A stretch of 64,000 nt of DNA, taken from Clostridia bacterium (GTDB taxonomy: Bacteria; Bacillota; Clostridia; Christensenellales; CAG-917). Position 1 is the first letter of the stretch; each line of letters starts with the position of its first letter. The position numbers and the translations under genes are program-made. The DNA lies in the NCBI GenBank assembly GCA_017553325.1, contig JAFZMH010000002.1, positions 62,001 through 126,000 on the forward strand, in the 5' to 3' direction. This document shows positions 1 through 64,000 of the stretch, one piece after another. The notes under the pieces were generated by a model. It saw nothing but the letters and a program-made list of their open reading frames with translations. It did no database searches and was not told where the DNA came from.

Positions 1-2
1 CC

Positions 3-689
3 GTCAAGCAGGCAATCGACTATATCGTCAGCCAAGAGGCGGAAAAGATGGTCGACCAAGACTCAATCGTGCAAGAAGCGCTTCAAAGAGCGGAACAGGA
101 CGGCGTCGTCTTCCTCGACGAAATCGACAAAATTGCAGGTGACAAGGGCGGAAACAGCCAAGGTCACGACGTATCTCGCGAGGGCGTACAGCGCGACATT
201 TTGCCGATAGTCGAAGGCAGCACCGTTCAAACCAAATACGGCTCTATCCGCACGGACTTCGTGTTGTTTATCGCCGCGGGCGCTTTCCACATTTCGCGTA
301 TGGAAGACTTGATCCCTGAACTGCAAGGCAGATTCCCGATTCGCGTCGAACTTGACAATTTGACTGAGGACGACTTCGTCAAGATTTTGACGGAACCCGA
401 CAACGCGGTGCTCAAACAGTACAAAGAACTCTTGGGCGTGGACGGCGTATCGCTTGAATTCGACGACGACGCTATAAGAGAGATAGCGCGGGTTTCCTTC
501 ATTGAAAACGAGAACAGCGAAAACTTGGGCGCAAGACGTCTGCACGCCGTGCTTGAAAGCCTTCTAAAAGACGTTCTCTACGAGGCGGACGACAACGTGA
601 CGAAAGAGGTGCACATCGACAAAGCTTACGTCGAGGCGCATCTCAGCGGAGCGCTCAAAGAAAGAAATCTCCAAAAGTATATTTTGTAA
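3..689 (+). CDS. hslU: ATP-dependent protease ATPase subunit HslU (3' part)
   Basis: This is the C-terminal part of the AAA+ unfoldase that feeds substrates to the HslV peptidase in the cytoplasm. The frame is open from the left window edge, so the Walker A region is missing. Visible are the Walker B segment (VFLDEIDKI, early in the fragment), the sensor-1/arginine-finger stretch around [15 protein letters not shown] and the sensor-2 motif LGARRL near the end, followed by the family's short C-terminal tail ending in ILKYIL-like residues (QKYIL). ClpX can be confused with HslU but keeps a zinc finger and a different C-terminus, and a separate clpX lies at 33.0 kb. A small GTAAAC/GTTTAC inverted repeat overlaps the stop codon. 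hisS follows after 39 bases. Confidence 0.95.
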
Positions 690-728
690 ACTTTGTTTAC
701 AACAAATCAATTCGTGATTAGGTGAATT

Positions 729-1970
729 ATGATAAACATTCCCAAAGGCACAAAAGATATGCTTCCGAGCGAGGCGTACAAGTGGCACTACGTCGAAAGA
801 ATAGCAAGAACCACGGCGGCAAATTTCGGGTTTAAAGAGATACGCACGCCGATGTTTGAACACACCGAACTCTTTTTGCGCGGCGTCGGCGAGACCACCG
901 ACATCGTGACGAAGGAGATGTACACCTTCGACGACAAGGGCGGCAGGTCATTGACTCTCCGTCCCGAAGGCACGGCTGGCGTTGCGAGATGCTTCATCGA
1001 AAACGGCTTGCAACAGGGCGTTATGCCGATGAAAGCCTACTATCTCTCCTCGGCTTTCCGCTATGAAAAACCGCAAAACGGAAGACTCAGAGAACACCAT
1101 CAATTCGGCGTCGAATGTTTTGGCAGCGAGAGTCCCGCGGCAGACGCGGAGATTATTTCGCTTGCGGACACTTTCCTGAGGAACGTGGGGCTTGAAAGTT
1201 TGGAACTCAACCTCAACAGCATAGGTTGTCCGACCTGTCGTGCCGCTTACAACAAGGCTTTGAAGGCGTATATCGGCGAGAATCTCCAAAATATGTGCGC
1301 GCAGTGCCAAGCGAGATTTGACAAGAACCCGCTCCGCATTCTCGACTGCAAAGAGGAAAAGTGCAAGGCGATAACCGCAAACGCGCCCAAAATTCTCGAC
1401 TATCTCTGCGACGATTGCAAGGCTCACTTCGAAGAAGTGCAAAATATTCTCGCGAGCCTCGGCATAAAGTTTACCGTCAACCCCGGCATAGTGCGCGGAC
1501 TCGACTACTATACGAGAACGGTGTTCGAGTTTATCTCCACCGATATAGGCGCGCAAGGGACCGTCTGCGGCGGTGGGAGATACAACAACCTCGTCGAGGA
1601 AGTCGGCGGAAAGCCGACCCCTGCGGTAGGTTTCGGACTCGGGCTCGAAAGGCTCTTGCTCGTGCTTGAAAACACGAATTGTTTAAAAGCCGAAGAAGAG
1701 AGCGTCGATTATTATTTCGCTCCGCTCGGCGACGGCGCAAAAGCGTTGTGCAGAGAAATCGTCTACTCTTTGAGAAGAAAAGGCGTGAGCGCGGAGACTG
1801 ACATCATGGACAGAAGCGTCAAGGCGCAGATGAAATACGCGGACAAAATCGGCGCGAAATACGTCGTCGTCATCGGCGACGACGAGATTGCAAAGGGCGT
1901 CGTTTCAGTCAAGAATATGGCGGACGGCACCTCCGTTGAAAAACCCGTTGACGATTTGAGAGCATTATGA
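729..1970 (+). CDS. hisS: Histidyl-tRNA synthetase
   Basis: This class II aminoacyl-tRNA synthetase charges tRNA-His in the cytoplasm. The 413-residue length is normal. Class II motif 2 is visible near residues 109-130 (FRYEKPQNGRLREHHQFG), the histidine-specific signature GLDYYTRTVFEF lies in the second half, and motif 3 is GFGLGLERL. An insertion with four cysteine pairs (CPTC, CAQC, DCKEEKC, CDDC) resembles the insertion in other clostridial HisRS proteins. The start is supported by an AGGTGA Shine-Dalgarno at 720-725. The stop overlaps the next start as ATGA, which indicates translational coupling to the RseC-like gene. Confidence 0.97.
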   Translation: MINIPKGTKDMLPSEAYKWHYVERIARTTAANFGFKEIRTPMFEHTELFLRGVGETTDIVTKEMYTFDDKGGRSLTLRPEGTAGVARCFIENGLQQGVMPMKAYYLSSAFRYEKPQNGRLREHHQFGVECFGSESPAADAEIISLADTFLRNVGLESLELNLNSIGCPTCRAAYNKALKAYIGENLQNMCAQCQARFDKNPLRILDCKEEKCKAITANAPKILDYLCDDCKAHFEEVQNILASLGIKFTVNPGIVRGLDYYTRTVFEFISTDIGAQGTVCGGGRYNNLVEEVGGKPTPAVGFGLGLERLLLVLENTNCLKAEEESVDYYFAPLGDGAKALCREIVYSLRRKGVSAETDIMDRSVKAQMKYADKIGAKYVVVIGDDEIAKGVVSVKNMADGTSVEKPVDDLRAL

Positions 1971-2464
1971 CCGAACGCGGCGTCGTTGTAAAAGTGAAAG
2001 GCAAGCGCGCCACGGTGCGTTTCGACAGGCGCAGTGCCTGCGACAGTTGCCATATGTGCGCTGTGACGAGAGACGGCATGAAAGTCGAGGTCGTCATCGA
2101 AAACACGCTCGGCGCAAACGTCGGCGACTTCGTCGAGGTCGAAATGGCGCAGAGGTTCGTGCTTACGGCGGCGATTATAGTATATCTCATTCCGCTCGCG
2201 CTCGTCGCGTTTGGGGTGGGACTCGGCGTATTGTTCAACGAGCTTACGCAAATACTACTTGCGGTGGGCGGACTCGTGCTCGGCTTCGTCATAGCGTTTT
2301 TGCTCGACCGCTTCGTAATAAAGAAGAAAAAGGGCTTCAGCCCGCAGATGAAAGCGATATGCCTGCAAACCGCGGACGAACACGTCTCGTCGAGCGCAGA
2401 AGCGCAGGACGACGAATACGTCTACGACGAGCAAGCGGAGCAACGAAATGACTCGCAAGAATAA
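1967..2464 (+). CDS. SoxR-reducing/RseC-family membrane protein
   Basis: This 165-residue protein matches the RseC/MucC-type SoxR-reducing family. It has an N-terminal beta-rich region with the cysteine cluster CDSCHMC near residues 25-31, then two adjacent hydrophobic segments (about residues 65-85 and 92-112), then a charged acidic cytoplasmic tail. In this family the cysteines are thought to take part in redox or sigma-regulator systems, and in clostridia the genes often sit near rnf or electron-transfer genes. The start overlaps the hisS stop by 4 bases, so it is probably co-translated. The acidic tail after about residue 125 is long. Family assignment is fairly secure; the physiological role here is unknown. 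Confidence 0.8.
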   Translation: MTERGVVVKVKGKRATVRFDRRSACDSCHMCAVTRDGMKVEVVIENTLGANVGDFVEVEMAQRFVLTAAIIVYLIPLALVAFGVGLGVLFNELTQILLAVGGLVLGFVIAFLLDRFVIKKKKGFSPQMKAICLQTADEHVSSSAEAQDDEYVYDEQAEQRNDSQE

Positions 2465-2485
2465 AACTGAATTATAGGTGAAGAT

Positions 2486-2806
2486 ATGGAACACAAGTAT
2501 TTGACTTTGGATGCAAAAAACTTTGACGAAACAGTGAAGGACGGCGTCGTGCTCGTCGATTTTTGGGCGACGTGGTGCGGTCCTTGCAAGATGCTCGCCC
2601 CGACGATTGAGGAACTCGCCGAAGATTACGAGGGCAGAGTCAAGGTCTGCAAAGTGGACGTGGACGAAAATCAAGGACTCGCAGTGCGTTTCGGCGTATT
2701 TTCGATTCCTACCGTGTTCATTTTGAAGGACGGCGTCATCGTAAAAAAGATAATCGGATTGTCCGACAAGGACGAGTACGCCGAGGTTTTGGACTCGCTT
2801 CTTTGA
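2486..2806 (+). CDS. trxA: Thioredoxin
   Basis: This is a classical 106-residue cytoplasmic thioredoxin that reduces protein disulfides, recharged by thioredoxin reductase. The active-site WCGPC lies at residues 30-34, and the conserved cis-proline is in the later SIPTVF segment. The Shine-Dalgarno AGGTGA is 5 bases upstream of the ATG. It follows the cysteine-cluster RseC-like gene by 21 bases, so the two may form a redox pair. Its stop codon (2804-2806) directly abuts the stop of the convergent minus-strand gene, leaving no room for an intergenic terminator. Confidence 0.96.
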   Translation: MEHKYLTLDAKNFDETVKDGVVLVDFWATWCGPCKMLAPTIEELAEDYEGRVKVCKVDVDENQGLAVRFGVFSIPTVFILKDGVIVKKIIGLSDKDEYAEVLDSLL

Positions 2807-3265
2807 TTATTTGAGCGAAAAATAGAGCCTGTTCATGGCGCATAACACCGTATAACCGGCAAACTCAATGGGACCGAAAAGGTCTTTGGGTTTGCTTTTT
2901 TCTTTCGTATTTTCCGCGTTTTGGACCTTCGCCTTTGAAAAGACGCTTGCGAAGGCGGGCATCATCTTTTCGATTTCACCTTTTTTGCTCATAAGGCTCA
3001 ATACGTTTTCAAACGGGGACGAAGGCTTTCTGTCGTCGCCGTTTTCTCCTCCGCCGTCGAAGGACGAAACGTCGACTCGCTCGCCTAAGCCGTTTTGAGA
3101 GGCGAAAGGCGAATTTGCGTGTGTTTTCCCGTTTTTCGCCTTATCACGTCGATTTTGGGCGTTTCGCGGCGTATTTTGCGGGTTTTGCGCGTGCGGCGCA
3201 GACGCGTTTGGCATTCTGCCAAAGAGTTCCGCTATATTTTTAAGCGCGTTCAAATCAAAATTCAT
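2807..3265 (-). CDS. Hypothetical protein, 152 aa
   Basis: I do not recognise this protein. It has a short N-terminal helix (DLNALKNIAELFG), a long polar, low-complexity, Asn/Lys/Ser-rich middle (about residues 20-95), and a conserved-looking C-terminus with SPFENVLSLMSKKGEIEKMMPAFASVFSKAK and a final aromatic stretch. No signal peptide or membrane segment is evident. A GAGGTG Shine-Dalgarno precedes the ATG at 3265. It is transcribed divergently from the 93-residue gene at 3329, sharing a 63-base promoter region. The neighbouring subtilase and this layout would suit a sporulation or stress role, but that is only inference. Confidence 0.7.
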   Translation of the reverse strand: MNFDLNALKNIAELFGRMPNASAPHAQNPQNTPRNAQNRRDKAKNGKTHANSPFASQNGLGERVDVSSFDGGGENGDDRKPSSPFENVLSLMSKKGEIEKMMPAFASVFSKAKVQNAENTKEKSKPKDLFGPIEFAGYTVLCAMNRLYFSLK

Positions 3266-3328
3266 CGTACACCTCGCCAGTTGTCACCTCCATAATATGC
3301 TCACATATATTGAACGTGCGGAGGAATT
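3266..3328. promoter_or_regulatory. Divergent intergenic region of two small genes
   Basis: This 63-base gap must hold both divergent promoters. It contains CATAATAT/ATATTATG and ATATAT elements. On the minus strand CATATTA resembles the -10 of SigF/SigG promoters, but no matching -35 is seen at the expected spacing. Both genes have clear Shine-Dalgarno sequences (GAGGTG for the minus gene, GGAGG for the plus gene). Which sigma factor drives them is undecided. Confidence 0.4.
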
Positions 3329-3610
3329 ATGAATTTTTGGGAAAGAAACGGGGACGGCTATAACGAGTATGACAATCAAAACGCCAACCGCACCGTGAAC
3401 GAGCGCGACTGGCGGGAAAGGATAGGAGAGTACGCAGGCAGGTCGCAGGACGAACTTATGCAGGAACTTTTGTCCACGGCGAGCAGGATGAAAGGCGAAG
3501 GCACTTTAACCGCGCGTGACCTCGACGATTTCTATTCGCGCGTGTCGGTATTTTTAAACGACGAGCAAAGAGCGCGCATGCGCGCTCTTATCGAGACGTT
3601 AAAACGGTAG
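3329..3610 (+). CDS. Hypothetical protein, 93 aa
   Basis: This is a small, highly charged protein of unknown function. The N-terminus is rich in Asn, Asp and Glu (NFWERNGDGYNEYDNQN), and the rest looks mainly helical, with a segment DELMQELLSTASRMKGEGTLT and a C-terminal helix ending in ALIETLKR. There is no signal peptide or membrane segment. A strong GGAGGAATT ribosome site fixes the start. The subtilase gene begins 3 bases after its stop, so the two are probably one transcript and translationally coupled. It may be a partner or regulator of the protease, which is inference from position only. Confidence 0.75.
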   Translation: MNFWERNGDGYNEYDNQNANRTVNERDWRERIGEYAGRSQDELMQELLSTASRMKGEGTLTARDLDDFYSRVSVFLNDEQRARMRALIETLKR

Positions 3611-3613
3611 CCT

Positions 3614-4726
3614 ATGTCGAAATTTGACCGGAATATTCTCTCGATACTCTCAAAGGACGCCCGCTTCGACGGAAAAATCGTTCGCGCGCTAGGCGTACAA
3701 GAAAAGACCGTTGCGCTCGTAAAAGTCCGCAACCCATTGCAACTTATTGCGCTTGAAAGGCGATTTCACGTTGTGAACGAGTATCCGTTTATCCGCTCGC
3801 TGGGAGTGGAGTGCGGGCTCAAAGAGGCGATAGAACTCGAGCGCATGGCGGAGGTCGAATACGTGAGTGGAGAGAGCAAAGTCTCCTGTTTGGAAACCGC
3901 GGGGCAGGCGAAGGACTGCGGACTTTCCTTCGTCTGCTCGAGCGGAAAATTGACGGGCAGAAACACGACGCTCTGCGTGATGGACACCGGCGTCTCTTTG
4001 CACAGCGATTTATCTATTCCAAAAGAAAGGATAGTGCATTTCATCGATATGATAGGCGAAGAAAAGACTCCGTACGACGACAACGGGCACGGCACGTTCG
4101 TCACGGGCGTTGCCATAGGCAACGGTGTGCTGTCGGGCAGGAGAATTTCAGGCGTCGCACCCGACGCAAACGTTATAGGGCTCAAAGTCATAGGCGGGGA
4201 CGGAGAGAGCGGGACTTTCAAAATTTTAGACGGTATGCAGTGGCTGTTCGACAACTTCCGTCAGTACGGCATAAACGTCGTGTGTATGAGTTTCGGCGCG
4301 GATCCGCTCGAATACGCCGACCCGTTGAAAGTCGGGGCGGAGATGCTGTCGAGAAGCGGACTTATAGTCGTGGCGGCGTCGGGAAACAGCGGGGAGAATA
4401 ACCTCAAATCTCCCGCGATTTCAAACGAGATTATTTCCGTCGGCGCGGTTGACGAAGAAGGGAGAATCGCCGAATTTACCTCGCGCGGAATTTTCAACGG
4501 CGCGTATCGTCCCGACGTCTATGCAAAAGGAGTAAACGTCAAGGGCATAAAGGGGGGCGGGACATACTCCACTATGACGGGAACGTCCGCTTCCGCTCCG
4601 TACGTCGCGGGCGCGTGTTGTCTCGTCTGCGAGAAATATCGCAATGTGACGCCGAATCAGGCAAAATCTTTGATTTTGTCGAGCTCGAAACTCGTGGACG
4701 GCAACTTTGTTTTCTCATTAGATTGA
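3614..4726 (+). CDS. Subtilisin-like serine protease (S8)
   Basis: This 370-residue protein is an S8 peptidase with an intact triad: Asp in VMDTGV (residue 124), His in NGHGTFVTG (159) and Ser in GTSASAP (325), with the oxyanion Asn in ASGNSG (258). Residues 1-110 form an extra N-terminal domain that could be an inhibitory propeptide. No signal peptide is visible, so it probably acts inside the cell, like intracellular subtilisins or the Csp germination proteases. It has no good Shine-Dalgarno and starts 3 bases after the preceding gene, suggesting translational coupling. Its last 9 bases overlap the 3' end of the convergent cysteine desulfurase gene. Confidence 0.9.
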   Translation: MSKFDRNILSILSKDARFDGKIVRALGVQEKTVALVKVRNPLQLIALERRFHVVNEYPFIRSLGVECGLKEAIELERMAEVEYVSGESKVSCLETAGQAKDCGLSFVCSSGKLTGRNTTLCVMDTGVSLHSDLSIPKERIVHFIDMIGEEKTPYDDNGHGTFVTGVAIGNGVLSGRRISGVAPDANVIGLKVIGGDGESGTFKILDGMQWLFDNFRQYGINVVCMSFGADPLEYADPLKVGAEMLSRSGLIVVAASGNSGENNLKSPAISNEIISVGAVDEEGRIAEFTSRGIFNGAYRPDVYAKGVNVKGIKGGGTYSTMTGTSASAPYVAGACCLVCEKYRNVTPNQAKSLILSSSKLVDGNFVFSLD

Positions 4727-5839
4727 GCGCATTATGCTTTCGAGCAGTGCCGAGGTCGTCAGAATCTCCTTGTCCGTGTTGTCAACGCCGACGCTTATTC
4801 TCACCGCGCCTTGACGAGTCGTTCCCAAGTGTTCGTGGACGAGGGGAGCGCAGTGCAGTCCCGCGCGAACGGCGACGCCGTTATCGGACAGTTTGCCTGC
4901 GACGTAAGTGCTGTCCAAGTCTTTTAAATTGAAGGAAACAACTCCGCATCCCGTCTCTTTGGAATAGACTGTTGCACCTATATCTTCGAGATTATAAATC
5001 AAGTTATTCGATAATCTAACTATATGTTTTTTGATAAATTTCAACTTGTCGTAAGTCCACTTCGCGCCTTCGAGAAGCGCGGAAATGCCGCCTGAAAACA
5101 TCGTCCCCGCTTCAAACGATTCGGGGTATTCCGCGTCAGGCAAAAGTTCTTGGGAATGCGTTCCCGTCCCGCCGTAGAGGAGAGGCGTGAGCAGAACGTC
5201 GTTGCGCACCGCGAGAAATCCCGTGCCCTGCAAGCCGTGAAGCCCCTTATGACCGGGGCAGGCGAGCATATCGATTCCAAATCGGGACAGATCGACGTCG
5301 AGATACGGCACGCACTGCGCTCCGTCCACTATAAATCTTGCGTTGTTGTCTCTTGCTATTTTGCCCGTTTCTTCAAGGTCGAGCGTGGCTCCCGTCACGT
5401 TGCACGCTCCGCCAAAAACGAAAGCGTCAGCCGTTTTCGCCGCGTCTTTAATATCTTTGATATTAAGTTTGTGCTCTGCGTTTTGCGATAGCACTGTCAG
5501 TTTTATTTTTCCTTTGTTTGCAAGACGATACAGGGGACGCAAGACGGAGTTGTGTTCGTTCTTTGACGTGACTACGTGTTCTCCGCCTTTGATCGTTCCG
5601 AAAATCGCAAGGTTCAAAGCTTCCGTGCAGTTTTTAGTGAAAGCAATAGAATATTCGTCGCTACCGCCAAGTTTTTGCAAGAGATATTGCCTGCAATTTT
5701 CAATTCTTATACTCTTTGCAACCGCCTCGTCGTGTCCGCTTCTCCCTGCGTTTGCGGAGTGCAAAATATCAAAATTCAAAGCATCTAACACGGTTTTTGG
5801 TTTGAACCGTGAGGTCGCCGCATTGTCAAGATAAATCAT
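4718..5839 (-). CDS. Cysteine desulfurase-family aminotransferase (class V)
   Basis: This PLP enzyme probably removes sulfur (or selenium) from cysteine for carrier proteins. The 373-residue product starts at MIYLDNAATS; the frame continues upstream, but a GGTGG ribosome site and the family's usual N-terminus favour the ATG at 5839. The PLP lysine is in CPGHKGLHG and the catalytic cysteine in GLHCAPLVHEHLGT. NAATSRFKPK and the SKNEHNSVLRP histidine also fit the IscS/Csd group. The divergent neighbour encodes a DUF3343 protein, a proposed Se/S carrier, so the two may act together. Which specific subfamily it belongs to cannot be settled by eye. Confidence 0.9.
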   Translation of the reverse strand: MIYLDNAATSRFKPKTVLDALNFDILHSANAGRSGHDEAVAKSIRIENCRQYLLQKLGGSDEYSIAFTKNCTEALNLAIFGTIKGGEHVVTSKNEHNSVLRPLYRLANKGKIKLTVLSQNAEHKLNIKDIKDAAKTADAFVFGGACNVTGATLDLEETGKIARDNNARFIVDGAQCVPYLDVDLSRFGIDMLACPGHKGLHGLQGTGFLAVRNDVLLTPLLYGGTGTHSQELLPDAEYPESFEAGTMFSGGISALLEGAKWTYDKLKFIKKHIVRLSNNLIYNLEDIGATVYSKETGCGVVSFNLKDLDSTYVAGKLSDNGVAVRAGLHCAPLVHEHLGTTRQGAVRISVGVDNTDKEILTTSALLESIMRSI

Positions 5840-5970
5840 ATTCCACCGTCTTTTCAATATAAGACTATGAGAAAAAAACAAATATGTTGTGCGCTTTCTT
5901 TTCGGTTTTAACGGAAATTCGCAAAAAATCATATATTTGATGAGAGCGGCTACATAAAATAGGAGGGAGT

Positions 5971-6219
5971 ATGAGAGAATTTTTTGTTGCGTTCCGCTCG
6001 CGTGCCGAAGCGATACGCTTTTACGAGGCACTTTTGAATTATCACATAGGGTGCAAGGTCATCAACACGCCGTCCTCGGCGGGACTTGGGTGCGGTCTGT
6101 CGGTGAAACTCTTTGCAAAAGACATGGGACAGGCGAAAATAGTTTTGGAGAGGGGGAAGTTTGCTTCCGCCGTCGGCTTCTACTATTTTTCAAACAACGG
6201 CAAGGCGATAAGATTATAA
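5971..6219 (+). CDS. DUF3343 protein (putative Se/S carrier-like)
   Basis: This 82-residue protein matches the DUF3343 family, annotated as putative Se/S-carrier-like. Features are the N-terminal FVAFRSRAEAIRFYEALL, the segment CKVINTPSSAGLGCGLSVKL with the family's cysteines, and a C-terminal FYYF. A strong AGGAGGG ribosome site lies just upstream. It is divergent from the cysteine desulfurase gene, a pairing that suggests persulfide or selenide transfer. The sequence directly after its stop changes character to AT-rich mobile-type DNA, so any original downstream partner may have been displaced. Confidence 0.85.
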   Translation: MREFFVAFRSRAEAIRFYEALLNYHIGCKVINTPSSAGLGCGLSVKLFAKDMGQAKIVLERGKFASAVGFYYFSNNGKAIRL

Positions 6220-6221
6220 GT

Positions 6222-6539
6222 CGCCTTCTACATATTCTAACTGACGGAAAACCTTATAATCTTGGGGTTGTTGACAATTATCAACACGGCGACGGCGATC
6301 CGGACAATTACGAAAATTACGGTATTAATGAGGAGTGGTGGAATAATTTTTGGGAAGAGTTGCAAGAGTGGCTCAAAATCATATTGATTATTCTCGGCGT
6401 GATTTTGATTTGCGTCATATTGTATTTCTTGGCTCCGGTGATAAAGTTCATTTTCAAAATCATTATTGCTCCGTTTAAGTGGATTTTTGGACGGACTGCC
6501 AAAGGCAGACAAAAACACAAAAATAAAAAACAAAGGTGA
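6222..6539 (+). pseudogene. 5'-truncated membrane protein fragment
   Basis: This open frame has no ATG, GTG or TTG start with a ribosome site in its unique part. Reading in from the DUF3343 gene it gives a Gly/Asp/Asn-rich stretch (HGDGDPDNYENYG), a Trp-rich amphipathic helix (EEWWNNFWEELQEWL), one or two hydrophobic segments and a Lys/Arg-rich tail. This looks like the C-terminal end of a larger virion or conjugation protein whose front was lost at the junction near 6220. The next gene begins 3 bases after its stop with an AAGGTGAATT ribosome site, showing that the original operon layout survives. Confidence 0.55.
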
Positions 6540-6542
6540 ATT

Positions 6543-6836
6543 ATGGCAAAGAAAAAGAAACAGCAACAAAGCAAACATATTTCTGCTCCGTATCCGCATT
6601 TTCGATATTACAGAAAAAATCATCATCCGGCATTGATTGTCGGCGAGCAACCTATTGACGAATATCGCTATCGAAAAGTTATGCACAGCGATAAGGACGG
6701 CAGACATTTGAATGAAAAAGTCGAGCCGAATCCAAATAAAAAGGATAAACGTCCGATGTATATTGCAAAAAGGGTTAGACACGACAAAAAGTCAAATTTC
6801 GAAGACCGTCCGCTTCCTTGGAAATATAAAAAATAA
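6543..6836 (+). CDS. Small basic protein of mobile-element type, 97 aa
   Basis: This 97-residue, Lys/Arg/His-rich soluble protein has no membrane segment. It contains AKKKKQQQSKH at the N-terminus, a central segment YRKVMHSDKDGRHLNEKVEPNP and a C-terminal LPWKYKK. Its composition would suit nucleic-acid binding, but no known domain is recognised. The ribosome site AAGGTGAATT precedes the ATG. The stop codon is built into the left arm of a 10-bp hairpin (6835-6859). From memory, similar small proteins occur in gut Firmicutes mobile elements; a database search is needed to confirm this. Confidence 0.6.
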   Translation: MAKKKKQQQSKHISAPYPHFRYYRKNHHPALIVGEQPIDEYRYRKVMHSDKDGRHLNEKVEPNPNKKDKRPMYIAKRVRHDKKSNFEDRPLPWKYKK

Positions 6837-6859
6837 AGTGGAGAATCAATCTCCACTTT
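6835..6859 (+). terminator. Hairpin at end of small-gene pair
   Basis: A perfect 10-bp stem (AAAGTGGAGA / TCTCCACTTT) with a 5-base loop begins at the stop codon of the 97-residue gene. There is no T-run behind it, so it may be a weak terminator or an RNA-stabilising structure. Confidence 0.45.
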
Positions 6860-6974
6860 GTGGCGGCCGTCAGGATTTTGACCGAAGTCTCACCGAGATT
6901 TTGTTTCGTTTGAAACTCACGCCTTAAAGAGTTGAACATCGCTGTGAAACTCTTTGTGCATTGATTATATATGA

Positions 6975-7001
6975 CAGTTTGACGAAAGTCAACTGATTTT
7001 T
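6975..7001 (+). terminator. Hairpin with T-run ahead of the 30-aa gene
   Basis: CAGTT-T-GAC, loop GAAA, GTC-AACTG forms an 8-bp stem with one bulge, followed by ATTTTT. It lies 20 bases before the 30-residue gene and could be a terminator or attenuator. A second inverted repeat, AAAGAGTT / AACTCTTT, lies just upstream at about 6926-6957. Confidence 0.4.
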
Positions 7002-7022
7002 ACAAAAAGGGGGTTTAACTCT

Positions 7023-7115
7023 ATGAAGATTGCAAAAGGCATACTTGCTCTTGTCTTCCTCGCCGTCATCTATGTTGTTGTGCGATACTTTGTTTTCATA
7101 GGGCAACTGATATGA
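7023..7115 (+). CDS. Single-pass membrane peptide, 30 aa
   Basis: This very short gene encodes MKIAKGILALVF, a continuous hydrophobic helix, then a short tail VRYFVFIGQLI. An AAAGGGGG ribosome site lies 8 bases upstream of the ATG. Its TGA overlaps the next gene's ATG as ATGA (7112-7115), typical of coupled genes and a good sign that it is real. Its size and single membrane helix resemble small coat or accessory proteins of filamentous phages, but a membrane peptide of a conjugation module is equally possible. Confidence 0.6.
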   Translation: MKIAKGILALVFLAVIYVVVRYFVFIGQLI

Positions 7116-7648
7116 AAAAGTTCCTCAAAAAGATAGATTACCGTCATTATATTTGTGTCGGCATAACACTTGTGTTTATGCTGATCTCCGGGCTATGTTT
7201 TCCGTATGCCTTCCCTCGCCTTTTTGAAGCGTTGAGGGACTTCGGACTTTCTCTCGCTTATTATTTCACGGAGTTGTTCGGATTTGAAAACGCTGTCGTT
7301 CCGAGTGTCACTTCTATGACAAAAATGCCGTTCACTCTGACTGCTCGTATTCCGATAACTTGGGACGAGTTCAAAATCAAGTGGGAGTTGTATTGGCAAG
7401 CGTTTGCCAACGGACAAAACTTTGCAGATTTCTTTTCTTCGTTCAGAAAAGAACTCTTGATTTTGAGTTATGTCGTGACATTCGTCACTCCGTTGGTGGT
7501 GATTTTCGGTATCATCATTTCAAACGCCTTAAAAACATTTAAACGCGCGTTTTTTATCAAATTTTCAGAGAAAATTTTGCAAATTGCTCGCAAATTTGCT
7601 TTCCGCCTTGCCAAAACGCTTTATTTATGTAATAATATATTATTATGA
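7112..7648 (+). CDS. Membrane protein, likely N-terminal fragment of a larger mobile-element protein
   Basis: The 178-residue product starts with a basic KKFLKKIDYRHY, then a membrane helix (about residues 15-35), an external domain containing FGFENAVVPSV and ITWDEFKIKWELYWQAFANG, and a second membrane helix (about 130-155). The remaining 25 residues look unrelated and end by overlapping the nth start codon. This two-helix unit resembles the N-terminal anchor of larger transfer or assembly ATPases of mobile elements, so the gene may be cut off at about 7530. The start is coupled to the 30-residue gene by ATGA. It could instead be a complete small membrane protein. Confidence 0.5.
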   Translation: MKKFLKKIDYRHYICVGITLVFMLISGLCFPYAFPRLFEALRDFGLSLAYYFTELFGFENAVVPSVTSMTKMPFTLTARIPITWDEFKIKWELYWQAFANGQNFADFFSSFRKELLILSYVVTFVTPLVVIFGIIISNALKTFKRAFFIKFSEKILQIARKFAFRLAKTLYLCNNILL

Positions 7649-8274
7649 CAAAAGAGAACCTCGAGATTTACGAAAAACTCAATTCCATGCACTACGGCGC
7701 GCATTGCGAACTTGATTTCGGAACGCCTTTTCAACTTCTCGTTGCGGTGGTGCTTTCCGCGCAATGCACGGACAAGCGCGTAAATGCCGTGACGGAAAAA
7801 CTTTTCAAAGTTGCGTCCACGCCGGAAGATTTCGTCGCGCTCCCTATCGAGGAGCTTGAGCGTATGATATTTTCTTGCGGGTTTTATCACAATAAGGCAA
7901 AGCACATCAAGGAATTGAGCGAGGACGTCGTCCGTCTCGGCGGTGTGCCAAATACGAGGGAAGGGCTTATGCAACTGGCGGGCGTCGGGCGCAAGACCGC
8001 AAACGTCGTATACGCCGAAGCGTTCGGCGGAAACGCAATCGCAGTCGACACCCACGTTTTCAGAGTTGCCAACCGTATAGGACTTGTCGACGCAAAGACT
8101 CCCGAACAGACTGAAGAGCAGCTTATGGCGTGTTTTGACGAGAATTTGTGGAGACAATTGCATCATCTTCTCATATTCCACGGAAGATATACTTGCCACT
8201 CTCAAAGGCCGAATTGTACGATTTGCGAGGTAAAAGACGTCTGCAAGTATTATAAAAACAGCGAAAATTTGTAA
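7645..8274 (+). CDS. nth: Endonuclease III
   Basis: This base-excision repair enzyme removes oxidised pyrimidines and nicks at the abasic site. The 209-residue protein has the helix-hairpin-helix LAGVGRKTANVV with the catalytic lysine, the catalytic aspartate in AIAVDTHVFRVANR, and the C-terminal [4Fe-4S] loop with cysteines spaced C-x6-C-x2-C-x5-C. There is no Shine-Dalgarno before the ATG. A TAATAT box at 7633-7638 lies exactly 6 bases upstream, so it could be a leaderless start, although the -35 (TTGCCA, 7608-7613) is at a 19-base spacing. It overlaps the end of the mobile-type frame by 4 bases. Confidence 0.96.
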   Translation: MTKENLEIYEKLNSMHYGAHCELDFGTPFQLLVAVVLSAQCTDKRVNAVTEKLFKVASTPEDFVALPIEELERMIFSCGFYHNKAKHIKELSEDVVRLGGVPNTREGLMQLAGVGRKTANVVYAEAFGGNAIAVDTHVFRVANRIGLVDAKTPEQTEEQLMACFDENLWRQLHHLLIFHGRYTCHSQRPNCTICEVKDVCKYYKNSENL

Positions 8275-8318
8275 TACTTTTGTCAAAAATATCAAAAACA
8301 ACCCGAAATGGTGGTTAT

Positions 8319-9161
8319 ATGAAGAAATACGAGATTTTGAAAAAGCGCGCGCTCGCATCCAACGTGAACGAGTACGTCATATACGCTCCGCTCGTGGCGA
8401 AGCATTGTCTTGCGGGACAGTTTGTCATACTCATCGTCGAGCCGGACGGAGAGCGCGTACCTTTTACGATTTGCGACTATTCGCGTGAGGATGGCACGGT
8501 TTCTATCCTTGTGCAAGAGGTCGGCTATACGACTGCGAAACTCGCAATGTTAAAAGTGGGCGACGCGCTTGAAGACTTTGTCGGACCGCTCGGCAACCCG
8601 ACTGACCTCAAAGAATTCGACAGCGTAGTGCTCGTCGGCGGTGGAATAGGCTCGGCTGTCGTATATCCGCAAGCCAAGCAGTTGAAAGCGGACGGGAAAA
8701 AGGTTGACGTTATAGTCGGCGCGAGAAACGAGAGTTTGCTCATGTACGTCGACGAGTTTGAAAGAAACAGCGACAATCTCTATCTCATAACCGACGACGG
8801 CTCGAACGGGAGAAAGGGGTTTGTCACCGATATGCTCAAATCGCTCGTCGAGAGCGGAAAAAAATACGATTGCGTGTTTGCGGTTGGTCCGCTTCCTATG
8901 ATGAAAGCGGTGTGCAACCTGACGCGTGAACTCGGCGTAAAGACCATCGTCAGCATGAACTCTATGATGGTGGACGGAACGGGTATGTGCGGTTGTTGCC
9001 GATTGACGGTTGGGGGAAGAACGAAGTACGCTTGCATCGACGGTCCCGAATTCGACGGGCACGAAGTCGATTTTGACGAGGCGATTTTGCGTAGCAAAAT
9101 TTACAAGGCGCAAGAACAGGAACATCTGTGCAATTTGAGGGGGAATTATGGTAAAAACTGA
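8319..9161 (+). CDS. nfnA: Sulfide/DHO dehydrogenase-type FAD/NAD-binding subunit (NfnA-like)
   Basis: This 280-residue flavoprotein belongs to the ferredoxin-NADP reductase-like group that forms the small subunit of NfnAB, which couples NADH, ferredoxin and NADPH. It has an FAD-binding barrel (ERVPFTICDYS), a nucleotide-binding GGGIGSA motif and a C-terminal cysteine cluster (GTGMCGCC...C) for a [2Fe-2S] centre. The frame extends 13 codons upstream, but a GGTGG ribosome site and the family's usual N-terminus (MKKYEIL) favour the ATG at 8319. The gene overlaps the large subunit by 14 bases. The same pair is often annotated as gltAB-like or SudAB. Confidence 0.88.
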   Translation: MKKYEILKKRALASNVNEYVIYAPLVAKHCLAGQFVILIVEPDGERVPFTICDYSREDGTVSILVQEVGYTTAKLAMLKVGDALEDFVGPLGNPTDLKEFDSVVLVGGGIGSAVVYPQAKQLKADGKKVDVIVGARNESLLMYVDEFERNSDNLYLITDDGSNGRKGFVTDMLKSLVESGKKYDCVFAVGPLPMMKAVCNLTRELGVKTIVSMNSMMVDGTGMCGCCRLTVGGRTKYACIDGPEFDGHEVDFDEAILRSKIYKAQEQEHLCNLRGNYGKN

Positions 9162-10536
9162 AAGACACGAAATGCCCGCTCAAGCGGCAGAAATTAGAAA
9201 GCATAATTTCAACGAGGTTGCGCTCGGCTATACGGCGGAACTCGCAAAAGAGGAAGCGGAACGCTGTCTCGGTTGCAAAAATTCGCCGTGTATGGCAGGT
9301 TGCCCCGTCGGCGTGCGCATACCCGATTTTATCGCTCGCGTAAAAGTCGGCGATATGGAAGGCGCGGTCAAAATTTTGAACACGGACAACAATCTCTCGG
9401 CGATATGCGGACGCGTCTGCCCGCAGGAGAGCCAATGCGAAAAATATTGCGTGAGAAAACTCAATCTCGGCGGTTCGGTTGCAATCGGCAATCTCGAACG
9501 CTACGTCGCGGACTACGCGCTCGCAAACGGACTTGAAAATCTTTGCGAGAGCGAGTGCAATAAAGCGGGGAAATACGAGGGCAGAAGCGTCGCCGTCATA
9601 GGTTCCGGCCCCGCGTCGCTTTCGTGCGCGAGCGATTTGGCGCGCGCAGGCGTAAAAGTCGTGATGTACGAGGCTCTGCACAAGGCGGGCGGAGTGCTTG
9701 TCTATGGCATTCCGGAATTCAGGCTTCCAAAGTCTATCGTTCAGAAGGTCGTTGACAACGTGAAATCTTTAGGCGTCGACCTTGAAACGGACGTCGTATG
9801 CGGAAAAACCGTCTTTATCGACGAACTCTTATTCGAGCACGACGCGGTGTTTATCGGCACCGGCGCGGGACTTCCGTCATTTTTGAGAATAAAGGGCGAA
9901 AACCTGAACGGCGTATATTCCGCCAACGAATATCTCACGAGAGTCAACCTCATGAAAGCCTACAAAGACGGCGCAATTACGCCGATTTTGCACGGCAAGA
10001 AGGTCGTAGTCGTAGGCGCGGGCAACGTGGCTATGGATGCGGCGCGCACCGCGCTCAGGCTTGGCGCGGAGGTCAATCTCGTGTATCGTCGTTCTCGTGC
10101 GGAAATGCCCGCGAGAGAGGACGAAATCGTCCATGCGGAAGAGGAAGGCGTAGTCTTCGATCTCTTGAGAAACCCCGTAGAAATTTTGGGCGACGAAAAC
10201 GGTAGAGTCAAGGGTATGCGAGTTATCAAGATGGAACTCGGCGAACCGGACGCAAGCGGAAGGCGCAGTCCCGTTCCAATCGAAGGCAGTGAATTTGAAA
10301 TCGAATGCGACGAGGTCATAGTCGCGCTCGGCACGACTCCGAACCCGCTTATAAAGAACAGTATGCCGTCTTTGGAGACGTCAAAGCGCGGAACGATAGT
10401 CGCGGACGAATGCGGAAGAACGAGTGTCAAAGGCGTGTACGTCGGCGGAGACGCGATGACGGGCGCGGCGACGGTCATTCTTGCTATGGGCGCGGGAAAG
10501 AAAGCCGCAAAGGCGATACTCGAAGATTTCGACTGA
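9148..10536 (+). CDS. nfnB: NADPH-dependent glutamate synthase-type large subunit (NfnB-like)
   Basis: This 462-residue FAD protein has an N-terminal pair of [4Fe-4S] sites (CLGCKNSPCMAGCPVG and CGRVCPQESQCEKYC), an FAD-binding motif (AVIGSGPASLSCA), an NADPH-binding motif (VVVGAGNVAMDAA) and the C-terminal FAD-contact motif VYVGGDAMTGAATV. It pairs with the upstream gene to form the NADH-dependent reduced ferredoxin:NADP+ oxidoreductase, an electron-bifurcating cytoplasmic complex that supplies NADPH in anaerobes. Without a large glutamate synthase subunit nearby, Nfn is more likely than true glutamate synthase. The ribosome site is GAGGGGG. Confidence 0.88.
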   Translation: MVKTERHEMPAQAAEIRKHNFNEVALGYTAELAKEEAERCLGCKNSPCMAGCPVGVRIPDFIARVKVGDMEGAVKILNTDNNLSAICGRVCPQESQCEKYCVRKLNLGGSVAIGNLERYVADYALANGLENLCESECNKAGKYEGRSVAVIGSGPASLSCASDLARAGVKVVMYEALHKAGGVLVYGIPEFRLPKSIVQKVVDNVKSLGVDLETDVVCGKTVFIDELLFEHDAVFIGTGAGLPSFLRIKGENLNGVYSANEYLTRVNLMKAYKDGAITPILHGKKVVVVGAGNVAMDAARTALRLGAEVNLVYRRSRAEMPAREDEIVHAEEEGVVFDLLRNPVEILGDENGRVKGMRVIKMELGEPDASGRRSPVPIEGSEFEIECDEVIVALGTTPNPLIKNSMPSLETSKRGTIVADECGRTSVKGVYVGGDAMTGAATVILAMGAGKKAAKAILEDFD

Positions 10537-10563
10537 AAAGTCAAATACTGTGTATTTGAATAG

Positions 10564-12683
<2,120 letters not shown>

Positions 12684-12745
12684 AACAAAATTGTTGACAC
12701 CGAGAGGAAAAATAAACTTTTGACTTGCAAATCTTCCACTTGCTA

Positions 12746-12774
12746 TTGAAAACCACAAAAAAATGCGATATAAT
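12746..12774 (+). promoter_or_regulatory. nadD-yqeK promoter, leaderless type
   Basis: TTGAAA (12746-12751), a 17-base spacer and TATAAT (12769-12774) form a near-consensus SigA promoter. The ATG is 6 bases after the -10 box, where transcription would begin, and there is no Shine-Dalgarno. Confidence 0.75.
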
Positions 12775-12780
12775 CAAACT

Positions 12781-13911
12781 ATGAAAACAATAGTTTTCGG
12801 GGGAGCGTTTGCCCCTCCGCACAGAGAACACGTGAAAATGTGCGAGAGCGCGATGAAAGAGTTGGGAGCAGAGAGGCTCGTCCTTGTCCCGACCTATCTT
12901 CCCGCACACAAAACCGAGCATTATTTGAGTTTTGAAGACAGATGCGCGCTCGTTAAAATCGCGTTCAAAGACGTGTGCGGAGAGGTCGTCGTCGACGACG
13001 TGGAAAGACGTCGCGGAGAGGACAATTATTCCTATCTCGTACTCCCGATTTTGAAGGAAAAATACGGAGATATTGTTTATCTTATAGGTTCGGACAGCCT
13101 GGAATATTTCGACAAGTGGAAAGAACCTCAAAGAGTCGCAACCGCCTGCAAAATCGCGGTCTGCTCAAGGGAAGGCTACGCCGGAGCGGACGAGGTCGTA
13201 AAACTCGTCGGCACAAAATACGGCGTCGAAAATTTCATTCCGCTCGAGCACGTCGGCGGGGACGTATCATCTTCGATGATAAAGACCAAACTATTGCTTG
13301 GAGAGGACGCGGACGAACTGCCTGACGGCGTCAACGAGTATATCAAAACTCACGGGTTGTTCGACGATTACATAGAGTTCGTCGAGAGGCTCAAATCTTA
13401 TCAGACGGACGAACTGTTTTTCCACAGTAAGAGCGTCGTAAAACGCGCGGTGGAGTTCAATTCGAAGCACATTCTTCTCCAAGACTACGACAAGGTCTTC
13501 CTTGCGGCGCTTCTGCACGACAACGCCAAGCAGCGTAAGAGCCTCGACGGGTTGAACGTGCCCGAGGACGCAGTCGGCACGCCCGTGCTACATCAGTTTT
13601 TGGGAGCGGAGAAGGCGAGACGCGACTTTGGCATAGAGGATGAGGAAATCCTGAACGCAATTCGCTATCACACGACGGCAAAAGCGAATATGACAATGCT
13701 TGAAAAACTCATCTACACGGCGGACAGCTTGTCGGACGACAGGACGTACGAGCCGATACCCGAACTTCGCAAGATAGCGATTGCGGATTTTGAGAAGGGG
13801 TTCAAAGCGATTTTGAAATACACCTACGACAAGATTGCAGAGCGCGGGACGGGGATGTATCCGCTCACGGAAGACGCATATCGCTACTATATACTTGAAG
13901 ACCGCGACTGA
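12781..13911 (+). CDS. nadD: NadD-YqeK fusion: nicotinate-nucleotide adenylyltransferase / HD hydrolase
   Basis: This 376-residue protein joins two enzymes often encoded side by side. Residues 1-195 are NadD, which makes deamido-NAD: the nucleotidyltransferase motif GGAFAPPHREH is at 7-17 and SSSMIKTKL stands for ISSTxxR. Residues 200-376 are YqeK, an HD-domain Ap4A hydrolase, with His 215, His-Asp 246-247 (LLHDNAK), His 298 and Asp 315. rsfS follows, as yqeL follows yqeK in Bacillus. The ATG at 12781 is chosen because NadD starts there and because a TATAAT box ends 6 bases upstream with no ribosome site, implying a leaderless mRNA. Confidence 0.93.
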   Translation: MKTIVFGGAFAPPHREHVKMCESAMKELGAERLVLVPTYLPAHKTEHYLSFEDRCALVKIAFKDVCGEVVVDDVERRRGEDNYSYLVLPILKEKYGDIVYLIGSDSLEYFDKWKEPQRVATACKIAVCSREGYAGADEVVKLVGTKYGVENFIPLEHVGGDVSSSMIKTKLLLGEDADELPDGVNEYIKTHGLFDDYIEFVERLKSYQTDELFFHSKSVVKRAVEFNSKHILLQDYDKVFLAALLHDNAKQRKSLDGLNVPEDAVGTPVLHQFLGAEKARRDFGIEDEEILNAIRYHTTAKANMTMLEKLIYTADSLSDDRTYEPIPELRKIAIADFEKGFKAILKYTYDKIAERGTGMYPLTEDAYRYYILEDRD

Positions 13912-13985
13912 TTTTTGCGCTGAAAATAAACGCAAAAGTCCCCGCGCAATACTATATACAGAGGACAATTTTAAGGAGATACAAT

Positions 13986-14339
13986 ATGGAACCGAAAGAA
14001 CTAAAAAACGCTATCTGCGAACTGCTTGACGAGCACAAGGCTGTGGACATCACCATTCTTGACGTCGAACATTTGACCGTGATGACGGACTATTTCGTCA
14101 TCTGCACTGCAAAGAGCAACAAGCAAGTCAAGGCTCTTGCCGAAATGCTTGAGGAAAAACTCGAAGAACTGGGCGAAAAACCCAACCACGAGGACGGACT
14201 TAGAGACGGCAAGTGGGCGGTGCTCGACTACGCCAGCGTTATCGTACACATTTTCAACGACGAAACCCGTATGTTCTACTGCCTTGAAAAACTTTGGACG
14301 GACGGCAAGAACGTCGAAAAATACGTTGGCAAAGACTGA
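13986..14339 (+). CDS. rsfS: Ribosomal silencing factor RsfS
   Basis: This 117-residue protein binds ribosomal protein uL14 and blocks subunit joining when nutrients are short. The family core is clear: DITILDVEHLTVMTDYFVICTAKSNKQVKALA, then the downstream HEDG (NHEDGLRDGKWAVLDYASVIVHIF) and the C-terminal YxLEKLW-type ending. A strong AAGGAGAT ribosome site fixes the start. It lies 74 bases after nadD-yqeK, a conserved Firmicutes neighbourhood. An inverted repeat TTTTGCG/CGCAAAA lies in the gap. A strong bidirectional terminator follows. Confidence 0.97.
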   Translation: MEPKELKNAICELLDEHKAVDITILDVEHLTVMTDYFVICTAKSNKQVKALAEMLEEKLEELGEKPNHEDGLRDGKWAVLDYASVIVHIFNDETRMFYCLEKLWTDGKNVEKYVGKD

Positions 14340-14355
14340 TAATGTTCAAAACGAT

Positions 14356-14396
14356 AAAACGGAGCGAATTTGCGTTCGCTCCGTTTTAATTTTTTA
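14356..14396. terminator. Bidirectional terminator between rsfS and the 132-aa gene
   Basis: A 13-bp stem (AAAACGGAGCGAA / TTCGCTCCGTTTT) with a 6-base loop is followed by AATTTTTT. A-rich sequence on the left also gives T's for the minus strand. Confidence 0.9.
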
Positions 14397-14397
14397 T

Positions 14398-14796
14398 TCA
14401 GCGCTTCGCGCGTTTTTGCACAAGCGAGAGCAATTCCTCTTTTTGTTCCTCCGTCATATCGTCCTTGATTTTTCTGAAGACGTCGTTGTCGAGGGAGACG
14501 TAGGCTCGTTTTCCTTGCGAGAGGGAAATTGAGAGGGTTTTCACGAGTTCGTCCCGCTCGCTTTTCAAGTAAATCGGCATTGTCAGAACGCCGAAAACCC
14601 TTGCGTTTTCCGTTTCAAACGATTTGACCGCGACGACGTATTCGTTTTGAAGCGCGAAGGCGTTCAACATCGCCAAATCGTTTGCAAAGTAGTCCTCCGC
14701 TTGTCTTTCGGCGTAAACGGGTTGGGCGTCCAAATGAGATTGAAAACAGCCGTCTTTAAGAAGTATTTGTTTTTCAACGTGTAGATTGCATATCAT
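14398..14796 (-). CDS. Hypothetical protein, 132 aa
   Basis: I do not recognise this protein with confidence. There is no signal peptide or membrane segment. It has a beta-strand-like middle (EYVVAVKSFETENARVFGVLTMPIYLKSERDELVKTL) followed by AYVSLDNDVFRKIKDDMTEEQKEELL. The last part vaguely recalls the fold of the YhcN/YlaJ sporulation lipoproteins, but a lipobox is absent. No clear ribosome site precedes the ATG at 14796. It is flanked by a shared terminator with rsfS on one side and the promoter of the riboswitch-controlled operon on the other. Confidence 0.6.
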   Translation of the reverse strand: MICNLHVEKQILLKDGCFQSHLDAQPVYAERQAEDYFANDLAMLNAFALQNEYVVAVKSFETENARVFGVLTMPIYLKSERDELVKTLSISLSQGKRAYVSLDNDVFRKIKDDMTEEQKEELLSLVQKRAKR

Positions 14797-14877
14797 ATAT
14801 CTATTTTGCGCGCGGGGCTGCGTTTTATGAGGCGCGAAAAGAAAAACCTCAAAATATACCGTTTTTTGCGTTTATAC

Positions 14878-14906
14878 TTGACATCAATCTTTAAAAAGTT
14901 TACTAT
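14878..14906 (+). promoter_or_regulatory. Promoter of the FMN-riboswitch operon
   Basis: TTGACA (14878-14883), a 17-base spacer and TACTAT (14901-14906) form a strong SigA promoter. Transcription would start just before the riboswitch. Confidence 0.8.
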
Positions 14907-14914
14907 ATAAAAGA

Positions 14915-15018
14915 ACTTTGGGGCAAGGTGAAAATCCTTACTGGCGGTATAGTCCGCGAACCTCTTGTAGGCCGAGTGGGTGAGACTCCCACACCAACGG
15001 TACAGTCCGGATGAAAAA
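14915..15018 (+). ncRNA. FMN riboswitch (RFN element)
   Basis: The conserved RFN core is readable throughout: GGGGCAAGGTGAAAATCC, ACTGGCGGTATAGTCCGCGA, GTGAGACTCCCAC, ACCAACGGTACAGTCCGGAT. FMN binding in this class usually lowers expression of riboflavin synthesis or uptake genes. The next gene encodes a RibU transporter domain, which fits. An ATG inside the last conserved segment (15011) is part of the aptamer, not the gene start. The expression platform follows immediately. Confidence 0.95.
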
Positions 15019-15033
15019 AGTTCAGACGTTTTT

Positions 15034-15058
15034 TGCTCCAAAGAAGGAGCATTTTTTT
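15034..15058 (+). terminator. Riboswitch expression platform: terminator that hides the Shine-Dalgarno
   Basis: TGCTCC, loop AAAGAA, GGAGCA (15034-15051) is followed by seven T's that run straight into the ATG at 15059. The right arm contains the ribosome site AAGGAG (15044-15049). The same hairpin can therefore stop transcription and block ribosome binding. An antiterminator partner would be expected in the 3' part of the aptamer. Confidence 0.85.
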
Positions 15059-16300
15059 ATGGCGGAAACAGCGACGACAAAAGAACAAAAAAAATTCAAA
15101 TCTTTTGACAAAAATACTTTCGGCAAGCACTCCGCGGCATACGTCACCAAAATGGCGATTTTGACGGGGTTGTCCTTTATCCTTTATGCGTTTGCAAAAT
15201 TCAATTTGCCGATATTCCCGAGCTTTTTGGACATTCAAATCTCCGAACTTCCGGCACTTCTCGCAGGTTTTTCAATGGGGCCGATAAGCGGATGCTTGGT
15301 CATAGTTTTCAAGTGCCTTATCAAGTTTTCCATGACTTCGACGGGTTTTGTGGGCGAAACTACGGACATTTTGCTCGGCATAGCGTTCGTCTTGCCTGCG
15401 TCCTTGATTTACAAGTACAAAAAGGACATAAAGCACGCGCTCCTCGGCTTGATTGTAGGGACGCTCGTTTTGACTGCCGCCGCAATCTTGGTCAACAGGT
15501 TTATTTCCGTGCCGTTTTTCGCCAAGATGATTGAACTGAACTCAAACGGACACGTCACGGACGGTTTTCAAGTCGTAGTAAATTCCGTCAGCACGCTATA
15601 TAAAAACGTAAACAAGGACAATTTCTATTTTTACTATTTGCTCGTCGGCGTGTTGCCTTTCAACCTGTTTAGATGTATAATCGTAAGCGGACTTACGTTT
15701 GCGCTTTATAAACGCCTCAGCAAGATATTGCACTGGAACGGCGAGAGCTGGAAAAAGAAACAGGACGAGTTTGCCGGCGGAGTTTTCACAGTGAAATCCG
15801 TTGAAGAAACCTACGACCTCGCCGAAAAACTCGCAGATATTTTGAAGGGTGGCGAAATCGTGCTCTTGAACGGCGACCTCGGCGCGGGCAAGACGACGTT
15901 CACGAAAGGACTTGCTCTCGCGCTCGGCGTCACGGAGGAAGTGACCAGCCCGACGTTTACGATTATGAACGTCTACGCAAGCGGAAGGCTCAAACTCAAC
16001 CATCTCGATATGTACAGGGTTGAAAACTCGGACGAACTCTACGAACTCGGCGTATCCGAAGCCGTCGGCGAAGAAGGCGCGGTCACCGTAGTTGAATGGA
16101 ACAAATTCGAAGACCTTGACGGAAATATTATATCTATAGATATAAAGACTCTCGGCGAGACTGAGCGCGAGTTTGAAATCTCTTTGCCAAAGCAGGCGGA
16201 GCAAGCGGAATCTTTGCATGAGGACGAAGCGCAAGCACCGCAAGCGCAAGAGGACGAAGTTCAGGAACAGATTGACAAGACAAGCAAGCAGGAAGAATAA
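15059..16300 (+). CDS. ribU-tsaE: RibU-TsaE fusion: riboflavin ECF transporter S component / t6A biosynthesis ATPase
   Basis: One uninterrupted 413-codon frame carries two unrelated domains. Residues 25-225 form a RibU-type membrane protein with about six hydrophobic segments (GLSFILYAFAKFNLP, ELPALLAGFSMGPISG), the substrate-binding subunit of an ECF riboflavin transporter. Residues 240-375 are TsaE, the ATPase needed to make t6A on ANN-decoding tRNAs: Walker A GDLGAGKTT (272-280), SPTF (297-300), Asp 317 in LDMYR and VVEW (344-347). An acidic tail follows. The start is set by AAGGAG at 15044. tsaB overlaps the stop by one base and rimI follows, the usual partners of tsaE. The RibU C-terminus is cytoplasmic in this family, so TsaE would be tethered to the inner face of the membrane. 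Confidence 0.93.
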   Translation: MAETATTKEQKKFKSFDKNTFGKHSAAYVTKMAILTGLSFILYAFAKFNLPIFPSFLDIQISELPALLAGFSMGPISGCLVIVFKCLIKFSMTSTGFVGETTDILLGIAFVLPASLIYKYKKDIKHALLGLIVGTLVLTAAAILVNRFISVPFFAKMIELNSNGHVTDGFQVVVNSVSTLYKNVNKDNFYFYYLLVGVLPFNLFRCIIVSGLTFALYKRLSKILHWNGESWKKKQDEFAGGVFTVKSVEETYDLAEKLADILKGGEIVLLNGDLGAGKTTFTKGLALALGVTEEVTSPTFTIMNVYASGRLKLNHLDMYRVENSDELYELGVSEAVGEEGAVTVVEWNKFEDLDGNIISIDIKTLGETEREFEISLPKQAEQAESLHEDEAQAPQAQEDEVQEQIDKTSKQEE

Positions 16301-16875
16301 TGAAAGCGATTTTGATTGACACAACTTCATCGGCTCTCACGGTGGCGTATTTCGACGACGAGCGCGTGCTTTTCAGCGTGCAAGAGGTGGGCAAGAGCGG
16401 ACATTCCGCCGTGCTTATGCCGACGCTCGACGCGCTTTTAAAAAACAACGGACTCAGAATCGACGCCGTTGACACGGTAGGCGTCGTGGTCGGTCCTGGC
16501 TCTTTTACCGGTATTCGCATAGGCGTTGCAACCGCTACCGCGCTCGCATTTTCCTTGAATGCGAAAAGAATTTCAGTCACGTCATTTGAACTCCTTGCAT
16601 ATAGTAGGCAAAAACAGGACGTGGCGGTTGACGCGGGACACGGAAATCTCTACGTGGCGCACGTCGAAAATGGCAAGGTGGTTTCCACCGACTTTATTGA
16701 CGGCGAAGCGTCAAAGAGCGTGGACAGGTCGAAGTTTGCGTTTGAACCCGTGGGCGACGTTGCAAATACGCTCGTGTCCGTTGCAAAAGAAAAGGCTCAA
16801 AACGGCGAGTACGTCAGCGTGTTTGAACCGTACTATATGCGAAAATCACAGGCGGAGAGAGAAAAAGGCTTATGA
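16300..16875 (+). CDS. tsaB: tRNA t6A biosynthesis protein TsaB
   Basis: TsaB is the scaffold partner of TsaD and TsaE in threonylcarbamoyl transfer to A37 of tRNA. The 191-residue protein has the ASKHA-fold N-terminus (ILIDTTSSALTVAYF), the conserved HSAVLMPTLDALL and the signature GPGSFTGIRIGVATA near residues 65-80. The C-terminal part is short and includes EPYYMRKSQAE. Its ATG overlaps the previous TAA as TAATG, so its translation is coupled to RibU-TsaE. TsaD is not in this window. Confidence 0.94.
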   Translation: MKAILIDTTSSALTVAYFDDERVLFSVQEVGKSGHSAVLMPTLDALLKNNGLRIDAVDTVGVVVGPGSFTGIRIGVATATALAFSLNAKRISVTSFELLAYSRQKQDVAVDAGHGNLYVAHVENGKVVSTDFIDGEASKSVDRSKFAFEPVGDVANTLVSVAKEKAQNGEYVSVFEPYYMRKSQAEREKGL

Positions 16876-17303
16876 GATTCGTGCGCTTGGAGTTTAAACA
16901 TTTAAGCCAAATGGCGGAGATAGAACGCGAAGCGTTCGAGATGCCGTGGACGGAGAATATGTTTATTCCCGAAGTGGAAGATCCTTCCGCCACCTACGTC
17001 GTGGGCGTGCGCGGCGAAGAGGTCGTGTGCTACGGCGGGTTTCACAAGGTGCTCGACGAGGCGCATATCACCAATATCGCCGTCAAAAGCACCGAACGCG
17101 GGCGCGGCATAGGCAGGTTTTTGATGGCGGAACTCATCTCGCGTGCGAGAGCGCTCAGCGTTGAGCGTATGACGCTCGAGGTCCGCGAAGGAAACGTGCC
17201 GGCAATCAAATTGTACGAAAGTTTCGGCTTCAAGGTCGAGGGTGTGCGAAAGAAGTATTACGACAACAAATTCGACGCTCTCATTATGTGGCTGATTTTG
17301 TGA
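16872..17303 (+). CDS. rimI: Ribosomal protein S18 alanine N-acetyltransferase
   Basis: This 143-residue GNAT protein acetylates the N-terminal alanine of ribosomal protein S18. The acetyl-CoA motif is in STERGRGIGRFLM, and the family context EIEREAFEMPWTENMF near the N-terminus and LEVREGNVPAIKLYESFGFK near the C-terminus match RimI. It overlaps tsaB by ATGA. rimI beside tsaB is common across bacteria, and all three reading frames here are translationally linked. Confidence 0.93.
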   Translation: MRFVRLEFKHLSQMAEIEREAFEMPWTENMFIPEVEDPSATYVVGVRGEEVVCYGGFHKVLDEAHITNIAVKSTERGRGIGRFLMAELISRARALSVERMTLEVREGNVPAIKLYESFGFKVEGVRKKYYDNKFDALIMWLIL

Positions 17304-17319
17304 GCGTCCAAGGAGGCGC

Positions 17320-18042
17320 TTGAACTATAAAATAATTGAAGGCTCTAAGTTTCAAACCGTAAACGGCAACGAGACGAGGGACTACGTAGTATTTTTGCAC
17401 GGCTGGGGCGGTAGCGTCTCCGCCTTTTTGTTTGTCGCAAAGAGGCTCGCGACCTTGGGTTATCGCTGTATTTTGCTCGATATGGCGGGTTTCGGCGACA
17501 CTCCCGAACCGACTTTTCCGTACACGGTCAAAGCGTACGCAAACGACGTGAGGCGGCTTTTATACGATCTCGGGATAGAAAAAGCCGTGTTCGTCGGGCA
17601 GTCGTTCGGCGGAAGAATTGCGACGGAACTCGCATATTCAAGCCCCGACACCGTCAAAAAACTCGTGTTAATCGACGCCGCGGGCTGCAAGCCGAGACGC
17701 GGTTTAAAGTATCGTTTAAGGGTATTTGCGCACAAATTTTTGCAAAAAATCGGCAAAAAAGGGTTGAAAGGATCAAGAGATTATCAAGTTTTGTCGCCCG
17801 TCATGCGCGAAACATTCAAAAACGTGGTCAATTATTTTCAGGACGGGCAACTCGAATATATCGTCTGTCCCACCGCAATTTTTTGGGGCAAAAACGACAA
17901 GGAAACTCCGCTGTATATGGCGAAACGGCTGAAAAAACGCATAAAAAACTCACAGCTGTTTTTGCTTGACGGCGGACATTTTGCCTATATGGACGACTTT
18001 TTCAGGTTTTTCGCCGTGTTTTCGGCGTTTTTGAAGGAATAA
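17320..18042 (+). CDS. Alpha/beta hydrolase
   Basis: This 240-residue cytoplasmic hydrolase has the oxyanion motif LHGWGG, the nucleophile elbow GQSFGG (Ser near residue 92), the acid in FWGKNDKETP and the terminal histidine in LDGGHFAYMD. The substrate is unknown. The start codon is TTG at 17320, preceded by a perfect AAGGAGG. The next gene, a MurF-like ligase, follows after 2 bases, and this pairing suggests a role linked to cell-wall precursor or lipid metabolism, which is inference. Confidence 0.88.
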   Translation: MNYKIIEGSKFQTVNGNETRDYVVFLHGWGGSVSAFLFVAKRLATLGYRCILLDMAGFGDTPEPTFPYTVKAYANDVRRLLYDLGIEKAVFVGQSFGGRIATELAYSSPDTVKKLVLIDAAGCKPRRGLKYRLRVFAHKFLQKIGKKGLKGSRDYQVLSPVMRETFKNVVNYFQDGQLEYIVCPTAIFWGKNDKETPLYMAKRLKKRIKNSQLFLLDGGHFAYMDDFFRFFAVFSAFLKE

Positions 18043-18044
18043 TT

Positions 18045-19640
18045 ATGGCACTTGCGCGCGGCGACTGGTTCTTTGTCGTAATGGTTTTCGTCACGAGTTT
18101 CTTTATGACTCGTCCTTATCTCTACGCAATACAGCAAGACAACTATCGCATAACCGAGATTTTCAAAAACCGCAGACTGAAACTCGTCTATGCGTTCGAC
18201 GTCTGCGCCGTGGCGATATTCGTCGGCGCGTGGACGGGGTTTTACTTCGTGCAAGCGCGAGCGTTTTTCGGTTTTTTGACCGCATTATTCTTTTTCGTCG
18301 CAGAGATTGCAATGTATTTTATGGAAGATTTGCCGACGAGAAAGAAACCTCTCAAATACACGAAACGCGCGGTTAGATGCCTTGTTTTCGTGTCTTTATT
18401 CGGTACTGCGTGCGCAACAGCGGCGCTTGCCGTCGCAAACGTGCACCTTGCAGATTCCTATCTTCGTTATCTCGTGTTTTTTGCCTATCCGCTCGTTTTT
18501 CCGCTTGCGTTTATTATGGGCGGAAACTTGATAAACGTATTTGAAAAGGCGAACAACAAGGGCTATGAGCTCAGAACCGCGCGAATACTCAAAAGTATGC
18601 CGAATCTTCAAAAGATTGCAATAACCGGCAGTTTTGGCAAGACTTCCGTCAAAAACTTCCTGACGACGATATTGAAACAGAAACTCAACGTGCTCGCCAC
18701 ACCCAAAAGTTTCAATACTCCTATGGGCATATCGCTTGCGGTAAAAGAGCTTGACGAAACCTACGACTGTTTCGTCGCGGAATTCGGAGCAAGGAGAGTA
18801 GGCGATATAAAGCGTCTTATGAGAATCGTAAAGCCCGATATCGCTGTTTTGACTGGCATAAACGAGCAACATCTCGAAACTTTCCGCTCAAAAAAGAACA
18901 TTATCAATGAAAAATGCAAGATTTTGGACGTTTCGAACGGTTTTTGCGTCGTAAACGACGAATTAAGAGGCGTCGTCACCGAAAAACTCAGCGGAAAAGA
19001 CGCTAAGGTGATATACGTCGGATTTGACGAAAGTTCCTTTATTCGCGCCGAAAATATCGCCGTCAGCGAGCAAGGAAGTACTTTCGACCTCATTGTCGAC
19101 GGGGAACGATTTTTTGCAAAAACCCGACTCATCGGAGAACATAACGTAAAAAACCTCTTGCTTGCGACGGGCGTCGCATACGGCTTGGGGGTGGAAATCC
19201 CGTATATTTTGCAGGGAATAGAGTGCGCGGAGCCCGTTCCGCACCGTATGGAACTCATAAACGGAAACGGTATAACAATAATCGACGACAGTTTCAACGG
19301 CAACCCAACCGGCGCAAATTGCGCTTTGAACACCCTAAAACTCTTTGATGGAAGAAAAGTCGTTTTGACGCCCGGACTCGTGGAACTCGGAAAAGAGGAG
19401 ACGAGAATAAACTTTGACCTGGGAGTGAGTATTTCAAAAGTTGCCGACCTCGTTATGCTCGTCGGTGTGAAACGTACGGACTCGATAAAGAGAGGTTTGC
19501 TTGCTGCAGGTTTTGGAGGGGAGATACATATCTACAAGTCGCTTTCTTCTGCCGAAAGCGATTTCGAAAATCGCTTGAAGGTGGGGGATATACTGCTTAT
19601 TCTCAACGATTTGCCTGATATTTACGACGAAAGACTGTAA
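18045..19640 (+). CDS. murF: MurF-like ligase with an N-terminal membrane domain
   Basis: This 531-residue protein joins a membrane domain (residues 1-165, about five hydrophobic segments) to a Mur ligase body. The ligase part has the ATP-binding GSFGKTSVKNF near residue 193, a GINEQHLETF segment and the MurF-type DDSFNGNPTGANCALNTL. The usual soluble MurF N-terminal substrate domain is not seen, and the membrane region takes its place. The enzyme should add D-Ala-D-Ala to the UDP-MurNAc-tripeptide, and ddl, which makes D-Ala-D-Ala, is next. Another Mur-ligase-type activity cannot be excluded. Confidence 0.85.
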   Translation: MALARGDWFFVVMVFVTSFFMTRPYLYAIQQDNYRITEIFKNRRLKLVYAFDVCAVAIFVGAWTGFYFVQARAFFGFLTALFFFVAEIAMYFMEDLPTRKKPLKYTKRAVRCLVFVSLFGTACATAALAVANVHLADSYLRYLVFFAYPLVFPLAFIMGGNLINVFEKANNKGYELRTARILKSMPNLQKIAITGSFGKTSVKNFLTTILKQKLNVLATPKSFNTPMGISLAVKELDETYDCFVAEFGARRVGDIKRLMRIVKPDIAVLTGINEQHLETFRSKKNIINEKCKILDVSNGFCVVNDELRGVVTEKLSGKDAKVIYVGFDESSFIRAENIAVSEQGSTFDLIVDGERFFAKTRLIGEHNVKNLLLATGVAYGLGVEIPYILQGIECAEPVPHRMELINGNGITIIDDSFNGNPTGANCALNTLKLFDGRKVVLTPGLVELGKEETRINFDLGVSISKVADLVMLVGVKRTDSIKRGLLAAGFGGEIHIYKSLSSAESDFENRLKVGDILLILNDLPDIYDERL

Positions 19641-19712
19641 TAAACTTGTTTTGCAAAAACGCGCCGAAACGGTAGGTTTTTTGCCTTAAATTCCTCGATT
19701 ATTTGCAAAAAC

Positions 19713-19779
19713 TATTCTAAAAAACGCCGAATTTTGTAAATGTATTTTATTTTTATCCTAAAAAATCACCAAAAAAATG
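19713..19779 (+). repeat. Degenerate AT-rich repeat upstream of ddl
   Basis: Two related units begin at 19713 (TATTCTAAAAAACGCCGAAT...) and 19754 (TATCCTAAAAAATCACC...). The first 36 bases match the repeat at 35113-35148 at 31 positions. The function is unknown; it lies in the murF-ddl gap where a promoter for ddl would be expected. Confidence 0.6.
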
Positions 19780-19812
19780 CGTTTTGAATATACTGCGAAA
19801 AGAGGTGGGCCT

Positions 19813-20928
19813 ATGCGAAAAAGGGTGGCGGTTATCTTTGGCGGAAGATCGCTTGAACACGACGTTTCAATCATAAGCGCGATGCAGGTTTTGTCCAATA
19901 TCGACAAAAACAAGTATATAGTCGAGCCGATTTATATGAGGGACGGAGACTTTTTTGCGTCGGACGTGGACAGGCTTGAAGCTTTTGGCGAATTCGATTC
20001 CGCCAAGCATAAAAAACTCATCTTGTATAGCGGAGAATTCTTTGCGCTCAAAAAGAACAGAATTAAAAAGTTTTTCAGACCGGACGTCGCGCTCGTCGTA
20101 TGCCACGGCGGAGAGGGGGAAAACGGAAATCTTCAAGCTATGCTTGAAATGAACGGCGTTCCTTTTACGTCTCCGTATCCATTGCAATCGGCAATCTGTA
20201 TGGACAAAGAGTTTTCAAAGAGGGTGTTTGAAAATATGCTACTTTCCGTATTGCCCTTCGAGACCGCGACGAGAAATGAGTATTTTGAGGATAAAGACAA
20301 AATCGTCTTTATGTTCGAGAGTTTGTTGTCCTATCCGCTCATCGTCAAGCCTGCTCGATTGGGCAGCAGTATAGGAATAGGCGTAGCGAAAGACAGGGCG
20401 GAACTCAAAGACGCGCTCGACATCGCTTTCACTTTCGACGACAAAGTCGTCGTAGAACACAAACTCGACGGTTTCGTTGAGGTTAATTGCGCGGCGTATT
20501 CGAGCGGAGACGAGATAGTCGTGGGCAGGACGGAGCAACCCGTCACCGCCAACGAGTTTTTGACCTTTGCCGATAAGTACGAGCGGGGCGGGAAGATGAG
20601 CGAACTGACAAGAATATCGCCTGCGGACATAGGTTCTCTGAACCTAATCGTCAAAGCCATGACGGAAAGAATATATCGCGACTTCGATATGAACGGCATA
20701 ATCAGGGTGGACTACTTAGTGGACGTAAAGCGTGGCAAAGTATACGTCAACGAGATAAACACCGTGCCCGGGTCACTTGCGTTTTATCTGTTCGATACGG
20801 ACTTTAAAACATTGCTGGACGAAGTGATTTCCGCCGCTATAAAACGCGGCTTCGAGCGCAAGTCAACCGTAAGTTTCAAAACCGAGATACTGTCCAAGTT
20901 CAAAGGTGGACAAAAACTTGTGAAATAA
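19813..20928 (+). CDS. ddl: D-alanine--D-alanine ligase
   Basis: This ATP-grasp enzyme joins two D-alanines for the peptidoglycan stem. The 371-residue protein has the N-terminal FGGRSLEHDVSIISA, the ATP-grasp KPARLGSSIGI, the EHKLDG...VNC segment and the C-terminal VDYLVD...YVNEINTVPGS metal and substrate site. The start MRKRVAV is supported by GAGGTGG; the in-frame upstream codons lack a site. It follows the MurF-like gene by 172 bases and ends at a hairpin terminator shared with the convergent gene. Confidence 0.96.
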   Translation: MRKRVAVIFGGRSLEHDVSIISAMQVLSNIDKNKYIVEPIYMRDGDFFASDVDRLEAFGEFDSAKHKKLILYSGEFFALKKNRIKKFFRPDVALVVCHGGEGENGNLQAMLEMNGVPFTSPYPLQSAICMDKEFSKRVFENMLLSVLPFETATRNEYFEDKDKIVFMFESLLSYPLIVKPARLGSSIGIGVAKDRAELKDALDIAFTFDDKVVVEHKLDGFVEVNCAAYSSGDEIVVGRTEQPVTANEFLTFADKYERGGKMSELTRISPADIGSLNLIVKAMTERIYRDFDMNGIIRVDYLVDVKRGKVYVNEINTVPGSLAFYLFDTDFKTLLDEVISAAIKRGFERKSTVSFKTEILSKFKGGQKLVK

Positions 20929-20940
20929 TCGGTATAAAAA

Positions 20941-20966
20941 AAGAGTGCTAAGCACTCTTAAATTTC
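20941..20966. terminator. Convergent terminator after ddl
   Basis: AAGAGTGC, TAA, GCACTCTT forms an 8-bp stem. Seven A's precede it (T's for the minus strand), and AAATTTC follows on the plus strand. Confidence 0.75.
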
Positions 20967-20970
20967 AAAA

Positions 20971-21786
20971 TCAATCCTCGTTCGAAGGTTTCGCCAAGAT
21001 GTATTCGCCTTCAATATCTATCGAGTTTTCAAGTTCCTTCGGAATATAAATTCTGATTTGATTTTCGATTTCGTTTTCGTCAAACATAAAGAACAAAAGT
21101 TTTTCCTTTGCGCCGTCAAGAGAGGGGCGTTCGCCTTCCGTCACCGTAAGAGTTCGGTTTTTGACGGTGAGGGAGAGTTGATTTTTGTATTTTTCATAAC
21201 CGTCCACGGTTATAAACCCTTGTTTGTCCGCGTCTTCCGTGTAGATTATCACTGCGTTTTTGACGTCGAGTTCGACGACTATGGCGTTTATGTCGTCGGT
21301 TGTTTGAAAGCGCACTTCGCGGTATTTTACGTCGGCGTAATAGTCGTTTTGCTCCATATACGTCGAAAGGGTTTGCACCCACTTATCCCTGTTCATGCAC
21401 CCGAGCGCGGCGGAGCTTATCGCGCATATCGCACCCACGAGAAGCACGACGAGGGCGACGTTTTGCGGAGTGATATAGTCCTTGAGCGTCTTTTCCTCTT
21501 TTTGGGGCGGAACGTACGACTTGTCCATGCGTTTTTTATAGTATTTGCCATAGGCAAAAAAGCCGTTGAGCGATAAAAGTCCAAACCCGACGCAAATCAT
21601 ACTCGCCGCAAAAACGAGGAGAAAAACCATGGCCGATTTTAAAGCCGCGACCAGAATTATCGAGTACATAAAAAAGAGTAGTCCGCCAAGCAAAAACACC
21701 ACCGCAAGCGTCATAAGCAAGACGAACGGCAGGGGGAGAAGCTTTTCTTTAAAACTTGTAAAGCGAGGGTTTTCGACTTGTTTCAT
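20971..21786 (-). CDS. Membrane protein with a DUF4097-like extracytoplasmic domain
   Basis: This 271-residue protein has an N-terminal membrane hairpin (about residues 15-65), a third hydrophobic segment (about 108-130) and a C-terminal beta-rich domain (TDDINAIVVELDVKNAVIIYTEDADKQ..., IRIYIPKEL) like the beta-solenoid DUF4097 domains. The function is unknown. The reading frame extends far upstream, but the ATG at 21786 lies 7 bases after a perfect TATAAT and has no Shine-Dalgarno, so it is chosen as a leaderless start. Confidence 0.7.
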   Translation of the reverse strand: MKQVENPRFTSFKEKLLPLPFVLLMTLAVVFLLGGLLFFMYSIILVAALKSAMVFLLVFAASMICVGFGLLSLNGFFAYGKYYKKRMDKSYVPPQKEEKTLKDYITPQNVALVVLLVGAICAISSAALGCMNRDKWVQTLSTYMEQNDYYADVKYREVRFQTTDDINAIVVELDVKNAVIIYTEDADKQGFITVDGYEKYKNQLSLTVKNRTLTVTEGERPSLDGAKEKLLFFMFDENEIENQIRIYIPKELENSIDIEGEYILAKPSNED

Positions 21787-21793
21787 GGCACAA

Positions 21794-21822
21794 ATTATAG
21801 AGGCAAAACCTTTGCTTGTCAA
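21794..21822 (-). promoter_or_regulatory. Consensus promoter, leaderless type
   Basis: On the minus strand TTGACA, a 17-base spacer and TATAAT match the SigA consensus at all twelve positions. Only 7 bases separate the -10 box from the ATG at 21786. Confidence 0.85.
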
Positions 21823-21968
21823 ACGGTTGCGAGGGTTGACGGGTGCGGCGGGCAAAAAATCGGCATAAAAATTTTTCGCTTTCATAATCTTTATTGACGA
21901 TATTCGACAAGGCTCGACTTTCTTTGCCGAAAACCTCGTCAAAAAATAAGCTACTTTTGAGGTGCAAC

Positions 21969-22727
21969 GTGATATTGACTTTGAGAAGAAAGGACATTGT
22001 CTTAGCGATTGCCTACGCAATCGTTGCGATAGTTCTTGTGACGGCGGTGTGGGCGACTTCAACCGCGAGCGTGTTTTTCGGCGGAAGGAAGATACCCGTA
22101 TACGGCGTCGATACGGAAGAAAAAGTGATCGCGCTCACTTTCGACGCGGCGTGGGGAGCGGACAAGACGCAGGGTATTCTCGATATTATGAAAGAGTACG
22201 GCGCAACCGGCACTTTCTTTCTCGTAGGGTTTTGGATAGACAAATTCGAGGAGGAGACGAAGGCGATTGCCTCCGCGGGCTTCGATATCGGCAATCACTC
22301 CAAAAATCATCTCAATATGCCGAAACTCAGCGAGGACGCGATTCGCGACGAAATAAACTATGTCAACGACAGGGTATTCTCGCTCACGGGCAAAAAACCT
22401 ACCTATTTCCGCGCGCCGTACGGAGACTACGACGACAAGCTTATGACCGTGCTCGACGAACTCGGTATGACGGGAGTGCAGTGGTCGATTGACAGCCTCG
22501 ATTGGAAAGGGCTATCTGCAAAGCAGATATACGACAGAATAGTGCCAAAGGCGAAGAGCGGAGACATAGTGCTCTTTCACAATAACAGCGACCACGTGCT
22601 CGACGCGCTCCCGCTCGTGCTTGCGGAACTGAAAGCCAAAGGCTTTAAATTCGTGAAACTAAGCGAACTGGTCGCGACGGAAAACTATACCGTCGACACG
22701 AACGGAATACAACACAAAAGCGCGTAG
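21969..22727 (+). CDS. Polysaccharide deacetylase, PdaB-like
   Basis: This 252-residue protein has one N-terminal membrane segment and a NodB-type deacetylase domain. The motif LTFDAAWG replaces the usual TFDD, as in the sporulation protein PdaB. Other motifs are FFLVGFW, GNHSKNHLN (metal histidines), YFRAPYGDYD and a late DIVLFHNN. It probably acts on peptidoglycan during spore formation. The start is uncertain: GTG at 21969 follows GAGGTG by 4 bases, while TTG at 21975 would give a 10-base spacing. A SigG-like pair (GCATA, CATAATC) lies upstream at a short 15-base spacing, too weak to assign. Confidence 0.85.
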   Translation: MILTLRRKDIVLAIAYAIVAIVLVTAVWATSTASVFFGGRKIPVYGVDTEEKVIALTFDAAWGADKTQGILDIMKEYGATGTFFLVGFWIDKFEEETKAIASAGFDIGNHSKNHLNMPKLSEDAIRDEINYVNDRVFSLTGKKPTYFRAPYGDYDDKLMTVLDELGMTGVQWSIDSLDWKGLSAKQIYDRIVPKAKSGDIVLFHNNSDHVLDALPLVLAELKAKGFKFVKLSELVATENYTVDTNGIQHKSA

Positions 22728-22769
22728 ACTTCGCGCAAAATACACAAAGAATTTGGGAGAACAAACGCA

Positions 22770-23387
22770 ATGAGTTATCTTGAAATGTACAACAACAGAG
22801 TGTGCCTGACAGGCGAAATAACCGACGAACCTGCATTTTCACACGAGATAATGGGAGAGGGGTTTTACGACGTCACGGTCGCGGTAAAAAGGCTCAGTGG
22901 ACAAAACGACCTCATTCCGCTCACGGTATCCGAGCGGTTAATGGAAGGCAAAGATTTTAACCTCGGCAATTTGATAGGCGTCGTGGGACAACTCCGCAGC
23001 TACAACAAACTCGTGGGAGACAGGTCGAAACTCGTGCTCAAAGTCTTCGTCAGAGAACTCGCAGAACCCGACCTCAATATGCCCAACAAGATAGAACTTT
23101 CGGGTTTCGTGTGCAAGCCGCCGATATACAGGACGACGCCTTTCAATCGCGAAATTGCCGACCTGCTCGTGGCGGTGAACAGGGCGTACAACAAGTCTGA
23201 CTACATTCCCGCGATAGCGTGGGGGCGCAACGCGCGCTATGCGAACACGTTTTCAGTCGGCGAAAAAGTTTTTATCGAGGGCAGAATACAGTCTCGCGTC
23301 TACCAAAAGCAGCTCGACGACGGGAGCCTGGAGGACAGAACTGCGTACGAGGTGTCCGTTTCAAAACTCGAACTTATAAACGACTGA
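22770..23387 (+). CDS. Single-stranded DNA-binding protein with two OB folds
   Basis: This 205-residue protein reads as two SSB-like OB-fold halves. The first runs from NRVCLTGEITDEP to about residue 100, and the second from NKIELSGFVCKPPIYRTTPFNREIADLLVAVNR to FIEGRIQSRVYQK. The second half keeps the classic SSB strand pattern. A primary bacterial SSB normally has one OB fold and an acidic C-terminal tip; here the tip (LELIND) is short and only weakly acidic. It may be an accessory SSB or a primosomal PriB-like protein. The ribosome site is weak (GGGAG, 12 bases upstream). Confidence 0.8.
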   Translation: MSYLEMYNNRVCLTGEITDEPAFSHEIMGEGFYDVTVAVKRLSGQNDLIPLTVSERLMEGKDFNLGNLIGVVGQLRSYNKLVGDRSKLVLKVFVRELAEPDLNMPNKIELSGFVCKPPIYRTTPFNREIADLLVAVNRAYNKSDYIPAIAWGRNARYANTFSVGEKVFIEGRIQSRVYQKQLDDGSLEDRTAYEVSVSKLELIND

Positions 23388-23558
23388 TTTGCGGTTTTAA
23401 ATCAAAAACCTCGCAAATTTCGGCAAATATCTGAAAAATTCGGCGTATTTTTGCAAAATATAGTGCAAATACGCCTGTTTTTTTGATTTTGCTATTTACA
23501 AACGCGCTTTTTTGTTATAAAATTATTTTATTATAAAGTATCCAAAGGGGGATAACTC
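23388..23558 (+). promoter_or_regulatory. AT-rich region upstream of the GH36 gene
   Basis: TTTACA (23495-23500) and TATAAA (23516-23521) form a possible promoter at a short 15-base spacing. The upstream part is AT-rich with scattered TTTTGCAAA-type segments related in composition to the repeats at 19.7 and 35.1 kb. A strong AAAGGGGG ribosome site precedes the ATG at 23559. Confidence 0.4.
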
Positions 23559-25262
23559 ATGAACATCAAAAATTTTTCCGTCGAACTCGAGTACAAGACC
23601 GGCGATAAGTCGAAAAAACTTTCGCTTGAAGCCGGAGACGTCATCAAAGGCTACGAAGACGAAGATTTAAATCTCGTCTGTCTCGTCGACGACAGCGACG
23701 CCGTTCACACTTTAAAACTCAAACTGAACGCAAAAAAACCGCTCGAAATGAAGAGTGCGCAAATCATACACGACCATTTTTACGGCAATCGCGAGCAATT
23801 CTTTGCAAACGGCTATCAATCTTGGACTACGTCGAGAGAATTTAAGCGCGGCGACGTGCAATACGGGCTCAGAAGTCTCAGCAAATTGCCGGGCATACGC
23901 GAGATCTCAGGCGTGAGCGGCGACTATCACTTCACGCTCTACGGCAAGGACTTGTATCACAGCTTCACATACACCTATCTGCGTGACGACAGCAAAGTGG
24001 AATTCTTCGGCTCTTTGAACGAGCGTACCGGCTACACGATTTTCTACGCGGATATGAAGGCGAACGTCTTCGTCATCTCGAAGGACGTGGAAGGCTTGAC
24101 CGTCGAAGGCGAATACGACCTCATCCACACGATGCACACGGTCGGGACTTACGACGAAGTGTTCGATCGCTATTTCGAGACGTATCCGCTCAAGCACACG
24201 GGCAGAGTGGACCACTTTGCGGGTTATACGTCTTGGTACAACTATTTCCAAAACATCGACGAAAAGATTATTCTCCGCGACCTCGAAGGCTTGAAGCGCG
24301 CCGGCGAAGCCGCAAATATTTTCCAAATCGACGACGGCTACGAGACGAAGGTCGGCGATTGGGACCTCGATCTCGTCAAATTCCCGAACGGTATGGCGTC
24401 AGTCGTGGATAAAATCCACGCGGCAGGCTTTAAAGCGGGACTTTGGCTCGCTCCGTTCGCGGCGGAATTCAAGGCGAATATCGTCAAAACTCATCCCGAA
24501 TGGCTCATCAAGACCGTCAAAGGCAAAAATCAAATCAGCGGTATCGCGTGGAACGGCTTCTATGCGCTCGACATCGAGCAACAAGAGGTCAGAGATTACA
24601 TAAGAGCGTACTTTGACAGAGTATTCGACGAGTGGGGCTTCGATATGGTCAAACTCGACTTCCTCTACGCCGCCTGCATCAGACCGCGCAACAACAAGAC
24701 GCGCGGACAACTTATGTGCGAGGCGATGGACTTCTTGCGCGAGTGCTGCCGTGACAAGATTATTCTCGGTTGCGGCGTTCCGCTCGGTCCGTCCTTCGGT
24801 ATCGTCGACGCTTGCCGTATCAGTTGCGATGCGGAACTTTCCTTTAAGGAAAGATGGTACACGAAAGTGACCAACCAAGAGATTATCTCCGCAAAGATGT
24901 CAATGAACAACTCCATCTTCCGCCGTCATTTGAACGGAAGAATTATGGCAAACGACCCGGACGTCTTCTTCCTTCGCGACGACGGTATGAAGCCGGCAAA
25001 GTTCAATATGGAGCAAAAGAAACTCTTGGCAAAGGTCAACAATATGTTCGGTTCGGTTCTGTTCGTCTCCGACGACGTCAACAACTACGACGACGAGAAG
25101 ATGCAAATTCTTCTTGAAAGCTACAAGAAATTCGACGGCAAAGTGCTGGGTGCTGAATACGTCAGCCACGACGAGATTGAAATCGTCTATGAAAAGGACG
25201 GCGTAAAGCGCGCCCTCAGATACAACACGCTCACCGGCGTAAATACGGACAAAGAAATCTAA
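23559..25262 (+). CDS. Alpha-galactosidase-like glycoside hydrolase, family GH36
   Basis: This 567-residue enzyme probably hydrolyses terminal alpha-galactosides such as raffinose-family sugars. It has an N-terminal beta domain (NGYQSWTTSREF) and a TIM barrel with GYTSWYNYFQNI and FQIDDGYETKVGDW. The nucleophile Asp is in MVKLDFLYAA and the acid/base Asp in CRISCDAE. There is no signal peptide, so it acts in the cytoplasm and needs imported oligosaccharides; no transporter is nearby. GH36 also includes alpha-N-acetylgalactosaminidases, so exact specificity is open. The next gene starts 13 bases later but belongs to the conserved yggS-sepF block. Confidence 0.88.
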   Translation: MNIKNFSVELEYKTGDKSKKLSLEAGDVIKGYEDEDLNLVCLVDDSDAVHTLKLKLNAKKPLEMKSAQIIHDHFYGNREQFFANGYQSWTTSREFKRGDVQYGLRSLSKLPGIREISGVSGDYHFTLYGKDLYHSFTYTYLRDDSKVEFFGSLNERTGYTIFYADMKANVFVISKDVEGLTVEGEYDLIHTMHTVGTYDEVFDRYFETYPLKHTGRVDHFAGYTSWYNYFQNIDEKIILRDLEGLKRAGEAANIFQIDDGYETKVGDWDLDLVKFPNGMASVVDKIHAAGFKAGLWLAPFAAEFKANIVKTHPEWLIKTVKGKNQISGIAWNGFYALDIEQQEVRDYIRAYFDRVFDEWGFDMVKLDFLYAACIRPRNNKTRGQLMCEAMDFLRECCRDKIILGCGVPLGPSFGIVDACRISCDAELSFKERWYTKVTNQEIISAKMSMNNSIFRRHLNGRIMANDPDVFFLRDDGMKPAKFNMEQKKLLAKVNNMFGSVLFVSDDVNNYDDEKMQILLESYKKFDGKVLGAEYVSHDEIEIVYEKDGVKRALRYNTLTGVNTDKEI

Positions 25263-25275
25263 TCGAGAGGCAAGT

Positions 25276-25944
25276 ATGATTTTGCTTGACAATCTGACCG
25301 CCGTTCGCGCGCAGGTAAACGCTTGCCCGCGCGAAGTGGTGCTTGTCGCCGCGACAAAGACGCAGACGAAAGAGACAGTCGACGAGTTTATGACGCTCGC
25401 TCCCGATTTCGTGCTCGGCGAGAACAGGGTGCAGGAATTGCAAGAGAAGTACGACGACAGATACGTTTGGCACTTTATCGGCAGACTGCAAACCAACAAG
25501 GTCAAGTATATCGTCGGCAAGGTCGCGCTCATACATTCGCTTGACCGTATTGAACTTGCAGACGAGATTGAAAAGCAAGCGAAAAAACGTGGTATCGTGC
25601 AAGATTGCCTTGTCGAAGTCAATATGGGAGGCGAACTGTCGAAGGGCGGAATTGAGCCAAACAAACTCTTTGAGTTTGTCGACAGTTTGAAAGGCTACGG
25701 ACATTTGAGAGTTTTGGGTATAATGTCCGTGCTCCCGAACCTCGATGACAAAACGGAACTCGAAGCCGAATACGCAAGGCTTCAAAACTTATTTGAACAA
25801 CTGAAAACCAAAAAACAGACCAACCTCGACGTGAAATATCTCTCCGCGGGAATGACCAACGATTTTGAAATCGCGCTCAAATACGGCTCGAATATGATAC
25901 GTCTCGGCAGACTGTTATTCGGTGAAAGAACGGCGACAAAATAG
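25276..25944 (+). CDS. yggS: YggS-family PLP homeostasis protein
   Basis: This 222-residue PLP-binding protein, without known catalysis, keeps pyridoxal phosphate and amino-acid pools balanced. The PLP lysine is in LVAATKTQT, followed by LGENRVQELQEKY, WHFIGRLQTNKVKYI and LSAGMTNDFEIALKYGSNMIRLG near the end. In Firmicutes this gene (ylmE) precedes sepF, as it does here. The ribosome site GAGAGGCAAG precedes the ATG. Confidence 0.95.
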   Translation: MILLDNLTAVRAQVNACPREVVLVAATKTQTKETVDEFMTLAPDFVLGENRVQELQEKYDDRYVWHFIGRLQTNKVKYIVGKVALIHSLDRIELADEIEKQAKKRGIVQDCLVEVNMGGELSKGGIEPNKLFEFVDSLKGYGHLRVLGIMSVLPNLDDKTELEAEYARLQNLFEQLKTKKQTNLDVKYLSAGMTNDFEIALKYGSNMIRLGRLLFGERTATK

Positions 25945-25958
25945 TCGCAAAGGGAACT

Positions 25959-26372
25959 ATGGACGACAGATATTCAAGACCAAATCAAAATCCGGAAACA
26001 ATGGGTGACAGAAACAGAATTTCAAGAATTCTGTCCCGCGGAGACGCTCCGCAACCGCAAAGACCGCAGTATGCACCGCAACCTCAGCCAAGCGGTATGC
26101 CTATGACGTCGCAGGGCGGAGTCGTCATCTATTCTCCTTCCACCTATGAGGACGTGCAACTGCTCATCGACCATCTCAAGATGAGAGAGCAGGTGATAGT
26201 CGATTTTTCCACGCTCAATCAAGCGTCGGTCTATCGCATTTTGGACTTTATGAGCGGTGCAATCTATGCGCTCAGCGGCTCGATACAGCAGATAACCAAA
26301 AACATCTTCCTGTTTGCGCCCGCAGGCGTGACGATAACCGTCCCTCCGCAACTCGGAAGGAACGGGAGGTAG
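25959..26372 (+). CDS. sepF: Cell division protein SepF
   Basis: SepF anchors FtsZ filaments to the membrane and shapes the septum. This 137-residue protein has a Pro/Gln-rich linker (about residues 30-50) and the conserved domain VVIYSPSTYEDVQLLIDHLKMREQVIVDFSTLNQASVYRILDFMSGAIYAL. The very N-terminus, normally an amphipathic membrane helix, is polar here (DDRYSRPNQNPE), and the helix-like part seems to be MGDRNRISRIL. It lies between yggS and lspA with 14- and 3-base gaps, indicating an operon. Confidence 0.94.
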   Translation: MDDRYSRPNQNPETMGDRNRISRILSRGDAPQPQRPQYAPQPQPSGMPMTSQGGVVIYSPSTYEDVQLLIDHLKMREQVIVDFSTLNQASVYRILDFMSGAIYALSGSIQQITKNIFLFAPAGVTITVPPQLGRNGR

Positions 26373-26375
26373 TTT

Positions 26376-27089
26376 ATGGGGAAATTGAAACTTGACAAAC
26401 AGACGGTGCTCGACGTTTTGAAAAAACGTTGGTGGGTTATGCTCATAGAGTTTTTGCTCTTGGGCGTTATACTTACGCTTGATTTGGTGAGCAAAGAATA
26501 TATCTGCAAGTACCTGATGACCATGCCGTATCAAGAAGCCGACTTTTTAAAGGGCTTTATTGATTTTTACTATACGCAGAACACTGGCGCGGGGTTCGGC
26601 GTTCTTGCCGGTAACACGCTCGCTCTCAGCATAATAACGATAATCGTCGTGGCGGGCATTATGGCGTTTTTGCTTATCGCGCAAAATCAAAACGAGTGGC
26701 TTAGAATATCGCTTATCTTTATTTCCGCGGGCGGAATCGGCAACGTGGTTGACCGTCTTGCGCTCGGCTATGTGAGAGACTTCATCAAGTTCACGTTTTG
26801 GCCGCAATTTGCGATTTTCAACGTGGCGGACTCTTTCGTCACGGTGGGCGCGTTTATGCTCATCATCGTCTTGATTATTATGCTCGTGCAAGAGGGTAAG
26901 AAGGGCAAAGAGCAATTTGCAAATGAGCAGGCGGCTATGGCGGAAAACGGCGAAGCCGAACCGCAGGTCGACCCTTTGGAACAACCGCTAAACGATTTCT
27001 TGCCCAACGAGAACGGCATAGCAACCGCTCCTGCCGAAGAGCCTGAAACGAATGACGCTCAAGAGCAAGAAAAGGAAGAACAAAACTGA
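26376..27089 (+). CDS. lspA: Lipoprotein signal peptidase with acidic C-terminal tail
   Basis: LspA cleaves the signal peptide of diacylated prolipoproteins in the membrane. Four membrane helices are visible. Catalytic aspartates are in GNVVDRLALGYVRDF and FNVADSFVTVG, with the conserved YTQNTGAGFG upstream. The family length is about 160 residues; here a further 65-residue Glu/Gln/Asn-rich tail follows the last helix. The tail has no recognised domain. It is part of the yggS-sepF-lspA-rluD run and ends at a hairpin before rluD. Confidence 0.95.
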   Translation: MGKLKLDKQTVLDVLKKRWWVMLIEFLLLGVILTLDLVSKEYICKYLMTMPYQEADFLKGFIDFYYTQNTGAGFGVLAGNTLALSIITIIVVAGIMAFLLIAQNQNEWLRISLIFISAGGIGNVVDRLALGYVRDFIKFTFWPQFAIFNVADSFVTVGAFMLIIVLIIMLVQEGKKGKEQFANEQAAMAENGEAEPQVDPLEQPLNDFLPNENGIATAPAEEPETNDAQEQEKEEQN

Positions 27090-27099
27090 GGATACAGTC

Positions 27100-27130
27100 A
27101 AGGCGCATCTTTTGAGGTGCGCTTTATTTT
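27100..27130 (+). terminator. Hairpin between lspA and rluD
   Basis: AAGGCGCA, a 10-base loop and TGCGCTTT are followed by ATTTT leading into the rluD ATG. The loop contains GAGG, so folding could affect both read-through and rluD translation. Confidence 0.55.
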
Positions 27131-28033
27131 ATGGAATATAGGGCAAGTCAAGACAAAATACGATTGGACGTCTTTCTGTCGGGGGAACTCGGCGTATCGC
27201 GTTCGAACGTCAAAACCGTCCTCGAAAGGGACGGTGCTATCGTCAACGGCGCAAGACGCAACAAGAGCGGGTTTGAACTAAGGTTTGGCGACGTCGTAGA
27301 GTTTGAACTTCCAAAGCCCGAGACGCTTGACGTCAAGGCTGAAAATATTCCGCTTGATATTGTATATCAAGACGAGTGGTTTGCCGTGATAAATAAACCG
27401 CAGGGGATGGTCGTGCATCAGGCGTCATCCTACAAAAAGACAGACACTCTCGTAAACGCGCTCCTATTCAACCTTGACAATTTGAGCGGTATCAACGGTG
27501 TCATAAGGCCGGGTATCGTGCATAGATTGGACAAGGACACGTCGGGACTTATCGTCGTTGCAAAGAACGACGAAGCGCACAAGAGCCTTGCAAGCCAAAT
27601 TGAAAATAAGACCGCAAAGCGAATATATTGGGGACTCTGCGATGGCAATTTCAAAGCGGACGAGGGCACGATTGACGCGCCGATTGCAAGAAGCAAAAAA
27701 GACCGAAAGAAGATGGCGATCGTGGAGGGCGGAAGGCGCGCTGTCACGCACTACAAGGTGCTTGAACGCTTTGGCGCGTATACTCTCGTAAGATTTGAGC
27801 TGGAGACGGGCAGGACGCATCAAATTCGCGTACACACGGCGAGCCTCAATCATCCGATAGTCGGCGACGCCGTCTACGGAGGCTCCGGCAAACTGTACGA
27901 CAAAGGTCAACTTTTGCACGCGAAGGAACTCGTGCTCACGCATCCGCACACTGCCAAGCGCATGACTTTCGAGAGCGAATTGCCGGGATATTTTGAGGCT
28001 GTTCTCAAAAAACTCCGTTCGCAAAACAAATGA
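27131..28033 (+). CDS. rluD: RluD-family 23S rRNA pseudouridine synthase
   Basis: This 300-residue enzyme isomerises uridines in 23S rRNA. An S4 RNA-binding domain occupies residues 1-70 (VSRSNVKTVLERDGAIVNGARRNK), and the catalytic core has the signature HRLDKDTSGLIVVAK with the catalytic aspartate. GRTHQIRVH and a final LTHPHTAKRM complete the family pattern. RluD (ylyB) next to lspA is conserved in Bacillus. The frame's last part overlaps the upstream region of the following kinase gene. Confidence 0.94.
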   Translation: MEYRASQDKIRLDVFLSGELGVSRSNVKTVLERDGAIVNGARRNKSGFELRFGDVVEFELPKPETLDVKAENIPLDIVYQDEWFAVINKPQGMVVHQASSYKKTDTLVNALLFNLDNLSGINGVIRPGIVHRLDKDTSGLIVVAKNDEAHKSLASQIENKTAKRIYWGLCDGNFKADEGTIDAPIARSKKDRKKMAIVEGGRRAVTHYKVLERFGAYTLVRFELETGRTHQIRVHTASLNHPIVGDAVYGGSGKLYDKGQLLHAKELVLTHPHTAKRMTFESELPGYFEAVLKKLRSQNK

Positions 28034-28070
28034 AAATATAGCGTTGGAAGCGCGAAAAACGGTATATAGT

Positions 28071-28979
28071 ATGAAAAGTATAATTTGGAAAGACGTCGAA
28101 GCGCAGGCAAACCTCAATATCGCAGGGCTTGTGTATAGAAGCGAAAAAAGCTTCGACAATCAGGTTGAGGAGACGGCAAGAGCGATTTTTGACGACAGAG
28201 CGCTCAAAGTTGTTTTCGTCGCAGGACCTTCGTCTTCAGGGAAGACGACGTTTTCGAATTTGCTTATAAACGATTTGCAGTCGCTTGGCATAAGAGCGCA
28301 CTATATCGGGTTGGACGATTTCTTTATCAACCGCGTGGACGTGCCTTTTCTTCCGTCGGGACTCAGAGACTTTGACAATATCACCGCGCTTGATTTGCCT
28401 CTCGTGCATGAGGTTATCGGCGGGTTGATGAACGACGAGTGGGTGGAAGTGCCTGAATACGACTTTTTGACGGGCGAGCGCAAAAAGGACAAGCGTATCG
28501 TGAGATTGTACGCTCATGACATAGTCATAATCGAGGGAATTCACGCCCTCAACCCAATTTTTTCAGACGCTTATGACAGACAAAAATACGCCAAAATCAG
28601 CATAAAACCAAGAAGAAACTTTGAGATGCCTTCCGGCAGGACGTTGACTGCGGACGAACTCAGGCTTCTGCGCAGGTCGCTCAGAGATTTTTACACGCGC
28701 GGTTATTCGTTTGAGGAGACGGCAAAACAGTGGAAAGAAGTTTGCTCCGCAGAAGACAAATACATCACGCCGTATATGGAGTCTGCGGATTTCAAAATCG
28801 ACAGCACGCACGAGTACGAGCTATTTATCTACAAGCAACTCATTGGCAAGTACCTTGAAAAGTGCTATATCGACGAATTCCAAAACGTGCGCAAGTGCGT
28901 GGCGGAGGTGACGAACAAGCAGGACATACAAATCCCCAAATCGTCGCTCCTAAACGAATTTGCAACTTTCGACAAATAA
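28071..28979 (+). CDS. Uridine kinase-like P-loop nucleoside kinase
   Basis: This 302-residue protein belongs to the phosphoribulokinase/uridine kinase fold. It has Walker A GPSSSGKTTF near residue 47, the LDDFF and PEYDFLTGERKK substrate motifs and DIVIIEGIHALNP. About 40 residues precede the kinase core. The substrate is likely a nucleoside, but it lacks the exact length and context of Udk. The ATG at 28071 starts the protein after the rluD stop; no good ribosome site is seen. A strong terminator follows. Confidence 0.85.
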   Translation: MKSIIWKDVEAQANLNIAGLVYRSEKSFDNQVEETARAIFDDRALKVVFVAGPSSSGKTTFSNLLINDLQSLGIRAHYIGLDDFFINRVDVPFLPSGLRDFDNITALDLPLVHEVIGGLMNDEWVEVPEYDFLTGERKKDKRIVRLYAHDIVIIEGIHALNPIFSDAYDRQKYAKISIKPRRNFEMPSGRTLTADELRLLRRSLRDFYTRGYSFEETAKQWKEVCSAEDKYITPYMESADFKIDSTHEYELFIYKQLIGKYLEKCYIDEFQNVRKCVAEVTNKQDIQIPKSSLLNEFATFDK

Positions 28980-28980
28980 A

Positions 28981-29010
28981 AAACACGGCTTTCAGCCGTG
29001 TTTATTTTTT
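28981..29010. terminator. Convergent terminator before rqcH
   Basis: AAACACGGCT, TTC, AGCCGTGTTT forms a 10-bp stem, followed by ATTTTTT. The A's of the left arm and upstream AAA serve the minus strand. Confidence 0.9.
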
Positions 29011-30715
29011 AGTGTTTTACAAGAAATTCTTCGTGCGCGTCGGGAGTGGCGACGGCGGTTTTATAGTTTACGTATATCACTTGTCCCGGGTGTCCGTTCG
29101 GTTTGCGCTTTACGTTTTTCCTTTGAGTATAGTCGACTTCGCAGGACGCATTCTTTGTGGAAGCGGTGATTTCCGCCGCGATTTTAAGCACTTTGTCGGG
29201 GACGGATTTGCCCTCCGTGATAATCACAGTGTGTGCGCCGTGTTCGTTTTTAAGATGCAGCCACAAGTCGTTTGAAGAGGCGAGAGAGAAGGTGAGTTCG
29301 TCGTTTTGCAGGTTGTTCTTTCCGCGGTAGATATAAAACCCGTCCACGAGGTAGATATACGGCGGTTCCGCCTTTTCTTTGCGCACCTTTTTATTTTTCG
29401 ACACGCGCTTGCCACCGCCGAGCATAGCGAGTTCTTCTTCGATGGGAGCAACGTCCGCTTCGTAGGGGAGTTCCGCGATTTCGTTCTCAATAGAGAGCGC
29501 GTATTCAAGGAGTTCTCTGTCCGCCACGAGTTTTTGCTCTACGAATTCCTTCGTGCGCTTGAGCTTGTTGTATTTTGCATAGTACGCCGCGCTGTTTTTC
29601 GATGGGGTGAGTTGGACGTTCAAAGGTATCGTCACGTCTTCGTTCGCGTAGTAATCAAAGCAGGTGAGAGCCTCGTCCCCGCGCTTTAATTTGTAGATAT
29701 TTGCCACGATAAGTTCGCCGTATACGCGGTATTTATCCATATCTTCGCATTCCGCGAGGCGTTCAAGGTCGTTAGTGATATTTTTCTCAACCTTGACTCT
29801 GAAATGTTTTGCCTGCGTCGCAAGGCTCTTGAGCCTTGCCTTGTTGCGGATATCTTTGTCGCTGTCCGTATAAAACGCGTCGTACGCTTCGCTCATCGAC
29901 TTGAAAGGTTGCACGTTGTCGCCTTTGTCGAGCGATTTATAGACGCAGGGGTAAACCTCTTTGTCGTTTATTATGCAAGGAGCAAATTCGGGCGAGTCCT
30001 TTGAAAATTTTTGAAAGAATTCAAGCGTCGTTTTTGCCTTTTCGAGTTCCTTTTGCGTCAGTTTTTCACTCGTGGTTTCAAGTCCCGAGCGGAACAAAAA
30101 TTCCTCGGCTGTCGCGCCCGAAAAACCCGACAGATTGTCCAACATAAACTTGTGCAAATCTCCGCCGTTAAAATTCTCAAAAACCGAAAAACAATCGGTT
30201 AGATAACTGGTTTTCTTCTGCGACACGGGTGAGTATTTGACTCCTCTCAGCACCACGTGGTCCCTTGCGATATCGAGAGGAAGATGTTTTACCGCGTCCA
30301 AGATCACGAGGTTTTCGTCCGTGAAAACGATGTTGGAATATCTGTTCATAATCTCGACGAAAAGGAAGAAGACCGCGTCGTCTTTCATCTCGGTTTTTGC
30401 GTTGAATTTTATGCTCAAAATTCTGTCGAGATTGTAGATTTTGACTTCCGCGATATTCGCGCTGACGAGATACTTGCGAAGGAGCATACAGAGATTCGGC
30501 GCGACCTTCGGGTTTTGCTTTTTGCTCGTCGTGAAATGTATGCGGGGCGCGTTTGCGTTGCAACTTACGACGAGGCACTTGTTTTCGCCGTTATTGCGCA
30601 CGAAAAAGCGCAACTCGTCGACTTCGGGTTGCTGTATCTTGTCGATTCTCGCGCCTTTCAAGGCGAGATTGAGTTCGTCCGCAAGCGCGGAAAGTGCAAA
30701 AAGGTCGCTACCCAT
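29009..30715 (-). CDS. rqcH: Rqc2 homologue RqcH (NFACT/FbpA family)
   Basis: RqcH binds stalled 50S subunits and adds alanine tails to incomplete peptides for degradation. The 568-residue protein has the NFACT-N domain (LFALSALADELNLALKGARIDKIQQP, VVSCNANAPRIHFT), a long coiled-coil middle (about residues 270-430), and the NFACT-R domain with SSNDLWLHLKNEHGAHTVI and KPNGHPGQVIYVNYKTA. Two in-frame ATGs lie 6 bases apart (30721, 30715). The second is exactly 6 bases after a TATAGT box, so it is taken as a leaderless start. Confidence 0.94.
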   Translation of the reverse strand: MGSDLFALSALADELNLALKGARIDKIQQPEVDELRFFVRNNGENKCLVVSCNANAPRIHFTTSKKQNPKVAPNLCMLLRKYLVSANIAEVKIYNLDRILSIKFNAKTEMKDDAVFFLFVEIMNRYSNIVFTDENLVILDAVKHLPLDIARDHVVLRGVKYSPVSQKKTSYLTDCFSVFENFNGGDLHKFMLDNLSGFSGATAEEFLFRSGLETTSEKLTQKELEKAKTTLEFFQKFSKDSPEFAPCIINDKEVYPCVYKSLDKGDNVQPFKSMSEAYDAFYTDSDKDIRNKARLKSLATQAKHFRVKVEKNITNDLERLAECEDMDKYRVYGELIVANIYKLKRGDEALTCFDYYANEDVTIPLNVQLTPSKNSAAYYAKYNKLKRTKEFVEQKLVADRELLEYALSIENEIAELPYEADVAPIEEELAMLGGGKRVSKNKKVRKEKAEPPYIYLVDGFYIYRGKNNLQNDELTFSLASSNDLWLHLKNEHGAHTVIITEGKSVPDKVLKIAAEITASTKNASCEVDYTQRKNVKRKPNGHPGQVIYVNYKTAVATPDAHEEFLVKH

Positions 30716-30721
30716 ACCCAT

Positions 30722-30750
30722 ACTATACCATCATTTTGCAAATTTAACAA
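30722..30750 (-). promoter_or_regulatory. rqcH promoter, leaderless type
   Basis: On the minus strand TTGTTA, a 17-base spacer and TATAGT are followed by ATGGGT and then the ATG at 30715. No Shine-Dalgarno is present. Confidence 0.7.
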
Positions 30751-30786
30751 ATATTTTGCGATAGAAAAAATCAGCGCAATTTCTCC

Positions 30787-30869
30787 TTGCTTTTTGGGTT
30801 TTTGTATGTTATACTCTTTTACGCTAATTTAAATATTATAAAAAGCGCAACCAATATCAAGGCGCTTTT
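30787..30869 (+). promoter_or_regulatory. tig promoter and leader hairpin
   Basis: TTGCTT (30787-30792), a 17-base spacer and TATACT (30810-30815, preceded by TGT) form a SigA promoter. In the leader, AAAAGCGC / GCGCTTTT (30841-30869) can fold just before the GGAGG ribosome site. Confidence 0.6.
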
Positions 30870-30878
30870 GGAGGACAA

Positions 30879-32249
30879 ATGAGTTATACAGTTGAAAAGT
30901 TGGAAAAGAGTCAAGTAAAATTTGACTTCGCGGTCGACGCGGAAACTTTTGCAAAGGCAATCGACAAAGCATACGAGAAGACCAAACACAAATTCTCGAT
31001 TGCAGGTTTCAGAAAGGGACACGTTCCCAAGAAGGTCATCGAAGGCGTATACGGCAAAGAAATCTTCTTTGAAGACGCAATGGATATAGTCATTCCAGAC
31101 GAATACAGCCTCGCTCTCGACAAGGAGACGGAAATCGACGTAGTCGCACAACCGTCCCTCACGGATTTCAAGGTCAACGACGACGGCAGCGTTAATTTCA
31201 CTCTCGTGGTCACCGTCAAGCCGGAAGTCAAACTCGGCGAATACAAGGGGCTTGAAATCGAAAAGAAAGCGGTCAAAGTGACGGCAAAAGAAGTCGATGA
31301 AAAACTCGCAAAAGAGCAAGAAAAGCAAGTCAGACTCGTGGACGTCGACGCGGCGTCGGCAAACGGCAATATCGTTTCCATCAATTTCGCGGGTTCCGTC
31401 GACGGAGTGAAATTCGAGGGCGGAAGCGCGGACAACTATGAACTCGAACTCGGCTCCAACACCTTCATCCCGGGGTTTGAAGACCAACTCGTCGGCTTGA
31501 AAGCGGGCGACGACAAGGACGTCGTAGTCACTTTCCCCGCAGACTATCAAGCCGAGAACCTCGCAGGCAAAGAAGCGGTGTTCGCTTGCCACGTAAATTC
31601 CGTCAAGGTCAAGGAACTTCCTGCGCTCGACGACGAGTTTGCAAAGGACGTTTCGGAGTTCGATACTCTCGCAGAGTATAAGGCGGATATCAAAAAGCAA
31701 CTTGAAAAGGAAGCCGAAGACAGAGCGGAAAGAGAATACGAGGACAAACTCGTCGAAAAGATAGTCGACGGCGCGGAACTCGAAGTCCCCGAAGATATGA
31801 TTCAACAAGAAGCCGAAGAGATGGTGCAGGAATACGAATATCGTCTCATGTATCAAGGGCTCAAATTTGAAGACTATCTCAAATATCTCAACAACGCCCG
31901 CGAAGACGGCGCTCCGGAAGTGACGAGAGAGACCGTCGTCAACGACTACAAACCGCAAGCGGAAAACGCAGTCAAAGTTCGTCTCGTCATGGAGGCAATC
32001 GTCAAGGACCAAGACATCAAGGTCGAGGACAAAGAGATCGACGCAAAACTCGCGGAAATGGCTGAGAAGGCGGGACAAGACCTTGAAACCTACAAGAAGA
32101 AAGTCAAGCGCGAACAAATTGACTACGTCGTCAATTCCGTGCTCTCCGAAAAACTTCTTGCTACGCTCAAATCTTTGAACGCCCCCAAGAAACCTGCGGC
32201 AAAAAAATCGACAAAGAAAGCGGAAACAGAGGAGAAGCCGGCAGAATAA
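30879..32249 (+). CDS. tig: Trigger factor
   Basis: This ribosome-bound chaperone and peptidyl-prolyl isomerase has the usual three domains in 456 residues. The N-terminal domain carries the ribosome signature FRKGHVPKKVIEGVYGKEIF (close to GFRKGKAP), the FKBP-like PPIase domain spans about residues 150-235 (NIVSINFAGSVDGVKFEGG), and a long helical C-terminal chaperone domain ends in a Lys/Ala/Glu tail. A GGAGGACAA ribosome site fixes the start. tig-clpP-clpX is a classical order. Confidence 0.97.
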   Translation: MSYTVEKLEKSQVKFDFAVDAETFAKAIDKAYEKTKHKFSIAGFRKGHVPKKVIEGVYGKEIFFEDAMDIVIPDEYSLALDKETEIDVVAQPSLTDFKVNDDGSVNFTLVVTVKPEVKLGEYKGLEIEKKAVKVTAKEVDEKLAKEQEKQVRLVDVDAASANGNIVSINFAGSVDGVKFEGGSADNYELELGSNTFIPGFEDQLVGLKAGDDKDVVVTFPADYQAENLAGKEAVFACHVNSVKVKELPALDDEFAKDVSEFDTLAEYKADIKKQLEKEAEDRAEREYEDKLVEKIVDGAELEVPEDMIQQEAEEMVQEYEYRLMYQGLKFEDYLKYLNNAREDGAPEVTRETVVNDYKPQAENAVKVRLVMEAIVKDQDIKVEDKEIDAKLAEMAEKAGQDLETYKKKVKREQIDYVVNSVLSEKLLATLKSLNAPKKPAAKKSTKKAETEEKPAE

Positions 32250-32298
32250 AAGCAGGCGCCTTTGAGTAAAATATACAGTGTAAAACTTCGTTTTTCCG

Positions 32299-32357
32299 TT
32301 CCGCTTGCTCACTGCAAGCGGAATGTGTATAAAGACCTTACGGCGCATAGCGCCGTA
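32299..32357 (+). other. Two perfect stem-loops between tig and clpP
   Basis: TTCCGCTTGC/GCAAGCGGAA (32299-32323, 10-bp stem) and TACGGCGC/GCGCCGTA (32339-32357, 8-bp stem) lie in the gap. Neither is followed by a T-run, so they look more like RNA-processing or stability elements, or a weak terminator and leader pair, than ordinary terminators. Confidence 0.55.
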
Positions 32358-32371
32358 CTTATGGAGAAAGT

Positions 32372-32968
32372 ATGAAAACAAGAGACTCACTTATCCCGAT
32401 GGTTATAGAGCAAACCGGCAGGGGCGAACGCTCCTACGACATCTATTCGCGCCTCCTCGAGGACAGGATTATTTTCCTCACTGGCGAGATTGACGACAAT
32501 ATGGCGGACCTCATCGTCGCCCAACTCATCTATCTCGAGGGCAAAGATTCCTCAAAGGACATCAGCCTCTACATCAACAGCCCGGGCGGAAGCGTATCCG
32601 CAGGCTTTGCAATCTACGATACGATGAACTACATCAAGTGCGACGTGTCCACGATTTGCGTGGGTATGGCGGCTTCGATGGGCGCGTTTTTGCTCTCTTC
32701 GGGCGCAAAGGGCAAGAGATTTGCCTTGCCGAACGCAAAGGTTATGATTCATCAACCGCTCGGCGGAGCGCAGGGACAGGCAAGCGACATCGCAATTCAA
32801 GCGAGCGAAATTTTGAAGACGAAAAAGCGTCTCAACGAGATTCTTGCCGCAAACACTTCGCAGGATCTCGCAAAGATTGAGGTCGACACAGACCGCGACT
32901 TTTATATGACGGCGGAAGAGGCGGAAAAATACGGCCTCGTCGACAAAATCTTCTATTCAAGAAAATGA
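32372..32968 (+). CDS. clpP: ATP-dependent Clp protease proteolytic subunit ClpP
   Basis: ClpP forms the tetradecameric serine peptidase chamber used with ClpX. The 198-residue protein has the conserved N-terminus [22 protein letters not shown], the nucleophile Ser in [11 protein letters not shown], the His in MIHQPLGG and the catalytic Asp in [18 protein letters not shown] ribosome site precedes the ATG. clpX follows after 31 bases. Confidence 0.97.
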
Positions 32969-32999
32969 TTTGAAAACATAGTTTTCAATAAGAGGTTTT

Positions 33000-34253
33000 A
33001 TGGACAACTATCAAAAGGAACAACATTGCAGTTTTTGCGGTAAGGGCGCGAGCGAAGTTGAAAAAATCATCTGCGGTCCAAACGGCATTAATATCTGCAA
33101 CGAATGTATCGACGAATGCGCGTATCTCATAAGCCGCGACCACGAGGAAAACGGGTCGGGGCTCAGCCTTTATACGCCAAAGGAGATAAAGGAGAAACTC
33201 GACGAGTACATTATCGGTCAGGACAACGCGAAGCGCGTGCTGTCCGTCGCCGTGTACAATCACTATAAGCGCATAAATCAAATTCGTTCGAAATCAAAGG
33301 ACGACGTCGTCATCGAAAAGAGCAACGTGCTCTTGCTTGGTCCTACGGGTTCAGGCAAGACCTTGCTTGCAAAGACGCTCGCTCAAATTCTCAACGTGCC
33401 GTTTGCAGTTGCGGACGCAACGACGCTTACGGAAGCGGGCTACGTCGGCGAAGACGTAGAAAATATCCTTTTAAAACTCATTCAAAACGCAAACGGAGAC
33501 TTGAAGCGCGCGGAAATCGGCATCGTATATATCGATGAAATCGATAAAATCGCCAAAAAGGGCGAAAACGTATCCATAACCCGCGACGTTAGCGGCGAAG
33601 GCGTGCAACAGGCGCTCCTCAAAATCATCGAAGGCACGATTGCCAACGTCCCACCGCAAGGCGGAAGAAAGCACCCGAATCAAGAGTGCTATCAACTTGA
33701 TACGACGAACATTCTGTTCCTGTGCGGCGGCGCGTTCGTCGACCTTGACAAGATTGTCGAGGACAGAAAAGACAACTCGAAACTCGGTTTCGGTTCGGCG
33801 GTAAAGGGCACGAAGGACTACAACTACGATGAACTCATCAAGTCGTTGCAACCTGCCGACCTCATCAAATACGGTCTTATTCCGGAATTTGTCGGACGTG
33901 TGCCTATCGTCGTCGGACTCAACGCTCTCGACGAAGACGCGCTCGTCAAGATACTTTCCGAGCCGAAAAACGCGCTCACAAAGCAATACAAGACGCAATT
34001 TGCGATAGACGGCGTCGACCTTGAGTTTGACAACGAAGCGTTGAGGGCAGTCGCAAGCAAGGCTATAGCCTTGAATACTGGCGCGCGCGGGCTGAGAGCG
34101 ATACTCGAAGACACGCTCCTCGACCTTATGTTTGAAATTCCGTCCGACAAGCAGATAGAAAAAGTAGTGGTGACCAAAGAGTCCATCGAAAAATCCGCAA
34201 AGCCGACTGTTTTCAAAAAAACGCTTGACGAAAGCGTCGACCAAATAGCCTGA
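33000..34253 (+). CDS. clpX: ATP-dependent Clp protease ATPase ClpX
   Basis: ClpX unfolds substrates and passes them to ClpP. The 417-residue protein has the N-terminal zinc finger (CSFCGK...CNECIDEC), Walker [13 protein letters not shown], Walker [11 protein letters not shown], the pore-loop region with [13 protein letters not shown], and the ClpP-binding loop in the [11 protein letters not shown] vicinity. AGAGGT lies 5 bases before the ATG. It ends at a strong terminator. Confidence 0.97.
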
Positions 34254-34259
34254 AAATCC

Positions 34260-34290
34260 ATGGAATAGCCGCGCGCTATTCCATATTTTT
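34260..34290 (+). terminator. clpX terminator
   Basis: A 10-bp stem ATGGAATAGC / GCTATTCCAT with loop CGCGC is followed by ATTTTTA. Confidence 0.9.
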
Positions 34291-34339
34291 ACTCAAAATA
34301 TGCGGTTAGAACATCAAAAACTGCAAAACGAAAGAGAAT

Positions 34340-34981
34340 ATGATAAAGCAAGCCAAATTTGTTGTTTCCGTTGCTGACGGGAAAAATATTCGGGATTTCG
34401 GCGCACCCGAAATCGCCATTGCCGGCAAATCCAACGTCGGCAAGTCTTCCTTTATCAATTTTATGGTCAACCAAAACAAGCTTGCAAAAACTTCGTCCGA
34501 ACCCGGCAGAACCAGACTTCTCAACTATTTTGAGATAAACAACGGCGAGTATTATTTCGTCGACCTTCCGGGCTACGGATACGCCAAAGCGCCGAAGGGC
34601 GAAAAGGAGAAATGGGGCGCGCTGATAGAGAACTATCTGCGCACGAGCGGAAACCTCATAAACGTTTTCGTGCTCGTAGATATGCGCCACGAGCCGTCAA
34701 ACGACGATAAGATGCTCATAAATTATCTCTATTCATATCACATTCCTTTCACCGTGATAGCGACAAAGGCGGACAAATTGTCCCGCGCACAACAACAAAA
34801 GGCAAAGGCGGTCATCGCTTCCGCGCTCGCAATCGGGCAGGGAGATATACTCGTCACGTCCACTGAAAAGAAGACGGGAAAGGAAGCGGTTTTGAGCCGT
34901 ATCGACAATCTTTTGAGATATGCCGAACAGATAAAGGCAAGTTCAAAAGATGATGGTGAAGAGCCGGGCGAAGACCTGTAA
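34340..34981 (+). CDS. ysxC: Ribosome biogenesis GTPase EngB/YsxC
   Basis: This 213-residue GTPase takes part in 50S assembly. The G motifs are GKSNVGKSSFIN, the switch region with SEPGRTRLLNYF, DLPGYGYAKAP and ATKADKLSR. The YsxC position next to the clp genes resembles the Bacillus clpX-lonB-lonA-ysxC order. The ribosome site is weak (AAAGAGA). The last 20 residues are an acidic tail. Confidence 0.96.
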   Translation: MIKQAKFVVSVADGKNIRDFGAPEIAIAGKSNVGKSSFINFMVNQNKLAKTSSEPGRTRLLNYFEINNGEYYFVDLPGYGYAKAPKGEKEKWGALIENYLRTSGNLINVFVLVDMRHEPSNDDKMLINYLYSYHIPFTVIATKADKLSRAQQQKAKAVIASALAIGQGDILVTSTEKKTGKEAVLSRIDNLLRYAEQIKASSKDDGEEPGEDL

Positions 34982-35082
34982 AACCTAGATTATCCGCACG
35001 TTTTTTTGTTTGAAATCTGCAAAAACGCAGATTTTTTCTTTGTTTTTGAAGATTCGAATGAATGCTCAAAGTCAAGCAAAAT

Positions 35083-35202
35083 TTTATTATTTTTCAAAAA
35101 TAATCGAAAAAGTATTCTAAAAACTGCCAAATTTTGGAAATGTATTCTCAAAAATTGCCAAAAATATAACACTTTCATCAAAAAGTGCCATATAGTCGTA
35201 TC
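35083..35202. repeat. Tandem degenerate repeat, ~30-bp period
   Basis: Units begin at 35113 (TATTCTAAAAACTGCCAAAT), 35143 (TATTCTCAAAAATTGCCAAA) and 35173 (TTTCATCAAAAAGTGCCATA), each 30 bases apart, with a fainter unit before them. The shared core is roughly TTCT-AAAAA-TGCCA. The first unit plus flank matches 19713-19748 at 31 of 36 positions. It is too short and degenerate for a CRISPR array. It lies between the convergent 3' ends of ysxC and the phosphoesterase. Confidence 0.6.
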
Positions 35203-35211
35203 GTGCCGCAT

Positions 35212-35928
35212 TCAATGTAAGTCGCAAATCTCGATAAGCTTGTTGTCAACGAGGTCGCAGGACGTCAAAAAATAGTTCACGCCGTTCTTTTCGAGTCTCT
35301 TTGTGACCCTCACGTTCTTTCCGTGCAGGTGTCCGTAGAGCACGGCGTCGACTTCGTATTTTTCGAAAATCTTTGTAAATTCGCTGTCTTGATAGGATGC
35401 GTCAAAGGGCGGGAAGTGCATCATCACGACTAGAACGTCGCCCTCTTGTCTCTTTTTCTTTGCGTCGGCAAGGGAGAGGTCTATTCGAATGAGCTCGCGA
35501 TTAAAAATCTTCTCGTCTTCTTGCGTGAAGTCTTTGCTCGGCAGGTTCCAACCGCGTGTGCCTGCGACGACGATACCTTTGGTATCGTTTTCCGCTTTAT
35601 AGCGGTAGGAATTGTTTTGCAAAAAGTCGAATTCCGAAAAAGCGGAGCGCATCTTTGCAAGCGAATTCCAATAATAGTCGTGATTGCCTTTGACAACGAC
35701 TTTCTTGCCGGGTAGCGAAGCTACGAGTTCATAATCCGCTCTTGCTTCCTCAATCGTGATGCCCCAAGACATATCTCCGCCAAGCAATACGAGGTCGTCA
35801 GCCGAAACTTTTTCTTTCCAATCGGCTGATATGTGCTCGAAATGATTTTGCCACCCGTCGCCGAAGATGTCCATCGGTTTTTCTACGGAAGTGGAGAGAT
35901 GCAGGTCGCTTATCGCAAAGACTTTCAT
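35212..35928 (-). CDS. Metallophosphoesterase
   Basis: This 238-residue protein has all calcineurin-like metal motifs: AISDLHL, LLGGDMSWG, VKGNHDYYWN, MMHFPPF and LYGHLHGK. The natural substrate cannot be inferred; relatives act on nucleotides, phospholipids or proteins. It has no signal peptide. The ATG at 35928 is 6 bases downstream of TATAAT with no ribosome site, consistent with a leaderless mRNA. It stands alone, convergent with ysxC. Confidence 0.92.
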   Translation of the reverse strand: MKVFAISDLHLSTSVEKPMDIFGDGWQNHFEHISADWKEKVSADDLVLLGGDMSWGITIEEARADYELVASLPGKKVVVKGNHDYYWNSLAKMRSAFSEFDFLQNNSYRYKAENDTKGIVVAGTRGWNLPSKDFTQEDEKIFNRELIRIDLSLADAKKKRQEGDVLVVMMHFPPFDASYQDSEFTKIFEKYEVDAVLYGHLHGKNVRVTKRLEKNGVNYFLTSCDLVDNKLIEICDLH

Positions 35929-35934
35929 ATTTTC

Positions 35935-35962
35935 ATTATATCATAAAATTTGTATTTTTCAA
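35935..35962 (-). promoter_or_regulatory. Phosphoesterase promoter, leaderless type
   Basis: On the minus strand TTGAAA, a 16-base spacer and TATAAT are followed by GAAAAT and the ATG at 35928. Confidence 0.75.
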
Positions 35963-36019
35963 TCAAAACGCCCACAAGCACGCAAATTCTTTTTTCCGCT
36001 ATTGAAATGAGTTATGATT

Positions 36020-36436
36020 TTGACATAAATCTAACGGAATTATTATTCATAAATATATATCTTTCCGTTTGTTTAAGGTATAAAACCATAAGTTTAAATA
36101 GTTTTATACGAAAACTTTTTCAAGGTTCTTTTCTTACTTTGAATATACTATATGTAAACCTCATTTTAAGGTTTATATTCTAATTTCAAATTGATTTAAC
36201 GTAAACTCTGTTGTTTTATTATTTATTTCAAAGGAGTTATACGTTTATTTGTGGTTTTAATGCTATCTTTCAATTTGTTTTTGCGTTAATTTGTTGTTTT
36301 ATCATTCTTCCTTTGACGGAGTTATACGGAGAATATTATATGGTAAGAATACTTCGGTTTTTCCAAAAAATAATTATCGTCGGAACTTTATATAATGTTT
36401 GCAAAAATAAAAGCACCATTTGGTGCTTTTTATTTT
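36020..36436 (+). ncRNA. Candidate non-coding transcription unit in a 524-bp gene-free stretch
   Basis: The gap 35929-36452 has no convincing gene. TTGACA (36020-36025), 17 bases later TTATTC, could start a plus-strand RNA ending at the 36411-36436 terminator. Inside are a perfect 9-bp inverted repeat (GTATAAAAC / GTTTTATAC, 36078-36109), a smaller one (AAACCT / AGGTTT, near 36154-36173) and a direct repeat of about 34 bases (36210-36243 and 36293-36328, sharing TTGTTTTAT and GGAGTTATACG). Transcription is a guess from these signals. It may instead be decayed sequence. Confidence 0.35.
36411..36436. terminator. Bidirectional terminator
   Basis: AAAAGCACC, ATTT, GGTGCTTTT forms a 9-bp stem with T-rich sequence on both strands. 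It ends the minus-strand cysteine-containing gene and would also stop any plus-strand RNA from the gap. Confidence 0.85.
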
Positions 36437-36452
36437 GTCGTTTGGTTGATCG

Positions 36453-37079
36453 TCAGGTGGGGAAGATCGGAAGATCGAACACCCCTTGGCAAACGTCCTG
36501 CGAAAACTCGGTGCACGGCGGAATTCTGCAATAGCCGTACGACGGAATGAGTATGTTGACGTCCGCCTGCACTTTCAGAATCACCGTGATACAGCAAGTG
36601 ATTGTAAAGGCGTTGTTGCCGACGTAAGTACCGATTGTCGAAGACAAATTGACGGTGGCTGCAATCGTCGGCGTTATGACGCTGCCCGTCGGGACGCACA
36701 TAATAACGTCGAGCGGAACGGAGACCGTGCCCGTGCCTGTGCCCGCGGTGCCGTTGGCGTCCGTATAGTTGATTTGAATGGGAATGTTCACTGTCGTTGT
36801 CACGCGCGAGAGCCCCGGCTTGTCCTGAATCGGCGTCACCGTGAGTGTGTCGATAGTGCCGACGTTTGTGGTTGACTTGCCGCTTACATAGGTAAGCGGA
36901 TCGGTTGGGGATGCGGGCGTGAGATCGGTGACGGTGACCGTTGCGTCCGTTGACGCCTGCATCATACACGCGTCGAAAATTTTTGTAGTTTGAACGCAGA
37001 CCTTTTCGCAAAGTCCGTTCATCGGATTGCCGTTGATGTTCCCGGGACATCTATCTTGGTTGTTGTTGCAAAAAGACAT
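36453..37079 (-). CDS. Cysteine-containing beta-rich protein, probable spore-surface protein
   Basis: This 208-residue protein has an N-terminal segment with scattered cysteines (CNNNQDRCPG, LCEKVCVQTTKIFDACMMQ), a Thr/Val-rich beta-strand middle with repeated TVT and TTV patterns, and a C-terminal CRIPPCTEFSQDVCQG. There is no signal peptide or membrane segment. Composition and cysteine content suit a cross-linked coat or exosporium component. The upstream CATATAGTA -10 with AC 16 bases earlier matches a mother-cell SigK (or SigE) promoter, which supports that role. An AAGGAGG ribosome site fixes the start. The exact family is not recognised. Confidence 0.65.
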   Translation of the reverse strand: MSFCNNNQDRCPGNINGNPMNGLCEKVCVQTTKIFDACMMQASTDATVTVTDLTPASPTDPLTYVSGKSTTNVGTIDTLTVTPIQDKPGLSRVTTTVNIPIQINYTDANGTAGTGTGTVSVPLDVIMCVPTGSVITPTIAATVNLSSTIGTYVGNNAFTITCCITVILKVQADVNILIPSYGYCRIPPCTEFSQDVCQGVFDLPIFPT

Positions 37080-37086
37080 CTTTTTA

Positions 37087-37132
37087 CCTCCTTATGATTT
37101 TGCTGTACTATATGCAGAACGCGAGATTTTGT
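37087..37132 (-). promoter_or_regulatory. SigK-like promoter and ribosome site
   Basis: On the minus strand AC (37131-37132), 16 bases and CATATAGTA (37106-37114) fit the SigK pattern AC-N16/17-CATANNNTA. The Shine-Dalgarno AAGGAGG is at 37087-37093. The rest of the 37080-37399 gap holds only this promoter and the mraZ control region. Confidence 0.5.
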
Positions 37133-37291
37133 TTCGAAAAACGTTTCGACGCTTTAACTCGGCGCGCAAAACTCGTTTTATGCAAGGGAAGCAACTTGCC
37201 GTAAATAAAGTTGACTTGTAAACTAATATTGGCAGAAAAATTGCGCGAAAATGTCTCAAAATATGCACAAAACAGATATTTTTTAAAAAAA

Positions 37292-37345
37292 GTGGGCAAA
37301 AAGTGGAAATTTTCTCTTGACAACCGAGAAAACCTGCGATACAAT
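37292..37345 (+). promoter_or_regulatory. mraZ promoter with MraZ boxes
   Basis: TTGACA (37317-37322), a 17-base spacer and TACAAT (37340-37345) form the promoter of the mraZ-rsmH-ftsL unit. Just upstream are two direct GTGG boxes (GTGGG at 37292, GTGGA at 37303), 11 bases apart, matching the repeated boxes bound by MraZ in other bacteria. Autorepression is therefore likely. Confidence 0.7.
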
Positions 37346-37399
37346 GTGTTCACAAAGAGTCTCGCCTACTCTCACGTATGCGAGGCAAAGGACGACGCA

Positions 37400-37870
37400 A
37401 TGGACGCAATCAACTCTCAAAACTTAATCTTCGGCACTTATCGTTATTCGCTTGACGATAAAAACCGCGTGAGAGTTCCCGCAAACTTCGCAAAAGTTCT
37501 CGGGGAGAGTTTTGACATTATGCCGGGCAGAGGCGGTTGTTTCTTACTCCTTTCAAAGGAAATGGTGCCGGAACTTCTCGGGGACTTCATCAACGTTAAC
37601 CCGTTCGACCCGAAGAACAGAGAGAAGAACGATATTGCAACCCGCATCTTTGCGATGTCCAGACAGGACGTGAGACTCGATGCGCAATCGAGACTCAACC
37701 TTGACAAAGATTTTCAAAAGAATTTCGAATTGGAAAAAGAACTCGTTTTCGTCGGCAAAGCAACCTACGTGGAAGTTTGGCCGCAAGACAAGTGGAACAG
37801 AGTTTACGGGGATCTGAGTCCTCAAAACCTCGACAGCATACTTGACAGACTCGCAAGCCTCGGGGAGTGA
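37400..37870 (+). CDS. mraZ: Transcriptional regulator MraZ
   Basis: MraZ is an AbrB-fold DNA-binding protein that controls its own dcw operon. The 156-residue product has the first domain around YRYSLDDKNRVRVPANFAKVLG and the second around RQDVRLDAQSRLNLDKDF. The family average is about 143 residues; the N-terminal extension here is short. The start is chosen at ATG 37400 with AAAGGA 9 bases upstream; the frame runs further upstream without support. rsmH follows after 3 bases. Confidence 0.95.
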   Translation: MDAINSQNLIFGTYRYSLDDKNRVRVPANFAKVLGESFDIMPGRGGCFLLLSKEMVPELLGDFINVNPFDPKNREKNDIATRIFAMSRQDVRLDAQSRLNLDKDFQKNFELEKELVFVGKATYVEVWPQDKWNRVYGDLSPQNLDSILDRLASLGE

Positions 37871-37873
37871 GAT

Positions 37874-38806
37874 ATGGAATTTGCTCACATTCCGGTATTG
37901 CTCGACGAAGTCCTAGACGGTCTTCAAATAAAGCCGGACGGCGTCTACGTTGACGGAACAGTCGGCGGCGCGGGGCACTCGATTGAGATTGCAAAGCGAC
38001 TTACGACGGGCAGGCTCATAGCGATTGACAGGGACGAAGACGCGCTCATGGCGTCGGCAAAGAGGCTGGAAGCGTTCAAAGAAAAAGTCAGTTTCGTCCA
38101 TGACGATTACAAAAATATGCTCCGCGACCTCGACGCAATAGGCGTCGGTGAAGTGGACGGAATACTCTTGGACCTCGGCGTATCGAGTTATCAACTCGAC
38201 AATGCGGAAAGAGGGTTCAGCTACACGAAAGACGCTCCGCTCGATATGCGTATGGACAGAACCGGATATTTGACGGCGTTCAACGTGGTCAACGAATACA
38301 GCGTGAACGAACTCACGAAGATACTTTGGGACTACGGCGAGGAGAGACTTGCAAGACGCATAGCGGAAAATATCGCGGAAGCGAGAGAAAAAAAGACTAT
38401 TTCCACCACGCTGGAACTTGCGAAGATAGTCGAGGCGAGTTATCCCGCCAAGACGAGATGGAAATACGGCAACCCATCCAAGCGCACCTTTCAAGCGATA
38501 CGAATCGAGGTCAACGGCGAACTCGAAAAACTGCAAGACGCCGTCACCGGAATGGCTCGCAGGTTGAAAAAGGGCGGTAGAATGGCGGTTATCACCTTCC
38601 ACTCGCTGGAAGACAGAATAGTAAAAAACGCTTTCAAAGATTTGAGCCTTGCGTGTACGTGTCCTCCGGACTTCCCGGTGTGCGTGTGCGGCAAAGTTCA
38701 GGAAGTGGAACTCGTAAACAAAAAGCCGATAACGGCGAGCGAGAAAGAACTGAAAAACAATCCGCGTGCGGAGAGTGCGAAACTCCGTATCGTCGAAAGA
38801 ATTTAA
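37874..38806 (+). CDS. rsmH: 16S rRNA (cytosine-1402-N4) methyltransferase RsmH
   Basis: RsmH methylates C1402 of 16S rRNA with S-adenosylmethionine. The 310-residue protein begins with EFAHIPVLLDEVLDGL and has the SAM-binding DGTVGGAGHS, LDLGVSSYQLD, FSYTKDAPLDMRMD, RTFQAIRIEVN and the C-terminal FHSLEDRIVK motif. A cysteine cluster (CTCPPDFPVCVCG) lies near residue 265, as in relatives. It overlaps no neighbour but sits 3 bases from mraZ. Confidence 0.97.
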   Translation: MEFAHIPVLLDEVLDGLQIKPDGVYVDGTVGGAGHSIEIAKRLTTGRLIAIDRDEDALMASAKRLEAFKEKVSFVHDDYKNMLRDLDAIGVGEVDGILLDLGVSSYQLDNAERGFSYTKDAPLDMRMDRTGYLTAFNVVNEYSVNELTKILWDYGEERLARRIAENIAEAREKKTISTTLELAKIVEASYPAKTRWKYGNPSKRTFQAIRIEVNGELEKLQDAVTGMARRLKKGGRMAVITFHSLEDRIVKNAFKDLSLACTCPPDFPVCVCGKVQEVELVNKKPITASEKELKNNPRAESAKLRIVERI

Positions 38807-38861
38807 TTCGCAATTTGGGGCTGATACCAAAAGGTATCAAAAAGTAAAGGGAGAAAGGACT

Positions 38862-39569
38862 ATGGCTATCACATTGGACGAATTGCTTGGAAGAAATACT
38901 CAGCAGCCGCAGGAAACCTACGACAGATTTCCGACCTACGAAGAATTTCATTCGCAGAGAGCAACGGCAAGAAACGTCGCGCAAGAAACTCCGCGCTACG
39001 ATTTTGACGTGCGCCCGATGGAGATGCGCAGTGAAGACGCGATGAGAGATTACGCCGCGTCGCAACCGTACGCCGCCCCAAGATCCAGCGAATATCAACA
39101 AAGAGATTACGATTTCTATCAAAACCTCGAGCGTAAGCAGGGCGGATACGATACGTACGTCCAAGACAGTTATGCTCCGACCTACGCGCAACCCGCTCAA
39201 CCGCAAAACCTTTACGAGTTTACTCGTCAAGACAACGACAGACTCTCGGATGCGGAACTTCTTGCAAAACTCGAGCACACGGACGTCAGCCGTCGTCCGA
39301 TTTTCGACAGAGCGGACGAAGCGGTTGCAACTCCGCAAAGATTCAGCCTCTTCAAGAGAAACGCTCAAAAGGCGGAGGCGGTGCAGGGCGAAAAGAAGCG
39401 TGCGCGTCTCAACACGAAGGGCAAAATCATACTCGGCGCATACGTCGCGGTAATCGCGCTCGTCGCAGTGCTCATAATAGTCAACGCGAGCAAGATAAAC
39501 AAGGGCAAAGCGGTGACGCCGTCCTCATCTATGGAAAGAAACGCAATCGTCCAAGTGGACGAAAGATAA
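38862..39569 (+). CDS. Protein at the ftsL position with a long cytoplasmic region
   Basis: This 235-residue protein occupies the place of ftsL between rsmH and the PBP gene. About 185 residues are polar and rich in Gln, Tyr, Arg and Pro with repeats of YxxQ-like segments. A single membrane helix (GAYVAVIALVAVLIIVNA) lies near residues 190-210, and only about 25 residues follow outside the cell. Canonical FtsL has the opposite proportions, with a short inside and a coiled coil outside. It may be a divergent divisome protein. The ribosome site is AAAGGGAGAAAGG. Confidence 0.6.
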   Translation: MAITLDELLGRNTQQPQETYDRFPTYEEFHSQRATARNVAQETPRYDFDVRPMEMRSEDAMRDYAASQPYAAPRSSEYQQRDYDFYQNLERKQGGYDTYVQDSYAPTYAQPAQPQNLYEFTRQDNDRLSDAELLAKLEHTDVSRRPIFDRADEAVATPQRFSLFKRNAQKAEAVQGEKKRARLNTKGKIILGAYVAVIALVAVLIIVNASKINKGKAVTPSSSMERNAIVQVDER

Positions 39570-39600
39570 GTGGCATTCTATGCCGCTTATTTTGCATTTT
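39568..39600 (+). terminator. Terminator after the ftsL-position gene
   Basis: AAGTGGCAT, TCT, ATGCCGCTT forms a 9-bp stem with one G-T pair, overlapping the stop codon, followed by ATTTTGCATTTT. It separates mraZ-rsmH-ftsL from the PBP gene. Confidence 0.7.
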
Positions 39601-39670
39601 GCGACAAAAATAAAAACAAAACCGAGGCTTTAGTATCATAAAACCTGCGCGAAAAACATAGACTTTGTCT

Positions 39671-41650
39671 ATGAGAAATGAAGAATCAGGTTTTTTGAAG
39701 AAAATAAAATCTGCTTTCGCAAGGACGAGAGCAAACGAATCGACTTTCAAACATCTTCTTTATAACCCAACAAAAAGACTGCCCATAGTCATAGTACTGG
39801 CGGTCTTTTTGTTTTGCGCGGTTTTTGCAAAAATGGCGTACGTCATAGTCGTTCAGGGCGAAGAATTGCAGGCGAAGGCGATTGACGAGTGGATGCGCGA
39901 CGTTCCGACGGACGCGCCGAGGGGAGTGATTTGCGACAGAAACATGCAACCGCTCGCGTCGACTGCGACGAGATACACGCTCTACGTGCGCCCGAGCGAC
40001 GCGGACGATAAACCCGCAGTAGCGAGATTGCTTTCCGACGTATTCGGCTACGACTACGACTCCACGTTGAAAAAGATTTCCAAACGCACGAGCGAGGTGA
40101 CCGTCGCAAAGTCCGCGACGAAAGAGCAACTGAATCTCGTTTATGCGAGCGGTCTCAAAGGAATATATTATGCGGAAAAGAATTATCGCTACTATCCGTA
40201 CGGCGATTTTATGACGCAGGTCTTGGGGTTTTGCTCAAGCGACGGCTACGGGCAGACGGGACTTGAAGCCTATTACGACAAATATCTCGTCGGGGTGAAC
40301 GGACAAATTCTCAGCGAGAGCGACCTCGTCGGGCGCGCGTACTTGGGTTCGAGCAGTTATTACATGCCGTCCGTCGCGGGGCTCAATCTCGTCACTACTC
40401 TCGACAAGAATATTCAGCAGATAGTGGACGGCGCGGTGAGGAACGCGGTTGCAAAGTTTGAGCCGAAGGGGGTGTACTGCGTGGTGATGGACTACGACAC
40501 GGGCGGCATAGTCGCTTTGAGCGAATACCCGTCCTTCGATTTAAACTCCGTGCCTAGAGACGATTTGCAAACTCTGTTTGCAACGTCAAAAAGCATGACG
40601 GTTTCCTCCGTCTACGAACCGGGTTCGACCTTCAAAATTTTGACCGCCGCAAGCGCAATAGACGCGGGAGTGGTGAGCGTGAGCGACAGGTTTTACTGCG
40701 CGGGTTCGAGAATGGTGGACGGAAAGAAGATAAGATGTTGGAAATCAAAAGGGCACGGCTCGATAGATTTCGCCGAGGGAGTAGAGCAGAGTTGCAACTG
40801 CGTGTTTATGGACAGCGCGCTCAGACTTGGAACGTCGACGTTTTACGACTATCTCCGCAAATTCGGTTTGACCAAAAAGACGGGAATCGATATGACGGGT
40901 GAGACGAGCGGAATTTTTATCGCGGAGGACGCGGTCAAAACCGTCGACCTCGCTCGTATTGGTTTCGGTCAGGCGGTTGCAGTCACGCCTATCGGACTCA
41001 TATCCGCAACGTCCTCCGTCGTGAACGGAGGGGCGAAGGTCGTCCCGCACCTGCTCGATTATCTCACGAGCGCAACGGGTGAAAAAGTGTACAGCGATAC
41101 GCAACTCAACGGCGAGAGGACGGTTTCCGCGTCCACGTCCGCCACTATGCGGGAACTCCTTACGCGCGTCGTGGAAAACGGAAGCGGGAAGGGCGCATAC
41201 GTCGCAGGCTATAGGATTGCGGGCAAGACGGGTACTGCGCAAAAATACGAGAACGGACAGATTGCAAGCGGCAAGTATTATTCGTCTTTCCTCGGGTTTT
41301 CTTTGACCGAGGGCGCGCACTATGCGGTGCTCTTTATCGTGGACGAGCCGAAAGGCTATATGTATTACGGTTCCCTCGTCGCCGCGCCACTTGTCGGCGA
41401 TATATTTGAAAGCGCTTTTGCGTATCTCGGCATAGAGCCTAATTATACGGGCAAAGAGGCGGAACTCGTTGGGGAACCTTTCAGTCTGTCGGAGTTTTCG
41501 GGGCTTTCGGTCACGGAAGCCAAACGTCAAATCGAAAAACTCGGACTGTATTGCGAAATAGACGGGGAGGGAGATTTCGTCAAGGCGCAATATCCGCTTG
41601 CGGGCGTCACCGTTGACAAAAGAAACGTCGTGTTGCTGATAACCGGCTGA
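39671..41650 (+). CDS. Class B penicillin-binding protein with PASTA domain (PBP2B/SpoVD type)
   Basis: This 659-residue transpeptidase cross-links septal or spore peptidoglycan. It has one membrane helix (about residues 37-60), a pedestal domain, and the transpeptidase motifs EPGSTFK (SxxK), QSCNC (SxN) and GKTGTAQ (KTG). The final 60 residues are one PASTA repeat (FSGLSVTEAKRQIEKLGL...VLLITG). Position before murE matches spoVD or pbpB. The start ATG (39671) lies inside a CATAGAC-TTT-GTCTATG hairpin and has no ribosome site; TTG at 39665 is an alternative. A strong terminator follows. Confidence 0.92.
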   Translation: MRNEESGFLKKIKSAFARTRANESTFKHLLYNPTKRLPIVIVLAVFLFCAVFAKMAYVIVVQGEELQAKAIDEWMRDVPTDAPRGVICDRNMQPLASTATRYTLYVRPSDADDKPAVARLLSDVFGYDYDSTLKKISKRTSEVTVAKSATKEQLNLVYASGLKGIYYAEKNYRYYPYGDFMTQVLGFCSSDGYGQTGLEAYYDKYLVGVNGQILSESDLVGRAYLGSSSYYMPSVAGLNLVTTLDKNIQQIVDGAVRNAVAKFEPKGVYCVVMDYDTGGIVALSEYPSFDLNSVPRDDLQTLFATSKSMTVSSVYEPGSTFKILTAASAIDAGVVSVSDRFYCAGSRMVDGKKIRCWKSKGHGSIDFAEGVEQSCNCVFMDSALRLGTSTFYDYLRKFGLTKKTGIDMTGETSGIFIAEDAVKTVDLARIGFGQAVAVTPIGLISATSSVVNGGAKVVPHLLDYLTSATGEKVYSDTQLNGERTVSASTSATMRELLTRVVENGSGKGAYVAGYRIAGKTGTAQKYENGQIASGKYYSSFLGFSLTEGAHYAVLFIVDEPKGYMYYGSLVAAPLVGDIFESAFAYLGIEPNYTGKEAELVGEPFSLSEFSGLSVTEAKRQIEKLGLYCEIDGEGDFVKAQYPLAGVTVDKRNVVLLITG

Positions 41651-41673
41651 GTTTTAAAAATCAATATACTTTG

Positions 41674-41706
41674 AAAGTTTGTGCGAAGACCGCGCAAACT
41701 TTTTCC
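41674..41706 (+). terminator. Terminator after the PBP gene
   Basis: AAAGTTTG(T)GCG and CGCGCAAACTTT pair around a short loop, followed by TTCCTTTT. Confidence 0.8.
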
Positions 41707-41731
41707 TTTTGTGTCTTCTTTTGCGGTAGGC

Positions 41732-41760
41732 TTGAAAAAATAAACTACACTCATTATTAT
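41732..41760 (+). promoter_or_regulatory. Promoter of the murE operon
   Basis: TTGAAA (41732-41737), a 17-base spacer and TATTAT (41755-41760) form a SigA promoter. The leader to the murE ATG is about 22 bases and has a CGGAGG ribosome site. Confidence 0.7.
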
Positions 41761-41788
41761 GAGTGTATCAAACTTTCGGAGGCTACTT

Positions 41789-43231
41789 ATGCAACTTAAA
41801 AAGCTACTTGAAAACGTAAAAGTATTAGACACGAACGCAGACCTCGACCAAGAGATAAACGAAATAAGAATAAATTCGCACGAAGTCGGTGAGAACGACC
41901 TGTTTTGCTGTATGAAGGGCGCGAGAGCGGACGGAAACGACTACCTTGCTCAGATTACAGTCCCGTTCGTCGCGATGACGGAAACAAAACCAGAAGATAC
42001 GCTCATAAAGTACGTTCTCGTGGACGACGCGAGAGAGGCGTACGCTCTCGTTTGCGAGAACAAGTTTCTTCATCCCGCGCGCGATATGAAATTCGTGGCA
42101 ATCGTGGGCACGAACGGCAAGACGTCGACGGCGCATTATATAAACTCGATTTTGACTTTCGCAGGCATAAAGACGGGACTTATCGGCACTGAAGGGCACT
42201 ATATACTCGGCGAAAAAGTGGGCGAAAGTTTGACCACGCCCGACCCGTACGAACTTTGCGAACTGCTTTTCAAGATGCGGGCGAAGGGCGTCGAGGTAGT
42301 TGTCGCGGAGGTAAGCGCGCACGCGATATGCCTTGAAAAACTCGCAGGTATTGTCGCGGACGTTGCGGTGCTCACGAATATAACCCAGGACCATTTGGAC
42401 TTTTTCAAAGATTTTGACAATTATCGAGAAATAAAGCTGTCTTATTTTGTCAAATCTCGCGTCCGTCACGCCGTCGTAAACGTGGACGACGAGAGCGGAC
42501 GCTTGCTCTTAAAACGTTTGGAAGAGAGCGGACTCAAAACCACGACCTACGGACTTTACAACCCCGCGGACTGTTTTGCAATCAACGTGAGGGAGAGCAT
42601 AGACGGCGTGAGTTTCGTCGGCAACTTCGACGACGAGATAATCGAGGCGAAGTCGGGTTTGTTCGGCGAGTTTAACGTCTACAATTTGTTGGCGTCCATG
42701 ACCGTCGCGCACGTTTTAGGCGTCGACGGCGAGACGATAATGCGCGCCGTGAGAAGAATAAGGACGGTAAAGGGAAGATTTTCGATACTGAAAAACGACA
42801 AAGGCACGATAATAATCGACTATGCTCACACGCCGGACGGACTCAAAAACTTGCTTTCAACCGCGCGCACTCTCACAAAATCGAGGCTCATCACCGTCTT
42901 CGGCTGTGGTGGAGAGCGGGACAAGGTCAAGCGCAAACTAATGGGGCAAGTTGCAAGCAAGTACAGCGATTTTATTGTCATAACGTCGGACAACCCCCGC
43001 AGTGAAAACCCGCTGGATATAATACGCGATATAGAATTCGGCGTGAGCATAAAGGACGTAAAATGCGTGGTCGACAGGGTGGACGCGATACGCTTTGCGC
43101 TCGGCGAAATGGAGGAGGGCGATACGCTGGTCATCGCGGGCAAGGGTAATGAAAATTATCTCGAAGTCAAGGGCAAGAAGATACCGTACAGCGACTTCGA
43201 CGCGGTGGCGCGCTACGGGCAACTGAGATGA
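41789..43231 (+). CDS. murE: UDP-MurNAc-tripeptide ligase MurE (meso-DAP type)
   Basis: MurE adds the third residue to the UDP-MurNAc-dipeptide in the cytoplasm. The 480-residue protein has the N-terminal INSHEVGENDLFCC, ATP-binding GTNGKTSTAHY, the carbamylated-lysine region near NITQDHLDFFKDF, and ITSDNPRSENPLDI. The DNPR motif indicates meso-diaminopimelate rather than lysine. The CGGAGG site supports ATG 41789 over an upstream in-frame codon. mraY overlaps its stop by ATGA. Confidence 0.96.
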   Translation: MQLKKLLENVKVLDTNADLDQEINEIRINSHEVGENDLFCCMKGARADGNDYLAQITVPFVAMTETKPEDTLIKYVLVDDAREAYALVCENKFLHPARDMKFVAIVGTNGKTSTAHYINSILTFAGIKTGLIGTEGHYILGEKVGESLTTPDPYELCELLFKMRAKGVEVVVAEVSAHAICLEKLAGIVADVAVLTNITQDHLDFFKDFDNYREIKLSYFVKSRVRHAVVNVDDESGRLLLKRLEESGLKTTTYGLYNPADCFAINVRESIDGVSFVGNFDDEIIEAKSGLFGEFNVYNLLASMTVAHVLGVDGETIMRAVRRIRTVKGRFSILKNDKGTIIIDYAHTPDGLKNLLSTARTLTKSRLITVFGCGGERDKVKRKLMGQVASKYSDFIVITSDNPRSENPLDIIRDIEFGVSIKDVKCVVDRVDAIRFALGEMEEGDTLVIAGKGNENYLEVKGKKIPYSDFDAVARYGQLR

Positions 43232-44223
43232 GCGAGTGGCTGAAAATTCCGCTGTACTTTTTAGCCTCGATTGCGCTTGCCGCGTTGCTCGCGCCTTTCG
43301 TCATCAAGATTATGGCGAAACTCAAGGCCAAGCAGACGGTGCTCGGCTACGTCAAGCAACACGAGGCGAAAAACGGCACGCCAACTATGGGCGGTTTCAT
43401 ATTTTTGATACCCGCGACGATATTTCCTCTCATAGAGTTCACGCCGTTTTCCGCGGTTGCGGTGTCGGTTATGCTCGGTTTTTGCATACTCGGCTTTTTG
43501 GACGACTTTTTGAAAATACGCTACGCGAGGAATTTGGGACTGAAACCCTATCAAAAAATCATAGGGCAACTCGGCATAAGCGTCGCAGTCGGCTATTTCG
43601 TCTACGCATCGGGTTTTATCGGCGGAGAACTCGTATTTCCGTTCGGGGCGACGCTCGATATTAAGTGGGGAATAATTATTTTCACGGTGCTAGTGTACGT
43701 GGCGACCACGAATTCCGTAAACCTGACGGACGGGCTCGACGGACTTGCGGGTTATACGTCCGTCGCGTACTTCATCACCTTCACGCTCGTTTTGTTCTTC
43801 CTTTGGCGGGACGCGGAAAGCGAGGGGAACGCCGAATATGCAAAACAACTGTTGTCTCTCACCGTATATTCCGCTTCTTTGCTCGGCGGACTGCTCGGCT
43901 ATCTCGTGTTCAACGGCTATCCCGCAAAGATTTGGATGGGAGACACCGGCTCTCTCGCGCTGGGCGCGGGGGTCGCGAGCGTAGCCGTGTTTGCAAAGAT
44001 TCCCATTTTGATTGTCGTTGCAGGCATAATGTTCGTGTTTTCGAGCATATCAGTTATATTGCAGGTGCTGTCTTTCAAGCTCACGAAAAAACGAGTGTTT
44101 TTGATGGCTCCTTTCCATCATCATCTCGAGATGAAAGGACTCAAAGAAAGCAAGATTGTGACGATATACTTTGTCGTGAGCATGGCGGCGGGTGCGTTGA
44201 CGCTGATATTTGCGAGGGCATAA
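43228..44223 (+). CDS. mraY: Phospho-MurNAc-pentapeptide transferase MraY
   Basis: MraY transfers phospho-MurNAc-pentapeptide to undecaprenyl phosphate, making lipid I. The 331-residue membrane protein has about ten helices, the conserved GTPTMGGFIFL, LGFLDDFLKI (metal-binding aspartates), NSVNLTDGLDGLAG, WMGDTGSLALG and the HHHLEMKG histidine cluster. It overlaps murE by 4 bases and abuts murD directly. Confidence 0.98.
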   Translation: MSEWLKIPLYFLASIALAALLAPFVIKIMAKLKAKQTVLGYVKQHEAKNGTPTMGGFIFLIPATIFPLIEFTPFSAVAVSVMLGFCILGFLDDFLKIRYARNLGLKPYQKIIGQLGISVAVGYFVYASGFIGGELVFPFGATLDIKWGIIIFTVLVYVATTNSVNLTDGLDGLAGYTSVAYFITFTLVLFFLWRDAESEGNAEYAKQLLSLTVYSASLLGGLLGYLVFNGYPAKIWMGDTGSLALGAGVASVAVFAKIPILIVVAGIMFVFSSISVILQVLSFKLTKKRVFLMAPFHHHLEMKGLKESKIVTIYFVVSMAAGALTLIFARA

Positions 44224-45522
44224 ATGAATTTGATTGGCAAAAACGTAGTTGTTTACGGCGCGGGCGTAAGCGGAACTTCAGCCTACGAGCTCGCAAAGGA
44301 TATGGGGGCAAAGGTCATAATCTACGACGACGACCCCTCGGCTTCGAGAGCGACGAACAGCGTCGGGGTGTTTTCGGGAGCGGACGTCATAGTGCTGAGC
44401 CCGGGGGTTTCGTCCGAAAAGGACTTCCTTTTTGACGCGAAACTCGAAAACAAGACCGTGATAAGCGAACTCGAACTCGCGTCCTCCGTCACGCAGGCGG
44501 AGCAGATTGCGATAACGGGTACGAACGGCAAGACAACGACGACGAGGCTCATAGACTCGATATTCAAGGCGGCGGGACGTTCGTCGAGAGCGGTGGGGAA
44601 CATAGGCGTCGCGTTTTCGTCCATAGCGGACAAACTGACAAAGGACGACGTAGCGGTCATTGAGGCGAGCAGTTTTCAACTTGAAGGGTGCATAAACTTC
44701 GCCCCTCACGTCGCGGTGCTCTTGAACGTCACGCCCGACCATCTTGAAAGGCACGGTTGTATGCGAAAATACGTCGAGGCAAAATCCAAGATTTTCGCAA
44801 GGCAAACTGAGAAGGATTTTTTCGTTTACAATGCGGACGACGACGTAATCTGCGGTTTACTTGACAAAATCGTTGCGAAGAAAGTGCCGTTCTGTCTCAC
44901 GCACCCGATGACGGACGGGGCGTATATATCGTCGGGGTTCGTGTGTTTCAAGGGCGCGCCGATACTCTCCGTCGAAGAGATGGATTTCAAGGGCAGAGAA
45001 CTTGAAAACGTGTTGGCGGCGGTTGCCGTCGCAATGATTTACGGCGTATCTCCCTATGCGGTCTCAAAGGCGATAACGACTTTTAAGAAAGACAAATATC
45101 GTCGCGAACTCTTAGCCGTCAAAGACGGGATATCGATTTTCAACGACAGCAAGGCGACCAACGTCTACTCCTGTTTATCCGCCTGCGAGGCTATGGACGG
45201 AGACTTCGTACTCATCATCGGGGGCGCGAGACGGGAAGAGAATTTTGACGAACTCTTCGCGCATCTTCCCACGACTGCGAAACGAATTGTCGTGTGCGGA
45301 GAAAACGAGAAAGAGATTTTGCTTGCCGCCCACAACTGCGATTTCGATAGCGTCGATACTGCAAGCGATTTGAAGACCGCTTTTTCGCTCGCATACGAAT
45401 ATGCGCGTGCGCATAGATTGAAGAATCTCCTGTTTTCGCCGTCGTCGAAGAGTTTCGACGCCTTTGAAAACTACGAAAAGCGGGGCGCGGCGTTTGAAAG
45501 AATAGTCAAAGAGTACGATTGA
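44224..45522 (+). CDS. murD: UDP-MurNAc-L-alanine:D-glutamate ligase MurD
   Basis: MurD adds D-glutamate to UDP-MurNAc-L-alanine. The 432-residue protein starts with a Rossmann-like KNVVVYGAGVSGTSAYELA, then SPGVSSEKDF, ATP-binding GTNGKTTTTRLID, NVTPDHLERHG and the C-terminal FNDSKATNVYS and SPSSKSFDAFENYEKRG motifs. Its ATG follows the mraY stop without a gap, so it relies on coupled translation. ftsW begins one base after its stop. Confidence 0.97.
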   Translation: MNLIGKNVVVYGAGVSGTSAYELAKDMGAKVIIYDDDPSASRATNSVGVFSGADVIVLSPGVSSEKDFLFDAKLENKTVISELELASSVTQAEQIAITGTNGKTTTTRLIDSIFKAAGRSSRAVGNIGVAFSSIADKLTKDDVAVIEASSFQLEGCINFAPHVAVLLNVTPDHLERHGCMRKYVEAKSKIFARQTEKDFFVYNADDDVICGLLDKIVAKKVPFCLTHPMTDGAYISSGFVCFKGAPILSVEEMDFKGRELENVLAAVAVAMIYGVSPYAVSKAITTFKKDKYRRELLAVKDGISIFNDSKATNVYSCLSACEAMDGDFVLIIGGARREENFDELFAHLPTTAKRIVVCGENEKEILLAAHNCDFDSVDTASDLKTAFSLAYEYARAHRLKNLLFSPSSKSFDAFENYEKRGAAFERIVKEYD

Positions 45523-45523
45523 A

Positions 45524-46756
45524 ATGAAGAGCGGTTTTTTGACGATTGACGGGGACGCAAGATACGAGACGAAAAGGCGCGTCGATTTGGGCGACGTCTT
45601 CGGTTTTGACAAACCTCTCGCGATTGCGGTGATTGCGCTTTCTATCGTCGGCATACTCTTTATCTATTCCGCGTCCAAGTATTCGGCGAGCGTTCAGTTC
45701 GGCGACGAATATCACTACGTCAAGACGCAGGCAATAGCGCTGTTCGTCGGACTTCTTGCAATGTTCGGGCTGAGTTTTTTCGATGCTGACGGTCTCAAAA
45801 AGTTTGCGTTTCCGCTTTACGTAGTGGGAATAGTTCTGTTGTCGCTCGTGTTTTTGCCCGTCGTCGGGGTGGAGAGCTATGGGGCGAAACGATGGTTAAA
45901 CCTCGGGTTCTTTACCATTCAACCGTCCGAATACGCAAAATTCTTTATGGTTATGCTCGTCGCAAAGTTTATGTCGACGAGGGATATGGCAAAGTTCAAA
46001 AACGTACTCGTCGTACTCTTAATTGGCGGGGTGGTCGGCGCGCTCTTGATTTTGGAGCCGAATATGTCGATAACGATGTGCGTCGTGGCGGCGCTGTTTG
46101 CGATGCTGTTTTTCGGCGGAATAAAGGGAAGGCATTTTCTTATCATCTTGATACCCGTCGTCGTCGGGGCGGTATTGCTCGTACTTCTCGAACCGTATCG
46201 AATGAAGAGACTGCTCGCGTTCTTGGACCCGTGGGAGTCTCCGCTCGACGAGGGTTATCAACTCATTCAGTCGTATTATGCCTTGGGGAGCGGCGGACTC
46301 TTCGGCGTGGGCATAGGCAATTCGAGGCAAAAGTATCTGTTTCTGCCGTTTGCGGAGAGCGATTTCATCCTGTCCGTCATAGGAGAGGAGACGGGACTCT
46401 TTGGGGTTTTCGTCGTAATGCTGGCGTTTTTGTTCGTCGCGTACAGGGGGCTGAAAATCGCAAAGTACGCGCGTTCGAGGTTTTCCTGTTATCTTGCCTA
46501 CGGCATAGTGGCGATAACGACGGCGCAGGCTCTCATAAACTTTGCCGTCGTGTGCGGCGCAATACCGCCGACGGGGTTGCCTTTGCCGTTTATGAGCGCG
46601 GGCGGAAGTTCGCTCGTGGCGTATCTTTCCGCAACGGGTATTTTGCTTTCCATATCGAAAAATCAAGTCAAGTATTTGCGAACGGACACGCTTTATTTCG
46701 CACGAAATAACCCGAAAAATCACACTATGATAACAAAGAAAACTTTGCGGAGTTGA
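45524..46756 (+). CDS. ftsW: SEDS-family glycosyltransferase FtsW/SpoVE
   Basis: FtsW polymerises lipid II into septal glycan strands with a class B PBP. The 410-residue protein has about ten membrane helices, the SEDS motifs YSASKYSAS, GAKRWLNLGFFTIQPSEYAKFF, WESPLDEGYQLIQSYYALGSGGLFGVG and PLPFMSAGGSSLVAYLSATGIL. In Bacillus spoVE occupies this position after murD, so either division or spore-cortex use is possible. murG, which normally follows, is absent; murA comes next. The C-terminus has a basic tail. Confidence 0.95.
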   Translation: MKSGFLTIDGDARYETKRRVDLGDVFGFDKPLAIAVIALSIVGILFIYSASKYSASVQFGDEYHYVKTQAIALFVGLLAMFGLSFFDADGLKKFAFPLYVVGIVLLSLVFLPVVGVESYGAKRWLNLGFFTIQPSEYAKFFMVMLVAKFMSTRDMAKFKNVLVVLLIGGVVGALLILEPNMSITMCVVAALFAMLFFGGIKGRHFLIILIPVVVGAVLLVLLEPYRMKRLLAFLDPWESPLDEGYQLIQSYYALGSGGLFGVGIGNSRQKYLFLPFAESDFILSVIGEETGLFGVFVVMLAFLFVAYRGLKIAKYARSRFSCYLAYGIVAITTAQALINFAVVCGAIPPTGLPLPFMSAGGSSLVAYLSATGILLSISKNQVKYLRTDTLYFARNNPKNHTMITKKTLRS

Positions 46757-46758
46757 CT

Positions 46759-48048
46759 ATGCCTTTGGAAGAATATTTTGCAATAAACGGCGGAAACGAG
46801 TTGTTTGGAAAAGTTGAATTGCACGGCGCGAAGAACGCAGTTTTGCCTATGCTCGCGGCGGGACTTTTGACCAAAGAAGAGGTGGTCGTCAAAGATTGCC
46901 CGTACATAACCGACGTCTCGAATATGGGACGACTTCTTGCGGAAGTGGGCGCGAATGTACTGTTTGACGGGAGAAATATACGCGTGCGTGGGCAAGCGTG
47001 CAAAGGCGCACTTTCCCATGAACTCGAAAAGGTCATGCGCTCCTCGATGTTTATGTTGGGCGTGTTGATTGCAACCGTCGGCGAGGTCAAACTCTCTCTG
47101 CCGGGAGGGTGCAAAATAGGCGCGCGTCCGCTCGATATTCACCTCGACGGACTCTCAAAACTCGGCGCGGTCTGCGAGGAGAAGGATGGAGTCGTATTCT
47201 GCCACGCGAAAAAACTCAAAGGCGCAAAAATTTTGATGCGCTACCCGAGCGTCGGCGCGACGGAAAATCTCCTCATGGCGTCCGTGCTCGCGGAGGGCAA
47301 GACCACGCTCGTGAACTGTGCGCGCGAACCCGAGATAATTTCGCTCGTCGAACTTTTGAGAAAGATGGGCGCGAAGATTTCGGGAGAGGGGACGTCTGTG
47401 ATTGAAATCGACGGCGTGAAAGAACTGGGCGGGGCAACCGTAAAACCGATTGCGGACAGAATAGTCGCGGGCACGTACTTGGGCGCGCTCGCCGTGTGCG
47501 GTGGAGAACTCGTCTTGAACGGAATAGGCAAAAACGACGTGCGCTCCACGCTTTTCGCGTTTCAAAACCGAGATTTTCAAGTTTACGACGACGGCTTGTC
47601 TTTGCGCGCTCGCGCGACAAGGCGCAAAAGGTACGACGAACTATCCGAGCAACTTGCGTGCGACGTGATCACTGGTCCCTATCCGCTTTTCGCAACGGAT
47701 ATGCAACCCGTCGTATGCGCGGTCAAATGTTTTGCGGACGGAGTGTCGAGGGTGAAAGAGACCGTCTTTGAAAACAGATTTTCACATCTTTTCGAGATGA
47801 AAAAACTGGGAGCGGACGTCGTGATAGACAAGGACACCGCGCTTATAAGGCGGGGCGATTTGTACCCGGGAGATATGATCGCCAAAGACCTGAGAGGGGG
47901 CGCGGGGCTCTCCGTCTTTGCGATGGGAATAAAAGGGGAGAGTAGAGTGTACGGTGCAAAATACGTGGACAGAGGCTACGAAAATTTCGAAGAAAACTTC
48001 AAAAATATCGGTTGCGACATCCGCCGCGAGCCCGTGAAAAAGTGTTGA
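46759..48048 (+). CDS. murA: UDP-GlcNAc 1-carboxyvinyltransferase MurA
   Basis: MurA performs the first committed step of peptidoglycan synthesis, adding enolpyruvate to UDP-GlcNAc; it is the fosfomycin target. The 429-residue protein has the GAKNAVLPMLAAGLL N-terminus and the loop PGGCKIGARPLDIH with the catalytic cysteine near residue 116. YPSVGATENLLMASVLAEGKT and the later GDLYPGDMIAKDLRGGAG follow. GCGGAG, 5 bases upstream, supports ATG 46759. The position right after ftsW is unusual for a dcw cluster. Confidence 0.96.
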   Translation: MPLEEYFAINGGNELFGKVELHGAKNAVLPMLAAGLLTKEEVVVKDCPYITDVSNMGRLLAEVGANVLFDGRNIRVRGQACKGALSHELEKVMRSSMFMLGVLIATVGEVKLSLPGGCKIGARPLDIHLDGLSKLGAVCEEKDGVVFCHAKKLKGAKILMRYPSVGATENLLMASVLAEGKTTLVNCAREPEIISLVELLRKMGAKISGEGTSVIEIDGVKELGGATVKPIADRIVAGTYLGALAVCGGELVLNGIGKNDVRSTLFAFQNRDFQVYDDGLSLRARATRRKRYDELSEQLACDVITGPYPLFATDMQPVVCAVKCFADGVSRVKETVFENRFSHLFEMKKLGADVVIDKDTALIRRGDLYPGDMIAKDLRGGAGLSVFAMGIKGESRVYGAKYVDRGYENFEENFKNIGCDIRREPVKKC

Positions 48049-48056
48049 AAAGAAAA

Positions 48057-48083
48057 AATTAATCGCATAATGCGATTAAAATT
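48057..48083 (+). terminator. Hairpin after murA
   Basis: TTAATCGCA, TAA, TGCGATTAA (9-bp stem) is followed by AAATTTC. It is a weak to moderate terminator before the ftsA promoter. Confidence 0.6.
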
Positions 48084-48125
48084 TCAAAAATTTAAAAATT
48101 TTCGCAATTTTTTTCAAAAAAAGCA

Positions 48126-48153
48126 TTGACAAATTTTCTATATTATATATAAT
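48126..48153 (+). promoter_or_regulatory. ftsA-ftsZ promoter
   Basis: TTGACA (48126-48131), a 16-base spacer and TATAAT (48148-48153) are consensus hexamers. The leader of about 45 bases carries a hairpin AATCGCG-CACA-CGCGATT (48171-48188) just ahead of the weak ribosome site. Confidence 0.75.
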
Positions 48154-48205
48154 TAAACTATAAAATACTAAATCGCGCACACGCGATTGTTTTACGGGTA
48201 AGAAA

Positions 48206-49375
48206 ATGGGAAATATATTCACGAAAGACATTGCCGTTCTCGACGTGACCTCTCGTCTCATCAGCGCCATAGTCGGCGCGAAAAAGGCGCAGAGCGTTTT
48301 CGGCATTAAAGCCGTTGCGGAAAAGGCGTGTCAAGGCTATGAAAACGGCGAATGGTACGACGCGGTCGACACCGTGCAGATTGCCAAAGACGTTCTCGTG
48401 GACGCTATGAAACAGGCAGAGTCTCGCACGAAGCGTCTGTTCGTCAGCGTGCCAGCCGAGTTCGTGACGGTGGTTTGCAAGGAGGTTTCAATCGTTCTCG
48501 ACAAAAAGAGACGCGTGACCGAAGACGACGTGGACTATCTCCTTCAAAAGGGCAACGACTTTGAGGGGAGCGGATATGCGACGATAAACACGTCGCCAGT
48601 CTACTTCGCCCTTGACAACGACGAAAAGTTATATAACGACGTGCGCGGTATGAACGCAGAAAGAATAGAGGCTTGCGTATCCTACGTGCTCGCGGAAGAA
48701 AAATATCTTGAAATGTTCGACGAAGTGGGTTCGTCTCTCGGTTTTAAGGACATCAGATATATCGCAACCCCGTGGGCGGAATGTATGGGACTCCTTGAAA
48801 AGGAGCAGCGCGACAAAATATATATGCTCATCGACGTCGGCTACATGTCGACCTCTGTTGCTCTCGCAAAGGGAGACGGAGTGCTTGATTTGAAGTCCTT
48901 CTCAATGGGCGGCGCGCACATCGCGGGAGACATATTCGAAGCGCTCGAAGTCCCGTTCGACCTTGCCGAAGAGGCAAAGCGTCTCGTGGACCTCAATCTC
49001 AACTATACGAGAGACGCGGTGCTCGTGAGTTCCGGCGAGGACCTCGTGAGAGCGGCGGACGCACTCGAAGTCGCAAAGTTGAGACTGGACGTGTTCGCGG
49101 ACATATTCGGCGAAATCTTGAAAGAGATCGAAAGCGACGTTCCCGGCTATATGGAAGTTTATCTCACGGGCGAGGGAATAGCCTCTATCCGCGGGGCAAA
49201 AAAATACTTGAGCGAACAGCTCGGCAAAAACATCGAAATCATTACTCCAAAACTCCCCGGGTTCGTAAAACCCGAGGACTCGTCGAAAGCGTCCGTTTTG
49301 CTTATGGCGGACACGCTCGGCAAGTCAAATTTTGGAGAGGTTATAAAAAAGATTTTCAACGGAGGTAAAAAATGA
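48206..49375 (+). CDS. ftsA: Cell division protein FtsA
   Basis: FtsA is the actin-like protein that tethers FtsZ to the membrane. The 389-residue protein has the ASKHA phosphate motifs AVLDVTSRLISAIVG near the start and YMLIDVGYMSTSVAL in the middle, and the SMGGAHIAGDI adenosine region. The last residues (EVIKKIFNGGKK) form the amphipathic membrane helix. The 1C region usual for FtsA is present but divergent. It overlaps ftsZ by 4 bases (ATGA). The ribosome site is GGGTAAGAA, weak. Confidence 0.92.
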   Translation: MGNIFTKDIAVLDVTSRLISAIVGAKKAQSVFGIKAVAEKACQGYENGEWYDAVDTVQIAKDVLVDAMKQAESRTKRLFVSVPAEFVTVVCKEVSIVLDKKRRVTEDDVDYLLQKGNDFEGSGYATINTSPVYFALDNDEKLYNDVRGMNAERIEACVSYVLAEEKYLEMFDEVGSSLGFKDIRYIATPWAECMGLLEKEQRDKIYMLIDVGYMSTSVALAKGDGVLDLKSFSMGGAHIAGDIFEALEVPFDLAEEAKRLVDLNLNYTRDAVLVSSGEDLVRAADALEVAKLRLDVFADIFGEILKEIESDVPGYMEVYLTGEGIASIRGAKKYLSEQLGKNIEIITPKLPGFVKPEDSSKASVLLMADTLGKSNFGEVIKKIFNGGKK

Positions 49376-50820
49376 TAGATTTTGAGAAATTCGGCTACGT
49401 GCCTGAACGTGAGGAAGAGGACAAAGATTTGATTGAACTCTCCGAAGAACAAGAAGAAGAGCAAATTGAAGAGCCCGCTCCCGAAGAACCGGTGGCGCCC
49501 GCTCCGCAAGAAGAATATTATCCGCCTATTTCTCAAAAGAAACCCGGCAAAGCCAATATCGTGGTCGTCGGCGTGGGCGGCGGCGGAAACAACGCCGTTA
49601 ACAACATGATAAGAGCCAACATCCAAAGCGCGAATTTCGTGGTTATGAACACGGATATGCAGGCGCTCAATATGTCGCTCGTTCCTCCGCAATGCAAGAT
49701 TCAGCTCGGCGCGAACATGACGGGCGGACTCGGCGCGGGTTCCGACCCTGAAATCGGCAGACGCGCTGCGGAAGAATCTCGTGAGAGAATCAAGGCTGCA
49801 TTAAAGGGTATCGACCTCTTGTTTATCACCGCAGGTATGGGCGGTGGCACCGGCACAGGTGCCGCACCCGTCATCGCGGAAATCGCGAAGAGCCTCGGCA
49901 TTTTGACAGTCGCAGTCGTCACAAAACCCTTCAATTTCGAGGGCGTAAAGCGTATGCAAAACGCGGAAGAGGGTATAAAGAACCTCAAAAACTTCGTGGA
50001 CACGCTCCTCGTCATTCCAAACCAAAAACTCATCGAAGTTTTGGACAAAAACATCTCTTTCAAACGTGCGTTTGAAATCGCAGACGACGTTCTCCGTCAA
50101 GGCGTGCAAGGCGTCAGCGACGTAATAGCAAATCCGGAGCTTATCAACCTCGACTTTGCGGACGTCAGGACAATCCTCTCCAACAAAGGTCTCGCTCACA
50201 TGGGTATCGGCTACGGCAAGGGCGAGAAGAGGGTTATCGAAGCAGTCCGCGGCGCGGTGTTCAGTCCGCTCCTTGAAACTGACATCGAAGGCGCAACCGG
50301 CATCATCGTCAACATCACGGGTGGTGACGATATGAAACTCGGCGAGGTCAACGAAGCGTGCGACATCGTCAAACAGGTCGTCGACCCGTCCGCAAACATC
50401 ATTCTCGGCACCGCATTCGTGCCCGACAAGAAAGACATCGAAATCACGATTATCGCAACCGGTTTTGTGGATAGAAACGTTGCTCCCGCAAGAGTTATCG
50501 GTTCAAGTCCCGCTCCGCAATCTCACTCCATAGCGTCCGCATTCGCAGAAGCGGCTGCCGACAAGCAGGAAGAAGAGAAGGTCGAAGCGCCCAAAGAGCC
50601 TGAACGCCCGACTTATTCCAACGAGGACATCTTTGCAAATCGTCCGACGTTCGGTGCAAGGCCGCAACCTCAACCGTATCAACCGACTCCTGCGCCGCAA
50701 CCGGCACCTCAACCGCAACCCGCTCCGCAACCGCAGGGAGAGGTCAAGTCTTCGAGAATGGACGTCAGCAATCGTCAAGTGCCCGCGTTCTTGCGCAGAC
50801 TTCGTCGCAACGACGATTAA
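49372..50820 (+). CDS. ftsZ: Cell division protein FtsZ with N-terminal extension
   Basis: FtsZ is the tubulin-like GTPase of the division ring. The 482-residue protein has a 60-residue acidic N-terminal extension before the GTPase core (ANIVVVGVGGGGNNAV). The tubulin signature GGGTGTGAAP, the T7 loop NLDFADVRTIL and a Pro/Gln-rich linker follow. The C-terminal peptide VPAFLRRLRR binds FtsA and SepF. The extension is rich in Glu and Pro (EEQEEEQIEEPAPEEP) and resembles a flexible tether. The overlap with ftsA and a GGAGGTAAAA site fix the start. Confidence 0.97.
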   Translation: MIDFEKFGYVPEREEEDKDLIELSEEQEEEQIEEPAPEEPVAPAPQEEYYPPISQKKPGKANIVVVGVGGGGNNAVNNMIRANIQSANFVVMNTDMQALNMSLVPPQCKIQLGANMTGGLGAGSDPEIGRRAAEESRERIKAALKGIDLLFITAGMGGGTGTGAAPVIAEIAKSLGILTVAVVTKPFNFEGVKRMQNAEEGIKNLKNFVDTLLVIPNQKLIEVLDKNISFKRAFEIADDVLRQGVQGVSDVIANPELINLDFADVRTILSNKGLAHMGIGYGKGEKRVIEAVRGAVFSPLLETDIEGATGIIVNITGGDDMKLGEVNEACDIVKQVVDPSANIILGTAFVPDKKDIEITIIATGFVDRNVAPARVIGSSPAPQSHSIASAFAEAAADKQEEEKVEAPKEPERPTYSNEDIFANRPTFGARPQPQPYQPTPAPQPAPQPQPAPQPQGEVKSSRMDVSNRQVPAFLRRLRRNDD

Positions 50821-50854
50821 CCGGGCGATAGCGGCAGAGTTTAGCAAACGATAT

Positions 50855-50892
50855 CAACACCCCGACGCAGATTTCGCGTCGGGTGTTTTTTT
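50855..50892 (+). terminator. ftsZ terminator
   Basis: An ACACC(C)CGACGC / GCGTCGGGTGT stem (11-12 bp with one bulged C) is followed by seven T's. Confidence 0.92.
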
Positions 50893-51004
50893 ACAGTTGA
50901 GCGATTGAGACTGCAAAACTCAATAGATTTTTCAAAAAATGCCGTTAGAATAGCGGTTTATTGTTTATAAGTTTTTATTCCAAAACGTTTTTCAGCGGAA
51001 AGCA

Positions 51005-51028
51005 ATCGACAAACGAAAATTTTACAAT
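51005..51028 (+). promoter_or_regulatory. spoIIGA control region: Spo0A box and -10
   Basis: On the minus strand 51005-51013 reads TTTGTCGAT, an 8-of-9 match to the Spo0A box TTTGTCGAA. TACAAT (51023-51028) serves as -10, with no proper -35. Transcription would start at about the GTG at 51035. This fits Spo0A-activated spoIIG control known in Bacillus, where the box replaces a usable -35. Confidence 0.55.
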
Positions 51029-51034
51029 GTGTGC

Positions 51035-51835
51035 GTGACTGTCTATGTTGAACTCGTCATATTCAACAACCTCGCCGTAGATCTCTTGCTCGAAATTGCG
51101 ACGCTCACGGTTTTCAGGCGAAAAATAAAGTGGTGGAGAGTTCTGCTCGCGTCGATTTTGGGGGCGAGCGTGGCGACGGCTTATCCCTTGCTTGCGGACG
51201 GGTGGCAATTTGCAATTCGCATATTGCTCGCTCCCGCCATGACACTCGTATTCGACGGGTTTCACTCGAAAATCAAGGGCAAAAGCACTGTGGATAAAAA
51301 GGACGTGATAAGGCGTGAAATCGTTGAATATTTCAAGCGACTCAGCGTTTTTTGCCTTGCTACTTATCTCGTCGGCGGAGTGTCCTACGGCATAAATTTC
51401 GCGCTTGGCATCGACGTCGCGTCCTACTGGCAATTCGGGGTGGTGACGTTCGCTTTATTAACTATGTTAATAATCGTGCGCGTTTTGGTGGTTGGATTCT
51501 CCAAAAACGCGCAAAAAATTTGTTCCGTGAAGGTGTGTGTTTCGGGGAGAGAAATTGACACAAGAGCCCTCTTGGACAGCGGCAATTCTTTGACCGATTC
51601 GCTGAGCGGTCTACCCGTCGTCATAATGTCTCAATCGGCGGAGAAAAAACTCCTTCGAGACGAGAGTCTCATCGAGGGGTACGTGTCCGTCAAGACGGTG
51701 GGCGGGGAGAGCGATATGCCCATCGTGAGGTTGGACGGCGTCGACGTCAAAGGTAAAAAATATTCCGCGTACGGCGCGCTGTCAAGGCAGGACTACGACG
51801 ACTTTGAAATAATATTGCAAAACACGATGTTTTGA
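51035..51835 (+). CDS. spoIIGA: Sporulation sigma-E processing peptidase SpoIIGA
   Basis: SpoIIGA is the membrane aspartic protease that cleaves pro-SigE in the mother cell after a signal from the forespore. The 266-residue protein has about five N-terminal helices (TVYVELVIFNNLAVDLLLEIATL), a middle of basic linkers, and the C-terminal protease domain with ALLDSGNSLTD. The GTG at 51035 is chosen because the protein start aligns with the family and lies exactly 6 bases after the TACAAT box. GTG 51029 is in frame too. sigE follows after 12 bases, a universal pairing. Confidence 0.93.
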   Translation: MTVYVELVIFNNLAVDLLLEIATLTVFRRKIKWWRVLLASILGASVATAYPLLADGWQFAIRILLAPAMTLVFDGFHSKIKGKSTVDKKDVIRREIVEYFKRLSVFCLATYLVGGVSYGINFALGIDVASYWQFGVVTFALLTMLIIVRVLVVGFSKNAQKICSVKVCVSGREIDTRALLDSGNSLTDSLSGLPVVIMSQSAEKKLLRDESLIEGYVSVKTVGGESDMPIVRLDGVDVKGKKYSAYGALSRQDYDDFEIILQNTMF

Positions 51836-51847
51836 TTTAGGAGAATT

Positions 51848-52564
51848 ATGAAAGAAAAAGTGCGTTTGCTCATCAAGAAGATACTTGAATTTTTGGGAAT
51901 CGCCATAGGCGATAGGGTGGACTACATCTCCGCGTCCAACAATCTGCCGTCTCCGCTCTCCGCCGAGGAGGAAGCCGAGACTGTGGATAAGTTCTTATCC
52001 GGCGACAAAGAGGCGAGGCTCAAACTCATAGAGCACAATCTTCGTCTAGTGGTGTACATAGCCAAGCGGTTTGACAATACGGGAATAGATATGGACGACC
52101 TCGTGTCGATTGGGACGATAGGTCTCATCAAAGCAGTGGGGAGCTATAACCCGTCCAAAAACATCAAACTCGCCACGTTTGCGTCCCGCTGTATCGAAAA
52201 CGAGATACTTATGTATCTCCGCAAGACGTCGCGCACGCGAAGCGAGGTCTCCCTCGAGGAGCCTTTGAACGTGGACTTTGAAGGGAATATGCTCTTGCTC
52301 TCCGACGTGCTGGGTACGGACCCCGAATGCGTCTACAACGACGTCGAATGTACGGAGGAACAGGCGATTTTGAAGGCTACGTTTATGAAACTGCCCGAGC
52401 GGGAGAGACAGATTTTGGAGCTTCGTTTCGGGTTGTACGGCAAGGACGAAATGACTCAAAAAGAAATTGCGGATATGATGGGAATTTCGCAGTCGTACAT
52501 CTCGAGACTCGAGAAGAAAATTGTGGACAACCTGAAAAAAAACATGAAAAATTCTTATTCATGA
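51848..52564 (+). CDS. sigE: RNA polymerase sigma factor SigE (sporulation, mother cell)
   Basis: SigE directs early mother-cell transcription. The 238-residue protein starts with a hydrophobic and basic pro-sequence (about residues 1-28), cut by SpoIIGA. Region 2 follows ([62 protein letters not shown]; several short motifs). Region 4 reads [22 protein letters not shown] clear TTAGGAGAATT ribosome site precedes the ATG. Transcription ends at a small hairpin (52571-52589). Confidence 0.97.
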
Positions 52565-52570
52565 CGGGAA

Positions 52571-52595
52571 AAGTTTACAGAGTAAACTTAATTTT
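52571..52595 (+). terminator. Hairpin after sigE
   Basis: AAGTTTAC, AGA, GTAAACTT is a perfect 8-bp stem followed by AATTTTG. Confidence 0.6.
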
Positions 52596-52610
52596 GACGG
52601 AATTTGGCGT

Positions 52611-52639
52611 GAATAAAAACGAGATTTAGCGCCATAATA
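52611..52639 (+). promoter_or_regulatory. SigF/SigG-type promoter of sigG
   Basis: GAATA (52611-52615), a 17-base spacer and CATAATA (52633-52639) match the forespore consensus GHATR-N17-CATWHTA at every position. Forespore transcription of sigG by SigF and SigG is known in Bacillus. Confidence 0.75.
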
Positions 52640-52673
52640 CACTTCGGCATACATAACGCTTCGGAGGTTTTGT

Positions 52674-53447
52674 ATGTCGAAAGTGACGATATCCGGCATT
52701 GACACCTCGTCGCTGCCCAAGCTCACTGCGAAGGAATGCGACGAACTTCTTTTAAAAATCAAGCGCGGAGACAACGACGCGCGCGACCTGTTTTTGCTTG
52801 CGAATATGCGCCTGGTACTCTCAATGGTGGGCAGATTTTCCTGCACGAGCGAGAGCGCGGACGACCTATTTCAGGTCGGAATGGTGGGGCTTTTGAAATC
52901 GCTTGAGAATTTCGACGTGTCGCAAGGGGTAAAGTTTTCCACGTACGCCGTTCCCATGATACTCGGCGAGATAAGAAGATACTTGCGAGACCGCACGACG
53001 ATAAAGGTGCCGAGAAGCCTAAGAGACACTGCTTACAAGGCGTTGCAGGCGCGGGAGAATATGCTCAAACACTCTTCCGCCGAGCCGTCAATGATGGAGA
53101 TTGCGGAGGAGATAGGGTTGCCTTATAAATCCGTAGCCTGCGCGCTCGACGCGGTGAGCGAGCCGCTTTCATTGCATGACAGCGTCTTTTCGGACGGCGA
53201 CGACGCGGTGGAAATCGTCGACCAACTTGCCGACGAAAAGGAGACCGCAGAAAATTGGAGTGAAAAAATCGCGCTCTACGAAGCGCTGAAACTCGTTCCC
53301 GAGCGAGAACTCGCAGTGCTTAAACTCCGCTATTTCGACGGCAAAACGCAGGTGGAAATCAGCGATATGATAGGGATTTCCCAAGCGCAAGTGTCGAGAC
53401 TCGAAAAGTCGGCAATCTGCAAACTCAAAGAGAGTCTTGCCACCTGA
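52674..53447 (+). CDS. sigG: RNA polymerase sigma factor SigG (sporulation, forespore)
   Basis: SigG drives late forespore genes. The 257-residue protein begins with VTISGIDTSSLPKL, the hallmark SigG N-terminus. Region 2 includes NMRLVLSMVGRF and DDLFQVGMVGLLKSLENFD, region 3 LRDTAYKALQARENM, and region 4 EISDMIGISQAQVSRLEKSA. A CGGAGG ribosome site precedes the ATG. It is separated from sigE by a hairpin and its own forespore promoter. The convergent ymxH gene abuts its stop codon. Confidence 0.97.
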   Translation: MSKVTISGIDTSSLPKLTAKECDELLLKIKRGDNDARDLFLLANMRLVLSMVGRFSCTSESADDLFQVGMVGLLKSLENFDVSQGVKFSTYAVPMILGEIRRYLRDRTTIKVPRSLRDTAYKALQARENMLKHSSAEPSMMEIAEEIGLPYKSVACALDAVSEPLSLHDSVFSDGDDAVEIVDQLADEKETAENWSEKIALYEALKLVPERELAVLKLRYFDGKTQVEISDMIGISQAQVSRLEKSAICKLKESLAT

Positions 53448-53798
53448 TTATTCGTCGTGATAAACCGTTTGCTGAAGCGCTTCGTCTTGTTTTGGTTCTT
53501 CTTGATTTGCCTCGAAGGTGCAGGCGTTTTTATATGGCGCGCCTTGCGGCATAGAGGCGAGGGAGACGAGCATAACGTCCGAGCCGATTTTGACTATCCT
53601 GTTCCAAGGTACGAACACGTTTTCGCCTGAGGTTATACTGCGGAAGAAACTTTTTTTGCCGGGTACGACAAAGCCCAAGACGCAACCGTTCGCACCGAAC
53701 GCCATATCGCACACGTAGCCGAGCGTCCTTCCGTCAGCGACGTTGACGACGGTTTTCTTTGTCATCTCACAAAATGTGTATTGTTTTGAGTTCATCAT
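53448..53798 (-). CDS. ymxH: YlmC/YmxH-family PRC-barrel sporulation protein
   Basis: This 116-residue protein has a PRC-barrel domain (TVVNVADGRTLGYVCDMAFGANGCVLGFVVPG and FVPWNRIVKIGSDVMLV) typical of the YlmC/YmxH family, found next to sporulation genes; its biochemical role is not established. The C-terminal 30 residues are Glu/Gln-rich. The two ATGs at 53798 and 53795 follow TATAAT (53805-53810, minus strand) by exactly 6 bases for the first, with no ribosome site, implying a leaderless mRNA. The gene runs convergently into sigG. Confidence 0.85.
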   Translation of the reverse strand: MMNSKQYTFCEMTKKTVVNVADGRTLGYVCDMAFGANGCVLGFVVPGKKSFFRSITSGENVFVPWNRIVKIGSDVMLVSLASMPQGAPYKNACTFEANQEEPKQDEALQQTVYHDE

Positions 53799-53804
53799 CG
53801 CCAA

Positions 53805-53810
53805 ATTATA
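53805..53810 (-). promoter_or_regulatory. ymxH -10 box, leaderless type
   Basis: TATAAT on the minus strand ends 6 bases before the ATG at 53798. The -35 is weak (TGATAA at a 17-base spacing). Confidence 0.6.
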
Positions 53811-53891
53811 TTTGGGCGGGCGGAAAATTATCACTCAATTCAAAGATAATAAGATTTTTTTCGTCGAAATTCGCTATTTTGTGTTTAAAAC

Positions 53892-53920
53892 TTTACAATT
53901 CAAACAAAATATTGTATAAT
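53892..53920 (+). promoter_or_regulatory. nrdR promoter
   Basis: TTTACA (53892-53897), a 17-base spacer and TATAAT (53915-53920) precede nrdR by about 30 bases. The leader carries an AAAGGGTAAG ribosome site. Confidence 0.75.
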
Positions 53921-53949
53921 CACCGTATAAAATTTCAAAGGGTAAGACT

Positions 53950-54429
53950 ATGAAGTGTATTTATTGCGGATGCGTTGATTCAAAAGTTGTTGATTCTCGT
54001 CAAAACGAAGACGGGACTTCTATTCGTCGTCGCAGAGAGTGTATAAGTTGCGGCAAGCGTTTCACGACTTACGAGACCGTTGAAAACACGCCGGTTCTCG
54101 TCATCAAGAAGGACGGCAGTCGTCAACCGTTCGACCCGAGCAAGGTAAAGATCGGCATTATGAAGGCTTGCGAGAAGCGCCCGATTTCAATGACTTCTAT
54201 CGACAAACTCGTCGGCGACATCCAACGCAAAATACTTAATTCTCTCGACCAAGAGATTTCGTCGTCCTACATCGGCGAGCTCGTCATGGAAGGGCTCAAA
54301 GAGATTGACGAAGTCGCCTACGTCAGATACGCGTCCGTCCACCGTCAATTCAAGGACATCAACACACTCCTCGACGAGATTGAAAGCATAGTCAAACTCA
54401 AAGAGTCTTTGAGCAAGGAAAAGAAATAA
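53950..54429 (+). CDS. nrdR: Transcriptional repressor NrdR
   Basis: NrdR senses ATP/dATP and represses ribonucleotide reductase genes. The 159-residue protein has the N-terminal zinc ribbon CIYCGC...CISCGKRFTTYE and the ATP-cone domain beginning VLVIKKDGSRQPFDPSKVKIGIMKACEKRPI. In clostridia nrdR often follows the sigE-sigG-ymxH block, as here. Length and motifs are standard. Confidence 0.97.
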   Translation: MKCIYCGCVDSKVVDSRQNEDGTSIRRRRECISCGKRFTTYETVENTPVLVIKKDGSRQPFDPSKVKIGIMKACEKRPISMTSIDKLVGDIQRKILNSLDQEISSSYIGELVMEGLKEIDEVAYVRYASVHRQFKDINTLLDEIESIVKLKESLSKEKK

Positions 54430-54453
54430 TCATACCAAAATCAATCGCAATTC

Positions 54454-54482
54454 AAAAACACGGCAGTCTGCCGTGTTTTTTA
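54454..54482. terminator. Bidirectional terminator between nrdR and sigK
   Basis: AAAAACACGGCA, GTC, TGCCGTGTTTTT is a perfect 12-bp stem with A/T flanks serving both strands. It reaches into the sigK stop codon. Confidence 0.92.
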
Positions 54483-55175
54483 AAAGAAATCGCGACGATC
54501 TACCTTCGCGCGTATTTTTTCGAGAGCGCGTTTTTCGATTCTCGACACGTAGGAGCGGGAAATATCGAACATCTTTGCCACTTCTCGCTGTGTGAGCGCG
54601 TCATAGCCGTCGATTCCGTAGCGGTGCCGAATTATCTCATATTCGCGTTCGTCAAGGCTCTCTTTGGCGACCTCGGCGAGTTTTTTCATAATAATACTGC
54701 TTTCGACGTCGTCAATGACCGATTTGTCGTCGGTGAGCATATCGATGACCGTCAACTCGTTCCCGTCCTTATCGACGCCGATAGGGTCGTTCAGCGAGAT
54801 ATTAGAGCGGTATTTCTTCGTTTGGCGCATAGTCATCAAGATTTCGTTCTCGATACACCTCGACGCGTAGGTCGCAAGCCCCGCGCCTTTTTCTATGTCA
54901 AAGCTCTCGATTGCCTTTATAAGTCCGAGCGAGCCGATAGAAATCAGTTCGTCGTTGTCACCGTAGTTCGCGTATTTTTTCGCGATGTGCGCGACCAGTC
55001 TCAAATTGTGTTCGACAAGCACGTCTTTCGCCTTTTTGTCGCCGTCTTTTGCTTTTAGCAAATACTCTCTTTCTTTCTCCTTGGAGAGTGGCTTTGGAAA
55101 GGAGGTTTTTTCCGTCACATAGGAAGAAAATATGATTAGGTTTTTGAGTAGTAAGAGCAAACTTTCCAAAGCCAT
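54480..55175 (-). CDS. sigK: RNA polymerase sigma factor SigK (sporulation, mother cell)
   Basis: SigK directs late mother-cell genes such as coat proteins. The 231-residue protein is continuous, with no skin-type insertion. A hydrophobic pro-sequence (LESLLLLLKNLIIFSSYV) ends near FPKPLSKEKE, as in pro-SigK cut by SpoIVFB. Region 2 includes NLRLVAHIAKKYANYGDNDELISIGSLGLIKAIESFD (short motifs) and region 4 EVAKMFDISRSYVSRIEKRA. A GGAGG site lies 13 bases before the ATG. A CATATTATA -10-like element for SigE or SigK is upstream (minus strand, about 55203-55211). Confidence 0.95.
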   Translation of the reverse strand: MALESLLLLLKNLIIFSSYVTEKTSFPKPLSKEKEREYLLKAKDGDKKAKDVLVEHNLRLVAHIAKKYANYGDNDELISIGSLGLIKAIESFDIEKGAGLATYASRCIENEILMTMRQTKKYRSNISLNDPIGVDKDGNELTVIDMLTDDKSVIDDVESSIIMKKLAEVAKESLDEREYEIIRHRYGIDGYDALTQREVAKMFDISRSYVSRIEKRALEKIRAKVDRRDFF

Positions 55176-55218
55176 TGTACCGTGCAGTCCTCCGCGGTTT
55201 CTATAATATGCGCCTCTG

Positions 55219-55233
55219 TGTCAAAATTTGACA
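55219..55233. promoter_or_regulatory. Perfect 15-bp palindrome upstream of sigK
   Basis: TGTCAAA-A-TTTGACA is a perfect inverted repeat, 44-58 bases before the sigK start and next to its -10-like element. It looks like a dimeric repressor or activator site. The remainder of the gap 55176-55487 holds the sigK and FAD-gene promoters and nothing else recognised. Confidence 0.5.
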
Positions 55234-55362
55234 AAAACCGCACGATTCGGCGACATGCTACTTTATCGCGCTTTGTCGGGTCAACCGTGTGCGGTTTTAG
55301 GGTATTAGAATTTGCTGCGCCGTGACGAAAGACGAATTTATTTACCTTATCGTAAATAATAG

Positions 55363-55391
55363 TTGACAGTTTGGGGTTTCGATATTATAAT
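55363..55391 (+). promoter_or_regulatory. Consensus promoter of the FAD oxidoreductase gene
   Basis: TTGACA (55363-55368), a 17-base spacer and TATAAT (55386-55391) match the SigA consensus exactly. The leader of about 90 bases contains two small inverted repeats (ACTATT/AATAGT and ACGGA/TCCGT). Confidence 0.85.
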
Positions 55392-55487
55392 GCAACAGGT
55401 TGCGGGACTACTATTGTTAATAGTATCCTGAAAAATAGAAAATATCTTGACGGAACTCCGTTTGAGAATAAGCTTTTGGAGGCAACA

Positions 55488-56894
55488 ATGAAAAAGTACG
55501 ACGTATGTATTGTCGGCGCAGGTCCTGCGGGTATCTTTACTGCAATCGAATTGTTGAGACACGGCAGCGACAAAAAGATTATCATCATCGAAAAGGGACA
55601 ACCCGTAGAGAAGCGTATGTGCCCGAAGACCTTGGGCGGCGAGTGCAAAAACTGCAAACCGTACTGCCATATCACGACGGGCTTTTCCGGCGCGGGCGCG
55701 TTTTCGGACGGCAAACTCTCTTTGAGTTGTGAAGTCGGCGGAGAACTCCCGGGTCTTATCGGTGAAGACCTCGCTCAGGAACTTATCGACTATACGGACG
55801 GAATTTATCTCGAATTCGGCGCGGACGAGCATATCGAAGGTCTCGGCAATCAAGAGAAGGTCAAGGAAATTCGCAGAAAGGCGATAAAGGCGGGACTCAA
55901 ACTCGTCGATTGCCCGATTCGTCACCTCGGCACGGAAAAAGCGCAGGAACTTTATCTTGCGATTGAGCACTATCTCAAAAACAACGGCGTCGAACTCGTG
56001 TTCGGCAGACAGTGCGAAAATATCATTCTTGACGGAGACGTCTGCCGCGGTGTGCGCATCGAAGATGCGAAGGGCAACAATCAAGAGGAAATTCTTGCGG
56101 ACAAAACAATCATCGCAACCGGTCGCAGAGGCGCAGAATGGCTTGAAAAAATCTGCGCTCAACACAACATCGCGCACGCACCCGGCGTGGTCGACATAGG
56201 CGTGAGAGTCGAGGTCAGAAACGAGATTATGGAGGAGATAAACCAAGTTCTCTACGAGAGCAAACTCATCGGTTATCCCGCTCCTTTCCAAAACAAGGTG
56301 CGTATATTCTGCCAAAACCCGGGCGGTTTCGTCTCGCAGGAAAACTACGACAACGACCTCGCCGTCGTCAACGGCCACAGCTACAAAGAAAAGAAGAGCG
56401 AAAACACAAACCTCGCGATTTTGTGCTCGCATTCCTTTACGGAGCCTTTCAAACAGCCTATCGAATACGCTCAAAAGGTGGGCGAATTGACGAATATGCT
56501 CGGCGCGGGCAAAATTCTCGTCCAACGCTACGGCGACATCTTGTCGGGAAAGCGCACTTGGCAAAAAGAACTCAATTTCTCCAACGTGCGTCCGACCTTA
56601 AAGGATGCAGTCGCGGGCGATATAACCGCCGCTATGCCGTATAGAGCGATGCTCAACATCATCAACTTCATTCAGGCTGTCGACCAAGTCGTTCCGGGTT
56701 TTGCCGGCTACGAAACCTTGCTTTACAGTCCGGAACTCAAATTTTACAGCAACAAAATCAAGATGGACTCGCATCTCAACACCTCAATCGAAGGTCTGCA
56801 TTGTCTCGGCGACAGCAGCGGATGGACCAGGGGGTTGATGATGGCGTCGGTCATGGGCGTCTACATGGCTCGAAATATCCTCAAAACCTTGTGA
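55488..56894 (+). CDS. FAD-dependent oxidoreductase (COG2509-like)
   Basis: This 468-residue flavoprotein has the FAD-binding VCIVGAGPAGIFTAIEL at the N-terminus and a cysteine-containing segment MCPKTLGGECKNCKPYCHITTGFSGAGAFSDGKLSL, typical of the group. A second motif, IIATGRRGAEWLEKI, is in the middle. The last part, GLHCLGDSSGWTRGLMMASVMGVYMA, is the C-terminal FAD contact. The true substrate of this family is not known. The start at 55488 has a TTGGAGG site; earlier in-frame codons lie in the leader. Confidence 0.88.
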   Translation: MKKYDVCIVGAGPAGIFTAIELLRHGSDKKIIIIEKGQPVEKRMCPKTLGGECKNCKPYCHITTGFSGAGAFSDGKLSLSCEVGGELPGLIGEDLAQELIDYTDGIYLEFGADEHIEGLGNQEKVKEIRRKAIKAGLKLVDCPIRHLGTEKAQELYLAIEHYLKNNGVELVFGRQCENIILDGDVCRGVRIEDAKGNNQEEILADKTIIATGRRGAEWLEKICAQHNIAHAPGVVDIGVRVEVRNEIMEEINQVLYESKLIGYPAPFQNKVRIFCQNPGGFVSQENYDNDLAVVNGHSYKEKKSENTNLAILCSHSFTEPFKQPIEYAQKVGELTNMLGAGKILVQRYGDILSGKRTWQKELNFSNVRPTLKDAVAGDITAAMPYRAMLNIINFIQAVDQVVPGFAGYETLLYSPELKFYSNKIKMDSHLNTSIEGLHCLGDSSGWTRGLMMASVMGVYMARNILKTL

Positions 56895-56915
56895 TTTAGC
56901 GATATTCTTTGTCAG

Positions 56916-56978
56916 AGCCCGTTTGTTCGGGGGTCACGTACGCTTTTGTACGCTCATCCCTCGCAAACGGGCTTTTTC
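56916..56978 (+). terminator. Long nested terminator stem-loop
   Basis: AGCCCGTTTG and CAAACGGGCT (10 bp) enclose a 38-base insert that can itself fold (GGG/CCC and CGTAC/GTACG), and TTTT follows the outer stem. The insert also contains a direct repeat GTACGCT. It is a terminator of unusual size after the FAD gene. Confidence 0.7.
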
Positions 56979-57122
56979 GCGCCTCTCATCTAAATCATTA
57001 AGTTTTTAAAACATTTCTAAAACATTTAAAATTCACATTTTTTCAGTTTCAATTTTTTCACCGCATAAGATTTTACAATAATTTACACGAAAAACTTTGC
57101 GAATACTTCACACAATAATCGT

Positions 57123-58322
57123 ATGAGCGACGCAAAAGATTCAAAAATTCAGTATGCAAAGAGGGCGCTATTCGCGGTTGTAATGACCGTATTTGCGCTC
57201 TCGTTGTTGATTTCACTGCAAGGTTTTCAAAACGACGTAGTTATAAGTTTCGATAGTGGCGAGCGCGTATTTGCTCGACACAATTCGCCCGCTGCTTTTC
57301 AAGATGTTCAACCGACGGCGAGCGGGGCAGATTTCGTTCATATAAGCGGAAAACCGATAGGGATAGCGATAAAAGCGGGCGGACTCATAGTCGTCGGCGA
57401 CGGCGGAGTGAAAACGAAGGACGGCGAGGTCTATCCCTCGAGAAACCTCGTTGCAAACGGGGACGTAATAACGGCGATAGACGGTGAAAAGGTAGATTCG
57501 ATCTATCAACTCAAAAGGCGTCTTGACGCGACGGAAAACGACGAGGTCGTACTCACCGTAGAGAGAAACGGCGAGACCAAAATCGTCAAAATCAAACCCG
57601 CCACCGAGCGCATATCGGGGCAAAAGAAACTGGGACTTGCCTTGAAAGAGGACGTCGGCGGCATAGGGACTCTCACTTTCGTCACGCAAAACGGCGGTTT
57701 TGCCGCGCTTGGGCACTATATAAACGATGCGGAGACAGGTCTTGAGGACGAACTCGACGAGGGGAATATCTACGAAACCGAAATAGAATCCGTCGAAAAG
57801 GGCGAAATCGGCAAGGCGGGCGGACTTATCGCAAGCGTAAACAGATTGTCTTCGCCCATAGGAAAGATAAAAGCCAACACGAATATCGGGCTTTACGGCG
57901 TGTACACTGCGGAAACGGAGGGCGCGTTCGTCAAAGTGGCCTCGAAGGGCGAGGCTCAACCTGGGCGTGCGCAGGTGCTTACGACAGTCGAAGGGGACGA
58001 ACCCAAGTTTTACGACATAGAAATCGTCAAAGTCATATCGCAAAGTTCTCCCGGCGACAAGGGTATGGTGATTATGGTGCGTGACCGCGAACTGCTTGAA
58101 AAGACTGGCGGAATAGTGCAAGGAATGAGCGGAAGTCCCATCGTGCAAAACGGAGTGCTCGTCGGCGCGGTGACTCACGTGTTCATACAGGACCCCACGC
58201 GCGGATACGCCGTTCACGCACGATTCATGCTTGACGAGGCAAACAGGTTTGCGACAGAAAAAACAAATGATAACGGCAATCTAACGGTACCGAATATCGA
58301 AGATATTGACTTGGCGGCGTAG
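57123..58322 (+). CDS. spoIVB: Stage IV sporulation serine protease SpoIVB
   Basis: SpoIVB is secreted from the forespore and triggers SigK activation by cutting SpoIVFA. The 399-residue protein has an N-terminal membrane signal (about residues 15-35), a PDZ domain (about 100-155, LVANGDVITAIDGEKVDSI), and the S55 protease domain with the catalytic His in AALGHYIND and Ser in GMSGSPIVQNG. The start has no Shine-Dalgarno and no good forespore promoter was found. spo0A usually follows in Firmicutes; here a minus-strand Spo0A C-terminal domain gene lies 15 bases away. Confidence 0.94.
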   Translation: MSDAKDSKIQYAKRALFAVVMTVFALSLLISLQGFQNDVVISFDSGERVFARHNSPAAFQDVQPTASGADFVHISGKPIGIAIKAGGLIVVGDGGVKTKDGEVYPSRNLVANGDVITAIDGEKVDSIYQLKRRLDATENDEVVLTVERNGETKIVKIKPATERISGQKKLGLALKEDVGGIGTLTFVTQNGGFAALGHYINDAETGLEDELDEGNIYETEIESVEKGEIGKAGGLIASVNRLSSPIGKIKANTNIGLYGVYTAETEGAFVKVASKGEAQPGRAQVLTTVEGDEPKFYDIEIVKVISQSSPGDKGMVIMVRDRELLEKTGGIVQGMSGSPIVQNGVLVGAVTHVFIQDPTRGYAVHARFMLDEANRFATEKTNDNGNLTVPNIEDIDLAA

Positions 58323-58337
58323 TCGTTCGTCGCAACG

Positions 58338-58670
58338 TCAAATCCTTTCAAGGGCAGTCAAAACGAATTGTTTGTTCGTAGGCTTGCCCTTGTTTTCATC
58401 GAGAGTTTCGCCGAATTCTCTGTAAAGCGTGTCGACGTCGCCTCTCAGCCACGCGGACGAGATGGCGTTTTGTATGTCCTTTTCGACGCTCTCTCTTGCC
58501 ACGCCGAATTCGCAGGAGAGTTTTTCGTAGCCGAAAAATTTGAGAGGTATGATTTTTTCGCCTTCAACGGACATTTCGATAAGGCGGGAGAGCAGTTTAT
58601 AGCCTTTTAGATTGGGTTGAAACCCGAGGCTCAAGAGATAGTTTTTGATTTTGATTTCGTTCTCTTTCAT
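58338..58670 (-). CDS. Stand-alone Spo0A C-terminal DNA-binding domain
   Basis: This 110-residue protein aligns along its length with the Spo0A effector domain: GFQPNLKGYKLLSRLIEMSV, then a helix with RESVEKDIQNAISSAWLRGDVDTL and EFGETLDENKGKPTNKQFV. No receiver domain is encoded beside it. In the recognition helix the two arginines expected from Bacillus Spo0A appear as Lys and Gln (comparison from memory). It lies convergent to spoIVB, where full-length spo0A is normally found. It could be a paralogue acting without phosphorylation, or a decayed copy. The ATG has no clear ribosome site. Confidence 0.85.
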   Translation of the reverse strand: MKENEIKIKNYLLSLGFQPNLKGYKLLSRLIEMSVEGEKIIPLKFFGYEKLSCEFGVARESVEKDIQNAISSAWLRGDVDTLYREFGETLDENKGKPTNKQFVLTALERI

Positions 58671-58782
58671 AAATGCAAGAATACCACGCCGTGCACTGCA
58701 AATTTTTCCTTTTATCGTGGTATTTTGGCGGTTTTTTGATGTTCTTTGTCATAATCGTTTTTCAGGGTTCATAACTATTGGT

Positions 58783-59370
58783 ATGAGTTCGCAAAAAACG
58801 AGAATTATGCTGTCGAAATTGAGAGAGTATTTAGCAAGGAACAAAAAAATACTTTTGTCCGCGCTCGTCGTGCTCGTCCTTGCGATTGCGGTGGGGATTA
58901 TAGCCTCGATTCGCGCCGTAAACGGGGAGTTCGAGAGGGTTGCGCGCGTCGATATGGAGTTTGCCGGCGCAAAAATATTCTTTTTGTCGATACTCTTGCT
59001 TGCGCTTTGCTACGCGCTGTTTTTGATTGCGGGAATAAACTCCAAGACGGTTTTTATCGCGATAATTCCTTATTTCTTTTTGGGGTATTTGATAGGCAAG
59101 TATTCGACCTGTCTCATCGCAAGGTATGAATTTTGGGGAACTCTCAACCTGCTGTTTTGTTATCTGCCGTTTTTCATCGTGACGTTCGCGCTCTTCGTCG
59201 TCGCAACCGTCAACGTTTTGACCGCTTGCAAGTCTGAGTGCACCGAGACGGGGCTGAAACCCTGCGTCGCTTCCACGCTCAAAATTTTCGGCATAAACGT
59301 TTTGGCTTCGCTCGTATTCTTTTTGATAATAGGCTCGTTTTTCGGCGTAATAGAGATAAGTCTCTTTTGA
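58783..59370 (+). CDS. Membrane protein, possible SpoIIM
   Basis: This 195-residue protein has a short basic N-terminus (KLREYLARNKK) and five hydrophobic segments, including the glycine-bearing YFFLGYLIGKYSTCLIARYEFWG. Size, topology and the position just before dacF recall stage II sporulation protein M, which helps the engulfing membrane move, but sequence similarity was not tested. The start is uncertain: ATG 58783 has a CATAAC box 7 bases upstream and TTGTCA 18 bases before that, while ATG 58807 is a second option. An AACGGCA/TGCCGTT hairpin follows. Confidence 0.5.
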   Translation: MSSQKTRIMLSKLREYLARNKKILLSALVVLVLAIAVGIIASIRAVNGEFERVARVDMEFAGAKIFFLSILLLALCYALFLIAGINSKTVFIAIIPYFFLGYLIGKYSTCLIARYEFWGTLNLLFCYLPFFIVTFALFVVATVNVLTACKSECTETGLKPCVASTLKIFGINVLASLVFFLIIGSFFGVIEISLF

Positions 59371-59463
59371 AAACGGCAAAAATATGCCGTTAGATTCCCG
59401 ATTTTTGCTCGGAGGAATAAAACGCTCGCTATGTCGCAAAATAAATGCAGAGGAAAAGAGTTT

Positions 59464-60666
59464 ATGACGAAACTTAGGGCAAATATTTTGATAATCACGA
59501 TAATTTTGTTGTTCGTCGCGGCGATAGTACTGGCTACCGCGTTTCCGTTCGTGGACGGAATTGCGTCCGCCGAGAGCGAGCGCAAGTTTGAGACGGTTGG
59601 CAAGAGCGCTTATCTCGTCGATTACGCGACGGGTACCGTGCTGTATTCGAGAAACGAAAACGAAAAACTCCCGATTGCCAGCATGGTCAAAATTATGACG
59701 GCAAATCTGACGTTTGAAGCAATCGAGCGAGGAAACGTTTCGCTTGATGACGACGTTCTCGTGTCGGAAAACGCCGCGAGTATGGGCGGTTCGCAGGTCT
59801 TCTTGGACGCGGGCAGCACTCACAAAGTGAGTGATTTGTTGCGTTCGGTTGTCGTTGCGTCCGCAAACGACAGTTGCGTCGCGCTTGCGGAGCACATCGA
59901 CGGAAGCGTCGAAAAGTTCGTTGCGCGTATGAACGAAAGGGCAAAAGAACTCGGCATGCAAAACACAAGATTCGTCAATTGTACGGGGCTTCCTGCACCC
60001 GGCGGGTATTCCTGCGCCAAGGACTCGGCAACCATGTTTTCCGCGCTTGTCAAACACCCGATATTCTTTGAATACGCAAAGGTTTGGATGGAAGATTTCA
60101 AGCATCCAAGCGGAAGAACGACTTCCATTTCCAACACGAACAAACTCGTGAGGTTTTACAAGGGTTGCGACGGCGGAAAGACCGGTTTCACCAACGAGGC
60201 GAAATTCTGTCTCACGGCAACCGCAAAGCGCGACGATATGCGCATCGTGGCGGTACTAATCGGCGCAAACAGTTCTCAGGAGCGCAACGCCGCGGTGTCG
60301 CAGATGTTCGACTATGCCTTCGCGAATTTTGAAAACAGCGTGCTGAAAAAGGCGGGCGAGCCAATAGAGAATTCAGTCGAAGTGCTCGGTGGCAGACAAA
60401 AAACCGTAAAACTCGCGCTTGAAAGCGATATAACGGCGTTTAGAGAGCGCAACGGCAAAGCGCAGTTCGAAGTCAAATACGATTTACCGCGCACGGTTAA
60501 AGCGCCTATAAAGCAGGGCGACGTAGTGGGCAAGGCGTATCTCGTAAAGGACGGCGTTGTCGTAAAGGAAGAAAGCGTCCTTGCGCAAGAAGACGTCCAG
60601 AAAAAGAGTTTGTTTGACGCTATTCGCGAAATCGCGACAGGCTGGACGACGCAAATCGCCAAATAA
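59464..60666 (+). CDS. dacF: D-alanyl-D-alanine carboxypeptidase (DacF/PBP5 type)
   Basis: This low-molecular-weight PBP trims the terminal D-Ala from peptidoglycan stems. The 400-residue protein has a signal peptide (cut probably near ASA, residues 34-36), the motifs SMVK (73-76), SAN (133-135) and KTG (239-241), and a C-terminal beta domain. dacF beside sporulation genes in Bacillus acts in the forespore. The start MTKLRANIL has GAGGAAAAGAG upstream; an in-frame earlier ATG is less likely. A terminator follows. Confidence 0.93.
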   Translation: MTKLRANILIITIILLFVAAIVLATAFPFVDGIASAESERKFETVGKSAYLVDYATGTVLYSRNENEKLPIASMVKIMTANLTFEAIERGNVSLDDDVLVSENAASMGGSQVFLDAGSTHKVSDLLRSVVVASANDSCVALAEHIDGSVEKFVARMNERAKELGMQNTRFVNCTGLPAPGGYSCAKDSATMFSALVKHPIFFEYAKVWMEDFKHPSGRTTSISNTNKLVRFYKGCDGGKTGFTNEAKFCLTATAKRDDMRIVAVLIGANSSQERNAAVSQMFDYAFANFENSVLKKAGEPIENSVEVLGGRQKTVKLALESDITAFRERNGKAQFEVKYDLPRTVKAPIKQGDVVGKAYLVKDGVVVKEESVLAQEDVQKKSLFDAIREIATGWTTQIAK

Positions 60667-60707
60667 CCTTCGGCGCGCAATTCAATCGATATAAAACTAC
60701 AAAGTTT

Positions 60708-60738
60708 TATCACTCGTTTTAAAACGGGTGATTTTTTT
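60708..60738 (+). terminator. dacF terminator
   Basis: ATCACTCGTTTT / AAAACGGGTGAT forms a 12-bp stem with one G-T pair and a minimal loop, followed by seven T's. The T-run merges into the -35 of the scpA promoter. Confidence 0.85.
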
Positions 60739-60766
60739 TGACAAAACGCCCGTACTGTGCTAAACT
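60738..60766 (+). promoter_or_regulatory. scpA promoter
   Basis: TTGACA (60738-60743), a 17-base spacer and TAAACT (60761-60766) give a SigA promoter that overlaps the tail of the preceding terminator. Confidence 0.7.
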
Positions 60767-60800
60767 TGTCTATATTGATAGTTTTCGCACGGAGAGGCAG

Positions 60801-61703
60801 ATGCAAAATCGGGAATTTGACAACCAAACGCTTGAAAATTCGGCTCAAATTGACGAGTCGACCGTTTCCGCTTTGGAAAATTTGGGCGAGGAAAGCGAGG
60901 CGGAGGTCGTTGACGGCGAGTTTTTGTATGCAAAACCCGAAATCGTCTACCATCTAGAAGATTTTGACGGTCCGATTGACCTCTTGTTGACGCTCATTAA
61001 GGCGGCAAAAATCGCAATCGAAGACATATTCATCTCCGACGTGACGAGCCAATACGTCGAAATCATCAAGAACACGCCCAAGGAAGAACTCGATTTTGAC
61101 TACGCGGGCGAATTTATCACGATGGCGGCAGAACTCGTATATCTCAAGTCCGTGCGCACGCTTCCTCGCGAGGACGAAGACATAAGCGACGACGAGCCCG
61201 ACGAGAGACAACTGCTCATCAACAAGATAAAGGAATACGCTTTGCTTCGCGAAGAGAGCAAAAAACTCCAAGAAATGGAGACGATAAACAGGTTTTACCG
61301 CGCTCCCGTGTTCACGGACAAGGACTATCGCGTCGCGCTCGTAAACTTTTCGCTCCCGAAACTCGTTGCGGCGTACGCGCAGGTGCTTGCAAACGCTGAG
61401 CGCAGAGGTCAAGAGATTATCCCGAAAAAGGTCGTCAAGGACAGATTTTCCGTTCACGACCAAATGGAGCATATTCGCCAGATTATCGCCGTCGAAAAGG
61501 AGATGTTGTTTACGGATCTCTTTGAAGAAGATTATGACAAGAGCGACATCGTAACGACGTTCCTTGCCGTGCTTGAACTCTTGAAATACGGCAGATTGCA
61601 CGCAAAACAGGACGAGGTTTTCGGCGCTATAACGATTTACGCCGTCGAAGGCACGGAAGACGCCCCGATTGTATTTGAGGAGAACGATGATGGAAAATAT
61701 TAA
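60801..61703 (+). CDS. scpA: Segregation and condensation protein ScpA
   Basis: ScpA is the kleisin that closes the SMC ring with ScpB. The 300-residue protein has a 45-residue acidic N-terminal extension, then the family start YHLEDFDGPIDLLLTLIKAAKIAIEDI, a helical middle (EFITMAAELVYLKSVRTLPRED) and a winged-helix C-terminus ending KYGRLHAKQDEVFGAITI. Most ScpA proteins begin near residue 46, so the extension is unusual. GGAGAGG supports the ATG. ScpB overlaps its 3' end. Confidence 0.94.
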   Translation: MQNREFDNQTLENSAQIDESTVSALENLGEESEAEVVDGEFLYAKPEIVYHLEDFDGPIDLLLTLIKAAKIAIEDIFISDVTSQYVEIIKNTPKEELDFDYAGEFITMAAELVYLKSVRTLPREDEDISDDEPDERQLLINKIKEYALLREESKKLQEMETINRFYRAPVFTDKDYRVALVNFSLPKLVAAYAQVLANAERRGQEIIPKKVVKDRFSVHDQMEHIRQIIAVEKEMLFTDLFEEDYDKSDIVTTFLAVLELLKYGRLHAKQDEVFGAITIYAVEGTEDAPIVFEENDDGKY

Positions 61704-62397
61704 AAACACCGTAGAAGCCATAATTTTTGCGAGCGGTTCGCCGATTTTGAAGAGCGATATTATCGAAAAAATTCCCGAGCTCACCATGCAAAAACTCAAT
61801 TCCGTCCTGAAAGACCTGCAGAAGACCTATTCGGACGAGTGTGGAATAATTCTTGCAGAATTCAACAGCAAGGTGCAGTTTATGTCCAACCCCAAGTACG
61901 GCGAAACCGTGGCGGACGTCCTCACTCCGCTCAGAGAAAAGGAACTCACGAAGACCTTGCTCGAAGTGCTTGCCACGATTGCGTACAAACAACCGATAAC
62001 GAGGCTGGAAATCGACGATATGAGAGGCGGAACGAGTTCTGAATACGCAATAACGGGGCTCTTGAAGGCAGGTCTCGTCGAAGCAGTCGGCAGAAAGGAA
62101 ACCGTCGGCAGACCTCTGCTTTACGGCACTACGGACGAGTTTTTGAAGAAATTTCAAATCTCTGATTTGAAGGAGTTGCCTGACTACGAAGAGGTTCTCA
62201 ATCAACTCAAACTCATCAGCGGACCTTCTCAGGAGACCTTGTTCCACACAAGGACGCTTCTCGACGAGGACGAAAACCTCGTGGAAGAACAAGTCATCGC
62301 GGAGGTCGCGGCTGACAACGTCGTTTTGGAAGATCAGCCCGACGAGGACGAAATTCCGGAATTTCTCGAGGGCGAGACTTTCGAAGTGTTCGACTGA
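61690..62397 (+). CDS. scpB: Segregation and condensation protein ScpB
   Basis: ScpB dimers bind ScpA in the SMC condensin. The 235-residue protein has tandem winged helices, with NTVEAIIFASGSPILKSDI at the start, and the central motif LATIAYKQPITRLEIDDMRGGTSSEYAITGLLKAGLVEAVGRKETVGRPLLYGTT in short steps. An acidic tail of about 50 residues follows. Two adjacent ATGs (61687, 61690) share a GAGGAG site; the second has better spacing. It overlaps scpA by 14 bases. Confidence 0.95.
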   Translation: MENIKNTVEAIIFASGSPILKSDIIEKIPELTMQKLNSVLKDLQKTYSDECGIILAEFNSKVQFMSNPKYGETVADVLTPLREKELTKTLLEVLATIAYKQPITRLEIDDMRGGTSSEYAITGLLKAGLVEAVGRKETVGRPLLYGTTDEFLKKFQISDLKELPDYEEVLNQLKLISGPSQETLFHTRTLLDEDENLVEEQVIAEVAADNVVLEDQPDEDEIPEFLEGETFEVFD

Positions 62398-62419
62398 CAT
62401 ATCGCAGAATTTAAACCTA

Positions 62420-62448
62420 AAACCCGCAGAAATGCGGGTTTTTGTTTA
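62420..62448 (+). terminator. scpB terminator
   Basis: AAACCCGCA, GAAA, TGCGGGTTT is a perfect 9-bp stem followed by TTGTTT. Confidence 0.85.
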
Positions 62449-62450
62449 TT

Positions 62451-62479
62451 TTGATAATTTTCCAATTTTTGCAAAGAAT
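62451..62479 (+). promoter_or_regulatory. DUF2953 gene promoter, leaderless type
   Basis: TTGATA (62451-62456), a 17-base spacer and AAGAAT (62474-62479) lie 6 bases before the ATG at 62486. The -10 is weak, but the geometry matches the other leaderless candidates and no ribosome site exists. Confidence 0.5.
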
Positions 62480-62485
62480 ATTGAT

Positions 62486-62983
62486 ATGTGGAGTATCATC
62501 GCGCTTATTTTGGTCGAAATAGTGCTGATTTTGCTGTTTGCGCCTGTGAAAATCGGGCTGAAAGGCTATTTTTCGATGCTTGGCGCGTCTGCGGGAATAG
62601 ACGTCAAAATCTTTGCTTTTACGGCTCTCAGAATACGCCTTAGCAAAAAAGACGGCAAGTTTTTGCTCAAAATCAACGACAAATCGCCGAGCGAATTGCG
62701 CTTGCGCCCGAATTTTGAAATCGCAAAAAAAGTTGCAAAATATCTTGCGCAGGGCAATCTGAGAGTGGGAGGAAACTTTTTGGCGGTGTTCGGCGACATG
62801 GACTCCAAAAACTGCGCGATAGCAAGCGGTATGGCAAATGCGGTTGTAAAAGCCTTAAATTCAAGGTCTATAAGAGCAAACGTAAAGGTTTTTGCGGATT
62901 TCGACGCGCAACGCGCGGACGCTGACTTTGCTTTTAGGCTGAACGTAAACGCCGTGCAGGCTATGGAAATGCTTTTTAGGTGA
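62486..62983 (+). CDS. DUF2953-family membrane-associated protein
   Basis: This 165-residue protein has one N-terminal membrane helix (SIIALILVEIVLILLFAPVKIGL) and a beta-rich domain with FSMLGASAGIDVKIFAF, then a C-terminal helix. It fits the DUF2953 family that accompanies scpAB and ytfJ in clostridia; its function is unknown, with a sporulation link suggested by context. ytfJ starts 3 bases after its stop. The start MWSIIAL follows a leaderless-type promoter, and an upstream in-frame codon lies in the terminator. Confidence 0.8.
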   Translation: MWSIIALILVEIVLILLFAPVKIGLKGYFSMLGASAGIDVKIFAFTALRIRLSKKDGKFLLKINDKSPSELRLRPNFEIAKKVAKYLAQGNLRVGGNFLAVFGDMDSKNCAIASGMANAVVKALNSRSIRANVKVFADFDAQRADADFAFRLNVNAVQAMEMLFR

Positions 62984-62986
62984 GAT

Positions 62987-63343
62987 ATGAAAGAATTTGA
63001 AGAATTGTTGAAAGAGACGGTTGAAAACGTCAAAACGGTGGTAGGATGCGACGACATAGTCGGAAAACCGATAATAAACGGCGACGGGACGATAATTCTG
63101 CCCGTGAGCAAACTTTCCTACGGTTTCGTCGCTGGCGGTGGGGGTAGTTTGAATACCGCGCCAAAGGAAAACAGCCCGTTTGCAAATGCGAGCGGCGGTG
63201 GGGTGACGGTGACTCCCGTCGGGTTTTTGATATGCGGCAGGGAAAAGAAGTTCGTCCCCGTTGACAAAGAATATCAAAGCAACAAGTGGTTCGACCTGTT
63301 TAGGGCGGCAGTCGATACGATGCAGGGTGGAAAAGATGACTGA
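62987..63343 (+). CDS. ytfJ: Sporulation protein YtfJ/GerW
   Basis: This 118-residue forespore protein is needed for normal spore germination in Bacillus. It has the family pattern TVVGCDDIVGKPIINGDGTIILPVSKLSYGFVAGGG, a Gly/Ser-rich turn (FANASGGGVTVTPVGFLI) and a short C-terminal helix. The AGGTGAG ribosome site is 4 bases before the ATG. It overlaps the next gene by 8 bases, so all three genes from DUF2953 onward are likely co-translated. Confidence 0.95.
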   Translation: MKEFEELLKETVENVKTVVGCDDIVGKPIINGDGTIILPVSKLSYGFVAGGGGSLNTAPKENSPFANASGGGVTVTPVGFLICGREKKFVPVDKEYQSNKWFDLFRAAVDTMQGGKDD

Positions 63344-64000
63344 CAATAAACGCGTGCTAATTTACTGCCTGACGCTTGTTTTGATGCTCGGCGTAATGCT
63401 GTGTGGCTTTGCAATGAGCGGTAATATTGAATATAAAAGCGCAAAAAGTATTTTAAAAAATGTCGATTTTGATAATACTTTTGCAAATTATACGCCAAAA
63501 AATAATTCAAATCCTCAAATAATGCCTGATTTTACTCAGGAAGGCGAAACTTTGGAGCCACAACCTTTTGAAGGCGAACAGCCCGCCCCGAACACCGTTG
63601 AAACCGCTTCAAAAACCCCGCAAAGGAACTTGATGACCGGCGAAGTCTTAATTGAGCGCACGTCAAAGCGCGTCTTGTACGGCTCGAACGAAAACGCACT
63701 GCTTTATCCTGCGTCGACGACCAAAGTGCTGACGGCTCTTTGCGTTCTCAACAATTTACCTCTTGGCAGAGTGGTCGAAATACCTTCTATTGCCGTAGGG
63801 GTGGAAGGTTCGTCGATTTATTTAAGAGCGGGGCAGAAAATCTCCGTCGAAGATTTGCTGTACGGAATGATGCTAAGAAGCGGAAACGACGCGGCGGTTG
63901 CGCTTGCCGTTGAGACGTGCGGGAATATCGAAGATTTTGCAAAGCTTATGAACGATACGGCAAAGCAATGCGGAGCAAAAAATTCAAACTTCGTAAACCC
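63336..64000 (+). CDS. D-alanyl-D-alanine carboxypeptidase, 5' part (DacB-like)
   Basis: The frame is open to the right window edge (221 codons visible). It has a membrane or signal segment (residues 8-27), a Pro/Glu/Asn-rich linker (about 50-95), and the low-molecular-weight PBP core with STTK (127-130) and SGN (182-184); the KTG lies beyond the window. A dacB-type gene after scpAB and ytfJ, before spmAB, fits the spore-cortex enzyme DacB. It is the second such enzyme in 4 kb. The ATG overlaps ytfJ by 8 bases. Confidence 0.9.
   Translation, partial: MTDNKRVLIYCLTLVLMLGVMLCGFAMSGNIEYKSAKSILKNVDFDNTFANYTPKNNSNPQIMPDFTQEGETLEPQPFEGEQPAPNTVETASKTPQRNLMTGEVLIERTSKRVLYGSNENALLYPASTTKVLTALCVLNNLPLGRVVEIPSIAVGVEGSSIYLRAGQKISVEDLLYGMMLRSGNDAAVALAVETCGNIEDFAKLMNDTAKQCGAKNSNFVN

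Follow-up and report, generated by a model that had tools for sequence, protein, structure and literature searches.

A gene that joins a riboflavin transporter subunit to a tRNA-modification ATPase lies within the 64,000-nucleotide stretch of Clostridia bacterium DNA analysed here (the window), where the S-component RibU and the ATPase TsaE of t6A synthesis are encoded as one protein. This is probably a real bifunctional gene, formed when the stop codon was lost between riboswitch-controlled ribU and tsaE neighbours, with each half still doing its ordinary job. Both parts are known, and what is new is their union, its recurrence and its riboswitch control. The initial annotation of the locus knew of no such fusion, and a literature search of open-access papers likewise found no published description of one. 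That annotation had not noticed the riboswitch, how widespread the unfused ribU-tsaE pair is, or the recurrent origin of the fusion, all of which are described below.

Architecture of the fusion gene

The features of the locus are as follows.

14878..14906 (+): sigma-70-like promoter TTGACA-17-TACTAT just 5' of the riboswitch; 10/12 consensus matches, a consensus match only
14910..15026 (+): FMN riboswitch aptamer (RFN element); Rfam RF00050, 107 bits, E 6.5e-24, full length
14916..14924 (+): predicted antiterminator 5' half CUUUGGGGC, within the aptamer's 5' part; base-paired to 15035-15043 in the minimum-energy fold
15034..15058 (+): terminator hairpin TGCTCC-aaagaa-GGAGCA (15034-15051) and T7 tail; abuts ATG 15059
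15059..16300 (+): RibU-TsaE fusion ORF; 413 aa, from ATG 15059
15143..15709 (+): RibU S-component domain, residues 29-217; Pfam PF12822; PDB 3p5n E 1e-20; Foldseek 3p5n and 5kbw TM 0.86
15710..15793 (+): linker between the RibU and TsaE domains; in-frame GTG 15791-15793 behind GGAG, a possible internal start that is not conserved in relatives
15794..16171 (+): TsaE P-loop ATPase domain, residues 246-371, Walker A Lys278; Pfam PF02367; TIGR00150
16172..16297 (+): C-terminal tail of the fusion, acidic, low-complexity; variable in relatives
16300..16875 (+): tsaB, t6A partner; TIGR03725 119 bits; start overlaps the fusion stop by one base
16872..17303 (+): rimI, next operon gene; TIGR01575 133 bits

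The open frame has exactly the coordinates first given for it, 15059-16300 on the forward strand, and an alternative ATG at 15011 lies within the riboswitch aptamer. Numbered from 15011, the Pfam matches fall at residues 45-233 for ECF_trnsprt (PF12822; 90 bits, 1.7e-25) and 262-387 for TsaE (PF02367; 2.7e-36), both well above their cut-offs, and by NCBIfam the second half is TsaE (TIGR00150, scoring 113 bits where the cut-off is 60). The best solved structure for the first half is S. aureus RibU 3p5n (phmmer 1.1e-20), with T. maritima RibU also among the closest, while the structures nearest to the second half are TsaE of T. maritima and of B. subtilis. The structure of the full-length fusion was also predicted (mean pLDDT 74.8, pTM 0.61; the relative placement of the domains is low-confidence and not to be trusted), and one part of the model matches RibU structures (Foldseek 3p5n, 4e-9, TM 0.86) and the other matches TsaE structures. 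Pfam, NCBIfam, PDB sequence and fold comparisons therefore agree with the original description of the locus as one uninterrupted frame holding a RibU-like domain and then a complete TsaE. The overlap of tsaB with the stop of the fusion was also correctly noted, the tsaB start at 16300 being the last base of the stop codon.

Within the TsaE half the motifs GDLGAGKTT, SPTF, HLDMYR and VVEW are intact, and K278, T279, H315, D317, Y319, R320, E346 and W347 are invariant in an alignment of 20 fused proteins. The E. coli homologue YjeE needs its P-loop Thr, Glu108, Tyr82 and Trp109 (PMC4330362), and the retention of the equivalent residues in the fusion counts for a complete TsaE half. In the RibU half, helix 1 carries AILTG (A33, G37), which resembles the AxxxA motif but has Gly for the second Ala, and which reads AILTA in several relatives; the helix-1 AxxxA motif serves for docking on EcfT (PMC11109136). 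The conserved N146 and N202 are retained, and the RibU of the window is of a type with an enlarged loop ahead of the last helix. Sequence alignment places Asn at the positions of N131 and N164 of S. aureus RibU and Arg at that of K167, three residues which we take to be ligand-related. Positive charges lie beside the first helix and the C-terminal end of the RibU half. Because S-components end on the cytoplasmic side, the fusion would tether TsaE to the membrane, and the tethering suggested for it at the outset thus follows from the fold.

Genomic context: t6A synthesis and riboflavin uptake

The genome assembly that contains the window is 97% complete, and absences from it carry a small risk. 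No second TsaE above the family cut-off was found in this genome, where the sole other match is sub-threshold at 20 bits. TsaD and TsaC are encoded elsewhere in the genome and TsaB directly 3' of the fusion, and the t6A pathway is probably complete with the fused TsaE as its only TsaE. The scenario, considered when the gene was first noticed, of a second intact tsaE beside a fused copy with inactivated motifs fails on both counts, as the genome has no such second copy above the cut-off and the fused motifs are intact. The genome also encodes one EcfT (E 1.1e-42), which is adjoined by two ABC ATPases that lie ahead of it in the usual order, EcfA-EcfA'-EcfT, as well as at least one other S-component. 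Lumazine synthase was not found in the genome by a search that, as a control, found it in 14 of 14 genomes. With no lumazine synthase and an Ecf module present, the cell probably depends on riboflavin import and is probably a riboflavin auxotroph.

Conservation of the fusion

The fused protein was used as a query against 100 related genomes, with matches throughout the window's genus and family, and the loci were then read individually. At least 33 of the 43 genomes of the window's family, a group of uncultivated Clostridia, carry the fusion in one frame, and these are independent assemblies. The other ten comprise two with fused-length frames (not fetched), two in which a gap in the assembly or the end of a contig interrupts the junction, two with separate genes and four with no match. 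The same architecture is found in several other families. Between the closest pairs of relatives, linker pN is 0.000 against a pS of 0.18 (L014/L031) and 0.042 against 0.34 (L025/L026). Such low pN relative to pS indicates that the linker evolves as coding sequence in the frame joining both domains and is under in-frame purifying selection at the codon level. That the gene is an artefact, whether a misassembly, a sequencing frameshift or a degenerate pseudogene, is scarcely credible against this recurrence of an identical architecture and the low pN/pS over the junction, and the concern raised in the initial annotation over a frameshift or misassembly at that point falls away on the same evidence. 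An N gap at the junction does occur in one relative (L030), a different genome from that of the window. An uncultured Christensenellaceae genome near the window's (L089) has a TsaE that is 64% identical. A genome of the same genus as the window (G016), itself 97% complete, has neither a TsaE above the cut-off nor a RibU-TsaE match, representing either a gap or a true loss of TsaE.

FMN riboswitch control

The fusion gene is preceded by an FMN riboswitch and a terminator. The minimum-energy fold contains a plausible antiterminator pairing that would compete with the terminator hairpin; shuffled leaders fold with much the same overall energy (z -0.08). The GGAG in the 3' arm of the terminator probably doubles as the Shine-Dalgarno sequence, with the T7 run as the spacer to ATG 15059. 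A hairpin followed by a T-run stands between aptamer and ORF at 25 of 28 fused loci, where shuffled sequences would give 0.8. Almost every fused ribU-tsaE pair and many unfused ones have an FMN riboswitch on the 5' side, with counts of 20 of 20 loci in one set and 18 of 20 in another that includes unfused pairs.

With riboswitch and terminator directly before the start of the sole tsaE, FMN should terminate the mRNA for the only TsaE of the cell. High FMN would thus lower the TsaE supply, as both halves share one mRNA and one start. Leakage, together with promoter-like sites inside ribU (15653-15681) and at 16272-16301, could soften or bypass this control. The second of these sites is a strong sigma-70-like sequence (11/12 match) where the fusion ends, directly ahead of tsaB, and could free tsaB-rimI from the riboswitch. 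A link between flavin uptake and the decoding of ANN codons, put forward in the initial annotation, finds support at the level of gene expression only, through the riboswitch and terminator that precede the sole tsaE.

Origin of the fusion

How did a transporter subunit and a tRNA-modification ATPase come to share one frame? The unfused ribU-tsaE pair is widespread in Clostridia. Unfused neighbours with an FMN riboswitch are found both inside the order and outside it, including in Thermovorax subterraneus (L087), Soehngenia longivitae (L088), Terrisporobacter mayombei (L157) and several MAGs, and the two-ORF pair is the probable ancestral state. At one locus (L045, genome G020) ribU and tsaE are in one frame with a lone TAA between the domains, which is either a near-fusion or a fusion that has re-split. 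These riboswitch-controlled neighbours and the in-frame stop mark the likely route of fusion, whereby the stop codon between ribU and tsaE, as neighbours in an FMN-riboswitch-controlled operon, would have been lost.

Two further loci, L173 and L174 (genus g88, family f32), have an apparent old tsaE start Met kept in the linker (NDLMQKI and NINMQKT; NDLMQKIITRSEEET and NINMQKTITRNEDET), suggesting younger fusions. In four genomes (G046, G048, G076 and G084) ribU and tsaE are arranged head to head, and are thus neighbours though the riboswitch of an inverted ribU cannot control tsaE.

The RibU and TsaE halves give conflicting trees. In the TsaE tree the window's family forms one group (support 90, not decisive), whereas in the RibU tree its genera g6 and g7 fall into a different RibU subfamily, alongside families f9, f20 and f31, and f32 g88 and f14 g47 fall into a third. 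Topology tests reject, for each half, a tree in which all fused proteins form one clade (p-AU 1e-41 and 8e-8), and likewise one in which the family's fused RibU halves do so. By parsimony the state changed 6 times along the TsaE tree and 9 times along the RibU tree, with at least 2 and at least 5 of these changes, respectively, forced by strong branches. The disagreement of the trees and the rejected single clades imply that either (i) fusion occurred several times, apparently with three RibU subfamilies, or (ii) RibU was swapped while in the fused state.

The long TsaE frames of f3 g70 and f28 g102 proved not to be RibU fusions, and a class-wide survey showed no TsaE frame above 255 aa among the matches listed (the best-scoring, from about 150 of 391 genomes, the window's own genome not among them). 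A separate locus, L172:963-2291(+), encodes a PAP2-superfamily membrane phosphatase domain fused to TsaE (Pfam), which is an unrelated membrane-protein::TsaE fusion in the same order, and a TsaE frame of similar length (444 aa) occurs in the same genus at G217:C8:3716-4099.

Mechanism and alternative explanations

The best explanation of the fusion is that each half would keep its ordinary activity, as the conserved motifs suggest. The RibU half would work as a normal S-component for riboflavin, docking on the EcfA-EcfA'-EcfT module that S-components share. The TsaE half, held on the cytoplasmic face by a short linker and able to meet TsaD-TsaB, would serve as the cell's only TsaE and reset TsaD-TsaB in t6A synthesis, with its supply following flavin demand. 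The association of TsaE with TsaD-TsaB is transient and ends once ATP has been hydrolysed (PMC9654439), with which a flexible tether is compatible. The selective reason for the arrangement may be no more than co-expression.

An alternative is that the fusion is a gene-expression arrangement only, in which an internal start at the junction, or cleavage from RibU, gives a free working TsaE. A scan for ATG, GTG or TTG 20-40 residues before Walker A at 42 fused loci found such a codon with an SD-like sequence at 14, and the window itself has GGAG and then GTG at 15791; at 16 other loci the codon lacks an SD, and at 12 there is no start codon at all. A start-like codon preceded by a strong SD (mostly GGGAGGG...TTG) recurs at the HWEGxSL motif in 12 of 26 close relatives, and TTG encodes the Leu of this motif 13 times where 4.4 are expected, but the TTG excess is as large or nearly so at three other Leu columns that have no SD. 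The candidate position also shifts between species, and the linker is under in-frame purifying selection. A conserved internal start as the general route to free TsaE is excluded by the 12 loci that lack any start codon, although internal initiation is possible, on these codon patterns, in some species. Under the best explanation the product would stay uncut, though cleavage by a membrane protease would leave no trace in the sequence. Taken as a whole, release of a free TsaE is an unlikely account of the fusion.

A physical coupling of the two halves, in which riboflavin binding or the toppling of RibU on EcfT alters the reach or ATPase of the tethered TsaE and so makes the protein a flavin sensor for t6A, like the related 5TMR receptors, is less likely still. 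It would suit a fusion that is repeated with three RibU subfamilies, linkers that are short in most species (about 7-20 residues), an S-component fold that serves receptors with soluble C-terminal domains (PMC11109136), and the joining of the unrelated PAP2 to TsaE in the same order. The linker varies in sequence, however, and reaches 82-89 residues in L046 and L049; the genes are separate in many relatives, some of them head to head; and no conserved interface is seen in the sequence, with the domain placement in the model of low confidence (pTM 0.61). The covalent joining of an ATPase to an S-component might also suggest that TsaE powers RibU, replacing the Ecf ATPases for riboflavin uptake. 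This is very improbable, and TsaE as a RibU motor is rejected, as the genome has a full EcfA-EcfA'-EcfT set and keeps the TsaE hallmarks, in its sole TsaE, along with TsaD, TsaB and TsaC.

A broader reading is that the ribU-tsaE linkage is selected for itself, since it survives RibU replacement and has repeatedly led to fusion into one protein. Flavin supply and t6A modification would then be functionally coupled, with FMN status setting t6A capacity and ANN decoding via the riboswitch and perhaps RibU. Such coupling is doubtful.

Relation to known systems and significance

The RibU half resembles the RibU of group II ECF transporters (3p5n, 5kbw) in sequence, in fold (TM 0.86), in its 5' FMN riboswitch and in that a shared EcfAA'T is encoded elsewhere; it differs in its enlarged loop before the last helix and in carrying a soluble enzyme at the C-terminus. 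As a rule, S-components end with helix 6, unlike receptors of the same fold that bear soluble domains (PMC11109136). In comparison with these 5TMR-type receptors (PMC11109136), the window protein shares an S-component-like membrane fold followed by a cytoplasmic catalytic domain, but it is a RibU-family transporter subunit whose effector is TsaE, with no kinase or cyclase. The second half is like TsaE (YjeE/YdiB; 5np9, 6n9a, 6s84) in all motifs, in its tsaB neighbour, in being the sole copy and in the presence of TsaD and TsaC. The usual form is free, soluble and of about 150 residues, whereas the fusion is membrane-anchored and under an FMN riboswitch. As it is fused to RibU and there is no separate tsaE above the cut-off, this half is a TsaE domain within a fusion and not a typical TsaE protein. 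The unfused pairs of Thermovorax (L087), Soehngenia (L088) and Terrisporobacter (L157) have the same order and FMN riboswitch, but as two ORFs.

For annotation there is a warning here, in that naming by best hit gives either RibU or TsaE and reports the other as missing. The repeated origin is a natural experiment in how neighbouring genes become one protein and in whether t6A can be made at the membrane. The E. coli enzymes cannot form t6A without TsaE, and accurate decoding of ANN codons depends on t6A. In this organism the only TsaE forms part of a vitamin transporter and lies behind a riboswitch that is expected to be off at high FMN, such that the cell either copes with a fluctuating t6A capacity or has its decoding regulated by flavin status.
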